Source of the DNA: Clostridiales bacterium
Lineage (GTDB): Bacteria; Bacillota; Clostridia; DUOD01
Assembly (NCBI GenBank): GCA_012838995.1
Contig: DUOD01000069.1
Coordinates: forward strand, 1-48,699
Direction: 5' to 3'
Length of the DNA stretch: 48,699 nt
Positions 1 to 48,699 of this stretch are shown in pieces. Each line of letters opens with the position of its first letter. Positions within the stretch are counted from its first letter, which is position 1. The notes beneath the pieces were generated by a model, which searched no databases, was not told the origin of the DNA, and saw only the letters and a program-made list of their open reading frames with translations. The position numbers and the translations under genes are program-made.

Positions 1-864
1 ATCAGAAACGGCTATTCGGGTGGCAATATTTCAATTGTCCATGCTTCAGAGGTTATAGGGGCGACGGAACAGCCGGTAAGTGCCATTAAGACAAAAAAAG
101 ATTCGTCCATGGTCATAGGTTTGCAGATGTTGAGAAAGGGCCAAGGCCATGCCTTTATATCAGCCGGCAACACCGGTGCGTTAATGGCGGGTGCACTGTT
201 AAGGGTAGGCAGGATCAAAGGTATCGACCGGCCTGCATTGGCCCCAACCATCCCTACCAAAAAGGGCAGACTATTGCTGTTGGATGCCGGTGCCAATACC
301 GACTGCAGGCCCAATAATTTGGTGCAGTTTGGAATAATGGGCAGTATTTTTATGGATAAGGTATTGGGCGTGTCCAATCCTAAAGTAGGGCTGGTGAATA
401 TAGGCGTAGAGGAGAACAAGGGAAACGAACTGGTGAAGAAGGCCCATGTTGAATTGTCCAAGGCGGATATAAATTTTGCCGGGAATATAGAGGCCAGAGA
501 CATACCCGACGGAGTGGTGGACGTGGTGGTGTGTGACGGCTTTGTGGGCAACATAATATTGAAACTGATAGAAGGCGTTGCCATTACCTTATTCGATATG
601 TTGAAAAGTGAATTGTACAGCAGCTTAAAAACAAAAATAGGTGCCCTATTATGCAAAAGTGCATTCAAAAACTTAAAACGTATGATGGATTATTCCGAGT
701 ACGGAGGTGCGCTGTTGTTGGGAATTAACGGATTGGTGGTAAAGGCCCATGGCAGTTCAAATGCCGTGGCTATACAAAACGCAATAAAATTAGCCCATTC
801 TTGTGTCAAAAACGAAATATTGGATTTAATAAAACAAGAAGTTATTAAATTAGGAGTTGAATGA
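1..864 (+). CDS. plsX: Phosphate acyltransferase PlsX (5' truncated by window)
   Basis: PlsX makes acyl-phosphate from acyl-ACP for phospholipid synthesis at the membrane surface. The reading frame is open from base 1, so the start lies upstream; 287 residues are visible of a family that usually has about 330-340, so roughly 45-50 are missing. Family segments seen in order are KKDSSMVIGLQML, ISAGNTGALMAGALL, LLDAGANTDCRPNNL and VVVCDGFVGNIILKL, ending with an HGSSNA segment. The stop codon overlaps the fabH start (ATGA), which points to translational coupling inside the fatty-acid operon. In many Firmicutes fapR precedes plsX, but that part is outside the window. Confidence 0.96.
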   Translation: MRNGYSGGNISIVHASEVIGATEQPVSAIKTKKDSSMVIGLQMLRKGQGHAFISAGNTGALMAGALLRVGRIKGIDRPALAPTIPTKKGRLLLLDAGANTDCRPNNLVQFGIMGSIFMDKVLGVSNPKVGLVNIGVEENKGNELVKKAHVELSKADINFAGNIEARDIPDGVVDVVVCDGFVGNIILKLIEGVAITLFDMLKSELYSSLKTKIGALLCKSAFKNLKRMMDYSEYGGALLLGINGLVVKAHGSSNAVAIQNAIKLAHSCVKNEILDLIKQEVIKLGVE

Positions 865-1859
865 AAATGGCAGGTGGACGAAATGCAGCAATAATAGGAA
901 CGGGAAGTGTTATCCCTCCGAGGATAGTAACCAACAAAGACCTGGAAAAATACATTCAAACATCCGATGAGTGGATAAGGGAAAGGACGGGTATACACGA
1001 ACGAAGGGTGGTAGAGGACGATATAGCCGCGTCGGATATAGCCACACAGGCAGGTCTGCTGGCAATGGAAAAGGCAGGGGTAAGCGCTGAGGACTTGGAC
1101 CTTATCATAGTATCAACGGTAACCCCTGATATGGCCTTTCCATCCACCGCGTGTTTAGTGCAGAATAATATCGGAGCCAAAAATGCTGCAGCCTTTGATC
1201 TGGAGGCGGCCTGTTCGGGTTTTTCCTATGGCATGACAATAGCCAAACAGTTTATAGAGACGGGTACATATACATATATTCTTGTAATCGGTGTTGATAT
1301 ACTGTCCAAGATTACCAATTGGAGGGATAGGCATACCTGCATATTATTCGGTGACGGGGCGGGTGCCGCCGTACTGGGACCGGTCAACAAAGGTGAAGGT
1401 ATATTAGCCACTTGTTTAGGCGCCGACGGGAGCGGTGGACACGTATTAAAACTACCGGCCGGCGGTTCCAGGATGCCTGCTTCCCATGAAACTGTAGAAA
1501 AGAAGTTGCATTATATCGATATGGACGGCAGTGAAGTATTTAAGTTTGCCGTTAGGATAATGGCATCTACAACGAAGGAAGTTCTTAAAAAGGCTAATAT
1601 TAGTCTGGAAGATATTGATTTATTGATACCCCACCAGGCAAATATCAGGATAATCGACGGTGCCATCAAAAGATTGGGCATAGATAGGGATAAGGTATTT
1701 ATAAATCTACATAAATACGGTAATACTTCATCGGCCTCAATACCCGTGGCCTTGGATGAGGCCATTGCCGAAGGCAGGGTTAAAAAGGGGCAAATAATTG
1801 TCCTGGCGGGATTTGGCGCGGGTCTTACTTGGGGTTCCAGCGTGATGAAATGGGTATAA
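861..1859 (+). CDS. fabH: 3-oxoacyl-ACP synthase III (KAS III)
   Basis: FabH starts fatty-acid synthesis by condensing an acyl-CoA primer with malonyl-ACP. The 332-residue product has the full catalytic triad: Cys118 in AACSGF, His258 in PHQAN and Asn288 in KYGNTS. The N-terminal IIGTGSVIPP and SDEWIRERTGI segments are typical of the family. The ATG at 861 overlaps the plsX stop and has AGGAG at 852-856; a second in-frame ATG at 867 is a possible alternative. No fabK is found between fabH and fabD, although many clostridial clusters have one there, so the enoyl reductase must be encoded elsewhere (inference). Confidence 0.97.
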   Translation: MKMAGGRNAAIIGTGSVIPPRIVTNKDLEKYIQTSDEWIRERTGIHERRVVEDDIAASDIATQAGLLAMEKAGVSAEDLDLIIVSTVTPDMAFPSTACLVQNNIGAKNAAAFDLEAACSGFSYGMTIAKQFIETGTYTYILVIGVDILSKITNWRDRHTCILFGDGAGAAVLGPVNKGEGILATCLGADGSGGHVLKLPAGGSRMPASHETVEKKLHYIDMDGSEVFKFAVRIMASTTKEVLKKANISLEDIDLLIPHQANIRIIDGAIKRLGIDRDKVFINLHKYGNTSSASIPVALDEAIAEGRVKKGQIIVLAGFGAGLTWGSSVMKWV

Positions 1860-1918
1860 GGTGCCTTTTGCGATATAATAATTGTTCAATTAATAACATT
1901 AATTAAGGAGTTAGGGTT

Positions 1919-2866
1919 ATGGCAGAGAAAATAGCTTTTGTCTTTCCGGGACAAGGTGCACAATACGTGGGTATGGGAAAGGATATTGTACAAAACTTTA
2001 ATGTGGCTAAGGATACCTTTGAAATGGCCAGCGAAGTTTTGGGGTTTGATGTATTGAAACTCTGCATGGAAGGACCGGAAGAACAGCTGATAAAAACCGA
2101 GATTACCCAGCCTTCCATTCTAACGGTCAGTATAGCTGTTCTGAATGTTTTAAGGGAACTGGGCATGACTTGCCACATGACGGCCGGCTTAAGTCTTGGC
2201 GAGTACACCGCCTTGGTGTGTGCCAATGCCCTGGACTTTGAAGATGCCGTGGGTTTGGTCAATAAGCGGGGAAGGTTCATGCAGGAGGCCGTACCCGAAG
2301 GGGAAGGCGGTATGGCTGCAATAATAGGTTTGGATGCACCTTCTATACAACAATGCTGTCAAGAAGCCAAAGATAAGGGTATAGTAGAGGTGGCCAATTA
2401 TAATTGCCCCGGCCAGATAGTGATAGCAGGTCAGATAAAGGCGGTGGAATATGCCTGCCAGTCGGCAAAGCAAAGGGGGGCTAAAAGAACGGTAATGCTA
2501 CCGGTAAGTGCGCCCTTTCATACTTCAATGTTAAAGGATGCCGGCGATAGGTTATCTAAGGAATTGGAAAAGGTAGAAATAAGGGATATGGAAATACCTG
2601 TGGTTACAAACGTAACGGGAGAAATTATAGAAAATAAGGACCAAATAAAAGACTTATTAATAAGACAGGTAAGCAATTCCATCCTATGGGAAAAATCAGT
2701 AAGGACCATGGTGGAAAACGGAGTCAATACTTTCGTTGAAATAGGCCCGGGCAAAGCCCTAAACGGTTTCATTAGAAAAATTGACAGAAACCTAAAGGTG
2801 GCCAATGTTGAGGATATGAACACCCTTAAGAAAGTAGAAAAGGATATACTGGAGGGATTAAAATAA
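1919..2866 (+). CDS. fabD: Malonyl-CoA:ACP malonyltransferase
   Basis: FabD loads malonyl groups from CoA onto ACP. The 315-residue protein has the N-terminal FPGQGAQ motif at residues 9-15, the nucleophile Ser92 in GLSLGEY, and His202 in SAPFHTSML as the catalytic base. Length is normal for the family. AAGGAG lies at 1905-1910, before the ATG. The stop and the fabG start share one base (TAATG), so translation of the two is probably coupled. The 59-base gap after fabH contains a lone TATAAT-like hexamer at 1874-1879 but no matching -35 box. Confidence 0.97.
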   Translation: MAEKIAFVFPGQGAQYVGMGKDIVQNFNVAKDTFEMASEVLGFDVLKLCMEGPEEQLIKTEITQPSILTVSIAVLNVLRELGMTCHMTAGLSLGEYTALVCANALDFEDAVGLVNKRGRFMQEAVPEGEGGMAAIIGLDAPSIQQCCQEAKDKGIVEVANYNCPGQIVIAGQIKAVEYACQSAKQRGAKRTVMLPVSAPFHTSMLKDAGDRLSKELEKVEIRDMEIPVVTNVTGEIIENKDQIKDLLIRQVSNSILWEKSVRTMVENGVNTFVEIGPGKALNGFIRKIDRNLKVANVEDMNTLKKVEKDILEGLK

Positions 2867-3606
2867 TGCTCAATGGGAAAACTGCAATTGTAACCGGTGC
2901 TTCGAGGGGCATTGGTCGGGAAATAGCCATAGAGCTGGGCAAAGCAGGTGCCAATGTAGTCGTAAATTATGCTTCAAACAAGGAAGCAGCCCTTGAAGTG
3001 GTAAAATCCATTGAGGGCAACGGCGGCAGCGCCATGGCTATAGCGGCTGATGTATCCAAGAAGGAAGATGTGGAGAACTTATTTAAAGAAACCATGGGAA
3101 AATATAAAACAGTTGATATTTTGGTCAATAATGCCGGTATAACCAAAGACGGCTTACTGTTACGAATGAAGGAAGCCGATTGGCAGAATGTAATTCAGAC
3201 CAACCTAAACGGGGTATTCTACTGCACCCAACAAGCCAGTAAAATTATGGTCAAAAAAAGATATGGAAGGATAATTAACATAACATCGGTAATCGGTATA
3301 GTCGGAAATACCGGACAATGTAACTATGCTGCTGCAAAGGCGGGAGTCATAGGATTTACAAAGTCTGTTGCCAAGGAACTTGCCGGCAGAGGTATTACCG
3401 TCAATGCGGTGGCCCCTGGGTTTATAGAAACCGATATGACCAGGGTATTGCCGGATAAGGTTAAGCAAAGCATACTGGTCAGTATACCCTTAGGTTTTTT
3501 CGGTCAACCGACGGACGTGGCAAAGACGGTAACTTTCTTGGCAAGCGATGATGCCAGATATATTACCGGGCAGGTAATAAATATTGACGGAGGAATGGTT
3601 ATGTAA
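2866..3606 (+). CDS. fabG: 3-oxoacyl-ACP reductase
   Basis: FabG is the NADPH-dependent reductase of the elongation cycle. The 246-residue protein is a classical short-chain dehydrogenase. The cofactor motif TGASRGIG is at residues 10-17, NNAG follows at about 88-91, and the catalytic Ser141, Tyr154 and Lys158 are in ITSVIG and YAAAKAG. The C-terminal segment GQVINIDGGMVM is typical of FabG. It overlaps fabD by one base and lies 52 bases before acpP, within the same operon. Confidence 0.97.
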   Translation: MLNGKTAIVTGASRGIGREIAIELGKAGANVVVNYASNKEAALEVVKSIEGNGGSAMAIAADVSKKEDVENLFKETMGKYKTVDILVNNAGITKDGLLLRMKEADWQNVIQTNLNGVFYCTQQASKIMVKKRYGRIINITSVIGIVGNTGQCNYAAAKAGVIGFTKSVAKELAGRGITVNAVAPGFIETDMTRVLPDKVKQSILVSIPLGFFGQPTDVAKTVTFLASDDARYITGQVINIDGGMVM

Positions 3607-3658
3607 TATCATTCTGTGTAGGGAATTTTCTGCTATCTTGGAAGGGAGGTGAAGGAAA

Positions 3659-3886
3659 ATGATTTACGAGAAGGTAAAGGATATCATCGTCGAACAGTTG
3701 GGGGTTGATCCTGAAAAAGTTACCTTGGAAGCTTCTTTTATAGATGATTTAGGCGCTGATTCATTGGATATTGTTGAGTTAATCATGGCCTTAGAAGAAG
3801 AATTCGATCTGGAAATTCCGGATGAAGAGGCTGAAAAAGTTACCACAGTGGGCGAAGTTGTAGAATATATTAAAAACAATACTTAA
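3659..3886 (+). CDS. acpP: Acyl carrier protein
   Basis: ACP carries the growing acyl chain on a 4'-phosphopantetheine arm. The 75-residue acidic protein has the attachment site Ser35 in [10 protein letters not shown] and the usual four-helix pattern. A strong GGAGGTG ribosome-binding site (about 3644-3650) precedes the ATG. The gene is followed directly by a hairpin at 3892-3924 before fabF. ACP is needed in larger amounts than the enzymes that use it, so the hairpin may matter for its mRNA level (inference). Confidence 0.98.
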
Positions 3887-3891
3887 AAAAA

Positions 3892-3924
3892 GAAAGTCCC
3901 GCAGTACTATACTACGGGGCTTTC
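3892..3924 (+). promoter_or_regulatory. Hairpin after acpP without a U-tract on the + strand
   Basis: Bases 3892-3906 pair with 3910-3924: a 15-position stem with one C/A mismatch and one G-T pair, and a 3-base loop. On the + strand it is followed by a run of A, not T, so it is not a canonical terminator for acpP. Read on the - strand it is followed by a T7-type run and would be a good terminator for antisense transcription. It could stabilise the acpP 3' end or terminate partially. No convincing promoter was found before fabF. Confidence 0.55.
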
Positions 3925-4027
3925 AAAAAAAGATATCATGTCAGTTATTATTATAGGATAAAAAACTATAATTTGGAATATATTTTTGGATTTTTTCATA
4001 CTGCAATGTAAATTATGGGAGGTTTTT

Positions 4028-5269
4028 ATGAACAAAAGAGTGGTTGTAACAGGCGTAGGCCCTATTACCCCTGTTGGAACGGGGAAAGATACCTTTTGGG
4101 AAAACATAAAAGCAGGAAAAAGCGGGATTGACATAATAAAACGATTCGATATTACCGATTATCCATCAAAAATCGGCGGCGAGGTAAAAGATTTTCATCC
4201 GGAGGATTTTATGGATAAAAAGGAAGCAAAGAGGATGGATAGGTTTACCCAGTTTGCCATTGCTGCTTCCCAACTTGCCGTCGAGGACAGTCAGTTGGAT
4301 ATGGACAGTGTGGATAAAAATAGATTTGGAGTCATTCTGGGCAGTGGTATTGGCGGCATTGAAACCTTTGAACAGCAACACTCCATATTAGAAAAAAAAG
4401 GACCAGGCAGGGTAAGCCCTTTTTTTGTACCCATGATGATAAGCAATATCGCAGCCGGATATGTATCCATAAAGTATGGCGCCAAGGGATACAATGCCAC
4501 CATTGTAACCGCCTGTGCGTCTGCTACCAGTGCCTTAGGCGTGGCCTTTAAAGCCATTCAGCGGGGGGATGTTGACGTGGTAATAGCCGGTGGTTCCGAG
4601 GCATCGATAACCCCTATGGCCGTGGCCGGGTTTTGCGCAATGAAGGCATTGTCCACCAGGAATGATGATCCCAAGGGGGCCAGCAGGCCCTTCGATGCCC
4701 ACAGGGACGGTTTCGTAATAGGCGAAGGTGCGGGGATATTGATACTGGAAAATATGGAACATGCAATTAAAAGGGGAGCCCGCATCTATTGTGAAATAAT
4801 AGGATATGGCGCAACGGCTGACGCATATCATATTACTGCCCCTGCTCCTGAAGGCGAAGGCGGAGCCCGGGCCATGAAGTTAGCCATAGAAGACGGAGGA
4901 ATACAGCCTGAAATGGTGGACTATATCAATGCCCATGGTACTTCCACTCCATATAACGATAAATTTGAAACCATGGCTATTAAGACCATCTTCGGCGAAC
5001 ATGCATACAATCTGGCCGTTAGTTCAACAAAATCAATGATTGGCCACTCTTTGGGCGCTGCCGGCGGCATGGAGGCCATAGTTACCGTCCTTTCGGTATA
5101 CGATGGCTATTTAAGTCCAACCATAAACTATACCACTAAAGACGAGGACTGCGATCTGGATTATGTTCCCAATACCGGACGAAAGGCAGATATTAACTAT
5201 GCCCTGTCCAATTCCTTTGGTTTTGGCGGCCAGAACGCAACCATACTCTTTAAAAAGTTTGAAGGATAA
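4028..5269 (+). CDS. fabF: 3-oxoacyl-ACP synthase II (KAS II)
   Basis: FabF carries out the elongating condensations of fatty-acid synthesis. From ATG 4028 the product has 413 residues, the usual FabF length, and starts [11 protein letters not shown]. The GGGAGG at 4017-4022 supports this start over an in-frame ATG at 3986, which would add 14 unlike residues. The Cys-His-His triad is present: Cys163 in TACASA, His303 in NAHGTST and His340 in [11 protein letters not shown]. It is the last gene of the fatty-acid cluster and is followed by a strong terminator. Confidence 0.97.
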
Positions 5270-5291
5270 TCTTTTGTTAGCATGCTGATAG

Positions 5292-5345
5292 ACCAGGTAA
5301 GCTTTTCAAGATTTTGATGTAAAGTTTGCCTGGTTTTTTATTTTG
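5292..5345 (+). terminator. Intrinsic terminator after fabF
   Basis: ACCAGGTAAGCTTT (5292-5305) pairs with AAAGTTTGCCTGGT (5321-5334) over 14 positions with two G-T pairs. It is followed by T-rich sequence 5335-5344. This closes the fatty-acid operon. Confidence 0.88.
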
Positions 5346-5370
5346 CAAATAATTTTCAGCATAAATATTG

Positions 5371-5376
5371 TATAAT
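5371..5376 (+). promoter_or_regulatory. Possible -10 element of an rnc promoter
   Basis: A TATAAT hexamer lies just downstream of the fabF terminator and 34 bases before the rnc start at 5410. No good -35 hexamer is found at the normal 16-18 base spacing; the closest, TTGCAA at 5343-5348, is 22 bases away. The placement is logical for a new transcription unit, but the element is weakly supported. Confidence 0.4.
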
Positions 5377-5409
5377 ATATCATGTAATCAGATATATGGA
5401 GGGTATGAT

Positions 5410-6129
5410 TTGAAAACCACCGACAAAAGACGAAGGGAACTGTTAGACATTCAAAATACCATTGGATATACCTTTAAGGATATTGAAATTCTCAATATTT
5501 CCCTGACCCATAGTTCCTTTGCCAATGAACTTAAAGGCGGGGCTCGTCATAACGAAAGACTGGAGTTTTTGGGAGATTCGGTATTGAATGTGGTAATAAG
5601 CGATTTTCTGTTTAGACGATATCGTAATTTACCGGAAGGGAACTTGACAAGGCTAAGAGCGATGATTGTGGCAGAACCTTCCCTGGCTTATTGCGGCAGG
5701 CAAATAAATATAGGAAGATACCTTCTACTGGGAAAGGGTGAAGAAAACACCGGAGGCAGGAATAAAGATTCCATTATAGCCGATGCCGTAGAAGCTTTAA
5801 TTGGTGCGGTCTATGTGGACAGTGATTTTGAAAATTCAAAGGCCTTTGTCTTAAAGCTTTTTGAAAATGTAATTGACAAGGCATTGGCAGGCGAATTCCA
5901 AAGGGATTACAAAACGGAGTTGCAGGAACTGTTGCAAAGCCGGAGCAGTGAAAAGATTACATATGAAGCAATAAGCGAAACCGGCCCTGACCACGATAAA
6001 ATATTTAAGACACGGGTAATGCTGGGTAACAAGGTATTGGGCGAGGGTAAGGGTAGAAGTAAAAAGGCAGCCGAACAGTCTGCTGCAAAGGAAGCATTAT
6101 ACAGCGGGATTGTTAAGAATGAAAAATAG
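5410..6129 (+). CDS. rnc: Ribonuclease III
   Basis: RNase III cuts double-stranded RNA in rRNA and mRNA processing. I choose the TTG at 5410 because GGAGGG (5398-5403) is 6 bases upstream, and because the in-frame ATG at 5368 would overlap the putative -10 box. This gives 239 residues. The RNase III signature NERLEFLGDS is at 48-57, the second metal-binding segment ADAVEALIGAVY holds Asp125 and Glu128, and a C-terminal double-stranded RNA-binding domain spans about 165-234 (GRSKKAAEQSAAKEAL). The 3' end overlaps the next gene. Confidence 0.96.
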   Translation: MKTTDKRRRELLDIQNTIGYTFKDIEILNISLTHSSFANELKGGARHNERLEFLGDSVLNVVISDFLFRRYRNLPEGNLTRLRAMIVAEPSLAYCGRQINIGRYLLLGKGEENTGGRNKDSIIADAVEALIGAVYVDSDFENSKAFVLKLFENVIDKALAGEFQRDYKTELQELLQSRSSEKITYEAISETGPDHDKIFKTRVMLGNKVLGEGKGRSKKAAEQSAAKEALYSGIVKNEK

Positions 6130-7219
6130 ATATATAATTCCTGTTTTTATTCCCCACTTTGGTTGTACAAATGATTGTGTTTTTTGCAACCAAAGGAAGA
6201 TTACTTCGGTTAACGATGAATGGGTGACGGCGGAGTATATAAAAGAAAGAATAAGGCATTATTTGGATATATACGCACGGGTTGACAGAAATAACATGGA
6301 AATAGCATTTTACGGTGGCAGTTTTACCGCTTTGAGCATCGAAAAACAAAGGGAAATTTTATATGCAGCAAGGGAGTTTATAGAACAGGGCGGGATAAAC
6401 TGTATAAGGATTTCCACTCGGCCGGACAGTATTAACCCAGACATCTTACGGTTGCTTAAACAAAACTACGTTAAAATTATTGAGCTGGGTGCACAGTCCA
6501 TGGACGACGGGGTGCTAAAACAGTGTAAAAGGGGGCATACCGCCGCACATACAAAAAAGGCAGCGGCTTTGATCAGGGAATGGGGATTTAGTCTGGGACT
6601 GCAAATGATGATAGGTCTTCCCGGAGATAACGAGCATAAAAGCATAAATACCGCATGGATGTTGTCAATGCTGCAACCCCATTTTGTAAGGATATACCCT
6701 ACCCTGGTATTAAAGGGGACACACCTGGCAAAACTGTACCGTCAGGGATTATACGAGCCGTTGTCCCTGGCCCGGGCGGTGGATGTGTGCAAAAAGGTGT
6801 ACATGGTTTTTAGGTACCATGATATTCCCGTCATCAGGATGGGCCTACAGGCGGCGGATAATATAAATTTTGGTAGGGATGTGGTGGCGGGACCGGTTCA
6901 TTCCTCTTTTGGTGAGCTGGTGGTGAGCAGTGTTTATTTGGACATGCTAATGTTTGTGCTAAAAGATCACAAAATCGGAGATTGTCCTATGTTTGTGTAT
7001 GTTAATCCGAAGGAGGTTTCAAAAGTCGTCGGCAATAGGAGGAGTAATATCACATACTTGACGGAAAAATTCGGTATTAACGAAATAAAGGTAATGCCCG
7101 ACGATGGAATAAAAGAGGGTACGGTTAAGGTGAGCCGGGGGTCGTGGTCGCAGAAAATCAGTCAGAGCGGTTATATAAAAAAGAAGGGCAATCCTGTTAC
7201 ATTGCTTGTCAAAAATTAG
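6119..7219 (+). CDS. Elp3-like radical SAM protein
   Basis: The 366-residue protein has the radical SAM cluster motif C-x3-C-x2-C with Cys16, Cys20 and Cys23 (GCTNDCVFC), followed by the FYGGSFTAL segment that binds SAM. Overall it resembles the Elp3-related radical SAM proteins encoded between rnc and smc in many Clostridia. It lacks the C-terminal acetyltransferase domain of true Elp3, so the substrate is unknown; tRNA modification is a guess. The ATG at 6119 overlaps the end of rnc; a TTG at 6110 is an alternative start. The ribosome-binding site is weak (GCGGGAT), which suggests coupling to rnc. Confidence 0.85.
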   Translation: MKNRYIIPVFIPHFGCTNDCVFCNQRKITSVNDEWVTAEYIKERIRHYLDIYARVDRNNMEIAFYGGSFTALSIEKQREILYAAREFIEQGGINCIRISTRPDSINPDILRLLKQNYVKIIELGAQSMDDGVLKQCKRGHTAAHTKKAAALIREWGFSLGLQMMIGLPGDNEHKSINTAWMLSMLQPHFVRIYPTLVLKGTHLAKLYRQGLYEPLSLARAVDVCKKVYMVFRYHDIPVIRMGLQAADNINFGRDVVAGPVHSSFGELVVSSVYLDMLMFVLKDHKIGDCPMFVYVNPKEVSKVVGNRRSNITYLTEKFGINEIKVMPDDGIKEGTVKVSRGSWSQKISQSGYIKKKGNPVTLLVKN

Positions 7220-7257
7220 CCATACTTGAATTCTATAATAGAGGTAGGGTGTTTTTA

Positions 7258-10200
7258 ATGTTTTTAAAAAAGATTGAAATATTTGGCTTTAAATCCTTTG
7301 CCGAGAAATGTGAATTTATATTTGATAAGGGAATAACCTCTATAGTCGGACCCAACGGCAGCGGAAAAAGCAATTTGGCCGATGCCGTTAGGTGGGTGCT
7401 GGGCGAGCAAAGTGCCAAGATATTACGGGGTAGCAAGATGGAGGATATCATATTTTCCGGGAGTGAAAAAAGAAAGCCCTTGGGGTACGCTCAGGTAACT
7501 TTATTAATAGATAATAGCGACGGTGTTCTGCCGGTGGATTTTTCCGAGGTGGAAATTTCAAGGAAAATGTACCGTTCCGGGGAAAGCGAGTACTACTTGA
7601 ACAAAACATTGTGCAGACTGAAGGATATTAACGAAATATTTTTGGATACAGGTATTGGCAAAGAAGGATATTCAATCATCGGGCAAGGTAAAATAGATGA
7701 GATATTAAGTACCAAGAGCGAGGATCGTAGGGGAATATTCGAAGAGGCTGCCGGTATAGCAAAATATAAGGCAAGAAAACTGGAAGCTATAAGGAAGCTG
7801 GACAGTACCGATAACGATCTTACCCGGATAGACGATATAATAAACGAATTGGAAATCCAGTTGGGGCCGTTGGGTGAGCAAAGGTTGGTTGCTGAGAAAT
7901 ATTCCCGACTAATGGAACGACTAAAGACATTGGAAGTAAATATATATCTTAAAACCTATTACAGAATCCAAAAAAAAATAGGGGAATTGGCCGAAAGGCT
8001 AAACGGGTTGGGTGGTGATCTGTCCCAAAAGAAGCAAGAGCTGGATAAGGTTAATATGGAATATGATACATATAAGGAAACGTTGTCAAATACCCAGGAC
8101 AATATATCCAAATTGCAGCAGTCCCTTTATGATGTTATGACGGCATTGGAAAGGAAAAAGGGGAAAGTAGATATAACAAAAGAAAGAAAAAACCATTTGT
8201 CGGCCGAGAGGGAAAGGTTGAATAAAGAAATTGAAGATATTAATGAAAATCTTTCAAGGGATGAATTTGAGTATAAGCAGTTAACCGAAAAAGCCAAGGG
8301 GCTTGGCAGCGAGATCAAATCCAAGGCAGATATTATTAAGGAGCTGGAGCATCAGCTGGATGTCTTGGATAAGGATATTGCCCGTTATGAAGAGACCATG
8401 TCCCAAAGGAAGAACAGGGTAATCGAAATATTAAATTTAATGGCCGAAAATAAGGTTAAGATAAACAGTTACAGTGTAATGCTTGACAACATAGCCTCTC
8501 GGCTCGGACAACTTGATGATAGCTTACAAAAGGCTAATCAAGAAAGGAACAGCCTTGTCCAATCTCTGGAAAAGGACAAGCGGGAGCTGAATAAATGGAT
8601 GGCCAACCACCAAGCTTTGATAAGGGAAAGGGATGAAAAAAAGGAGTATCTGGAAGAAAAAATTCAAGGACTGGACGAACTTAATAATAAAATAAAGGAA
8701 AAGGACGGCCAGATAAAGGAACAAAGTGCAAGGTTAAGATTTCTTTTGGAGCTAGAAAAGAATTACGAAGGATTCAGCAAAGCCATAAAAAACATCCTAA
8801 GGGATACAAAAGTTAATAATAACCTGAGCAGGAAAATATGTGGCGTTGTTGCCCAACTGATAGATGTGGCTGCCGGATACGAAAGGGCGGTGGAAACGGC
8901 TTTGGGCTTTGCGCTGCAAAATATCGTCACGGAAACCGAAGAAGATGCAAAGTATGTTATCGAATATCTGAAAAATAAAGGGTATGGCAGGGCCACTTTT
9001 CTGCCAATAAGCAGTATAAGGCCCAGGGGACTGGGAACAAATACAGAAAGGATCAAAAGCTTTCCGGGCTTTGTGGGCATTGCCAGCAATTTGGTGAAAT
9101 GCCATGCCAAATATAGAAATATAATGGAAAATTTATTGGGCAGCGTTGTGGTGGTTGATAACCTGGATAGCGGAATTAGGATGGCCCGGGCATTTAATCA
9201 TTCCTTTAAAATAGTGACCGTTGACGGTGATATGATAAATCCCGGCGGTTCCATGACCGGGGGTGCATATAATAAAGAACAAGGGCTGATTAACAGAAAA
9301 GCGGAAATAAGGAGCCTTAAAGGGTCTGTGGAGGCTTTAACAGATGAATTGAATAATTTGGTGGAGACCCAAAGTATATACAATAACGATATAGACGATA
9401 TAAAAGCAACCCTGTCCCGTATCGATAAGGATATACATGATTCAGATTTAAGGATACAGGCCTGTGAAACCGGTATACAAAACATAAGGGATAATTTACA
9501 AAAGTTAGACCATACTATAGAGCAGTACAAGGCTGAGTATGACCATTTAACATGCGATAAGGCGGAATTGCAAAGGCTGATTTCATCTTTGGAGGATGAA
9601 CAAAAAAGTCTGAGCAGCGAGGAGGCCAGTTATAGAAATACCATACAATCCGATGAGGACGGATACCTTAAACTGACGGCTTTGAGGGAGGAAAAGAATA
9701 GGCTGTTGATGGATGCAAAGATAAGTTTTTCATCGCTGCAAAAGGAAGAACAGGGATATATCCAGCAGATTTCAAAAATCGAAAAGATACGGGCCCAGGC
9801 CAAAACAAATATCCAAACGAAGTTACAGCAAATAAACCGGTGCGATGAACAATACGGGCAGCTTGAAGGAGAGTTAAAAGATTTACAAAATGATATAATG
9901 GTTCTGGAAGGTGAAAAGGAACGACAAACAAAAAAAATTGATGCCCTAAATAAACAAAAGTTGGAACAATACAATAAATTAAAGGATTTGGAGATTATAG
10001 TTACCACCCTTTCCAAGCAATATGAGCAATTAAGGGAAAGGCGCCACAGGGTAAGCATGGACTTGAACCGTTGTGAGGTGGAGCAGGAGAATATAATAAA
10101 CAACCTTTGGGAACATTATGGAATGTCCATAAATAAGGCCAAGCAATTGGAAGATGAAAATATTAATATAACCGACGCCAAAAAGGAAGTGGAGGTTTTA

Positions 10201-10824
10201 AAGGCTGAAATAAATGACCTGGGTCCGGTTAACATGAATGCAATAGAGGAATACCAAAGGGTTGAGAACAGGCTTAATTATATGAAGGAACAGCGCAGGG
10301 ATTTGGTAAACGCAAAGAACAATCTAAAGGATGTAATTCGTGATATAACGTCTACCATGGAAAAACAGTTTAAGGAGCAGTTTGAACAAATAAATAAAAA
10401 TTTTTCTGAAACCTTTGAAGCATTGTTTAACGGCGGACAGGCTCAGCTACTGTTAACGGACCCCAACAACGTACTGGAGTCGGGTATAGACATTGTCGTT
10501 CAACCGCCGGGCAAAAGACTTCAAAATATATCATTGTTGTCCGGAGGGGAAAAGGCGTTGACTGCCATTGCCATACTCTTTGCCATATTGAAACTACGAC
10601 CTACGCCTTTTTGTATTCTGGATGAAATAGATGCCGCATTGGATGACACTAATGTAGAGAACTTTGCCCGATACCTTACCCAGTATTCCCATTCCACCCA
10701 GTTTATTATGATAACCCATAGAAGGGGAACCATGGAAGTATCCAATACCTTGTATGGCGTTGCCATGGAAGAAAAGGGCGTGTCAAAGATGGTTTCAGTT
10801 AAACTAGAAGAAAAGGTAAGCTAA
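7258..10824 (+). CDS. smc: Chromosome segregation protein SMC
   Basis: SMC is the ATPase of the condensin complex that organises the chromosome with ScpA and ScpB. From ATG 7258 it has 1188 residues, the normal length; the GAGGTAGGG at 7241-7249 supports this start. Domains in order are: Walker A GPNGSGKSN at 31-39, a long charged coiled coil, the hinge at about 527-640, the returning coiled coil from about 665, the ABC signature LLSGGEKAL near 1092, and Walker B CILDEIDAALDD near 1118. An upstream in-frame extension to 7144 would overlap the radical SAM gene and is rejected. Confidence 0.98.
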   Translation: MFLKKIEIFGFKSFAEKCEFIFDKGITSIVGPNGSGKSNLADAVRWVLGEQSAKILRGSKMEDIIFSGSEKRKPLGYAQVTLLIDNSDGVLPVDFSEVEISRKMYRSGESEYYLNKTLCRLKDINEIFLDTGIGKEGYSIIGQGKIDEILSTKSEDRRGIFEEAAGIAKYKARKLEAIRKLDSTDNDLTRIDDIINELEIQLGPLGEQRLVAEKYSRLMERLKTLEVNIYLKTYYRIQKKIGELAERLNGLGGDLSQKKQELDKVNMEYDTYKETLSNTQDNISKLQQSLYDVMTALERKKGKVDITKERKNHLSAERERLNKEIEDINENLSRDEFEYKQLTEKAKGLGSEIKSKADIIKELEHQLDVLDKDIARYEETMSQRKNRVIEILNLMAENKVKINSYSVMLDNIASRLGQLDDSLQKANQERNSLVQSLEKDKRELNKWMANHQALIRERDEKKEYLEEKIQGLDELNNKIKEKDGQIKEQSARLRFLLELEKNYEGFSKAIKNILRDTKVNNNLSRKICGVVAQLIDVAAGYERAVETALGFALQNIVTETEEDAKYVIEYLKNKGYGRATFLPISSIRPRGLGTNTERIKSFPGFVGIASNLVKCHAKYRNIMENLLGSVVVVDNLDSGIRMARAFNHSFKIVTVDGDMINPGGSMTGGAYNKEQGLINRKAEIRSLKGSVEALTDELNNLVETQSIYNNDIDDIKATLSRIDKDIHDSDLRIQACETGIQNIRDNLQKLDHTIEQYKAEYDHLTCDKAELQRLISSLEDEQKSLSSEEASYRNTIQSDEDGYLKLTALREEKNRLLMDAKISFSSLQKEEQGYIQQISKIEKIRAQAKTNIQTKLQQINRCDEQYGQLEGELKDLQNDIMVLEGEKERQTKKIDALNKQKLEQYNKLKDLEIIVTTLSKQYEQLRERRHRVSMDLNRCEVEQENIINNLWEHYGMSINKAKQLEDENINITDAKKEVEVLKAEINDLGPVNMNAIEEYQRVENRLNYMKEQRRDLVNAKNNLKDVIRDITSTMEKQFKEQFEQINKNFSETFEALFNGGQAQLLLTDPNNVLESGIDIVVQPPGKRLQNISLLSGGEKALTAIAILFAILKLRPTPFCILDEIDAALDDTNVENFARYLTQYSHSTQFIMITHRRGTMEVSNTLYGVAMEEKGVSKMVSVKLEEKVS

Positions 10825-10846
10825 TAATTTAAGGAAGGGTAGATAG

Positions 10847-11779
10847 GTGATGAAGGGTTTTTTGAAAAAAGTGGATATATTCGATAAACTGAAAAAAAGT
10901 CTAAGTAAAACCAGAACGGGCATTACCGATAGAATAGAGCAATTGGTAAGTTATTATAAAAACATCGACGATGATTTTTTCGAGGAGCTGGAAGAGATTT
11001 TAATAACCGCAGATGTTGGAGTGCAAACTACACTAAGGTTGGTGGAAGATATAGAACAGGAGGTAAGGGCTAAAAAAATAGGCCAGTCGGATTTGGTAAA
11101 GGAACTGCTCAAAGGGAAAATGTTGGATATATTAAGGAAGGGCTCTGACGGTTCTTGGCAAGATAAATTTCCTAAAGTTTTATTGATAGTCGGTGTAAAC
11201 GGTGTAGGGAAGACAACCACCATAGGCAAACTCGCAAAATTATATAAAGACGATGGCAGGAAGGTGTTGCTGGCGGCGGCAGATACCTTCAGGGCCGCCG
11301 CCATAGAACAGCTGGAAGTCTGGGGTCAAAGGGTAGGCGCTGAAGTTATTAAGCAAAGCAAAGGCTCCGATCCAGGCGCGGTGGTCTTTGACGCCGTGCA
11401 CGCTTCAAAATCGAGGAAGGCCGATGTTTTGATATGTGATACCGCCGGACGATTGCACAATAAGAAGAATCTCATGGAGGAGCTAAAAAAGATCAATAGG
11501 ATCATTGATAGGGAATGGCCGGAAGCCAATAAAGAAGTGTTGTTGGTGCTTGATGCAACCACCGGGCAAAATGCCATTTCACAGGCCAAGACTTTTAAGG
11601 AAGCCGTTGATATATCAGGCATAATATTGACCAAACTGGACGGTACGGCCAAGGGCGGAATTGTTATAGGCATAAATTCTGAATTAAATATTCCGGTTAG
11701 GATGGTGGGTACCGGAGAGGGTGTGGAAGACTTGCAACCCTTTGATGCCCAAAACTTTGTAGAAGCCCTGTTCAGTTAG
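10847..11779 (+). CDS. ftsY: SRP receptor FtsY
   Basis: FtsY is the membrane-associated GTPase that receives ribosome-nascent chain-SRP complexes. The product has about 310 residues with the N domain first and the G domain after it: GVNGVGKTTT near 115, DTFRAAAIEQL, CDTAGRLHNK and TKLDGTAKGG. It lacks the long acidic N-terminal extension of E. coli FtsY, as in other Gram-positives. The start is GTG 10847 or ATG 10850; AAGGAAGGG lies at 10831-10839. ftsY sits between smc and ylxM-ffh, so both sides of the SRP system are adjacent. Confidence 0.96.
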   Translation: MMKGFLKKVDIFDKLKKSLSKTRTGITDRIEQLVSYYKNIDDDFFEELEEILITADVGVQTTLRLVEDIEQEVRAKKIGQSDLVKELLKGKMLDILRKGSDGSWQDKFPKVLLIVGVNGVGKTTTIGKLAKLYKDDGRKVLLAAADTFRAAAIEQLEVWGQRVGAEVIKQSKGSDPGAVVFDAVHASKSRKADVLICDTAGRLHNKKNLMEELKKINRIIDREWPEANKEVLLVLDATTGQNAISQAKTFKEAVDISGIILTKLDGTAKGGIVIGINSELNIPVRMVGTGEGVEDLQPFDAQNFVEALFS

Positions 11780-11903
11780 GATATTTCAATAAAAAACCCG
11801 GATTGTATGGCATATGGCGCCGAGACTGTTAGGGCAGAAAAAATTTATGGTTGGTTTGCTATTATAATGAAAAAGAAATTCATAACAATAACCGGATTTG
11901 GTG

Positions 11904-11932
11904 TTGACAAGGATGGTTGCTATTAGTATAAT
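11904..11932 (+). promoter_or_regulatory. Consensus sigma-A promoter for ylxM-ffh
   Basis: TTGACA (11904-11909) and TATAAT (11927-11932) are both perfect consensus hexamers with an ideal 17-base spacer. Transcription should start near 11939 and leave a leader of about 80 bases before ylxM. The -10 box is also the outer edge of a 19-bp inverted repeat (11927-11972), an arrangement that could be regulatory. Confidence 0.8.
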
Positions 11933-11972
11933 AGGCCCTGTAAAGCAAATTCCCTTTACAGGTCCTATTATA
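11927..11972 (+). repeat. 19-bp inverted repeat overlapping the ylxM promoter
   Basis: The left arm (11927-11945) and right arm (11954-11972) are reverse complements over 19 bases with one mismatch at 11936/11963. The 8-base loop is CAAATTCC. The left arm begins with the promoter -10 hexamer. Two more ATAGG/CCTAT blocks follow (about 11980 and 11996), so alternative pairings are possible in the leader RNA. It has no clear T-run, so it is a poor terminator. It may be an operator or an RNA element. Confidence 0.7.
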
Positions 11973-12017
11973 TTATTTATAGGAATATTTATATATCCTA
12001 TGAAAAGAGTTGTGGAT

Positions 12018-12401
12018 ATGGAAAAGGTTGTAAGAAATGTTTTTTTATTGGATTTTTACGGGAGCCTATTAACGGAACACCAGAGAAATGTGTTGGATAT
12101 GCATTATAATAACGATTTTTCTTTAGCCGAGATATCGGAGTTAATGAATATAAGCCGACAGGGAGTACATGATACTATTAAAAGATCCAATAAAATACTC
12201 AATAAATATGAGCAAAAGCTAGGTCTTGTAAATAGATACATGAGGTTAAAAAAGGATAATGACAGGATGCTTAAAATTGTGAAGAAACTTCAGCTTTATT
12301 TTAAGGAAAAGGACAACATGGAGGATGTACAAGAGGAATTAAAGCAACTTTATCAATATATAGCCTCGGTTTTGGAATTTGATAATGGGGAGTGCAGTTA
12401 A
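12018..12401 (+). CDS. ylxM: YlxM-family DNA-binding/SRP-associated protein
   Basis: YlxM is a small helix-turn-helix protein (UPF0122) encoded directly before ffh in Firmicutes; some members act with the SRP. From ATG 12018 the product has 127 residues. The region FSLAEISELMNISRQGVHDTI is a sigma-70 region 4-like helix-turn-helix, and the C-terminal half is a predicted charged coiled coil. ATG 12000 is an alternative that adds six residues. A longer in-frame start at 11898 would place the consensus promoter inside the gene. The ribosome-binding site is weak. The stop is directly followed by the ffh ATG. Confidence 0.9.
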   Translation: MEKVVRNVFLLDFYGSLLTEHQRNVLDMHYNNDFSLAEISELMNISRQGVHDTIKRSNKILNKYEQKLGLVNRYMRLKKDNDRMLKIVKKLQLYFKEKDNMEDVQEELKQLYQYIASVLEFDNGECS

Positions 12402-13736
12402 ATGGCTTTTGAAGGTTTATCGGAAAAACTTAGCAGGGCCTTTAAGCGTCTTACGGGCAAAGGAAAGTTGTCTGAAAAGGATGTTAAAGATGCCATGAGG
12501 GAAGTTAGAATGGCCTTGCTGGAAGCGGATGTTAATTTTTTAGTAGTCAAAGACTTTATAAAAAAGGTAAGCAGTAGGGCGGTAGGCCAGGAGATAATGG
12601 AAAGTCTGACGCCGGGGCAACAGGTAATAAAAGTTGTTAACGAAGAACTTACCCAATTGATGGGGGGTACCTTGAGCAAAATTTCCTTTTCACCGAAACT
12701 CCCAACCATTATAATGATGGTGGGTCTCCAGGGCTCGGGAAAGACAACCACGGCGGGCAAACTGGGGAATTATCTCAAGGGTCAAGGTAAAAATCCACTA
12801 TTGGTAGGCTGTGACGTATACAGACCCGCAGCCGTTGAACAACTAAAACAAATAGGCGATAAACTGTCCATAGCAGTATATTATGAAAAGGACAATAAAG
12901 ACGTTAAGTCCATTGCTGACGCATCAATAAAATACGCCGTTAGCCATAACCACGATGTGGTGATAATCGATACGGCAGGGAGGCTGCACATAGATGAGGT
13001 ATTAATGGAGGAGTTGGAAGAGACCAAAAGGGCAGTGCAACCTACCGAGGTATTGCTGGTAGTGGATGCTATGACCGGTCAGGATGCAGTAACGGTGGCC
13101 CAGAGTTTTAACGATAAATTAGGTATAGACGGCGTAGTGCTGACCAAGCTGGACGGGGATACCCGGGGCGGGGCCGCCCTTTCTGTTAAAGCGGTTACGG
13201 GCAAGCCCATTAAGTTTGTGGGTGTGGGTGAAAAGTTAGACGATCTTGAACCCTTTCACCCCGACAGAATGGCTTCCCGGATACTGGGCATGGGCGATAT
13301 TTTAAGCCTGATAGAAAAGGCTCAGGCCAATATAGACGAAAAAAAGGCCAGAGAACTTGAAAAGAAAATACGCAGTCAACAATTTACCTTTGAAGATTTT
13401 TTGGATCAGCTGCAACAGTTAAAGAATATGGGTTCTTTAAGCCATATACTGGATATGTTACCCGGTATAGGTGGTAAAAAACTAAAGGGTATCCAGTTGG
13501 ATGATAAACAATTATTAAGGGTTGAAGCCATTATAAACTCCATGACTATTGAAGAACGGCAGAATCCAAATCTTCTCAATAGCAGCAGAAAGAAAAGAAT
13601 TGCTGCGGGCAGTGGTACCAGCATCCAGCAGGTTAACCGATTGATCAAGCAATTTCAAGATACAAAAAGGATGATGAAGCAGTTTGGAAGCATGGATATG
13701 AAGGGCAAGAAGGGAAAAATCAAATTTCCGTTCTAA
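12402..13736 (+). CDS. ffh: Signal recognition particle protein Ffh
   Basis: Ffh binds signal peptides and SRP RNA and delivers ribosomes to FtsY. The 444-residue protein has the N domain, the G domain with GLQGSGKTTTAGKLG near 107-121, DTAGRLHIDE and TKLDGDTRGGAAL, and a methionine-rich M domain from about 325 to the basic C-terminal end. GGGGAGTG lies just before the start. It abuts ylxM with no spacer, so coupling is likely. The SRP RNA gene itself was not found in this window. Confidence 0.98.
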   Translation: MAFEGLSEKLSRAFKRLTGKGKLSEKDVKDAMREVRMALLEADVNFLVVKDFIKKVSSRAVGQEIMESLTPGQQVIKVVNEELTQLMGGTLSKISFSPKLPTIIMMVGLQGSGKTTTAGKLGNYLKGQGKNPLLVGCDVYRPAAVEQLKQIGDKLSIAVYYEKDNKDVKSIADASIKYAVSHNHDVVIIDTAGRLHIDEVLMEELEETKRAVQPTEVLLVVDAMTGQDAVTVAQSFNDKLGIDGVVLTKLDGDTRGGAALSVKAVTGKPIKFVGVGEKLDDLEPFHPDRMASRILGMGDILSLIEKAQANIDEKKARELEKKIRSQQFTFEDFLDQLQQLKNMGSLSHILDMLPGIGGKKLKGIQLDDKQLLRVEAIINSMTIEERQNPNLLNSSRKKRIAAGSGTSIQQVNRLIKQFQDTKRMMKQFGSMDMKGKKGKIKFPF

Positions 13737-13766
13737 TATACTAACATTTGGTTAGGAGGTGAATGT

Positions 13767-14012
13767 ATGGCCGTAAAGATCCGATTAAAAAGGATGGGCG
13801 CAAAGAAGTCACCCTTTTACAGGGTGGTGGTTGCCGATTCTAGGGCGCCAAGGGATGGTAAATTTATAGAAGAAATAGGATATTATAATCCCGTGTCCAA
13901 TCCCGTTCAATTAAAAATTGACGGTGACAAGGCAAAAAGTTGGTTGGAAAAGGGTGCCCAACCTTCAGATACTGTCAGAAGTCTATTGAAGAAAAGCGGT
14001 GTTATTGAATAA
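13767..14012 (+). CDS. rpsP: 30S ribosomal protein S16
   Basis: S16 is an assembly protein of the small ribosomal subunit. The 81-residue product starts [26 protein letters not shown] in the expected family form (checked here only in parts) and contains the GYYNP segment. A strong TTAGGAGGTGA ribosome-binding site precedes ATG 13767. The gene lies in the conserved ffh-rpsP-khpA order. Confidence 0.98.
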
Positions 14013-14050
14013 TAATGTCGATGGCCGTAACTATACCAGGAGGTGTAAAG

Positions 14051-14278
14051 ATGGGTGAATTAGTAAAAGTAATAGCTCAAGCTCTGGTGGATAGTCCGGA
14101 AGAAGTGCAGGTTAAAGAAATTGAAGGAGAACATTCGGTAATTATTGAGTTGAAGGTAGCTCCGGATGACATGGGAAAGGTTATTGGCAAGCAAGGAAGA
14201 ATTGCGAAGGCAATAAGAACAGTGGTTAAAGCAGCTGCTACCAAAGAACAAAAAAGGGTAGTTGTGGAAATTATATAA
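14051..14278 (+). CDS. khpA: KH-domain RNA-binding protein KhpA (YlqC)
   Basis: KhpA is a small KH-domain protein that, in other Gram-positives, partners KhpB/Jag and affects RNA and cell-envelope functions. From ATG 14051 it has 75 residues; CAGGAGGTG at about 14038-14045 fixes this start over an in-frame ATG at 14015. The KH loop is visible as IGKQGRIAKAIRTVV. The stop codon (14276-14278) lies inside the stem of the following terminator. Confidence 0.93.
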   Translation: MGELVKVIAQALVDSPEEVQVKEIEGEHSVIIELKVAPDDMGKVIGKQGRIAKAIRTVVKAAATKEQKRVVVEII

Positions 14279-14310
14279 AAAGAGTTGAATGTTCAACTCT
14301 TTTTATATAA
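14271..14310 (+). terminator. Bidirectional intrinsic terminator after khpA
   Basis: An 18-bp perfect stem (14271-14288 with 14293-14310) has a 4-base ATGT loop and A5/T5 tracts within its arms, so it can act in both directions. The khpA stop codon sits in the left arm. It should end the ylxM-ffh-rpsP-khpA transcript. Confidence 0.85.
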
Positions 14311-14368
14311 AGGTATTGTTTAGTTGCCGACTTTATTTTTAATTAATCATTTGTCAGTGGTGAATGAA

Positions 14369-14878
14369 ATGACGGATAAGCTGGCTGTGGGGCTTGTATT
14401 GAAACCATGGAAAGTTAAAGGACAGGTTAAGGTTTTGCCTTTAACGGATAATATTGAGCGTTTTAACTCCCTTAAATATGTATACGGTATGTTGGACAAT
14501 AAAGAGATTAAGCTAACTGTAAGTGAAGTAAAGTATCAAAAACAATTTGTGCTGATATCCTTTAACGAGATTGGTAGCATTGACGAAGCTGAAAAGCTAA
14601 GGGGAAGCTATCTCAAAATAGACAGAAAGGATGCCGTTAAGCTACCCGAAGACAGATATTTTATTGCCGATTTAATAGATTGCAAAGTTGTAGATTCCAA
14701 TCATGGATATTTAGGTGTAATAAAGGACATAATTCAAACGGGTAGCAACGATGTATATGTGGTTAAAGGCTACAAAAGAGAACACCTAATTCCGGCTTTA
14801 AAATCCGTGGTTAATAAAATTGATATACATAAAAAGGAAGTTTTGGTAACTTGCCCGGAAGGGTTGATGGAAATATGA
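14369..14878 (+). CDS. rimM: Ribosome maturation factor RimM
   Basis: RimM assists maturation of the 30S subunit head. From ATG 14369 it has 169 residues, the family norm. The N-terminal segment LAVGLVLKPWKVKGQVKVLPLTDN matches the RimM beta-barrel, and the C-terminal PRC-barrel contains the YFIADLIDCKV segment and ends with PEGLMEI. A GGTGA at 14359-14363 precedes the start. Longer starts (TTG 14324, GTG 14360) are less likely. The TGA stop overlaps the trmD ATG. Confidence 0.95.
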   Translation: MTDKLAVGLVLKPWKVKGQVKVLPLTDNIERFNSLKYVYGMLDNKEIKLTVSEVKYQKQFVLISFNEIGSIDEAEKLRGSYLKIDRKDAVKLPEDRYFIADLIDCKVVDSNHGYLGVIKDIIQTGSNDVYVVKGYKREHLIPALKSVVNKIDIHKKEVLVTCPEGLMEI

Positions 14879-15612
14879 GATTTGACGTATTAACCTTATT
14901 CCCTAAAATGTTTGATGGTATTTTGACCGAGAGCATTATTGCAAGGGGTATAGATAAAGGCTTGCTTAAGGTAAATATAACCGACATCCGTGACTTTGCC
15001 AATGATAAACATAAACAGGTGGATGATTATCCATATGGCGGCGGAGCAGGAATGGTAATAAAGCCCCAGCCGGTTTTTGATGCCGTGGAACATGTTAAGG
15101 CCGCCAATCCCGACAGTAATATATTCACCATATATACGTCCCCTAAAGGCGTAAAATTCCAACAGTCGTTGGCAGAGCTCTGGGCCAGGGAAAAGGAACA
15201 CCTATTGATTATTTGTGGTCACTATGAAGGTATCGATCAAAGGGTAATCGATAACTTGGTGGACCAAGAGGTTTCAATAGGGGATTTCATACTAACCGGC
15301 GGTGAGTTGGCTGCCATGGTAATAATTGACGCCATAGGTCGGCTGATTCCCGGTGTATTAGGTAACCGCCAGTCCTGCCAGGACGAGAGCTTCAGCCAGG
15401 GGTTATTGGAATATCCCCAGTATACGCGGCCAAGTAAGTACAGAAATTTTACTGTACCCGAAATATTGCTAAGCGGTAACCACAAAGAAATAGAAAACTG
15501 GAGGAGGAAGCAAGCCATATTAAGCACTGCCAAAAGACGGCCCGACCTTTTAAAAAATGTAGAACTGACAGAGGAAGAAAAAATCTATATACGGGAGTAT
15601 TTAAAAGAATAG
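14875..15612 (+). CDS. trmD: tRNA (guanine-N1-)-methyltransferase TrmD
   Basis: TrmD methylates G37 of certain tRNAs using SAM, which prevents frameshifting. From ATG 14875, overlapping the rimM stop (ATGA), it has 245 residues. Family motifs are MRFDVLTLFP, DYPYGGGAGMV, CGHYEGIDQRV, SIGDFILTGGE and the C-terminal YTRPSKY. These cover the SAM-binding trefoil knot and the tRNA-binding end. Confidence 0.97.
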   Translation: MRFDVLTLFPKMFDGILTESIIARGIDKGLLKVNITDIRDFANDKHKQVDDYPYGGGAGMVIKPQPVFDAVEHVKAANPDSNIFTIYTSPKGVKFQQSLAELWAREKEHLLIICGHYEGIDQRVIDNLVDQEVSIGDFILTGGELAAMVIIDAIGRLIPGVLGNRQSCQDESFSQGLLEYPQYTRPSKYRNFTVPEILLSGNHKEIENWRRKQAILSTAKRRPDLLKNVELTEEEKIYIREYLKE

Positions 15613-15647
15613 TACCAACGGTTTAATCCCATACCGTATTTAGTACT
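15611..15647 (+). terminator. Weak hairpin terminator after trmD
   Basis: AGTAC (15611-15615) pairs with GTACT (15643-15647) and CGGT (15619-15622) with ACCG (15633-15636), with small internal loops. It is followed by TATTTATT rather than a clean T-run, so termination may be incomplete. The trmD stop overlaps the left arm. Confidence 0.4.
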
Positions 15648-15653
15648 TATTTA

Positions 15654-15682
15654 TTGCTCGGCAAAGATTAATATGATATAAT
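15654..15682 (+). promoter_or_regulatory. Promoter for rplS (extended -10)
   Basis: TTGCTC (15654-15659) and a perfect TATAAT (15677-15682) are spaced by 17 bases, and TGA directly before the -10 makes it an extended -10 element. Transcription should start near 15689, leaving a leader of about 74 bases before rplS. Confidence 0.75.
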
Positions 15683-15688
15683 TACACT

Positions 15689-15752
15689 TGTTATTACGGG
15701 CGGTCCTCTATTGTTCTGAATGAAAATAAGAACGCCTAGGAAGAAAGGAGGG
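15689..15752 (+). ncRNA. Probable ribosomal protein L19 leader RNA
   Basis: The rplS leader can fold with GGGC (15698-15701) against GCCT (15734-15737) and GTTCT (15713-15717) against AGAAC (15729-15733), with an 11-base bulge between them. The position, directly between the promoter and the ribosome-binding site of rplS, matches the L19 leader family known in Firmicutes. I could not compare it with the covariance model. Autoregulation by L19 is an inference. Confidence 0.5.
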
Positions 15753-15762
15753 GCAATTGCAC

Positions 15763-16107
15763 ATGGATATTATAAGAGCTATAGAAAGTGAACAGCTGAG
15801 AAAAGATTTGCCCGACTTTAACGTGGGAGACACCGTAAGGGTGTATGTAAAGGTTGTAGAAGGCAACCGTGAGCGTCTCCAAGCCTTTGAAGGTATTGTT
15901 ATTAGAAAAAAGAATGGAGGAATTAGGGAGACTTTTACCGTACGTCGTTTATCCTATGGCGTAGGAGTGGAAAGAACTTTCCCCACCCATTCGCCCAAAA
16001 TTGATAGGATAGAGGTAATCCGCAGGGGTAAGGTGAGACGTGCGAAATTATATTACTTAAGAGAAAGAAAAGGAAAGGCCGCTAGGGTAAAGGAGAAAGG
16101 TTTTTAA
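15763..16107 (+). CDS. rplS: 50S ribosomal protein L19
   Basis: L19 sits at the 30S-50S interface. From ATG 15763 it has 114 residues and contains [13 protein letters not shown], the FEGIVIRKK segment and a basic C-terminus ([15 protein letters not shown]). AAAGGAGGGG lies at 15744-15753; the in-frame TTG at 15757 is also possible and would add two residues. It has its own promoter and leader and is followed by a terminator, so it is probably a single-gene unit with read-through. Confidence 0.97.
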
Positions 16108-16140
16108 TATGGGACTTATAAGTCCCATATTGTTTTATTA
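16106..16140 (+). terminator. Intrinsic terminator after rplS
   Basis: A perfect 26-base palindrome (16106-16131) folds with a GGGACTTATAAGTCCC core and is followed by GTTTTATT. It overlaps the rplS stop codon. Confidence 0.75.
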
Positions 16141-16195
16141 AACAGGCTTTATTTTTACGGGTATACCCTTAACCGTACGTTTTGGAGGTAGATTG

Positions 16196-16729
16196 ATGGC
16201 AAGACGTAGAAGAAAGGCAAAAAGCGAAACCGTAGAATGGGTGCAATCCATTGTTATCGCTGTCATCCTTGCACTTTTAATAAGAGGGTTTGTTTTTGAA
16301 ACCATATTGGTAGACGGTGAATCCATGCTGCCCACGTTAAATAATGCCGATCGCTTGGTAGTAAATAAGATTTCCCACAAAATAAACGGAATAGAAAGAG
16401 GGGATATAATAATTTTTAAATATCCCGACAATGAAAATGAACATTTTGTAAAGCGGGTAATTGCATGCGGCGGTGATGTTGTAAAGATTCAAGATGGCCG
16501 GGTATATGTAAATGGCCAGCAGCTGAATGAACCATATGTACTGGAGGAGACCGATGACGATTTCCCGGAGTCGACTGTACCCGAGGACACTGTTTTTGTG
16601 CTGGGAGATAACAGGGGGAACAGTAGGGACAGCCGGGACCCCAGGGTAGGATTTGTTCCGGTGGAAAATATAATAGGAAAGCCCTGGGCCAGGATTTGGC
16701 CGCTTAAAGATATGAAGTTATTAAATTGA
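16196..16729 (+). CDS. lepB: Signal peptidase I
   Basis: This protease removes signal peptides from exported proteins at the outer face of the membrane. From ATG 16196, with GGAGG at 16184-16188, it has 177 residues. One transmembrane helix lies at about 18-35 after a basic N-terminus. The catalytic Ser is in GESMLPTL and the catalytic Lys in FVKRVIA; the GDNRGNSRDSRDPR motif of the family is also present. The short single-helix form is usual for Gram-positives. Confidence 0.96.
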   Translation: MARRRRKAKSETVEWVQSIVIAVILALLIRGFVFETILVDGESMLPTLNNADRLVVNKISHKINGIERGDIIIFKYPDNENEHFVKRVIACGGDVVKIQDGRVYVNGQQLNEPYVLEETDDDFPESTVPEDTVFVLGDNRGNSRDSRDPRVGFVPVENIIGKPWARIWPLKDMKLLN

Positions 16730-16750
16730 TATTTAACGGAGGGGTAATCA

Positions 16751-17593
16751 ATGAACATAAATTGGTATCCCGGTCATATGAAAAAAACCTACGATATCCT
16801 GCAGCAGAAGCTAAAGGTTGTGGACCTGGTAATAGAACTGCTGGATGCGAGGATTCCCTTTAGCAGCAGCAACCCAAATATAAGTGCCTTAACGGGTAAT
16901 AAACCAAGGGTTGTGGTGCTGAACAAGGAGGACCTGGCAGATACCGAAACAACAAAGCGGTGGATAAAGTGGTTTGCCGACCGTAATATAAATGCTATAG
17001 CCGTTAATTCTACAATAGGAGGTATTAAAGATACTGTCCGAAGGCAGATTGAACTTGTTTGCCGGGAAAAAATCCAAAAGTATAAACGCCAAGGCAGGAT
17101 AACGTACAAGTTGCGCGCAATGGTTGTAGGTATACCCAATGTGGGCAAATCCATGTTTATTAATAATATTGCCGGCAGAAAGATAGCCAAAACCGGAAAC
17201 AAGCCGGGCGTTACCAAGGCAAAGCAATGGATTAAGATAGGCGACACCATTGAATTAATGGACACGCCGGGTGTTTTATGGCCTAAAATAGAAGAACAAA
17301 ACGTTGCCCGCAGGTTGGCTTATGTAGGGTCTATAAAGGACGAACTGCTTAATATGGAGGAATTGGCCAAGGATTTCCTTGAAGAAGTGGGCCGTATAGC
17401 ACCTCAAATAATAAGGGAAAGGTACGGCATAAAAAATTTAGCCTTGGACGGATATAAACAGCTGGAAGAAATATGCGAAAACCGGGGTTTTATAAAACAG
17501 GGCGGCCAACCGGATTTGTACAGGGCTGCGGTAATGATACTGGATGAATACAGAAAGAAAAAACTTGGCAGAATAAGTTTAGAATCACCTTAA
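16751..17593 (+). CDS. rbgA: Ribosome biogenesis GTPase RbgA (YlqF)
   Basis: RbgA is a circularly permuted GTPase that acts late in 50S assembly. The 280-residue protein shows the permuted order: G4 (NKED, 58-61) first, then G1 GIPNVGKS at 127-134, then G3 DTPG at 171-174. The N-terminal INWYPGHMKK segment is a family hallmark. GGAGGGG at 16738-16744 precedes the ATG. The gene sits between lepB and a strong terminator. Confidence 0.96.
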   Translation: MNINWYPGHMKKTYDILQQKLKVVDLVIELLDARIPFSSSNPNISALTGNKPRVVVLNKEDLADTETTKRWIKWFADRNINAIAVNSTIGGIKDTVRRQIELVCREKIQKYKRQGRITYKLRAMVVGIPNVGKSMFINNIAGRKIAKTGNKPGVTKAKQWIKIGDTIELMDTPGVLWPKIEEQNVARRLAYVGSIKDELLNMEELAKDFLEEVGRIAPQIIRERYGIKNLALDGYKQLEEICENRGFIKQGGQPDLYRAAVMILDEYRKKKLGRISLESP

Positions 17594-17617
17594 GGATATG
17601 ATACAGGTGATTTTTTT
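17583..17617 (+). terminator. Intrinsic terminator after rbgA
   Basis: AATCACCT (17583-17590) pairs perfectly with AGGTGATT (17605-17612), followed by a T7 run. The rbgA stop lies in the loop side of the left arm. It should end the lepB-rbgA transcript. Confidence 0.85.
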
Positions 17618-17672
17618 ATAACAAAAAGCATAAAATACCTTACATAAAACATCAAGTTTTCGGAGGCATAAC

Positions 17673-18947
17673 ATGTCGAAAATAGTCATAGTGGGTGGCG
17701 GTTGGGGCGGTGTATCGGCTGCCCTTTGTGCAAGCAATTTCGATGTGGAGATTGTGTTGCTTGAAAAGACCGATAGGTTGTTGGGTACAGGGCTTGTTGG
17801 CGGTATTATGAGGAATAACGGAAGATATACCGCTGCAGAGGAATTGATTGCCTTGGGCGGTGGTAGGCTGGTAGAACTATGTGATAAAAACGCCACCCAC
17901 AAAGACGTCTCCTTTCCCGGTCATAGTCATGCGACTTTATATAACGTGATAAAAGTCGCTCAACAGATCGATGGCATATTGAGGGAAAAAAACATTTCGA
18001 TAATGTACAAAAGCAGGGCAGTAAAAGTAAATATGGAAGGAAGCAGGCTAAAGGGCTTGGTATTGGATAGCGGGGAATGTATTGAAGGGGATGTATTTGT
18101 CGATGCCACCGGTACGGGAGGACCAATGGTCAATTGCAGGAAGTATGGCCATGGTTGTGTCATGTGCGTTCTTAGATGTCCTACCTTTGGCGGAAGGTCG
18201 AGCATTACAGCAAAGGTCGGAGTTAAAGAAAGGCCGGCAAGAAACAGGGATAATTCCATCGGAGCCATGAGCGGTGCCTGTGAGCTGGTGCCCGAAACAA
18301 TCCATCCGGATTTATTGGATACGTTAAAGAAAAAGGGATTTGTAAAGATACCTTTGCCAAAGCAATTGGGTTTGATTAACCTAAATAGGAAGGTATGCCA
18401 GCAATACTCCCGGAAAGAGTATAGCAATAACCTAATATTACTGGATACCGGTTATGTGAAGATGATGGCCAGCTATCTGCCCTTGAATATACTAAACAGT
18501 CTTCCGGGTTTAGAACGGGCTGAATATAAAGACCCTTATTCAGGGGGCGTAGGCAATTCAATAAGATTTGTTGAGAGATGCCCGATGGATGCAAGCCTTA
18601 AGGTCAAAGGAACAGAAAATTTGTATGTGGCCGGGGAAAAGGCTGGGTTATTGGTGGGGCATACCGAAGCCATGGTAACGGGTGCATTGGCGGGCTATAA
18701 CTGCGTCAGGCATGTCAACGACTTAAAGCCTTTAACCTTGCCACCTTCCTTGGCATTGGGAGATATAATACTACATGCAATACAATTACAGGATAGCGAC
18801 ATAATGAACGGCACCAGGTTGACCTTTTCAGGGTCGATGTATTTCGAAAAAATGAAGGATAAGGGCCTATATACAACAGATGTGGATGTAATAAAAAGCC
18901 GGGTAGAGAGCACGGGCCTTGAAAATATTTTTACTTACCTGCCATAG
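17673..18947 (+). CDS. FAD-dependent oxidoreductase, MnmG/TrmFO-like, function unknown
   Basis: The 424-residue protein has an N-terminal dinucleotide-binding motif (VGGGWGG, 7-13), a second FAD segment ATGTGG near 145-150, and a C-terminal segment YVAGEKAGLLVGHTEA that resembles the MnmG/TrmFO fold. LVGGIMRNNG and ELIALGGG near the N-terminus also recall MnmG. A cysteine group C-x2-C-x3-C (Cys162, Cys165, Cys169) with Cys155 nearby is not part of the usual MnmG or TrmFO pattern; it may bind a metal or act in redox chemistry. GGAGG precedes ATG 17673. It stands alone between two transcription units. I do not know its substrate. Confidence 0.75.
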   Translation: MSKIVIVGGGWGGVSAALCASNFDVEIVLLEKTDRLLGTGLVGGIMRNNGRYTAAEELIALGGGRLVELCDKNATHKDVSFPGHSHATLYNVIKVAQQIDGILREKNISIMYKSRAVKVNMEGSRLKGLVLDSGECIEGDVFVDATGTGGPMVNCRKYGHGCVMCVLRCPTFGGRSSITAKVGVKERPARNRDNSIGAMSGACELVPETIHPDLLDTLKKKGFVKIPLPKQLGLINLNRKVCQQYSRKEYSNNLILLDTGYVKMMASYLPLNILNSLPGLERAEYKDPYSGGVGNSIRFVERCPMDASLKVKGTENLYVAGEKAGLLVGHTEAMVTGALAGYNCVRHVNDLKPLTLPPSLALGDIILHAIQLQDSDIMNGTRLTFSGSMYFEKMKDKGLYTTDVDVIKSRVESTGLENIFTYLP

Positions 18948-19027
18948 AGTTATTATATGGATTAAACAAAAAAATTTTGAAGGAAATATGTATTTTTTGA
19001 CGAAGATATAAGACAGGGGCTGAGGTC

Positions 19028-19819
19028 ATGGATTTTAGACAACTATCTTATAAGCAAATAACGAGCATTATAAATCAAAATATTGAACATGACAGTTCCA
19101 TCATTGCTAAGTTAATGGCCGATGATAGAAAGAACGTAAGGGCTTTAGGCTTAAGACTGCAAAAAAGACTAAACAGGGACAAATTAGAGCTGGAAAGGCT
19201 GAGATCTTTATGGAGATATGAACAGCAGGCCATTGATCATGGATATGGATACATAGTCGGTGTCGACGAAGCGGGGCGGGGACCTCTTGCCGGTCCGGTG
19301 GTGGCCGCCGCGGTGGTGCTGAAAGATTATGCCGATATAAAGGGTATAGATGACAGCAAAAAGATATCACCGTTAAAACGAGAAAGGCTGTATGACGACA
19401 TAATAAATAAGGCAGTAAGTTACGGGATTGGCATCGTCCATCCCTATGAGATAGATGAAACCAACATACTCATGGCAACAAAAAAAGCCATGATAACGGC
19501 AATACAAGCAATTAAAGCAAAGGTCCATGAAGTAAAAGCAGAGGCCTGTTGTATATTGGTGGATGCAGTGGATTTACAACTGGAGGGTGCTGTTATAAAA
19601 CCTATAGTAAAGGGTGACCAAAAAAGCCTGTCCATTGCAGCTGCTTCCATTCTTGCAAAGGTCACCCGGGACAGAATTATGCAAGAATTCCATAACAAAT
19701 TCCCACAATACCGGTTTGATAAAAACAAAGGATATGGTACAAAGGAACATATAACTGCAATAAAAAACCATGGTTTATGTCCCATACACCGAAGGACGTT
19801 TATAAAAGTACCGATATAG
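19028..19819 (+). CDS. rnhB: Ribonuclease HII
   Basis: RNase HII cuts RNA in RNA-DNA hybrids, including single ribonucleotides in DNA. The 263-residue protein has the catalytic GVDEAGRGPLAGPV motif (Asp80, Glu81), the later Asp179 in ILVDAV, and the SIAAASILAKVTRD segment. An N-terminal extension of about 70 residues precedes the catalytic domain, as in many Firmicutes RNase HII proteins. It forms a likely unit with yraN and comM downstream. Confidence 0.96.
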   Translation: MDFRQLSYKQITSIINQNIEHDSSIIAKLMADDRKNVRALGLRLQKRLNRDKLELERLRSLWRYEQQAIDHGYGYIVGVDEAGRGPLAGPVVAAAVVLKDYADIKGIDDSKKISPLKRERLYDDIINKAVSYGIGIVHPYEIDETNILMATKKAMITAIQAIKAKVHEVKAEACCILVDAVDLQLEGAVIKPIVKGDQKSLSIAAASILAKVTRDRIMQEFHNKFPQYRFDKNKGYGTKEHITAIKNHGLCPIHRRTFIKVPI

Positions 19820-19861
19820 CTAAGAACTGATCGGAATAAATGCGCTGGAGATAAACAAAGA

Positions 19862-20212
19862 ATGGATGGGAAAAGACTGGGCAAATACGGCGAGTACTTG
19901 GCGCAAGATTATTTACGGCGGCAGGGATACGAGATCCTGCATACAAATTTTAGGAGGCCGTACGGAGAAATTGATATAATAGCCCGTCATAATGGGTATT
20001 TGGTGTTTGTAGAAGTTAAAACCAGAAGCTCTTTGCAATACGGCAGACCGTCGGAATCGGTTAACCGTAAAAAAAGAAGGACCTATATAAATCTTGCCCA
20101 AGACTTTATGTACAATTACGGATTTGATAATTGTCAGGTGAGATTTGATGTAATTGAAATAATAATCAGCGATGGCGAAAAACAGTATAATTTAATAACC
20201 AATGCCTTTTAG
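19862..20212 (+). CDS. yraN: YraN-family (UPF0102) nuclease-fold protein
   Basis: The 116-residue protein belongs to the UPF0102/YraN group, which has a PD-(D/E)XK nuclease-like fold. Visible segments are GKYGEYLAQDYL, the YGEIDIIA strand with candidate Glu36 and Asp38, and FVEVKTRS with Glu51 and Lys53, the usual nuclease core. Its cellular substrate is not established. It is next to rnhB and comM, the common Firmicutes arrangement. Confidence 0.92.
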   Translation: MDGKRLGKYGEYLAQDYLRRQGYEILHTNFRRPYGEIDIIARHNGYLVFVEVKTRSSLQYGRPSESVNRKKRRTYINLAQDFMYNYGFDNCQVRFDVIEIIISDGEKQYNLITNAF

Positions 20213-20265
20213 TTGTAGTAGGGTATAGTACCCGAAATGATTACTTAAGAAAAGGATGTAGGTGA

Positions 20266-21810
20266 ATGTTTGCCAAGGTAAAAAGCTGTACAATTAAAGG
20301 GATCGATGGATATATAATAGACGTGGAAACGGATATATCCAACGGTTTGCCCGGTTGTGAAATAGTAGGTTTAGCTGATACCTCTATAAAGGAATCCAGG
20401 GATAGGGTAAGAACTGCCATAAAGAACAGCGGTTTGGTTTTTCCAATAAAAAGAATAACCGTTAACCTGGCCCCCAGCGATATTAGGAAAGAAGGCTCTT
20501 TTTTAGATCTTGCTATAGCCGTTAGTATTTTGGCAGCTTCGGGGCAGCTTCAAAACAGGTCTTTTGAAGATGAAATATTTATCGGCGAATTGTCCCTGGA
20601 CGGTAAGATCCGCAGGATCGACGGTGCTTTACCAATGGTAATTGCAGCAAAGGAAAAAGGATATAAAAAGGTGTATGTCCCCTTGGATAATTACAATGAG
20701 TGTTCCTTGGTTGAGGGTATTTCAATTGTACCCGTTAATCATATTAATTATATAGTAGAAATATTAAACGGTGCTGTACCGAGGGCGGATTTTGAATGTG
20801 AAGCCTTTACCGATAAAAAGGAAAATGATATATGTGCCGATACCTTGGATTTTAGCGACGTGAAGGGCCAGGAAAACGCTAAACGTGCCCTTGAGGTGGC
20901 CTGCGCCGGTATGCATAATATTATATTAGTGGGTCCGCCGGGTTCGGGAAAAACCATGCTGGCCAGGAGGATACCTACTATCATGTCGGATTTGACATTG
21001 GATGAGGCCTTGGAGATAACAAAGATTTATAGCGTTTGCGGTTTGCTTAAGGATTATAATTCTTTGGTTTTAAAGCGTCCTTTTCGGTCGCCCCATCATA
21101 CCGTTTCTGCTAACGCCTTGGTTGGAGGTGGAAAACTCCCCAAGCCTGGGGAGGTAAGTCTGGCCCACTATGGCGTACTTTTTTTGGACGAACTACCGGA
21201 ATTCAGGAGGGACTGTTTAGAGGTGCTAAGGCAGCCCTTGGAAGATGAGTTTGTAACCATATCGAGGACTACGGGAACATTTAGGTTTCCCTCGAAGTTC
21301 CTGCTGGTTGCTAGCATGAACCCTTGTCCTTGTGGTTTTCTGGGCCATCAACACAAGGAATGTAAATGCACCACGTTGGAAATAAGGAAATATCTCAAGA
21401 AGATTTCCGGTCCCTTATTAGATAGGATAGATATACATATAGAAGTACCTGCCGTATCCTTCAATGATTTGACCAATCCAAACAAGCATAATCAAAGCTC
21501 CTCCCAGATGAAAAAGCGTATAGAAAGGGCGAAAGCCATACAGCAGGACAGGTATAAAAGTACAAAGATACTGTATAATTCACAGCTTACCCCTGCAATG
21601 CTGGAAAAGTATTGCATGCTTAGCAAAGAAGCATCAAGGGTCCTAAAAACGGGGCTAAGGAGTATGGGCCTTAGTGCCAGGGCTTACAACAGAATACTAA
21701 AGGTGGCAAGAACCATAGCCGATCTTGATGGTTGTGATACCATAAAAGAAGAACATGTAGGTGAAGCATTACAATACAGGAGCCTGGATAGAAAGTACTG
21801 GGAATATTGA
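20266..21810 (+). CDS. comM: YifB/ComM-like Mg-chelatase-family ATPase
   Basis: ComM is a hexameric AAA+ helicase that helps branch migration in natural transformation in some bacteria; YifB is the general name. The 514-residue protein has the N-terminal ChlI-like domain (GLPGCEIVGLAD), Walker A GPPGSGKTMLARR near 223-235, LFLDELPEF as Walker B, and a four-cysteine segment with CPCGFLG and a later pair (CKC). GTAGGTGA precedes ATG 20266. Its position between yraN and dprA, both in the competence/repair neighbourhood, fits this role. Confidence 0.9.
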   Translation: MFAKVKSCTIKGIDGYIIDVETDISNGLPGCEIVGLADTSIKESRDRVRTAIKNSGLVFPIKRITVNLAPSDIRKEGSFLDLAIAVSILAASGQLQNRSFEDEIFIGELSLDGKIRRIDGALPMVIAAKEKGYKKVYVPLDNYNECSLVEGISIVPVNHINYIVEILNGAVPRADFECEAFTDKKENDICADTLDFSDVKGQENAKRALEVACAGMHNIILVGPPGSGKTMLARRIPTIMSDLTLDEALEITKIYSVCGLLKDYNSLVLKRPFRSPHHTVSANALVGGGKLPKPGEVSLAHYGVLFLDELPEFRRDCLEVLRQPLEDEFVTISRTTGTFRFPSKFLLVASMNPCPCGFLGHQHKECKCTTLEIRKYLKKISGPLLDRIDIHIEVPAVSFNDLTNPNKHNQSSSQMKKRIERAKAIQQDRYKSTKILYNSQLTPAMLEKYCMLSKEASRVLKTGLRSMGLSARAYNRILKVARTIADLDGCDTIKEEHVGEALQYRSLDRKYWEY

Positions 21811-21960
21811 TTTTATTTGCTCGGTATTAAAAAGATTTGTTTAATATGTGTAAATGTATCTTAAATATATATAAAGGACATTAAGTCATTGTGTAGAATA
21901 CATTATGTGTAATCCGGCTTAATTTGTATGGTTTTTTGATTGTGAAAAGAGGAGCGGCAC

Positions 21961-22548
21961 ATGAAGGATAATATAAAGAAAATTTATGTAATTTTTATTA
22001 AATACAAAACCAAAATAAATTCGATTTTTCGAAGAATTTCAAGGGTTTTGGATAATGCACAGGGGATTTTTAGCAAACAGGCAAGAAACCAGCGCAGAAC
22101 CATCGAGGAGTCGGCGGTTGGAATTAACCCCACATACGGTAGGTTTATAAAAACCATAAACAATCTCCAGGATACCTATGGCAATGCCATAGACAGCTTT
22201 GCCTTCGGGTTTCAGAGGGCATTTTTAAAACCCGGAGCTGAGAGTTTTAAAATGGGTGATCATTTATTTTCTCAAAGATTTGCCTTTACCCATCACGGAA
22301 TATATGTGGGTGACGGCCAAGTAATTCATTATTTATTGAGAAAAGGGATTGTGAAAACCTCTGTTGAAGTTTTTGCTGAAGGTATGGAAGTATTTGTCAA
22401 GGATGATACGGACAGTCCGATAAGTTATACCCGGGAAGGAGTAGTTGAAAGGGCCCATAAACGTTTGGGTGAAAGGAATTATAACCTCATATTTAACAAT
22501 TGTGAAAATTTTGTTAGATGGTGCAGAAATGGCGCCGATGGTGCATAG
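21961..22548 (+). CDS. LRAT-domain (NlpC/P60 superfamily) protein, function unknown
   Basis: The 195-residue protein has a basic N-terminal half without recognised domain and a C-terminal LRAT-type domain from about residue 95. Key segments are KMGDHLFSQR, THHGIYVGDGQVIHY with the candidate catalytic His, and NNCENFVRWC with the candidate nucleophile Cys. This is the circularly permuted papain-like arrangement of LRAT and HRAS-like suppressor acyltransferases or hydrolases. The substrate is unknown; lipid acyl transfer or amide hydrolysis are guesses. No signal peptide is evident. GAGGAG lies at 21949-21954. It interrupts the usual comM-dprA neighbourhood and has an AT-rich 150-base gap upstream with no clear promoter. 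Confidence 0.75.
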   Translation: MKDNIKKIYVIFIKYKTKINSIFRRISRVLDNAQGIFSKQARNQRRTIEESAVGINPTYGRFIKTINNLQDTYGNAIDSFAFGFQRAFLKPGAESFKMGDHLFSQRFAFTHHGIYVGDGQVIHYLLRKGIVKTSVEVFAEGMEVFVKDDTDSPISYTREGVVERAHKRLGERNYNLIFNNCENFVRWCRNGADGA

Positions 22549-22606
22549 GTAATAATGATTTTTTTAAAAAACGGTATGGCAAATAAGGATTAGCGGGGTA
22601 TAAAGT

Positions 22607-23689
22607 ATGGAAGATAAATATTGGTTGTGGCTGTCCAGCATACACGGCATAGGTGCCAGAAGATGCTATGAACTTATAAGCAGTTTCGGCAGCCCCTATG
22701 AGGTGTGGAAGGCCGATAAAGCTTCCTTGAAGTCAGTTAAGGGCATCGGCGACCACTTAGCCGAACTCATTACTTCTTTCCAGCGACAAGAATATCTCGA
22801 CAGCTTGCTAAAAAGTATTGAAACCAATAAAATTGAATATGTTATTATAGACAGCGATGATTATCCCCAAAATCTAAAAAATATATACGATCCTCCGCCG
22901 GTATTGTATTATAAAGGAAAACTACCCAAGGAAGACTACAATACCATAGCCATTGTAGGTTCGAGGTATACAACCTCATATGGGCGAAGGGTTGCCTTTG
23001 AATTGAGCCAGCAGTTAAGTATGAATAAGTTTGTAATAGTAAGCGGTATGGCCAGGGGTATAGACACCTTGGCTCATAAGGGGGCCCTTAATGCAGATGG
23101 GATAACGATAGCGGTGCTGGGCAGTGGACTGGATATTATATATCCCCCTGAAAACACTAAATTGGCACAAGCCATTACCGAAAAGGGGGCCATAGTTTCG
23201 GAGTATTGTCCAGGCACAGAACCCTATGGAGGGAATTTTCCTGCTCGCAACAGAATAATCAGCGGTCTGTCCGACGGCGTGTTGGTTGTAGAGGCCGGGA
23301 AAAGGAGTGGATCGCTTATAACTTGCGATTTTGCATTGGAACAGGGGAGGGAGATATTTGCTGTACCCGGGCCCATTACAAGTTCTTTAAGTACAGGGAC
23401 TAATAACCTGCTAAAGGAAGGAGCCTGCCTGGTCCAAGACATTAATGATATATTAGAGGAATTCGGTATAGGGGATATATGCACATCAAAACAACAATCC
23501 ATGAACAATGTGTTTAACGACGATGAGAGGGCCATACTGCAGCAAATTAATGAAAACGGGACTACAATAGACCATATCATAGCTAATATACAAATGCCTG
23601 TCAGTAAGATAAACTATATCCTTTCACTTCTTGAGATAAAGGGAATAATAAAACAGTTGCCAGGCAAAATATTTATTAAAAGTTTTTAG
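22607..23689 (+). CDS. dprA: DNA-processing protein DprA
   Basis: DprA loads RecA onto incoming single-stranded DNA in transformation. The 360-residue protein has an N-terminal helix-hairpin-helix-like region (SSIHGIGARRCYELI, VKGIGDHLAE), the Rossmann-like DprA core with SGMARGIDTLAHKGAL near 146 and VLGSGLDIIYPPEN near 171, and a C-terminal winged-helix-like region. Length and motif order are normal. It is followed after 16 bases by topA. Confidence 0.95.
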   Translation: MEDKYWLWLSSIHGIGARRCYELISSFGSPYEVWKADKASLKSVKGIGDHLAELITSFQRQEYLDSLLKSIETNKIEYVIIDSDDYPQNLKNIYDPPPVLYYKGKLPKEDYNTIAIVGSRYTTSYGRRVAFELSQQLSMNKFVIVSGMARGIDTLAHKGALNADGITIAVLGSGLDIIYPPENTKLAQAITEKGAIVSEYCPGTEPYGGNFPARNRIISGLSDGVLVVEAGKRSGSLITCDFALEQGREIFAVPGPITSSLSTGTNNLLKEGACLVQDINDILEEFGIGDICTSKQQSMNNVFNDDERAILQQINENGTTIDHIIANIQMPVSKINYILSLLEIKGIIKQLPGKIFIKSF

Positions 23690-23705
23690 CAATGGAGGTG
23701 CCGAT

Positions 23706-25775
23706 TTGACAAAAAAACTGGTAATAGTAGAATCGCCTGCGAAGGCTAAAACCATTGGTAAATTTTTAGGCCAAAATTTTAAGGTAGAGGCTTCCATGGG
23801 ACATGTCCGTGACCTGCCTAAAAGCCAGATGGGGATAGATATTGAAAATAATTTCGAGCCTAAATATATCACCATAAGGGGAAAGGGTGAAATTATAAGA
23901 AAGATTAAAAAGCAGGCTAAAAACTGTGAAAAGGTGCTATTGGCCACCGACCCTGACAGGGAAGGCGAGGCCATTTCATGGCATTTGGCCCATATTTTGA
24001 AGATAGATGAAAATGATAAATGCAGAATTGAGTTTAATGAAATCACGCCTAAGGCTGTTCAATCTGCAATAAAAAATCCCAGAACAATTGATATGGCATT
24101 GGTAGAGGCCCAGCAGGCCAGAAGGGTTCTAGACAGGCTGGTGGGATATAAAATAAGTCCATTATTATGGAGGAAGATAAAGAAGGGTTTAAGTGCGGGT
24201 AGAGTACAATCGGTAGCTACCCGTATAATTTGTGATAGGGAATTAGAAATACAAAACTTTGTACCTGAAGAATACTGGACGATTGATGTGTTATTAAAGG
24301 ACGAGGAGGATAAACAGCAATTAAAAGCCCAGTTTTTTGGCATTGACGGCAAGAAATCGACTGTTAAAAGTGAGCAAGAGGTTAATGAAATCGTCAGTAA
24401 GGTTAAAGACGAGCAATTTATAGTTGAAAAGGTACGGAAAGGAAAGAAAAAACGAAATCCGGTACCGCCCTTTACAACCAGTACCCTCCAACAAGAAGCT
24501 TCAAAAAAGTTAGGATTTACCACAAAAAAGACCATGGTAGTGGCGCAACAGCTATATGAAGGTGTAGAAATAAAAGGTGAGGGTGCTGTTGGTTTGATTA
24601 CTTACATCAGGACAGACTCCACAAGAATATCCGACGAGGCTAAAAAGGATTGCAAGGATTATATACAAAATACCTACAGAGGGGAATATGCTCAAAAATC
24701 TGAAATAAAATACAAAAATAAAAGCAACGTGCAAAATGCCCATGAAGCAATAAGGCCAACATCAATGGCCAGGGTTCCAGAAAAAATAAAATCTTCCTTA
24801 AGCAGGGATCAATACAAGCTATACAAATTAATATTTGATAGATTTCTGGCAAGCCAGATGTTACCTGCAGAGTACGACACAATTTCAATTACTGTAAAAG
24901 CAGGGGGATTTACGTTTAAAGCCAAAGGTTCGGTGATGACCTTTGACGGATATACCGTTGTTTATACCGATGACAGAGAGGAAGAAGATAGACTGCCCGA
25001 ATTGGCGGAAGGACAAATACTCTTTCTTGATAAGATACTTCCCGAGCAGCATTTTACCCAACCCCCTCCGAGCTTTACCGAAGCTTCTTTGGTTAAAACA
25101 TTGGAAGAAAAGGGTATTGGCCGTCCCAGTACCTATGCACCGACCATTTCAACCATTATAAGTAGGGGCTATATTGTCAGGGAGAATAAGAAATTGATAC
25201 CTACAGAACTGGGTTTTATAGTAACCGAGCTCATGAAGGAATATTTTAATGATATAGTAGATGAAAAATTTACTGCCGAGATGGAAAAACAATTGGATGA
25301 AATAGAAGAAGGAAATAAGGGCTGGAGGACGCTTATCAGTGATTTCTATCAGTCATTTAAAAAAACTTTGGAAAATGCGGAGCAAAAGATTGAGAAGATT
25401 GAGATTAAAGATGAAGTAACCGATGAAATTTGCGAGAAATGCGGAAGAAATTTGGTTATTAAACAGGGAAGGTATGGGAAATTTTTGGCTTGTCCCGGTT
25501 TTCCGGAATGTCGTTTCACCAAGCCCATTATTGAAAACACCGATATAAACTGTCCGTTGTGCAATGGCAAGGTGGTTATAAGGAAATCTAAAAAGGGGAA
25601 AAAATTCTATGGATGTTCCAATTATCCCGATTGTAAGTTTGTATCATGGGATGTGCCCCACGACCAAGAGTGTTCTAAATGCGGACATTATATGGTAGTC
25701 AAATTCTATGGCAAAGGAAAAAAACAGGCAAAGTGCAGTAATAAAGAATGTAATCATTCAGTGGCATTAAATTAG
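23706..25775 (+). CDS. topA: DNA topoisomerase I
   Basis: TopA relaxes negative supercoils through a single-strand break. From TTG 23706, with GGAGGTG at 23694-23700, it has 689 residues. Motifs in order are the TOPRIM start LVIVESPAKAKTIGKFL, the TOPRIM acidic segment ATDPDREGEAISWHL, the active-site Tyr300 in GLITYIRTDSTR, and three C-terminal Cys4 zinc fingers from about 576 to the end (CEKCGRN, CPLCNGK and CSKCGHY each paired with a later Cys pair). The TTG start is the only well-placed one. Confidence 0.97.
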   Translation: MTKKLVIVESPAKAKTIGKFLGQNFKVEASMGHVRDLPKSQMGIDIENNFEPKYITIRGKGEIIRKIKKQAKNCEKVLLATDPDREGEAISWHLAHILKIDENDKCRIEFNEITPKAVQSAIKNPRTIDMALVEAQQARRVLDRLVGYKISPLLWRKIKKGLSAGRVQSVATRIICDRELEIQNFVPEEYWTIDVLLKDEEDKQQLKAQFFGIDGKKSTVKSEQEVNEIVSKVKDEQFIVEKVRKGKKKRNPVPPFTTSTLQQEASKKLGFTTKKTMVVAQQLYEGVEIKGEGAVGLITYIRTDSTRISDEAKKDCKDYIQNTYRGEYAQKSEIKYKNKSNVQNAHEAIRPTSMARVPEKIKSSLSRDQYKLYKLIFDRFLASQMLPAEYDTISITVKAGGFTFKAKGSVMTFDGYTVVYTDDREEEDRLPELAEGQILFLDKILPEQHFTQPPPSFTEASLVKTLEEKGIGRPSTYAPTISTIISRGYIVRENKKLIPTELGFIVTELMKEYFNDIVDEKFTAEMEKQLDEIEEGNKGWRTLISDFYQSFKKTLENAEQKIEKIEIKDEVTDEICEKCGRNLVIKQGRYGKFLACPGFPECRFTKPIIENTDINCPLCNGKVVIRKSKKGKKFYGCSNYPDCKFVSWDVPHDQECSKCGHYMVVKFYGKGKKQAKCSNKECNHSVALN

Positions 25776-25800
25776 ACGCATGTTGAAAAGGAGGGGAAAA

Positions 25801-27114
25801 ATGGATTCCTCGGATAGGATATATATATACGGCGGCGGCTTGGCAGGATGTGAGGCTGCGTGGCAGGCGGCCGCCAACGGTGTTAAGGTTTGTTTATATG
25901 AAATGCGGCCGGTAAAACTAACACCGGCTCATAAAACAGGAGATTTAGCCGAGCTGGTGTGCAGCAACTCTTTCAGGTCTCAAAAGCTGGAAAACGCAGC
26001 GGGGTTGTTAAAAAAGGAACTGGAGATGTCAGGGTCCCTTATAATGGAATGTGCAAACAAAAGCCGGGTAGCTGCCGGTGGGGCTTTAGCTGTTGACAGA
26101 CATAAGTTTTCCCGGTACGTAACGGAGGCCATAAACAGTAATCCCAATATTCAGGTCATAAGGGAAGAGGTGAATGATATAGACTGCCAAAAAGTACAGA
26201 TAATAGCCACCGGTCCCCTTACCTCAGAAAGTATGGCGGAGAAAATTAGGTCTTTTACCGGTGCCCAGCATTTATATTTTTATGATGCAGCTGCTCCTAT
26301 TGTGGTGGGGCAATCGCTTGATTTTGATAAGGTTTTTTTGGGGTCCAGATATTCGGAAGGAGGCGACTATATTAATTGTCCCATGACCGAGGATCAGTAT
26401 AATAAATTTGTTGATGAACTGGTCAAGGCAGAGCGGGTGCCATTAAAGGAGTTTGAAAAAGAAGTAGTATTTGAGGGGTGTCTCCCTATAGAGGTAATGG
26501 CGAAAAGAGGAAGGGATACCCTTAGGTTTGGACCGTTAAAGCCTGTGGGCTTGGTGGATAAAAAAACGGGCAAGCAGCCCTATGCTGTGGTACAATTAAG
26601 GAAAGAAAATGACAAGGGTACTTTGTTTAATATGGTCGGTTTTCAAACAAACTTAAAATGGCCGGAACAGAAAAGAATATTTAGAATGATACCAGGCTTG
26701 GGAAATGCGGAATTTGTAAGATGGGGGGTTATGCATAGAAATACTTATATAAACAGCCCTCAAATATTAAACTCCTATTTTCAAGTTCGAAAATCACCCA
26801 ATGTTTTTTTTGCAGGCCAAATAACCGGAGTGGAAGGATATATAGAGTCGGCTGCCAGCGGTCTGATAGCCGGTATAAACGCAGCCAGATATGCACTTAA
26901 CAAAGAGCTGTTGGAATTTCCGGAGGAAACGGCCATGGGTGCTTTGGCTCTGTATATATCAGATAGCTCCGTTAGGAGATTTCAGCCAATGAACATCAAT
27001 TTTGGTTTATTACCCGGAATAGATAGGATAAAAAACAAAAAGCAAAGAAATCTTTTTATAGCCCGGCGGGCTTTGGAGAGGTTAAGGGAATTTTTAAGGG
27101 ATGAAGCACAGTAA
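25801..27114 (+). CDS. trmFO: Folate/FAD-dependent tRNA methyltransferase TrmFO
   Basis: TrmFO methylates U54 of tRNA to m5U using methylene-tetrahydrofolate and FADH2. From ATG 25801, with AAAGGAGGGG at 25787-25796, it has 437 residues. The FAD motif [10 protein letters not shown] is at 11-20, LVCSNSFRS follows, and the C-terminal FAD segment [19 protein letters not shown] is present. An in-frame ATG at 25780 is less well placed. No xerC is found between trmFO and hslV, unlike in Bacillus. Confidence 0.97.
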
Positions 27115-27161
27115 TAGGTTCTCTTATGTTAAAAATTTGTTTTTTAGCGGAGGTGTGTACA

Positions 27162-27692
27162 TTGTTTCATGGTACAACAATAGTAGCTGTTCACAAAGAC
27201 GGAAAAACCGCAATAGCAGGGGATGGACAGGTTACCCTCGGTCAAAATACCATTATGAAACATAATGCAAGGAAAGTTAGGAAGCTGTATAATAATAAAG
27301 TTATTATGGGGTTTGCCGGAGCAGTTGCCGATGCCTTTACACTGTCTGAGAAGTTTGAGGGCAAATTGGAACAACACGGTGGCAATTTACAAAGGGCGGC
27401 GGTGGAACTGGCCCAGGAATGGAGGGCGGATAAGGTACTGAGAAAACTTGAGGCCATGCTTATTGTAGGTGACAGTACTTCCCTATTGGTTATTTCAGGG
27501 AGCGGCGAGGTGATCGAACCGGATGACGGGGTAGTTGCTATAGGATCGGGTGGTTCCTACGCCCTGGCGGCTGCAAAGGCATTGTATTATAATACTCAGC
27601 TCAGTGCCAGGGAAATTGCCCAAAAAGCCCTTGAAATAGCAGCTTCCATATGCGTATATACGAATGATAATATTATTATAGAAGAATCATAA
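27162..27692 (+). CDS. hslV: HslV (ClpQ) proteasome-like peptidase subunit
   Basis: HslV is the dodecameric protease core of the HslUV ATP-dependent protease. I choose TTG 27162 because GGAGGTG (27149-27155) lies 6 bases upstream; it gives 176 residues starting with MFHG before TTIVAV. The catalytic Thr would be exposed by removal of a short N-terminal propeptide. GDGQVT, the [12 protein letters not shown] segment and [14 protein letters not shown] are typical of HslV. It precedes hslU by 11 bases. Confidence 0.95.
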
Positions 27693-27703
27693 GGAGGTAG
27701 ACA

Positions 27704-29095
27704 ATGGAGAATTTAACTCCAAAAAAAATAGTGGAAGAATTGGATAAATATATAGTAGGACAGCACAGTGCAAAGAAGTCTGTTGCCATAGCTTTAAGAA
27801 ATCGCTATAGAAGAAGTTTGTTGCCAAAGGATATAAGGGACGAAATAACTCCAAAAAACATAATAATGATCGGTCCCACCGGTGTAGGCAAAACAGAAAT
27901 AGCAAGGAGATTGGCTAAACTGGTAAAAGCACCCTTTATTAAGGTTGAAGCGACAAAGTTTACCGAGGTTGGGTATGTAGGCAGGGATGTGGAGTCAATG
28001 GTCCGGGATCTGGTAGAGGCTTCCATACGAATGGTAAAAAGTGAAAAAATAGAACAGGTTAAGGACAAAGCAAAGGTAATGGCAGAAAACAGGATAGTTG
28101 ATGAGTTGATGCCCTATAGAAAAAGGTCGACAGCGGCACGCAATCCATTAGAAATGTTCTTTGGCAGTACCGTAGATGGTCAGGCGAAGGAAGACAAAGA
28201 TGAGGAGATGGAAAAGAGACAAAAAAGGGCTGAAATTCTGGCAAAGCTTAGGCAGGGCCTATTGGAGGATACCTACATTGAAATAGAGGTGGAAGATACC
28301 AGCACTCCAACCATAGAAATGTTTACAGGTATGGGTACGGAAGAGATGAATATTAACATACAGGATATATTCGGAGGTTTGTTTCCAAAGAGAAAGAAAA
28401 AAAGGAAACTTACTATAAGGGAAGCCAGAAAAATTATCGAACAGGAAGAAGCCCAGAAGTTGATTGACATGGATGAGGTCATAAGCCAGGCTATTACCCG
28501 TGCCGAGCAGGACGGTATAATTTTTTTAGATGAAATTGATAAAATAGCCGGCAAGGAAATGGGTGCAGGACCGGATGTTTCCAGAGAAGGCGTACAAAGG
28601 GACATACTGCCCATAGTTGAGGGCAGTACGGTAATGACTAAATACGGACCGGTAAATACCGACTATATATTATTTATTGCGGCAGGGGCTTTTCATATTT
28701 CAAAGGTTTCGGACTTAATCCCCGAACTTCAAGGCAGGTTCCCTATAAGGGTGGAGTTGGACAGTTTATCCAAGGAGGATTTTAAGAATATATTGACTCA
28801 GCCGCAAAATGCAATAATCAAACAATATACGGCACTGCTACAAACCGAGGGCATAAACATCACTTTTACCGAAGATGCAATCGATGAAATAGCAGAAATT
28901 GCTTACCTAATCAACAGTACCCGTGAAAACATCGGAGCCAGGAGGCTTCATACCGTAATGGAAAAACTAATAGAAGACATCTCGTTCAATGCTCCGGATA
29001 TTGAACAAAAGGATATTAAAATAGACAGGGACTTTGTAAAAACCCATCTTAGGGAGAGTATCAAAGAAAACGATCTTAGCAGATTTATTCTATAA
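27704..29095 (+). CDS. hslU: HslU (ClpY) ATPase subunit
   Basis: HslU unfolds substrates for HslV. The 463-residue AAA+ protein begins with the [17 protein letters not shown] segment, has Walker [10 protein letters not shown] at 57-65 and Walker [10 protein letters not shown] near 274, a variable intermediate domain between them (about 110-230), and the C-terminal sensor-2 region [10 protein letters not shown] with the terminal LSRFIL tail that inserts into HslV. AAGGAGG precedes ATG 27704. The following region has lost the gene expected there (codY). Confidence 0.97.
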
Positions 29096-29131
29096 TAATT
29101 TAAATTGATAAATAACGAGGAATAAAAAATT

Positions 29132-29378
29132 TTGACTGTTGCCAAAGTAAGGAGATTAAATAATATATTGCAAATTATCGCCGGTCAGCCAAGCCCAGTA
29201 AAATATGGCCAAAAAGCTTGTATAAGTGACGACCAAAAATATCTTTGCAGCTCAATATTGTAGTCACGGTTTCGGCAAAGAAGGGGGGTAAAGGGTTAGG
29301 GTTATCAATTGCCAACAGATCGGCCGATGAAGTATAACAATAATACCCGTTACAGTGGGTGCTTTAAAAAGGTTTTGA
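29132..29378 (+). pseudogene. codY: Decayed codY (GTP/branched-chain amino acid-sensing regulator)
   Basis: Three short reading frames occur in codY order. Frame 1 (29132-29260, then TAG) has KVRRLNNILQ and AGQPSPVKY, like the CodY N-terminus. Frame 2 (29254-29334, then TAA) has NIVVTVSAKKG and GKGLGLSIAN, like the CodY segment around NVYIVSRRGKILGYS. Frame 3 (29331-29375, then TGA) has SITIIPVTVGALKRF, like the TTIVPI..GERLG core of the GAF domain. About 50 codons between fragments 2 and 3 and the whole C-terminal helix-turn-helix are gone, apart from a possible nine-residue trace near 29403-29429. GAGG at 29117-29120 may be the old ribosome-binding site. The location between hslU and flgB is the usual codY site in Firmicutes. 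Similarity was judged by eye. Confidence 0.65.
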
Positions 29379-29393
29379 AAGCTTAAGCATAAT

Positions 29394-29420
29394 GTAAGTA
29401 CATCTTTGATTTGTATTTAC
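29394..29420 (+). repeat. Small inverted repeat in the codY remnant region
   Basis: GTAAGTACA (29394-29402) can pair with TGTATTTAC (29412-29420) over nine positions with one G-T pair and a 9-base loop. No direct T-run follows, so it is a weak terminator candidate at best. Confidence 0.4.
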
Positions 29421-29450
29421 AACGTTAAATGACAATTTTTTGTTTTTTAA

Positions 29451-29476
29451 TAATTAAAGTCGTTAATTAAAGTCGT
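29451..29476 (+). repeat. 13-bp perfect tandem repeat
   Basis: TAATTAAAGTCGT occurs twice head to tail (29451-29463 and 29464-29476). It could be replication slippage in decaying DNA or a paired protein-binding site; nothing in the sequence decides between them. Confidence 0.75.
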
Positions 29477-29498
29477 TCAAACAATAAAGGTTTATAAA

Positions 29499-29543
29499 AT
29501 TATTTAATAAAAAAGTAGCTCAGCTACTTTTTTATTAAATAAT
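29499..29543 (+). terminator. 22-bp bidirectional terminator palindrome
   Basis: Bases 29499-29520 are the perfect reverse complement of 29522-29543, with a GTAG-CTCAG-CTAC tip and A6/T6 tracts in the arms. It should stop transcription from hslU and the former codY, and isolates the flagellar operon. Confidence 0.85.
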
Positions 29544-29770
29544 ATGTATTCGGTTACATAATATATATACAGATAGTGACTTTATTGTAACTTTTTAATC
29601 ATTGATTTAAATTTTCAAAGAAAATAAATTTAGTAATTTAGCACTATACAATTATTGATACAAGGTCTTATATAATCTAATGTGATGGTATATATTGTTA
29701 TAGGCCTACATATTAAATAAAAAAACTATTAAATAAGGTTTTTGGTATTAATAAATAATAAACAAAATTT

Positions 29771-29835
29771 AAACCGTAAAAAAATGTTTTTGTCAATAGG
29801 CGAAATTAACATTTTTAAGTAAAATATAACGGTTT
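29771..29835 (+). promoter_or_regulatory. Nested inverted repeats upstream of flgB
   Basis: AAACCGT (29771-29777) is repeated in inverse as ACGGTTT (29829-29835), and inside it AAAAATGTT (29780-29788) pairs with AACATTTTT (29808-29816). The centre contains TTGTCA (29790-29795) without a good -10 at normal spacing. The symmetry lies 34 bases before the flgB start and could be an operator or leader hairpin. Confidence 0.35.
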
Positions 29836-29868
29836 TATTATGTTAATCTGTGAAAGGGAGGGTGTCAA

Positions 29869-30282
29869 TTGAACAGGCTCGATGGGCTAAGTTCCCTTAG
29901 TATACTTGAAAAAGCCTTGGACGCCAGCTGGTTGAGAAACGAAGCAATATCAAAAAATCTTTCCAATATAGACACTCCTGGATACAAAGCTGTTAATGTA
30001 AGGTTTGAAGAGGAATTAACCCGCGCCCTGGAAAGTTCCAGGCTTGAAGGCAAAAAAACAAGGGAAAAGCATATGCCGGTAGGTAAAGCAAAGATCAGTG
30101 GTATACAACCGAAGTTACAAAGAGACAATTCCACCAGCATGAGGCTGGATGGCAACAATGTTGACATAGATGCTGAAATGAGCAAACTAACCAAGAATAC
30201 TATTATGTATAATACATTATCCCAACAGATAAGCGGCGCATTAAATAAAATAAAATATGTAATTAATGAAGGGAGAAGATAG
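29869..30282 (+). CDS. flgB: Flagellar basal-body rod protein FlgB
   Basis: FlgB is a proximal rod subunit. The TTG at 29869 with GGGAGGG at 29856-29862 gives 137 residues. The N-terminal region holds the rod-protein motif EAISKNLSNIDTPGYKA, and the C-terminal half has DIDAEMSKLTKNTIMYN. It is the first gene of the flagellar cluster. The stop is two bases before the flgC start. Confidence 0.95.
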   Translation: MNRLDGLSSLSILEKALDASWLRNEAISKNLSNIDTPGYKAVNVRFEEELTRALESSRLEGKKTREKHMPVGKAKISGIQPKLQRDNSTSMRLDGNNVDIDAEMSKLTKNTIMYNTLSQQISGALNKIKYVINEGRR

Positions 30283-30284
30283 CC

Positions 30285-30716
30285 TTGGGAGTATTTTCCG
30301 CTATAGATATTAGTACCTCCGGGCTAACCGCCCAAAGATTCAGAATGGACGTAATTTCTCAAAACATTGCCAACGTAAATACCATAAATGCATCGAACGG
30401 TCAGCCCTATAGAAGGCGAGTAGTCGTTTTTGAGGAGGATAATACAGGACAATCCTTTGACAGTGTATTGTCTAAGAAAATGGGTAATACCGGGGTTAGG
30501 GTTTCGGCGGTTGTTGAGGATAACCGGCCTTTTAAAAGGATATACGAACCCGGACATCCTTATGCAGATGAACAAGGGTATGTCGATCTACCTAATGTGG
30601 ATATTCTAAATGAAATGGTGGATATGTTATCAGCCACCAGATCCTATGAAGCAAATATAACAGCTATAAACGCCTATAAAAATATATGTTTAAAAGCCCT
30701 TGAAATAGGGAGATAA
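30285..30716 (+). CDS. flgC: Flagellar basal-body rod protein FlgC
   Basis: FlgC is another proximal rod subunit exported through the flagellar type III system. TTG 30285, preceded by GGGAGAAG at 30271-30278, gives 143 residues. The N-terminal motif SGLTAQRFRMDVISQNIANVN and the C-terminal NEMVDMLSATRSYEANITAI are the axial-protein ends that form the coiled-coil zone of the rod. Confidence 0.96.
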   Translation: MGVFSAIDISTSGLTAQRFRMDVISQNIANVNTINASNGQPYRRRVVVFEEDNTGQSFDSVLSKKMGNTGVRVSAVVEDNRPFKRIYEPGHPYADEQGYVDLPNVDILNEMVDMLSATRSYEANITAINAYKNICLKALEIGR

Positions 30717-30727
30717 TGGAGGTAATT

Positions 30728-31021
30728 ATGAATATCGAAAGCATTAGTGGACAAGCAGGACTGCGAATTGAAAATAGTGTTGTCGGCAAGAAAGCAGGCA
30801 GTGGCACCTTTGAAGAGTTGTTAAAACAAGGGTTAGAAAAGGTTGATCAGTTACAAAAGCAAAGTGAAAACTCCAACATACTTCTTGCATCTGGTCAAAT
30901 TGACAGCATACATAGGGTGATGATAGACGCAGAAAAGGCAAATATAGCCCTTCAGCTTACCGTACAAATACGAAATAAAATTATAGAAGCATATAACGAA
31001 ATTATGAGGATGCAAATATAG
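30728..31021 (+). CDS. fliE: Flagellar hook-basal body protein FliE
   Basis: FliE joins the MS ring to the rod. ATG 30728 with GGAGGT at 30718-30723 gives 97 residues, the usual size; an in-frame ATG at 30716 would place the ribosome-binding site inside the gene. The C-terminal part SIHRVMIDAEKANIALQLTVQIRNKIIEAYNEIMRMQI (shown as family similarity only in its parts VMIDAEKAN and AYNEIMRMQI) is typical of FliE. Confidence 0.95.
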   Translation: MNIESISGQAGLRIENSVVGKKAGSGTFEELLKQGLEKVDQLQKQSENSNILLASGQIDSIHRVMIDAEKANIALQLTVQIRNKIIEAYNEIMRMQI

Positions 31022-31051
31022 TTTTGTTCAGCGTAGGAAAGAGGTGCGGTA

Positions 31052-32599
31052 ATGGGGGAGAGTTTAAAAAAAATACAGTTGCAGTTTAATGAGTTTTGGG
31101 AGGCATTGGACAAAAGGAAAAAAATCACCTTAATTATTGTTTTAGCGTTGGTGATATGCGGGATTGTCATACTGGGTGTTAGCCTGGGAAAAGAAGAATA
31201 TGTGGTGTTATACAGTGGGCTGGAATTGAAGGAGGCCGGAGAAATAACACAAAAACTTGACGAGATGCAGATAAAATGGAAAAGTGATGCCACCGGAACG
31301 ACTATTTACGTGCCTAAAGAGCAAGAGGGCACTGTCAGAATGCAGCTGTCAACTCAAGGCTACCCCGCAAGCGGGTTTAATTATGATATGTTTTTCCAGA
31401 ATATAGAATTCGGTACAACCGATTATGAGAAACGAAAGATATTTATCTTTCAATTGCAAGACAGACTGGAAAACTCGATAAAAACAATAAATGGGGTTAA
31501 AAACGCAGTAGTAACAATTAACATGCAAGAGGAAGATGATTTTGTCATCCAAACGGAAACACAACCTACTACTGCTTCAGTTTTGTTGGATCTTGAACAA
31601 GGCGTGGAACTGGAAGCCAACCAAATTAAGGGTATTGAGGAACTGGTAGCAAAGAGTGTGAAGGGTTTACAACCGGAAAATATCACCATTATAGACAGTA
31701 ATGCCAATATATTAACGGCAGAAGCAAGAGATGATAGCGGACTGATAACCCACCAATTGGCTCTGGAAGAAAAGGTACATTCAAGACTGCAAAAACAATT
31801 GTTAGATTTATTACAACCTGTTTTCGGTCATGACAGGGTATTGGTGGCAGTAAATGTAAAATTGGATTTTGACAAACAATCCACCGAAAGTATAAGGTTT
31901 GAACCCGTAGTTGATGATGAAGGCATAATAGTAAGCATACAGGATCTTAGGGAACATGTAAATAGCGTGGGCGCAGCCGGTGTGCCTGGAGCCGATGCCA
32001 ATGCAGATCCGGTTGAATACCCGGAAATTGAAGGCGGAGATTCCGAGTACCAAAAAAGAGACAGGATAATTAACTATGAAGTTAATGAAATAAAGGAACA
32101 GATAGAAAAGGCCCAAGGCCAGATTAAGGATTTATCGGTTTCCATTGTTATTGACGAAGAAGTTTTGGATGCGCAGGGAGAAGAAAAGGTAAGAGAATTG
32201 GTAGCAATGGCTTGTGGCATTGATGAAGAACTGGTAAGCGTCCAGGGTATGCCCTTTAGTACTAAATCATTAGAGGAACAGATAAGGGATGCTCTTGACA
32301 AAGAGGACTTGGGTATGAGAGAAACAACAAGAAATTTTATGTACATAGGTGGAATAATTTTACTTGTTATTATTGGTATAGTAGTGGTCAGAAGGGTTCT
32401 TAAGGGTAAGGAAAGGGAATTGGACGGCACTTTTGAAGGGCCGGCGGTCGAAGAAACAGCTGCTGCGGTGAAAGAACTTCAAGAACTTGATATTCAGGAG
32501 GATGAAAAAGCGGAAATCAGAAAACAGCTTGATAGATTTATAGATCAAAAACCTGAGGCTGTTGCACAATTATTAAGAACATGGCTATCGGAGGATTAG
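31052..32599 (+). CDS. fliF: Flagellar MS-ring protein FliF
   Basis: FliF forms the membrane MS ring, the base of the flagellum. The 515-residue protein has a transmembrane helix at about 26-45 (LIIVLALVICGIVILG), ring-building motif regions in the periplasmic part (TEARDDSGLITHQL near 227), and a second helix near 430-450 (GGIILLVIIGIVVV) with a cytoplasmic C-terminal tail that contacts FliG. GAGGTGCGG precedes ATG 31052. Confidence 0.97.
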   Translation: MGESLKKIQLQFNEFWEALDKRKKITLIIVLALVICGIVILGVSLGKEEYVVLYSGLELKEAGEITQKLDEMQIKWKSDATGTTIYVPKEQEGTVRMQLSTQGYPASGFNYDMFFQNIEFGTTDYEKRKIFIFQLQDRLENSIKTINGVKNAVVTINMQEEDDFVIQTETQPTTASVLLDLEQGVELEANQIKGIEELVAKSVKGLQPENITIIDSNANILTAEARDDSGLITHQLALEEKVHSRLQKQLLDLLQPVFGHDRVLVAVNVKLDFDKQSTESIRFEPVVDDEGIIVSIQDLREHVNSVGAAGVPGADANADPVEYPEIEGGDSEYQKRDRIINYEVNEIKEQIEKAQGQIKDLSVSIVIDEEVLDAQGEEKVRELVAMACGIDEELVSVQGMPFSTKSLEEQIRDALDKEDLGMRETTRNFMYIGGIILLVIIGIVVVRRVLKGKERELDGTFEGPAVEETAAAVKELQELDIQEDEKAEIRKQLDRFIDQKPEAVAQLLRTWLSED

Positions 32600-32611
32600 G
32601 AGTGATAGAGG

Positions 32612-33625
32612 ATGCATAGAAAAAAAGGGGTGATTTCTGGCCGGGAAAAGGCAGCGATTTTGCTGATAACTTTGGGTCCGGACAAATCGGCTAAAATTTT
32701 TAAACACCTGCAAGAAGATGAAATTGAGCAACTAACCCTTGAAATTGCCAATATCAATAAAGTTGATGCTGAGACCATGGACAAAGTAGTTGATGAATTT
32801 TATCAAATATGTTTGGCGCAGGATTACATTTCCCAGGGCGGGATTAGCTATGCAAAGGATATTCTTGAAAAGGCCTTGGGAAGTCAGAAGGCTTTGGAAT
32901 TGATTAATAGGCTGACGGCGTCTTTGCAGGTAAGACCCTTTGATTTCGTAAGAAAGGCAGATCCCAACCAAATATTGAATTTTATACAGAATGAGCATCC
33001 TCAAACTATAGCACTTATTTTATCGTTTTTAAATCCTAGTCAAGCTGCTGTCATATTATCAGGATTGCCTTCTGAAAAGCAAACCGATGTTGCTAAAAGA
33101 ATTGCATTGATGGATAGAACTTCACCCGAGATAATAAAAGAAGTGGAGGGGGTACTGGAGAAAAAGCTTTCCACTTTGGTAACGGCCGACTATACTTCAA
33201 CGGGTGGCATACAATCCATAGTAGATATACTTAATTCCGTGGATCGCGGTACCGAAAGAAACATTATAGAAACCTTGGAGATACAAGACAGTGAGTTGGC
33301 TGAAGAAATTAAGAGAAGGATGTTTGTATTTGAAGATATAATCAACTTGGATAACAGATCAATACAAAGATTCTTGCGTGAAGTTGATAATAAGGATTTG
33401 GCTTTGGCCTTGAAGGGGTCAAGCGAAGACGTGAGCAATCTGATTTACGAAAACATGTCAAAGAGACTGCAGGAAATGATAAAAGAGGATATAGAGTATA
33501 TGGGCCCTGTAAGATTGAAGGACGTGGAGGAAGCACAACAAAGAATTGTAAATATCATTAGAAAGCTTGAGGATGCGGGAGAGATAATAATTGCTAGGGG
33601 CGGAGGAGATGAGTTAATTGTCTAA
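32612..33625 (+). CDS. fliG: Flagellar motor switch protein FliG
   Basis: FliG is the rotor protein on which the stator acts. The 337-residue protein has the N-terminal FliF-binding domain, the EHPQT motif at 128-132 in the middle domain, and the charged C-terminal domain (NLDNRSIQRFLREVDNKDLA) that meets MotA. GATAGAGG precedes ATG 32612. The last bases overlap the fliH start by eight. Confidence 0.97.
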   Translation: MHRKKGVISGREKAAILLITLGPDKSAKIFKHLQEDEIEQLTLEIANINKVDAETMDKVVDEFYQICLAQDYISQGGISYAKDILEKALGSQKALELINRLTASLQVRPFDFVRKADPNQILNFIQNEHPQTIALILSFLNPSQAAVILSGLPSEKQTDVAKRIALMDRTSPEIIKEVEGVLEKKLSTLVTADYTSTGGIQSIVDILNSVDRGTERNIIETLEIQDSELAEEIKRRMFVFEDIINLDNRSIQRFLREVDNKDLALALKGSSEDVSNLIYENMSKRLQEMIKEDIEYMGPVRLKDVEEAQQRIVNIIRKLEDAGEIIIARGGGDELIV

Positions 33626-34394
33626 CGTATTAAAGGCGTGTCGTATTAGCCTGAGTTATTCCCAGCCTTTTTTGGCAAAATACCCAGATGAAAATATCAA
33701 TGAGAGGTATGATGTTGAAAAAAACAGGGGTAAGAATAAACAAAAGGATAGCATTGTTATCCCAGCGTTACAACTGGAAAAGGAACGCATAATTGGTGAG
33801 GCCAAGCTTGAAGCGGAAAAAATTATAAAGGGCGCCCAGGCACAGGCGGAACAAATACGACAAGAGGCCTATGATTCAGGTTATAAAACCGGGTATGAAA
33901 AGGGTAAGGACACAGGATTTACCGAGGGAAAACAGCAATCAAAGGCCGAATATGAAGAATTGTTATCGCAAGTTTTGAAACAAAAAGCCGATATGGAAAA
34001 ACAAAGAATAGAAATGTTACAAAACGCTGAAGAAGAGATAGTCACTTTGGCTTTGTCAGTAGCTAAAAAAATAGTGCATAGCGAATTGGATTTACGACCT
34101 GAAAAAATCCTGGCGATGGTCAGGTATGCGATAGATGAATGTAATGCAGATGGGAAGAAGGTTTTAAAGGTAAGTCCCAAGGACTACGATGAGATTATAA
34201 AAAACAAAAATGCACTGGGTCTTTCTGTGGATCACGAGGAGGAACTGATTATACAAAAGGATGACCGGCTAAGCAGGGGCGATTGTATCGTAGAATCAGA
34301 CTTTGGGATAGTGGATGCAAAAATAGATACTCAGCTGCAAATAATCAAAGAATCCTTTGCAGACGCTGGTGTTGGGAGAAGTTATGAAACTTGA
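33618..34394 (+). CDS. fliH: Flagellar assembly protein FliH
   Basis: FliH regulates the export ATPase FliI and links it to the export apparatus. TTG 33618, with GGAGGAG at 33602-33608, gives 258 residues and overlaps fliG by eight bases. The protein is charged, with a coiled-coil middle including the glycine-repeat-like GYKTGYEKGKDTGFTEGK, and a conserved C-terminal part (KIVHSELDLRPEKILAMV). The stop overlaps the fliI start. Confidence 0.93.
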   Translation: MSNVLKACRISLSYSQPFLAKYPDENINERYDVEKNRGKNKQKDSIVIPALQLEKERIIGEAKLEAEKIIKGAQAQAEQIRQEAYDSGYKTGYEKGKDTGFTEGKQQSKAEYEELLSQVLKQKADMEKQRIEMLQNAEEEIVTLALSVAKKIVHSELDLRPEKILAMVRYAIDECNADGKKVLKVSPKDYDEIIKNKNALGLSVDHEEELIIQKDDRLSRGDCIVESDFGIVDAKIDTQLQIIKESFADAGVGRSYET

Positions 34395-35697
34395 TGTCAA
34401 TAAATACCTTGATATATTAAAGGATACAAAAAGGGTAAAAGAAATTGGTAGGGTGTGTAAGACCATAGGCCTTACCATCGAGTCAAAAGGACCGCCGGTA
34501 TCCATCGGTGAAATTTGCAAGGTATATGTTGACGGCGGAAAGAAGTATAAATTGGCAGAGGTGGTAGGGTTTAGGGACAACAATGTAATTTTGATGCCCT
34601 TGGGAGACATGGAGAAGATCGGCCAGGGAAATTTGGTTGTAGCCACCAATAAGCCCTTGACGGTACGGGTGGGGATGGACTTGATGGGTAGGGTTTTGGA
34701 CGGCTTGGGAAATCCCATTGATAATAAGGGGCAGATAAAAGGAGATGAATACTATCCGATTAACAACCAATCTCCCCATCCCCTTTTACGTAAAAGGATA
34801 GATACGCCGCTGGAAGTGGGTATAAAAGCCATTGACGGATTGTTGACATGTGGCAAAGGCCAGCGGGTAGGTATTTTTTCGGGCAGTGGCGTAGGAAAAA
34901 GTACGTTGCTGGGTATGATGGCCCGAAACTCCAGTGCTGATGTTAATGTTATCGGATTAATAGGTGAGAGGGGTAGGGAAGTTAGGGAGTTTATTGAAAA
35001 TGATCTTAAGGAAGATGGTTTAAAAAGGTCCGTTGTGGTGGTGGCTACTTCCGATCAACCTGCCCTTATAAGGATAAAGAGTGCCCTATTGGCTACTACA
35101 ATAGCCGAATATTTTAGAGATAAAGGTAAGGACGTATTGCTTTTGATGGATTCAGTCACAAGATATGCCATGGCCCAAAGGGAAGTGGGTTTGGCAGCGG
35201 GCGAGCCCCCTGTTTCCAGGGGATATACACCGTCGGTATTTGCATCTCTGCCAAAGCTCCTTGAACGGGCCGGAACATCGGAAAAGGGTACAATAACGGG
35301 TTTATATACCGTACTTGTTGACGGAGATGATATGAATGAACCTATTACCGACAGTGTAAGGGGTATACTGGATGGACATATTGTGCTGTCAAGGAAGATA
35401 GCATCAAGGAACCACTTTCCTGCGATAGATGTTTTGGCCAGCATCAGTAGGGTTATGAAGGATATCATATCAAAGGAGCACAATGAACTGGCCAGCAAAA
35501 TAAAGGATATAATGGCAAGGTTTGCGGAAATAGAGGACCTGGTAAATATAGGTGCGTATACAAAAGGGAAAAATGAAAAAATGGATTACTGCATAGAAAA
35601 AATGGATTATATAAACGATTTTCTGAAACAGGGTATTGATGATTCGGTATCCTTTGAGGAAACGTTATCACTTATGAAAAACATACTGAACGGGTGA
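34384..35697 (+). CDS. fliI: Flagellum-specific ATPase FliI
   Basis: FliI powers early steps of flagellar protein export. From ATG 34384, with GGGAGAA at 34374-34380, it has 437 residues; an earlier in-frame ATG at 34357 would lie deep in fliH. Walker A FSGSGVGKST is near 164-173, VVVATSDQPALIR and LLLMDSVTRYAMAQREVGLA follow, as in the F1-ATPase beta family. It overlaps fliH by 11 bases. Confidence 0.97.
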   Translation: MKLDVNKYLDILKDTKRVKEIGRVCKTIGLTIESKGPPVSIGEICKVYVDGGKKYKLAEVVGFRDNNVILMPLGDMEKIGQGNLVVATNKPLTVRVGMDLMGRVLDGLGNPIDNKGQIKGDEYYPINNQSPHPLLRKRIDTPLEVGIKAIDGLLTCGKGQRVGIFSGSGVGKSTLLGMMARNSSADVNVIGLIGERGREVREFIENDLKEDGLKRSVVVVATSDQPALIRIKSALLATTIAEYFRDKGKDVLLLMDSVTRYAMAQREVGLAAGEPPVSRGYTPSVFASLPKLLERAGTSEKGTITGLYTVLVDGDDMNEPITDSVRGILDGHIVLSRKIASRNHFPAIDVLASISRVMKDIISKEHNELASKIKDIMARFAEIEDLVNIGAYTKGKNEKMDYCIEKMDYINDFLKQGIDDSVSFEETLSLMKNILNG

Positions 35698-35704
35698 ACC
35701 AACC

Positions 35705-36145
35705 ATGGCCTTTAAATATAGATATCAAAAACTGCTGGACCTGAAGATAAGCGAAGAAAGCAGCAAAAAGTTGGAGATAGCACAGGTTTCGAGCAAACTG
35801 GCCGAAGAAATGAACAAACTAAAGGAAATCCTAGACAAAAAGCAAAATTTTTTGCAGGAGTACAGGCAAAAAGTCAGCGGCACCATAGATTTACCCTATA
35901 CCATTGATTGTTCATATTTTATGAGAATGATAAGGGATATACAAAGACGCCAGCAACAGATAATTTATTCTTTGGAAACTGAGCTTGAAGGGCTTAGAAG
36001 GGAATTATTGGACATTATAAAAGAGAAGAAGAAACATGAAAAACTAAGAGAAAAGGATTACCAGCATTATTTATACGAATCTTCAAGGATTGCAGAAAAA
36101 CTGGTAGATGATTTAGTATCCTATAAAAACGCGGTAAAAATGTAG
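35705..36145 (+). CDS. fliJ: Flagellar export chaperone FliJ
   Basis: FliJ acts with FliH and FliI in export and is a two-helix coiled coil. The 146-residue product is highly charged with no predicted globular domain, starts MAFKYRYQKLLDLK like other FliJ proteins, and lies directly after fliI. The ribosome-binding site is weak (GGGTGA overlapping the fliI stop), which suggests coupling. Identification depends on position as well as the N-terminus. Confidence 0.88.
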   Translation: MAFKYRYQKLLDLKISEESSKKLEIAQVSSKLAEEMNKLKEILDKKQNFLQEYRQKVSGTIDLPYTIDCSYFMRMIRDIQRRQQQIIYSLETELEGLRRELLDIIKEKKKHEKLREKDYQHYLYESSRIAEKLVDDLVSYKNAVKM

Positions 36146-36153
36146 AGTATTAG

Positions 36154-36708
36154 ATGAAGGGTGTACAAAAGAGGATGGCGGAAAGGGAGAAAAAAGCATC
36201 AAAATCAGGAAGGATTATTATATTGGCCATTATATTGGCAGTGGTCTTTGCTGTTTTCTTAACTGATCTAGGAGGCATAAAAACGCAGCTGTTGTCTTTT
36301 TTTGGCGGCGAAGATGCCGAAGAAGTGGACTACGAGGCCATGGAGCAAGCTTTGTTGGAAAAGGAGTCAGAACTGGAAAGCAAGCTTGAGGAGATAAAAC
36401 AATACGAAAATCGGTTGAATAATAAAGAGAGAGAATTAAGGGAAATGGAATCCCAACTGGAACTTTTTGAAATGGAGTTGGAACAACAGAAATTGGAATT
36501 TGAAGGGCTACAAACGGAATTTGAACAGTTGACAAAAATGTACAGCAAAATGGAGCCTGACAAGGCAGCCGAAATCCTCGAAAATATGGAAGATCAACAA
36601 TTGGTAATACGTATACTGACGGGAATTAAAGAAGCTGTGGCAGCAGAGATTTTAAGTTATATGGACAGCGAAACGGCTGCCAGGCTAACAATGGAAATGG
36701 CTCCATAA
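36154..36708 (+). CDS. MotE-like/YlxF protein (MgtE N-domain)
   Basis: The 184-residue protein has one N-terminal transmembrane helix (about 21-37), a long acidic coiled coil (about 60-125) and a C-terminal MgtE N-like domain, seen as MYSKMEPDKAAEILENM and VAAEILSYMDSETAARL. This architecture matches the YlxF/MotE group encoded between fliJ and fliK in Firmicutes; MotE-type proteins are proposed to help stator function, but the role here is an inference. ATG 36154 has no clear ribosome-binding site; ATG 36175 is an alternative start. Confidence 0.82.
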   Translation: MKGVQKRMAEREKKASKSGRIIILAIILAVVFAVFLTDLGGIKTQLLSFFGGEDAEEVDYEAMEQALLEKESELESKLEEIKQYENRLNNKERELREMESQLELFEMELEQQKLEFEGLQTEFEQLTKMYSKMEPDKAAEILENMEDQQLVIRILTGIKEAVAAEILSYMDSETAARLTMEMAP

Positions 36709-36743
36709 CATAATTTAAAACGCTATGAAAGGAGGTGAAGAGT

Positions 36744-38192
36744 ATGAACAGGGTATTGGACGCCGTCTTCGTAAAGGGTGCGGACAAAAACATTACAGGC
36801 GGGAATGTTTCAAAGGGAAGAAATAGCAAAGGGGGAATTAGCCTATTTTCTGATGTATTTAAGCGAGTTAAGGATTCAGATGAGGAGAAACATACTTGCA
36901 AAGAAACGGTCCAGGCTGTTTTGATAGGTGACAATTGTCCGGAACCGAAAGCCATATCAATGGATGACTCTTGTATAAATAGAGATGTCCAGTCCTGTGT
37001 GGCAGTGAAGGAAGATTGTTTCCCAGGCGGTATGGTCGACCGGATTATGTTTGTAAATTGGCCAATTAAAGAAACCGGACAAGATGCTTTGCAGATGTTG
37101 GAAAGCGAAAACCCAGAGGGAATAGCCATAGCACAGGGATTACAATTTGAAGCGCCGGATGCAGAAAATTTAGAATTAACTCAAAAACTAACAATCCCTT
37201 TGGAACAATCGGCCGCTTCCCATGGACAAAGCGAAGGTGTCCTTGTAAATGACGAAAATATCCATACAACCATCAACGAGGGTAATACCGTTGGGCATCA
37301 TATCGGCAACAATGACAGTATTCAGCATGTGGCAATTAATGAAAATAAAAATATCGAAAATACCGTGTTGGAAGCAAGGTCGACGGTTAGTCCACAGCAC
37401 CAAGACACGGTAATGACGGGAATAAGGGTTTTTATAACAAAGACGGATACAGGGGAAATTAAGCCGATATTGGAGGATATGGTTAATAACAACGGTAGAA
37501 GCGATAACGATACGGATGAAAACAATGCTCAAATGAAACAATATAGGGATCTGAATAACGCTAAAGCCCAGCATCCGGTAACAAAGAGCGGAAATGAATA
37601 TGCAAACGTCAATATACAAAAGAGTCTCGAAAGAAACGAGCACGCTAGGCTTGATTCACCCGTTGTGGACATGGGGAATTTGGACTCCAATTATTCTTTC
37701 GAGGGGAAAATTCTCGAAGGTCAGGAGAATGTCAGGGGCAACTACGATAAAAGCATACTTGAACAAATTTCATCCGCCATTGTTAAACAAAGGAGCTTTG
37801 GCAAATCATGGGAGTTATTGCTTAAGCTGGAGCCGGAAAGCCTTGGAAGGGTTATGGTAAAAGTGACCTTAGAGGGAGATTCCATGGTAGCAAAATTTTT
37901 AGCCAGCAGTTATGAAACGAAGTGTATAATCGAAGCAAATTATCAACAGCTGGAAGATGCACTAAATAACCAGGGCTTTAATGTCACCAAAGTGGAAGTT
38001 TACGAGATGGAAGGCGAAATAAACGGTATGCCGGACAAGCCCTATGACCGAGATAACCAATCCTCTAAAAATAAGGAGCATTTTCCTTCAGATGACGCCA
38101 GACAACCTTCTGTAAATAGGGTTCAGGGGGTTGAGGAAACAAAAGGGTTATACGACATTATGGAAAATAGCAGCGTTAACTATTTTGCATAG
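36744..38192 (+). CDS. fliK: Flagellar hook-length control protein FliK
   Basis: FliK measures hook length and switches export specificity through FlhB. From ATG 36744, with AGGAGGTG at 36730-36737, it has 482 residues. The first 340 residues are low-complexity, Asn- and Asp-rich and weakly conserved, as usual for the ruler part. The conserved C-terminal domain is at about 343-425 (LLKLEPESLGRVMVKVTL and ANYQQLEDALNNQGFNV). The tail after 425 is hydrophilic. Confidence 0.92.
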   Translation: MNRVLDAVFVKGADKNITGGNVSKGRNSKGGISLFSDVFKRVKDSDEEKHTCKETVQAVLIGDNCPEPKAISMDDSCINRDVQSCVAVKEDCFPGGMVDRIMFVNWPIKETGQDALQMLESENPEGIAIAQGLQFEAPDAENLELTQKLTIPLEQSAASHGQSEGVLVNDENIHTTINEGNTVGHHIGNNDSIQHVAINENKNIENTVLEARSTVSPQHQDTVMTGIRVFITKTDTGEIKPILEDMVNNNGRSDNDTDENNAQMKQYRDLNNAKAQHPVTKSGNEYANVNIQKSLERNEHARLDSPVVDMGNLDSNYSFEGKILEGQENVRGNYDKSILEQISSAIVKQRSFGKSWELLLKLEPESLGRVMVKVTLEGDSMVAKFLASSYETKCIIEANYQQLEDALNNQGFNVTKVEVYEMEGEINGMPDKPYDRDNQSSKNKEHFPSDDARQPSVNRVQGVEETKGLYDIMENSSVNYFA

Positions 38193-38206
38193 AAAGGAGG
38201 AGGGGT

Positions 38207-38647
38207 ATGGAGGTAAAGACCCTGCGGGGAATAGAACAATCGTCCATTTATAAAACACAAAATCGACAAGCTGAGCAATTTCTTGGAAAGGATGCGTTTT
38301 TAAAATTGCTGGTAACCCAGCTGAGAAACCAAGATCCGCTAAGTCCCATGGAAGACAGGGAATTTATATCACAGATGGCTCAGTTTAGCTCTCTGGAACA
38401 AATCACCAATCTTAGCAACAGTATTATGCAAATGCAGGCCGCCAATCTGGTAGGGAAGAAAGTAACTGCAAATGTTACAAGGGAGAATGGTATTACCTAT
38501 CATATTACAGGGATTGTTGAATCGGCGAGGTATTATCAGGGCAGGAGCTATGTGGTTATAGAGGGCATAGATGTGCCGCTGGAAAACATCCTTGACATAG
38601 AGGATGCACTTCCTTCCAACGATGATAGCACCTCTGGTCAAGAATAA
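38207..38647 (+). CDS. flgD: Flagellar hook capping protein FlgD
   Basis: FlgD caps the growing hook. The 146-residue protein has the conserved N-terminal module KDAFLKLLVTQLRNQDPLSP followed by FISQMAQFSSLEQITNL, and a short C-terminal beta region. It is the short form found in many Firmicutes, without the extra Tudor/fibronectin domains of enterobacterial FlgD. AAAGGAGGAGGGG precedes ATG 38207. Confidence 0.95.
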   Translation: MEVKTLRGIEQSSIYKTQNRQAEQFLGKDAFLKLLVTQLRNQDPLSPMEDREFISQMAQFSSLEQITNLSNSIMQMQAANLVGKKVTANVTRENGITYHITGIVESARYYQGRSYVVIEGIDVPLENILDIEDALPSNDDSTSGQE

Positions 38648-38661
38648 CGGGGTGGTAATGG

Positions 38662-39063
38662 ATGACAAATAATAACACGATAAGCGGAAATCTGCGGATA
38701 GGTACAAATATACAACCAAGGCCAGGCAGAAATAAAGTGCCGTCAACAAACGGTACTGTAAACGGAGCATCTTTCCATGACATCTTAAAGGACAAGACAA
38801 GAATCCAATCTGAACTAAAGTTCTCAAAACATGTTTCACAAAGGATGATGCAAAGGAACATAAATTTGAGCGAAAAAGATGTGCAAGAGATTGGAGAGGC
38901 GGTTGCCAAGGCGGAGAAAAAGGGAATAAAGGATACGTTAATAATAAAAGACAACATGGCGCTAATCGTTAACATCACCAATAAGACCGTTATTACTGCC
39001 TTGGACAGGGAAAGTGCAAAGGAGAATGTTTTTACCAATATCGATGGAGCCGTGATTATATAG
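38662..39063 (+). CDS. Conserved flagellar operon protein
   Basis: The 133-residue protein belongs to the small family of uncharacterised flagellar operon proteins found between flgD and flgE in Gram-positives. Visible segments are FSKHVSQRMMQRNINLSE, IGEAVAKAEKKGIKDTLII and NKTVITALD near the C-terminus. No membrane segment or signal peptide is apparent. A role in hook assembly is suggested only by position. ATG 38662 follows GGGGTGG. Confidence 0.85.
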   Translation: MTNNNTISGNLRIGTNIQPRPGRNKVPSTNGTVNGASFHDILKDKTRIQSELKFSKHVSQRMMQRNINLSEKDVQEIGEAVAKAEKKGIKDTLIIKDNMALIVNITNKTVITALDRESAKENVFTNIDGAVII

Positions 39064-39075
39064 CCGGACCTTTTT

Positions 39076-39111
39076 AGGAGGCTATTTACCTTTGATCGAC
39101 GGATAAGGTAA
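39076..39111 (+). promoter_or_regulatory. Leader-like element between the flagellar operon protein gene and flgE
   Basis: AGGAGG (39076-39081) is a strong ribosome-binding site with no long gene behind it. Ten bases on, TTG-ATC-GAC-GGA-TAA (39092-39106) makes a five-codon frame. A hairpin TTACCTT (39086-39092) with AAGGTAA (39105-39111) overlaps it. It lies 31 bases upstream of flgE, whose own AAGGAGG is at 39126-39132. Confidence 0.35.
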
Positions 39112-39141
39112 CGCGGCTTAAAACTAAGGAGGTTATGTATT

Positions 39142-40446
39142 ATGATGAGATCAATGTTTTCTGGTGTTTCGGGCTTAAGGGCTCACCAGATAAAAATGGA
39201 TGTAATAGGCAATAATATAGCGAATGTTAATACCGTTGGTTTTAAATCAAGCAGGGTTACTTTTCAGGAAATATACAGTCAAACCCTTAAGGCTGCTTCA
39301 GCTCCAGGTGGTGGAAGGGGTGGCGTTAATCCCCAACAGGTGGGTTTGGGTGTCGCAGTTGCATCGGTTGATGTATTGCATGAAGGCAGGAACGTACAAA
39401 GGACGGATAATCCAAAGGACTTAGCCATTGAAGGAGACGGGTTTTTTATAGTAAGTGACGGAACCAGCAATAGATACACCCGAGCGGGAAATTTTGATAT
39501 TGATACAAATGGTTATCTCGTCTTTCCCGGCGGATTGTATGTACTGGGATGGACGGAAAAACAAAACGGTGAAATAGATACCTCTGCTGTGCCCGGGCGT
39601 ATTAATCTTACCAATATAGTGATGCCGGCACAAGCAACGGACTATATCGAATTTCAGGGAAATCTGGACGCCAACCTGGAAATAGGGAAAGAAGTTCCCT
39701 ATAGTTTGACAGTGTTTGATTCCCAGGGCGGTGAACACCAATTGACGGTAAACTTCACCAAAACTGCTGCCAACACCTGGGACTTGAGTTTTATAGTGCC
39801 TGAGGGGTATACGATAAATGGCATGGGTTATCCGGGTGTTGTTAACTACGGCACCCTGAGATTTGATAACGCAGGAAAGTTAGTATCGGTTACGCCGGAT
39901 ACAGGCCTTACTTCAATAGACATCGTAACGCCTGATCCAGGGGTAGATGTCATTACCCTGCAAGCTACAAATTTTGATATAAACAATCCACCGGTACAAC
40001 AAAACGGTATTCGCTTTGATTTGGAAAAATTTACCCAAACCAAGGATCCGTCCACGGTAAAGGTTGTAGATGTCTCAGGCCATAGGGCGGGTACTTTAGA
40101 CGCTATAAGTTTTGATAATTTTGGCAGAGTGATTGGTACATTTTCCAACGGACGTATAGATACGGTTGCTGAAATAGCAATAGCCAGGTTTTCAAATCCC
40201 GCCGGTCTGGCAAAAGTAGCCAACAATTTATACCAGAACACTTCAAACTCAGGTGAGCCCTTGATAGGCCGAGCGGGTGTTGACGGTAGGGGTACGATTA
40301 ATCCCGGTGCCTTGGAAATGTCCAATGTTGATTTATCCAAGGAGTTTACCGAGATGATAATAACCCAAAGGGGTTTCCAAGCCAATTCTAGGATTATTAC
40401 TACGTCAGACGAGATGCTGCAAGAGCTTGTAAATCTAAAAAGATGA
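39142..40446 (+). CDS. flgE: Flagellar hook protein FlgE
   Basis: FlgE builds the hook. The 434-residue protein starts MMRSMFSGVSGLRAHQIKMD and has the axial motif VIGNNIANVNTVGFKSSR near 24-41, a middle FlaE-type domain, and the C-terminal zone VDLSKEFTEMIITQRGFQA with DEMLQELVNL. AAGGAGG at 39126-39132 lies 9 bases before ATG 39142; the ATG at 39145 is also possible. A strong U-tract-less hairpin follows the gene. Confidence 0.97.
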   Translation: MMRSMFSGVSGLRAHQIKMDVIGNNIANVNTVGFKSSRVTFQEIYSQTLKAASAPGGGRGGVNPQQVGLGVAVASVDVLHEGRNVQRTDNPKDLAIEGDGFFIVSDGTSNRYTRAGNFDIDTNGYLVFPGGLYVLGWTEKQNGEIDTSAVPGRINLTNIVMPAQATDYIEFQGNLDANLEIGKEVPYSLTVFDSQGGEHQLTVNFTKTAANTWDLSFIVPEGYTINGMGYPGVVNYGTLRFDNAGKLVSVTPDTGLTSIDIVTPDPGVDVITLQATNFDINNPPVQQNGIRFDLEKFTQTKDPSTVKVVDVSGHRAGTLDAISFDNFGRVIGTFSNGRIDTVAEIAIARFSNPAGLAKVANNLYQNTSNSGEPLIGRAGVDGRGTINPGALEMSNVDLSKEFTEMIITQRGFQANSRIITTSDEMLQELVNLKR

Positions 40447-40464
40447 TTTAGGGTTAATACTGTT

Positions 40465-40496
40465 TCAGGATAGGGACGGAATTGTCCCTATCCTGA
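40465..40496 (+). promoter_or_regulatory. Strong hairpin between flgE and flbD without a U-tract
   Basis: TCAGGATAGGGAC (40465-40477) pairs perfectly with GTCCCTATCCTGA (40484-40496) over 13 bp with a 6-base GGAATT loop. It is followed by GGTAAAAAGG rather than a T-run. The right arm ends beside the GAGG used by flbD. It is more likely to protect the flgE 3' end or to tune flbD translation than to terminate. Confidence 0.7.
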
Positions 40497-40510
40497 GGTA
40501 AAAAGGATTG

Positions 40511-40720
40511 ATGAGATTGATAAAAGTAAATAGACTTAACGGCAAGGAACTGGTTATAAATTGTGAATTGATCGAAACTATTGAGGCTACTCCGGATACG
40601 GTGATTACTCTGACCAATGGCAAGAAAATAGTGGTTAAGGAGGGTGTAGATATCCTCATTGACTTAACCATCGAATATAAAAGGAAGATAATGGGATATT
40701 GTGAAAAAACTAAGGGGTAA
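40511..40720 (+). CDS. flbD: FlbD-family flagellar protein
   Basis: This short protein (69 residues from ATG 40511) contains LIKVNRLNGKELVINCELIE and VITLTNGKKIVVKEGVD, the FlbD/SwrD pattern; it is unrelated to the Caulobacter regulator FlbD. In Bacillus the homologue SwrD raises motor torque by acting on the stator. That fits its place just before motA and motB. An in-frame TTG at 40508 is an alternative start. GAGG at 40495-40498 and AAAAGG precede it. Confidence 0.9.
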   Translation: MRLIKVNRLNGKELVINCELIETIEATPDTVITLTNGKKIVVKEGVDILIDLTIEYKRKIMGYCEKTKG

Positions 40721-40741
40721 ACAATTTTTGCGAGGTGCGAC

Positions 40742-41536
40742 ATGGATTCTGCTACAATTATCGGGTACATAGTAGGAATTATATTCATCATATGGGGTAT
40801 TTCGATAGATGGAAGTGTTTTGGATTTTATTCACTTACCGTCTATCATGATTGTATTCGGCGGTACCTTTGCAGCTGCGCTGATTGGGTGTCCTATTCGT
40901 AAAATGATGGAAATATTTAAAATGGTAAGGAAGGTAATAGTTTCCAAACCCGTAGACCCCGGCGCAGTAATAGATAAAATCATAGAATTGGCCAATATAG
41001 CCAGAAGGGAAGGTTTATTGGCCCTGGAGGAAGCGGCATATCAATTGGAGGACGGATTTTTACAAAAGGGGATTTTGTTGATTGTTGACGGTACCGATCC
41101 CGAATTGGTAAGAAGCATATTAGAGACAGAACTTACCTTTATTGAAGACAGGCACGACCAGGGTCGAGGAGTATTTGAGGCAATGGCCAGATACGCCCCT
41201 GCGTTTGGTATGCTGGGTACGTTAATCGGACTTATAAACATGCTGAAGTATTTGGACAGACCCGAGAGTATAGGTCCTAATATGGCAATAGCGTTGATTA
41301 CCACCTTTTACGGTGTGTTATTGGCCAATCTCGTATTCTCGCCCATTGCCAATAAGCTGAAGTCAAGGAACTCACAGGAGATTTTCATAAAAGAAATGAT
41401 GCTGGAAGGAATGCTTTCCATACAGGCCGGGGAAAACCCAAGGATAATTGAAGAAAAGTTAAAGGCTTTCTTGGCACCCAAATTTAGAGAACAGATGAAG
41501 GAAAAAGTCACTGAGGTAGAAGAAAATGAGGAATAG
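40742..41536 (+). CDS. motA: Flagellar motor stator protein MotA
   Basis: MotA forms the ion-driven stator with MotB and pushes on FliG. The 264-residue protein has four hydrophobic segments (about 5-22, 30-50, 148-170 and 178-200) and the large cytoplasmic loop with RREGLLALEE. The FGMLGTLIGLINML and TTFYGVLLANL stretches match the MotA channel helices. Its 3' end overlaps motB by 11 bases. Confidence 0.95.
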   Translation: MDSATIIGYIVGIIFIIWGISIDGSVLDFIHLPSIMIVFGGTFAAALIGCPIRKMMEIFKMVRKVIVSKPVDPGAVIDKIIELANIARREGLLALEEAAYQLEDGFLQKGILLIVDGTDPELVRSILETELTFIEDRHDQGRGVFEAMARYAPAFGMLGTLIGLINMLKYLDRPESIGPNMAIALITTFYGVLLANLVFSPIANKLKSRNSQEIFIKEMMLEGMLSIQAGENPRIIEEKLKAFLAPKFREQMKEKVTEVEENEE

Positions 41537-42305
41537 GCGAAATAGAAGAAACGATGACGCCCCAGGTGAAAACTGGTTAACAACCTACGGCGACCTAATA
41601 ACTTTATTACTTACGTTTTTTGTCCTTTTATTTTCCTTTTCTACCGTTGACGTACAGAAACTCAAGGCCATAGTGGCATCCTTTCAGGGCAGCCTAGGGG
41701 TGTTTGAGAGCGGAATATCAATAGACGATACTTCTACGATGGATGAAGCAATGGAGGATGTTTTTACAAGAGACCAAGAAAGTGAAAGGGATTCCGGAAA
41801 GGATGACCTTGGAGAAGAAACAGGATTTGTATCCCTGTATGATGATATAAAAGGTTTTATTGAAGAAAGCGGCATTAGCGCTGAAATAATTATATCGGAA
41901 CCCCAAACGGAAATACTAATCCGGTTTAATGACAGTATATTTTTTGATTCGGCCAAGGCAGACATAAAACAGGAGGCCTATCCAATATTGGATGAAATTG
42001 CCCAGGTTTTCAGAGCTTACGAAGATTATATAATGGGCATTAGGATAGAAGGGCACACCGATAACAGGCCTATAAATACCAGGGACTTTCCCTCCAACTG
42101 GGAGTTATCCACGGCTAGGGCGGTACGAGTGTTGAGGCATTTTGTCGAGGAGAAGGGTATAAGCTCCGAATTGCTGTCGGCCGTTGGTTATGGTGAGTAC
42201 CATCCTATAGCGCCTAATGATACGGACTATTCCCGAGCCCTTAACAGACGTGTGGATTTTGTAATAGAAAAACTTCCCGATCCTGATTTGGATAATGATC
42301 GGTGA
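41526..42305 (+). CDS. motB: Flagellar motor stator protein MotB
   Basis: MotB anchors the stator to peptidoglycan and carries the ion-binding aspartate. The 259-residue protein has Asp23 at the start of its one transmembrane helix (TTYGDLITLLLTFFVLLFSF), a linker, and a C-terminal OmpA-like domain at about 115-255 with GHTDNRPINTRDFPSNWELSTARA-type motifs (seen as GHTDNRPI, WELSTARA and NRRVDF). The helix reads FFVLLFS, which in my recollection is nearer to sodium-type MotS/PomB than to proton-type MotB. The start overlaps motA. Confidence 0.95.
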   Translation: MRNRRNRRNDDAPGENWLTTYGDLITLLLTFFVLLFSFSTVDVQKLKAIVASFQGSLGVFESGISIDDTSTMDEAMEDVFTRDQESERDSGKDDLGEETGFVSLYDDIKGFIEESGISAEIIISEPQTEILIRFNDSIFFDSAKADIKQEAYPILDEIAQVFRAYEDYIMGIRIEGHTDNRPINTRDFPSNWELSTARAVRVLRHFVEEKGISSELLSAVGYGEYHPIAPNDTDYSRALNRRVDFVIEKLPDPDLDNDR

Positions 42306-42330
42306 CCCAAAATGATTTGAGGAGGCAGTT

Positions 42331-42747
42331 ATGAAGACCAAGGCTTTGATTATAATAATTGTTTTGTTGGTAGTAGTTATTTCGGCAGTAACCGTATATC
42401 CTATGTTGATAGGCAAAGGTAGCGATAATGACAATTTAGAAAAGGAAGAGCATATAAATTTGCAGCTTGGCGATCCGTTTATTACCAATGTAACGGACAG
42501 CAAGAGTCTGGTTAAAGTAGGAGTTACCATAAGGCTAAACGATAAAGAAGCCGCAAAGCAACTGGAAGAAAACTCAGGGGAAGTTAGGGATATTATAAAT
42601 TTTATTCTAAGAAGTAAGACCGAAGAAGAGTTTAGGGAACAAAGCATCCAGCGGGTTTTGAAAGAAGAGATTCGAAGTAAAATAAATGAAAGATTTGATT
42701 TTGATTGTGTTGAGGATGTTTTCTTTACCGAGATAGTGCTACAGTAA
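42331..42747 (+). CDS. fliL: Flagellar basal body-associated protein FliL
   Basis: FliL surrounds the stator and supports its function under load. The 138-residue protein has one N-terminal transmembrane helix (about 4-24, ALIIIIVLLVVVISAVTVYP) and a periplasmic domain with LGDPFITNVTD, and ends with EDVFFTEIVLQ. TGAGGAGG at 42317-42324 precedes the ATG. It follows motB by 25 bases. Confidence 0.92.
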   Translation: MKTKALIIIIVLLVVVISAVTVYPMLIGKGSDNDNLEKEEHINLQLGDPFITNVTDSKSLVKVGVTIRLNDKEAAKQLEENSGEVRDIINFILRSKTEEEFREQSIQRVLKEEIRSKINERFDFDCVEDVFFTEIVLQ

Positions 42748-42806
42748 AATACCGGAAGGATTGTTTACCTTAGGATGTCGGCTTAAATGAAAGGTAGGTG
42801 AGACAT

Positions 42807-43802
42807 TTGTCGGATATTCTATCCCAGAGTCAAATAGATGAACTTTTGAGGGCATTAAATACCGGAGAAATCAATGTAGCCCAAATAAAGGAAGAAGAGC
42901 AGGACAAAAAAATAAAGGAATACGATTTTAAAAGACCCAACAAATTTGCCAAAGAACAATTAAGAACTCTGCAAATAATTTATGAAAACTTCGCCAGACT
43001 ATTGTCTTCTTATCTTTCCGGCCACTTGAGAACGTACTGCCAAATAGATGTGGTTTCTGTTGAGCAATTGACCTATTATGAGTATAATAACTCCCTTGCA
43101 GAACCTGTTTTGTTGAATATTATTGATTTTAGTCCTTTAGATGGGTCGTTAATTATCGATATAGACTCTGGTATAGCCTTTGGAATAATCGATAGGATGT
43201 TGGGAGGCCCGGGCAAATTAAGTGAGAAAACGAGAAATTTTACCGAATTGGAACTAACACTTTTAGAAAGAATTTTAAAGGGTAACGTAATAAGAATTCT
43301 AAAAGAGTCTTGGACAAACGTGCTAGAGATCAATCCATCTCTTAGCAGAATTGAAACCAATGCCCAATTTGCTCAAATAGTTTCACCAAATGAAACCATA
43401 GCGCTGGTTACCATGTCGGTGGGCATTGGGGAGTTAAACGGTATGATTAACTGTTGCATACCCCATATAGTAATAGAGCCCATATTGGATAATTTAAACA
43501 CTAAGTTTTGGTTTTCCAAGAAAAAATCCGAAACTTCCGCACAGTCTTATTACAGATTACTGGAAGGGAACATTAGAAAAACAGCATTATGGGTTAGAGG
43601 AGTACTTGGAAATTCCACCATTACCGTTAAGGATTTTCTTGAACTTGCGGTAGGTGATGTAATAAAGCTGGATAATAGAACCGATAGCAAAATCCCTGTT
43701 TACGTTGAAGATTTCATAAAATTTTATGGGATAGTCGGAAGTAAAAACAATAGAATGGCAATTAAGATTACGGAGGTTGAGGAGGAGGAACAAAATGGAT
43801 GA
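42807..43802 (+). CDS. fliM: Flagellar motor switch protein FliM
   Basis: FliM is the switch protein that binds phospho-CheY. TTG 42807, with AGGTAGGTGAG at 42792-42802, gives 331 residues and puts the CheY-binding N-terminal peptide MSDILSQSQIDELL at the start; GTG 42798 would add three residues. The middle CheC-like domain contains YEYNNSLAEP and LLERILKGNVIR, and the C-terminal SpoA-type domain contains VKDFLELAVGDVIKLDN. It overlaps fliY by eight bases. Confidence 0.96.
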   Translation: MSDILSQSQIDELLRALNTGEINVAQIKEEEQDKKIKEYDFKRPNKFAKEQLRTLQIIYENFARLLSSYLSGHLRTYCQIDVVSVEQLTYYEYNNSLAEPVLLNIIDFSPLDGSLIIDIDSGIAFGIIDRMLGGPGKLSEKTRNFTELELTLLERILKGNVIRILKESWTNVLEINPSLSRIETNAQFAQIVSPNETIALVTMSVGIGELNGMINCCIPHIVIEPILDNLNTKFWFSKKKSETSAQSYYRLLEGNIRKTALWVRGVLGNSTITVKDFLELAVGDVIKLDNRTDSKIPVYVEDFIKFYGIVGSKNNRMAIKITEVEEEEQNG

Positions 43803-44928
43803 AATTTTATCCCAACAGGAGATAGATGCTCTTTTAAAAGGCAAGTCGGACAATGAAGACGATGAAATATTCACCGGCGAAGAAATAGACGCTATAGGTG
43901 AGATTGGTAACATTGCTATGGGAGCGGCGGCGACCGCATTATATTCCTTGATAAATAACAAAGTTGCCATTACAACGCCAAGGGTGGAATTGACTACAAA
44001 AAAGCAACTGGGTAAAGAATATACCATTCCCTATGTTGCAATAGAGATTGAATTTACCCAGGGTTTGCAGGGAACCAATCTGCTGATAATGAAAGAGGAG
44101 GACGTAAAACTAATTACCAATCTTATGATGGGAGGTGATGGCAGCAACATCGACGGCCCGCTGGGTGATATGCATATAAGTGCAATAGGTGAAGCAATGA
44201 ATCAAATGGTGGGATCCTCTGCAACGTCCTTGGCTAGCATATTTGACAAAAACATTAATATTTCACCGCCAAAGGCCTTTGTAATTAACCTAGCTTCAGA
44301 TGTGCCCCATGATATTTTTAAATCCGATGAACCCATTGTAAAGGTATCCTTTAACTTATTTGTAGAGTCTTATTTGGATAGCGAGATAATGCAGCTAATA
44401 CCCGTAGATTTTGCCAGAAGTCTTGTGGATTCGTTGTTGCAAAAAACCGGTGATTCCGGTGTTGATGAATATAAGGAAGAAGTGATCCAGGAAATAAAGG
44501 ACGATGTTTTTGATGAAGTTCCTGGGAATATTGCAACGGAACCTACGGAAAGGGACATGGAGACAATTAGTGCCAAGGCTGACGGCAAACAAAGGGAAGA
44601 ACGGGACAGGGTTAAAGTACGACCAATAGAATTCCAGTCCTTTGAGGAAAATGGAATGACCCACGATAAAAAAAATATTGATCTTATAATGGATGTACCT
44701 TTGGATGTTACAGTGGAACTTGGTAGAACTAAAAGGCTGATAAAGGATATTTTAGAATGGGGTCCCGGTTCGGTAATAGAATTGGATAAATTGGCAGGAG
44801 AACCGGTGGATGTTTTAATCAACGGTAAGTTGGTAGCCAAGGGTGAAGTTGTTGTAATAGATGATAATTTCGGTGTTAGAATAACCGATATTTTAAGCCC
44901 GATTAAAAGGCTGGAAAAGATAAAATAG
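43795..44928 (+). CDS. fliY: Flagellar motor switch phosphatase FliY
   Basis: FliY is the Gram-positive FliN-type switch protein with CheY-P phosphatase activity. From ATG 43795, with GGAGGAGGA at 43781-43789, it has 377 residues. The N-terminus repeats a FliM-like peptide (MDEILSQQEIDALL). Two phosphatase sites of the E-x2-N type are visible: Glu36/Asn39 with a later Pro62, and Glu133/Asn136 with Pro158. A charged linker follows, then the C-terminal FliN/SpoA domain at about 300-377 (LDVTVELGRTKRLIKDILEW). No separate fliN is present, so FliY provides that domain. Confidence 0.96.
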   Translation: MDEILSQQEIDALLKGKSDNEDDEIFTGEEIDAIGEIGNIAMGAAATALYSLINNKVAITTPRVELTTKKQLGKEYTIPYVAIEIEFTQGLQGTNLLIMKEEDVKLITNLMMGGDGSNIDGPLGDMHISAIGEAMNQMVGSSATSLASIFDKNINISPPKAFVINLASDVPHDIFKSDEPIVKVSFNLFVESYLDSEIMQLIPVDFARSLVDSLLQKTGDSGVDEYKEEVIQEIKDDVFDEVPGNIATEPTERDMETISAKADGKQREERDRVKVRPIEFQSFEENGMTHDKKNIDLIMDVPLDVTVELGRTKRLIKDILEWGPGSVIELDKLAGEPVDVLINGKLVAKGEVVVIDDNFGVRITDILSPIKRLEKIK

Positions 44929-44949
44929 GTTTGTTATGGAGGTAAGACG

Positions 44950-45312
44950 ATGGGCAAAAGAATACTTATAGTTGATGATGCAGCATTTATGCGAATGATG
45001 ATAAAGGATATATTAACAAAACACGGATATGAGGTTTGCTGTGAAGCAGAAAATGGGGCAAAGGCCGTAGAGAAGTACAAAGAGGAGTCTCCAGATTTAG
45101 TTTTAATGGACATTACCATGCCGGAGATGGACGGCATCCAAGCGGTAAAAGAAATAAAGAAGATAGATAAGGATGCAAAGATAGTAATGTGTTCGGCGAT
45201 GGGGCAACAGGCAATGGTTATAGAATCTATACAAGCGGGGGCTAGTGATTTTATTGTAAAACCCTTCCAGTCTGAAAGAGTAATAGAAGCTGTTAAAAAA
45301 GTCTTGAAATAG
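44950..45312 (+). CDS. cheY: Chemotaxis response regulator CheY
   Basis: CheY carries the phosphoryl signal from CheA to the motor switch. The 120-residue protein is a single receiver domain with Asp9/Asp10 (LIVDDAAFM), the phospho-acceptor Asp54 (LMDITMPEMDG), Ser82 (VMCSAMG) and Lys104 (VKPF). It has no output domain. TATGGAGGTAAGACG precedes ATG 44950. It sits directly after fliY, whose phosphatase acts on it. Confidence 0.97.
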   Translation: MGKRILIVDDAAFMRMMIKDILTKHGYEVCCEAENGAKAVEKYKEESPDLVLMDITMPEMDGIQAVKEIKKIDKDAKIVMCSAMGQQAMVIESIQAGASDFIVKPFQSERVIEAVKKVLK

Positions 45313-45328
45313 GAGATATATATATGCC

Positions 45329-45769
45329 ATGGGTGATGTATTAAGCGACTTGGTGGTAAAAGTTATTTTATTTTTAGTTATCATAGTGGGTGCTTATTAT
45401 ACCACAAAATTTGTTGGCAAAAGGACAGTAGGCACAACAAACGGTAAGTATATAAAGGTTATTGATAAGTTATTTCTTGCCAGAGACAAATGGTTGTACA
45501 TTATAAAGGTTGGTGACGATTACCATTTATTGTCTGTAACAAATGGTGGTATCAGACAAATTTGTACTTTAAATGGCGAAATTTTCGCAAAAGATTCGGA
45601 TATTTCAACCCAAAAAAAGGAAAATATTTTTTTGAAATATCTTAATAAGATAAAATGGCCCGGCCGTGACAGGGCGGATGATTATGATATTTTTGTTGGT
45701 AATGAGAGCAGGTTTCAGGACAAGATCGACTGGATAAACAATTTTAAGAAAGAGAATTTTCGGGATTAA
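45329..45769 (+). CDS. fliO: Flagellar biosynthesis protein FliO (FliZ)
   Basis: FliO assists assembly of the FliP ring of the export gate. The 146-residue protein has one transmembrane helix (about 8-26, LVVKVILFLVIIVGAYY), then the FliO domain with VIDKLFLARDKWLYIIKVGDDYHLL-type segments. The start is ATG 45329, but AGGAG (45311-45315) is better spaced for an out-of-frame ATG at 45324 that opens only six codons. Position between cheY and fliP supports the call. Confidence 0.88.
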   Translation: MGDVLSDLVVKVILFLVIIVGAYYTTKFVGKRTVGTTNGKYIKVIDKLFLARDKWLYIIKVGDDYHLLSVTNGGIRQICTLNGEIFAKDSDISTQKKENIFLKYLNKIKWPGRDRADDYDIFVGNESRFQDKIDWINNFKKENFRD

Positions 45770-45780
45770 AGGTGTCTATA

Positions 45781-46551
45781 ATGAGCAATGGTAAATGGTT
45801 TATTATCTGTTTAAGTATAATTTTGATAGCTGTGTTGATGGTTCCTGGACCCGTGGCCCATTGCCAACCGCAAATACCGGTACCCCGGATCGGTGTCAGC
45901 GTTGACGCCGCTGAAACGCCGGAAGACGTTGCTTTTAGCCTACAGGTATTATTTTTACTTACCGTGTTATCCTTGGCCCCTGCTATTTTGATAATGCTCA
46001 CATCCTTCACCAGGGTAATAGTGATTTTGTCATTTATCCGAAGCGCCATGGGTACACAACAAATGCCACCAAATCAAGTACTCATAGGACTGGCTTTGTT
46101 TTTAACATTTTTTATTATGATGCCCGTTGGCAATCAGATAAATGAAGAGGCAATTCAGCCTTACCTTGCCCAAGAAATAACACAGGAACAGGCCATTGAA
46201 AGGGCAAAAGTTCCTTTGAGAGAGTTTATGTTAAAACATACCCGGAATAAGGATTTGGCATTATTTGTCAGTATGTCGGGTAACAACCCGTCGGAAACAA
46301 TAGATGAAATACCCACCAGGGTTATTGTACCGGCATTTATTATAAGCGAATTAAAAACGGCATTTCAAATAGGGTTTTTATTATATGTGCCCTTTATCAT
46401 AATCGACATGGTAGTAGCCAGTACGTTAATGTCAATGGGAATGATGATGCTTCCACCGGTAATGATATCCTTACCCTTTAAGATCCTTTTATTTATCATG
46501 GTGGATGGGTGGAACTTAGTAGTAAGGACCATAATCTCTGGTTTTAAATAG
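45781..46551 (+). CDS. fliP: Flagellar export gate protein FliP
   Basis: FliP is the main subunit of the flagellar type III export channel. From ATG 45781, with AAAGGTG at 45768-45774, it has 256 residues; GTG 45772 is an alternative. It has an N-terminal signal peptide (about 1-28, ending near PVAHCQ), then four hydrophobic helices. LTVLSLAPAILIMLTSFTR, PPNQVLIGLALFLTFF and PFKILLFIMVDGW are family signatures. Confidence 0.97.
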   Translation: MSNGKWFIICLSIILIAVLMVPGPVAHCQPQIPVPRIGVSVDAAETPEDVAFSLQVLFLLTVLSLAPAILIMLTSFTRVIVILSFIRSAMGTQQMPPNQVLIGLALFLTFFIMMPVGNQINEEAIQPYLAQEITQEQAIERAKVPLREFMLKHTRNKDLALFVSMSGNNPSETIDEIPTRVIVPAFIISELKTAFQIGFLLYVPFIIIDMVVASTLMSMGMMMLPPVMISLPFKILLFIMVDGWNLVVRTIISGFK

Positions 46552-46574
46552 TATTGATTAGCGGGGTGAAGGTA

Positions 46575-46844
46575 TTGTCACAGGGACAGGTTATAGATAT
46601 TGCGCAAGAGGCATTATTCACTATTTTAAAGTTGTGTGCACCCATGTTAGGTTTGGGACTGGTTGTAGGCCTTATAGTAGCCATTTTTCAAGCCACTACC
46701 CAGATACATGAACAGACATTGGTCTTCGTACCTAAGATATTAGCGGTAATAGTTGCCATAATAATATTCGGCCCATGGATGCTAAACCTTATAGTGGATT
46801 TTACCAATCAATTATACGGAAGCATAGGTACTTTAATACAATAG
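46575..46844 (+). CDS. fliQ: Flagellar export gate protein FliQ
   Basis: FliQ is a small two-helix component of the export channel. I choose TTG 46575 because it gives 89 residues, the family length, and begins MSQGQVIDIAQEAL; GGGGTG at 46563-46568 lies 6 bases upstream. An in-frame TTG at 46554 would add seven unlike residues. Two hydrophobic segments (about 13-37 and 53-80) are visible with FQATTQIHEQTLVFVPKI between. Confidence 0.95.
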   Translation: MSQGQVIDIAQEALFTILKLCAPMLGLGLVVGLIVAIFQATTQIHEQTLVFVPKILAVIVAIIIFGPWMLNLIVDFTNQLYGSIGTLIQ

Positions 46845-46858
46845 GGTAACGGTGAATA

Positions 46859-47647
46859 ATGGAAGAATTATTATCGGAATTTTATAGAAACTTTGGTAAG
46901 TTTTTGCTGGTATTTACCCGTATGACAGGGCTTTTCATATTATCACCAATTTTCGGAAGGAGAAATGTACCTCCGTATTTAAAAATAGGGTTTTGTTTTT
47001 TGATATCCGTAATAATTGTGGATATAGTACCCGGAGCCGAAAATATCCTGGGCCAAAACCTGCTGGCTTTTTCGTTAAAGATAGGTGGGGAGCTTTTAAT
47101 AGGTTTAATAATCGGATATATAACCACACTGACCTTTTATACCTTGTTTACCGCAGGCCAGATAATAGATACACAAATTGGTTTTGGTATTGTAAATGTA
47201 ATGGATCCCCGAAATGAAATTCAGGTTCCGATGGTAGGAAATTTTTTGTTTATCCTTGCCCTATTATTATTTTTTATGGCTAACGGGCATCATATGCTGA
47301 TAAAGTTTTTGTATGAATCTTATGGCTTGTTGCCGGTTGGCCAAATAAATATCGAATATAATATGGTGTTTACCATTTTGGAAATATTCATCGGCACCTT
47401 TATCATAGCGGTAAAATTGGCCGTTCCCATATTGGCGGCTTTGCTTCTGACCGAAGCAGCCCTGGGGATTTTGGCTAGGACTGTACCCCAGATGAACATA
47501 TTTGTGGTGGGAATGCCTCTTAGGATTATAATCGGCATGTTGACCCTATATTTTATCATGCCGTTGTTTGCCGCTATAATGGAATATATTTTCGACGACA
47601 TGTATTCCAATATAACGGTTATTTTGAGGGGTTTGGCAGGTCAATGA
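46859..47647 (+). CDS. fliR: Flagellar export gate protein FliR
   Basis: FliR is the single-copy subunit that completes the FliP-FliQ-FliR channel. The 262-residue protein is mostly hydrophobic with about six helices, and contains FTRMTGLFILSPIFGRRNVP and DTQIGFGIVNVMDP, both family signatures. The TGA stop overlaps the flhB ATG (ATGA). Confidence 0.96.
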   Translation: MEELLSEFYRNFGKFLLVFTRMTGLFILSPIFGRRNVPPYLKIGFCFLISVIIVDIVPGAENILGQNLLAFSLKIGGELLIGLIIGYITTLTFYTLFTAGQIIDTQIGFGIVNVMDPRNEIQVPMVGNFLFILALLLFFMANGHHMLIKFLYESYGLLPVGQINIEYNMVFTILEIFIGTFIIAVKLAVPILAALLLTEAALGILARTVPQMNIFVVGMPLRIIIGMLTLYFIMPLFAAIMEYIFDDMYSNITVILRGLAGQ

Positions 47648-48699
47648 AGTCAGAATCATACATAAAGATAGAATCATATATTATTAATTTACAATTATTT
47701 GCCGATGAAGAGGAAAAGACTGAACCCGCAACACCAAAAAAACGCCAGGATGTCAGGAAAAAGGGTCTGGTTGCAAAAAGTAATGAAGTTAATTCAGTAA
47801 TAATACTGATTTTAGGATTTTTGGCATTAAGGTTGTTCACTGGGTATATGGTCGGAGAAATATTCGGTTTCAGCAGGTTGATGTTTTCCAGTAATGGAGT
47901 GGATAATACCCTGTTTACGGTAGACGGTATTTATAAACTGTCACGCAATGTAGCAATTACCACAGTTAAGATATGTATACCCATTTTTTTGGCTGTAATG
48001 TTAGGTGGGTTGACGGCTAACTATATGCAGGTAGGTTTTTTGTTTTCACTAAAGCCCATAATGCCTAATTTGAACAGGATAAACCCCATTGAAGGCGCCA
48101 AGAGGTTATTTTCAAAAAGGGCACTTATGGAATTGGCCAAGTCCTTAGGCAAGATAGCTATTATTATATATGTGGCGTACAGTGAGCTGAGGAAACAATT
48201 TGAAACCGTACCTTCGCTGTTGGAACTGGATCTAAGGAGTAGCGTTATAATAGTCGGCCAGACTATTTTTATGGTGGCCATGAAGATTTCCATGGTATTG
48301 GTAGCCATAGCCGCCTTGGATTATTTCTTCCAGCGAAGGGATTACGAAAAAAACATAAGCATGACAAAGTACGAATTGAAACAGGAATTAAAACAAACCG
48401 AGGGCGATCCTTTAGTTAGAGGGAAAATAAAAGACAAGCAAAGGGAAATGGCCAGAAGAAGAATGATGCAGGATGTACCTAAGGCAGATGTAGTAATAAC
48501 CAACCCGGTCCATTATGCCGTGGCTTTAAAGTATGATCAGGATAAAAATGATGCGCCTGTGGTGGTGGCCAAGGGTCAAGGATATATTGCCTTAAAGATA
48601 AAGGAAATGGCTGCTTCAAACGGGGTACATATTGTAGAAAACAAACCCCTTGCCAGGTCATTATATTCCATGGTAGCAATTGGCCAGGAAATACCCGAA
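47644..48699 (+). CDS. flhB: Flagellar export switch protein FlhB (3' truncated by window)
   Basis: FlhB controls the switch of export substrates from rod/hook to filament. The frame opens at ATG 47644, overlapping the fliR stop, and 352 codons are visible without a stop before the window ends. The N-terminus has LQLFADEEEKTEPATPKKR, four hydrophobic segments follow, and the cytoplasmic domain holds the auto-cleavage site as NPVH (residues 287-290) instead of the common NPTH. KDKQREMARRRMMQDVP lies just before it. The missing end should be about 10 or a few more residues. Confidence 0.96.
   Translation, partial: MKSESYIKIESYIINLQLFADEEEKTEPATPKKRQDVRKKGLVAKSNEVNSVIILILGFLALRLFTGYMVGEIFGFSRLMFSSNGVDNTLFTVDGIYKLSRNVAITTVKICIPIFLAVMLGGLTANYMQVGFLFSLKPIMPNLNRINPIEGAKRLFSKRALMELAKSLGKIAIIIYVAYSELRKQFETVPSLLELDLRSSVIIVGQTIFMVAMKISMVLVAIAALDYFFQRRDYEKNISMTKYELKQELKQTEGDPLVRGKIKDKQREMARRRMMQDVPKADVVITNPVHYAVALKYDQDKNDAPVVVAKGQGYIALKIKEMAASNGVHIVENKPLARSLYSMVAIGQEIPE

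What the first reader, a model, noticed from the sequence alone, without database searches (positions are those of the whole stretch)
29132..29378. A decayed codY gene at the expected hslU-flgB position
The sequence shows three successive frames, each ended by a stop (29261, 29335, 29376), whose translations resemble CodY segments in the right order: KVRRLNNILQ with AGQPSPVKY, then NIVVTVSAKKG with GKGLGLSIAN, then SITIIPVTVGALKRF. In Bacillus and many Clostridia codY lies exactly between hslU and flgB. CodY represses flagellar, competence and amino-acid genes in response to GTP and branched-chain amino acids. If this copy is dead and no other exists, the flagellar cluster beside it has lost that control. 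The matches are by eye and each fragment is short, so chance resemblance is possible.
Basis: partly seen in the sequence, partly recalled or inferred. Interest (0 to 1): 0.78.

Follow-up and report, generated by a model that had tools for sequence, protein, structure and literature searches.

The report
Decayed codY relic between hslU and flgB
Between hslU and flgB lies the broken remnant of codY, a master nutrient-sensing repressor gene: its first codons and traces of its DNA-binding end survive, its sensor middle is gone, and no working copy was found elsewhere in the genome, which makes this a real but fairly ordinary case of regulator loss.

Summary
The three stop-terminated frames are exactly where stated. 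A frameshift-aware profile test, domain by domain, finds the CodY N-terminus at 29132-29206 (57.2 half-bits; 0/500 shuffles and 0/641 control tiles reach it). It finds the CodY helix-turn-helix at 29274-29394 more weakly (49.2; 2/500 and 2/276). The effector-binding (GAF) middle is not detected (81/500), and the reverse strand is empty. 26 codY-less genomes at the same place score no higher than 37.4.

'GKGLGLSIAN' and 'TVGALKRF' fit the C-terminal HTH ('EGLLVASKIADRV', 'VIVNALRKF') better, so roughly 160 codons are missing internally.

No CodY was found elsewhere in this 98%-complete genome. In an HslU tree its sister families mostly have intact codY there. One genome (G190) is caught mid-decay with a similar internal deletion; three others have lost the gene, leaving hslU-flgB.

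No closer relative is held, so timing cannot be tested. Loss of flagellar control is inference: no CodY box is enriched here, and that control is disputed even in B. subtilis (PMC4793158).

The parts
27704..29095 (+). hslU (clpY), intact upstream neighbour
   Evidence: ORF of 463 aa, 57-69% identical to HslU in 75 class relatives
29117..29122 (+). GAGGAA, remnant-like ribosome-binding site of codY
   Evidence: read from the sequence, 9 nt before TTG 29132; codY of relatives has AGGAGG at this place
29132..29206 (+). CodY N-terminal remnant, LTVAKVRRLNNILQIIAGQPSPVKY; its frame ends at TAG 29261
   Evidence: 57.2 half-bits, 0/500 shuffles, 0/641 tiles
29274..29334 (+). first half of the CodY HTH: GKEG, a GGGTTA-like repeat of about 16 nt, then GLSIANRSADEV matching GLLVASKIADRV; TAA at 29335
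   Evidence: ungapped segment 30.3 half-bits; HTH test 49.2, 1/500 and 2/639
29349..29394 (+). recognition-helix remnant VTVGALKR(F)ESLSIM matching VIVNALRKFESAGVI, one frame change at the TTTT of 29373-29376
   Evidence: best DNA alignments to intact codY 3' ends fall here too
29425..29442 (+). possible C-terminal tail LNDNFL matching LNDKLL (tentative; lies in AT-rich DNA)
   Evidence: 31.6 half-bits, not significant alone
29500..29542 (.). 20-bp inverted repeat, terminator-like on both strands; probably ends the hslU transcript
   Evidence: pattern scan, 2 found against 0.3 expected; single copy in the genome
29869..30282 (+). flgB, intact downstream neighbour, first gene of the flagellar cluster
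   Evidence: ORF of 137 aa; homologues follow codY in ten relatives

Best explanation
29132 to about 29394 (perhaps 29460) is a unitary pseudogene of codY. The ancestor had hslU-codY-flgB. In this lineage the gene lost roughly 160 codons between the start of the N-terminal domain and the HTH, and collected stops, frame changes and a small GGGTTA expansion. No effector-binding domain and no continuous HTH can be made from what is left, so the product does nothing; the flanking genes run from their own signals. Shown: the position, the N-terminal match, the broken frames, absence of another CodY in a 98% complete genome. Supported but weaker: the HTH match. [quoted passage not shown]
For: N-terminus 0/500 shuffles and 0/641 tiles; HTH 2/500 and 2/276 on the whole rest of the interval; middle at chance; reverse strand empty; 26 codY-less genomes at the same place at most 37.3 (N-term) and 37.4 (HTH) against 57.2 and 49.2 here. 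Collinear whole-interval score above all controls. No PF06018 or PF08222 elsewhere. HslU tree: sister (89/97) of families f20, f21 and f23, where codY follows hslU and, in the genomes of these families examined with flgB nearby, precedes flgB. G+C 0.39 in 29132-29380, as in hslU (0.405) and flgB (0.391), dropping to 0.21 beyond. Parallel case: G190 codY with a deletion from profile 54 to 191 plus a frame change.
Against: Plain HMMER and Pfam find nothing significant in the single frames. The N-terminal core is only ten residues; in the whole window with the whole profile one unrelated tile scored slightly higher (54.7 against 52.3). DNA-level similarity is weak: 20/300 shuffles at the 5' end, 131/300 at the 3' end. 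No relative nearer than class level is held.
Confidence: 0.88

Rival explanations
1. Chance resemblance: ordinary intergenic DNA between hslU and flgB, with a CodY-like decapeptide by accident.
For: HMMER alone is not significant; peptide matches are short; DNA similarity is weak.
Against: The match lies at the right place, strand and register behind hslU and scores above every shuffle and tile in the position test; a second, separately tested domain follows in the right order. The G+C of 29132-29380 is gene-like and drops sharply after it.
Confidence: 0.08
2. The stretch is a codY whose frames were broken by sequencing or assembly error in a draft genome.
For: The genome is a 70-contig draft.
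Against: An intact codY is about 780 nt; only about 250-330 nt are here and the whole middle is missing, which base errors cannot cause. The residues left are far more diverged than the neighbouring hslU (57-69% identity to relatives).
Confidence: 0.02
3. The 43-codon frame 29132-29260 is kept as a small functional peptide or leader.
For: It has a start codon and a GAGGAA sequence at fair distance.
Against: No Pfam or PDB relative; past codon 25 it no longer follows CodY; no relative to show conservation.
Confidence: 0.02

Closest known systems
codY (PF06018 + PF08222) in the hslU-codY-flgB arrangement of Clostridia-class relatives, e.g. G019, G022, G053, G108
   Same: place behind hslU, strand, distance, N-terminal residues, order of domains, flgB downstream
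   Different: middle domain missing, stops and frame changes; interval hslU-flgB of 773 nt against about 950-1330 nt in codY-bearing relatives
G190 codY (locus L110), a decaying codY in family f61
   Same: internal deletion that leaves the N-terminus and the HTH, with a frame change between them
   Different: far younger: both remaining parts are still close to consensus and the HTH part is an open frame beginning with ATG (PF08222 E 3e-33); flgB is not next to it
hslU-flgB intervals without codY in G082, G110, G156 (f23)
   Same: codY lost, flgB kept next to hslU
   Different: intervals of 407-576 nt with no significant CodY trace

Membership tests
codY gene remnant (pseudogene) | located where the functional orthologue lies in relatives | tested here: met
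   codY directly follows hslU in at least 32 of 60 loci fetched, with flgB after it in 10
codY gene remnant (pseudogene) | sequence similarity to the N-terminal part beyond chance | tested here: met
   57.2 half-bits, 0/500 shuffles, 0/641 tiles
codY gene remnant (pseudogene) | similarity to the HTH_CodY domain beyond chance | tested here: met
   49.2 half-bits, 2/500 shuffles and 2/276 tiles; moderate
codY gene remnant (pseudogene) | similarity to the GAF effector-binding middle | tested here: not met
   81/500 shuffles reach it; taken as deleted
codY gene remnant (pseudogene) | broken reading frame | tested here: met
   stops at 29261, 29335, 29376 and frame changes between the pieces
codY gene remnant (pseudogene) | neutral drift compared with close relatives | not testable with these tools
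   only genome of its order held
functional CodY protein | open frame with GAF domain and HTH (PF06018, PF08222) | tested here: not met
   no match over cut-off in the genome

The most novel reading that the evidence does not exclude
CodY decays by a repeated route in this class: the effector domain is deleted first, leaving for a time an HTH-only protein (as the open ATG-started HTH frame in G190 suggests) that may bind CodY sites without sensing GTP or branched-chain amino acids; the window shows a late stage of the same route.
Probability: 0.07. Interest if true: 0.5.

Novelty: new member of a known kind. Interest (0 to 1): 0.27.

Why it matters
CodY is the main GTP and branched-chain amino acid sensor of low-G+C Gram-positive bacteria. 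A datable remnant shows loss, not mere absence, in a lineage that keeps the flagellar cluster beside it. Together with G190 (mid-decay) and the three f23 genomes (gone), it shows that the gene was lost more than once at this locus, and gives a natural set for asking what replaces it. For one genome alone the result is modest.

Tried and rejected
Histidine-kinase ATPase G-box resemblance of GKGLGLSIAN: recalled from memory, no Pfam match. Permissive gap settings in the chain alignment overfit and were dropped. Rfam: only chance miRNA-type matches to the AT-rich hairpin 29497-29545, far below gathering scores. CodY box AATTTTCWGAAAATT: 4 matches with up to 3 mismatches against 6.3 expected, none in the hslU-flgB interval. 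FliF scan of genome contigs to find named relatives gave one distant hit at 33% identity. Literature: the codY, hslU and flgB terms together gave no paper; searches for codY pseudogenes and codY loss listed nothing on this kind of loss by title and abstract.

Full report
What is in the sequence. The window holds topA, trmFO, hslV, hslU (27704-29095), then 773 nt without a long open frame, then flgB (29869), flgC, fliE, fliF and further flagellar genes (gene names other than hslU, flgB and flgC are from my reading of the translations).

Is it CodY? I built a profile from 37 CodY proteins of the same class and wrote a frameshift-aware aligner with a flat cost for long deletions. Against the full profile, 29120-29460 scores 89.8 half-bits; 250 dinucleotide shuffles reach at most 65.9, 150 column-permuted profiles 65.5, and 282 tiles of this window on both strands 73.4. 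Testing the domains apart is cleaner. N-terminal columns on the first 165 nt after hslU: 57.2, none of 500 shuffles and none of 641 tiles. HTH columns on the rest of the gap: 49.2, 2 of 500 and 2 of 276. Middle (GAF) columns: 36.1, 81 of 500, i.e. nothing. Reverse strand: nothing. The same places in 26 genomes that have hslU but no codY give at most 37.3 and 37.4. The column and region bounds of the HTH test were chosen after seeing the match; the test on the whole rest of the gap does not have that fault.

How the pieces map. 29132-29206 reads LTVAKVRRLNNILQIIAGQPSPVKY against MxLLEKTRRLNKILQKSGTEPVVF. GKEG (29274) and GLSIANRSADEV (29299-29334) match GNEGLLVASKIADRV of the HTH, with about 16 nt of GGGTTA-like repeat between. 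VTVGALKRF (29349-29375), then after one frame change FESLSIM, match VIVNALRKFESAGVI. The best DNA alignments to intact codY 3' ends also fall on this stretch, although DNA similarity as a whole is weak. LNDNFL (29425) may be the tail. G+C is 0.39 in 29132-29380, like its neighbours hslU (0.405) and flgB (0.391), and 0.21 beyond, which fits former coding DNA that has not yet drifted far.

Is it dead, and is there another copy? The frames cannot give a continuous protein. PF06018 and PF08222 have no match over cut-off anywhere in the genome, which is 98.12% complete in 70 contigs.

Relatives. Of 391 class genomes sampled, 104 carry HTH_CodY. Among 60 loci fetched downstream of hslU, codY follows in at least 32, and flgB follows codY in 10. 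A HslU tree places this genome as sister (89/97) to families f20, f21 and f23, most of whose members have codY there, so loss in this lineage is the simplest reading; the tree rests on one protein. Loss recurs: G190 (f61) has a codY cut from profile position 54 to 191 with a frame change, its HTH part still open and starting with ATG; G082, G110 and G156 (f23) have only 407-576 nt between hslU and flgB and no significant trace. No genome of the same order is held, so drift and timing cannot be measured.

Consequences. CodY-type control is inferred to be absent. For motility the effect is uncertain: CodY has been reported to bind the flgB and hag promoters of B. subtilis, but a codY deletion had little effect on motility in other work (PMC4793158). 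codY directly upstream of the flgB locus was noted in Roseburia and Eubacterium (PMC3720852). No CodY box enrichment was seen in this window.

Verdict. Ordinary in kind, mildly interesting for repeated loss at one locus.

Noticed in passing
L110 (G190:C109:49500-53500), about 89-451 nt after the hslU stop: codY with the middle deleted (profile 54 to 191) and one frame change; the HTH part is an open frame of about 72 codons beginning with ATG, PF08222 E 3e-33.
   Followed up: partly
window 29500-29542: Perfect 20-bp inverted repeat with 3-nt loop, terminator-like on both strands, single copy in the genome.
   Followed up: partly
L119, L120, L121 (G156, G082, G110): Three f23 genomes have hslU and flgB 407-576 nt apart without codY, while other f23 genomes keep codY there.
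   Followed up: partly
window 29286-29304: Short GGGTAAA-GGGTTA-GGGTTA repeat inside the HTH remnant, probably slippage expansion.
   Followed up: no
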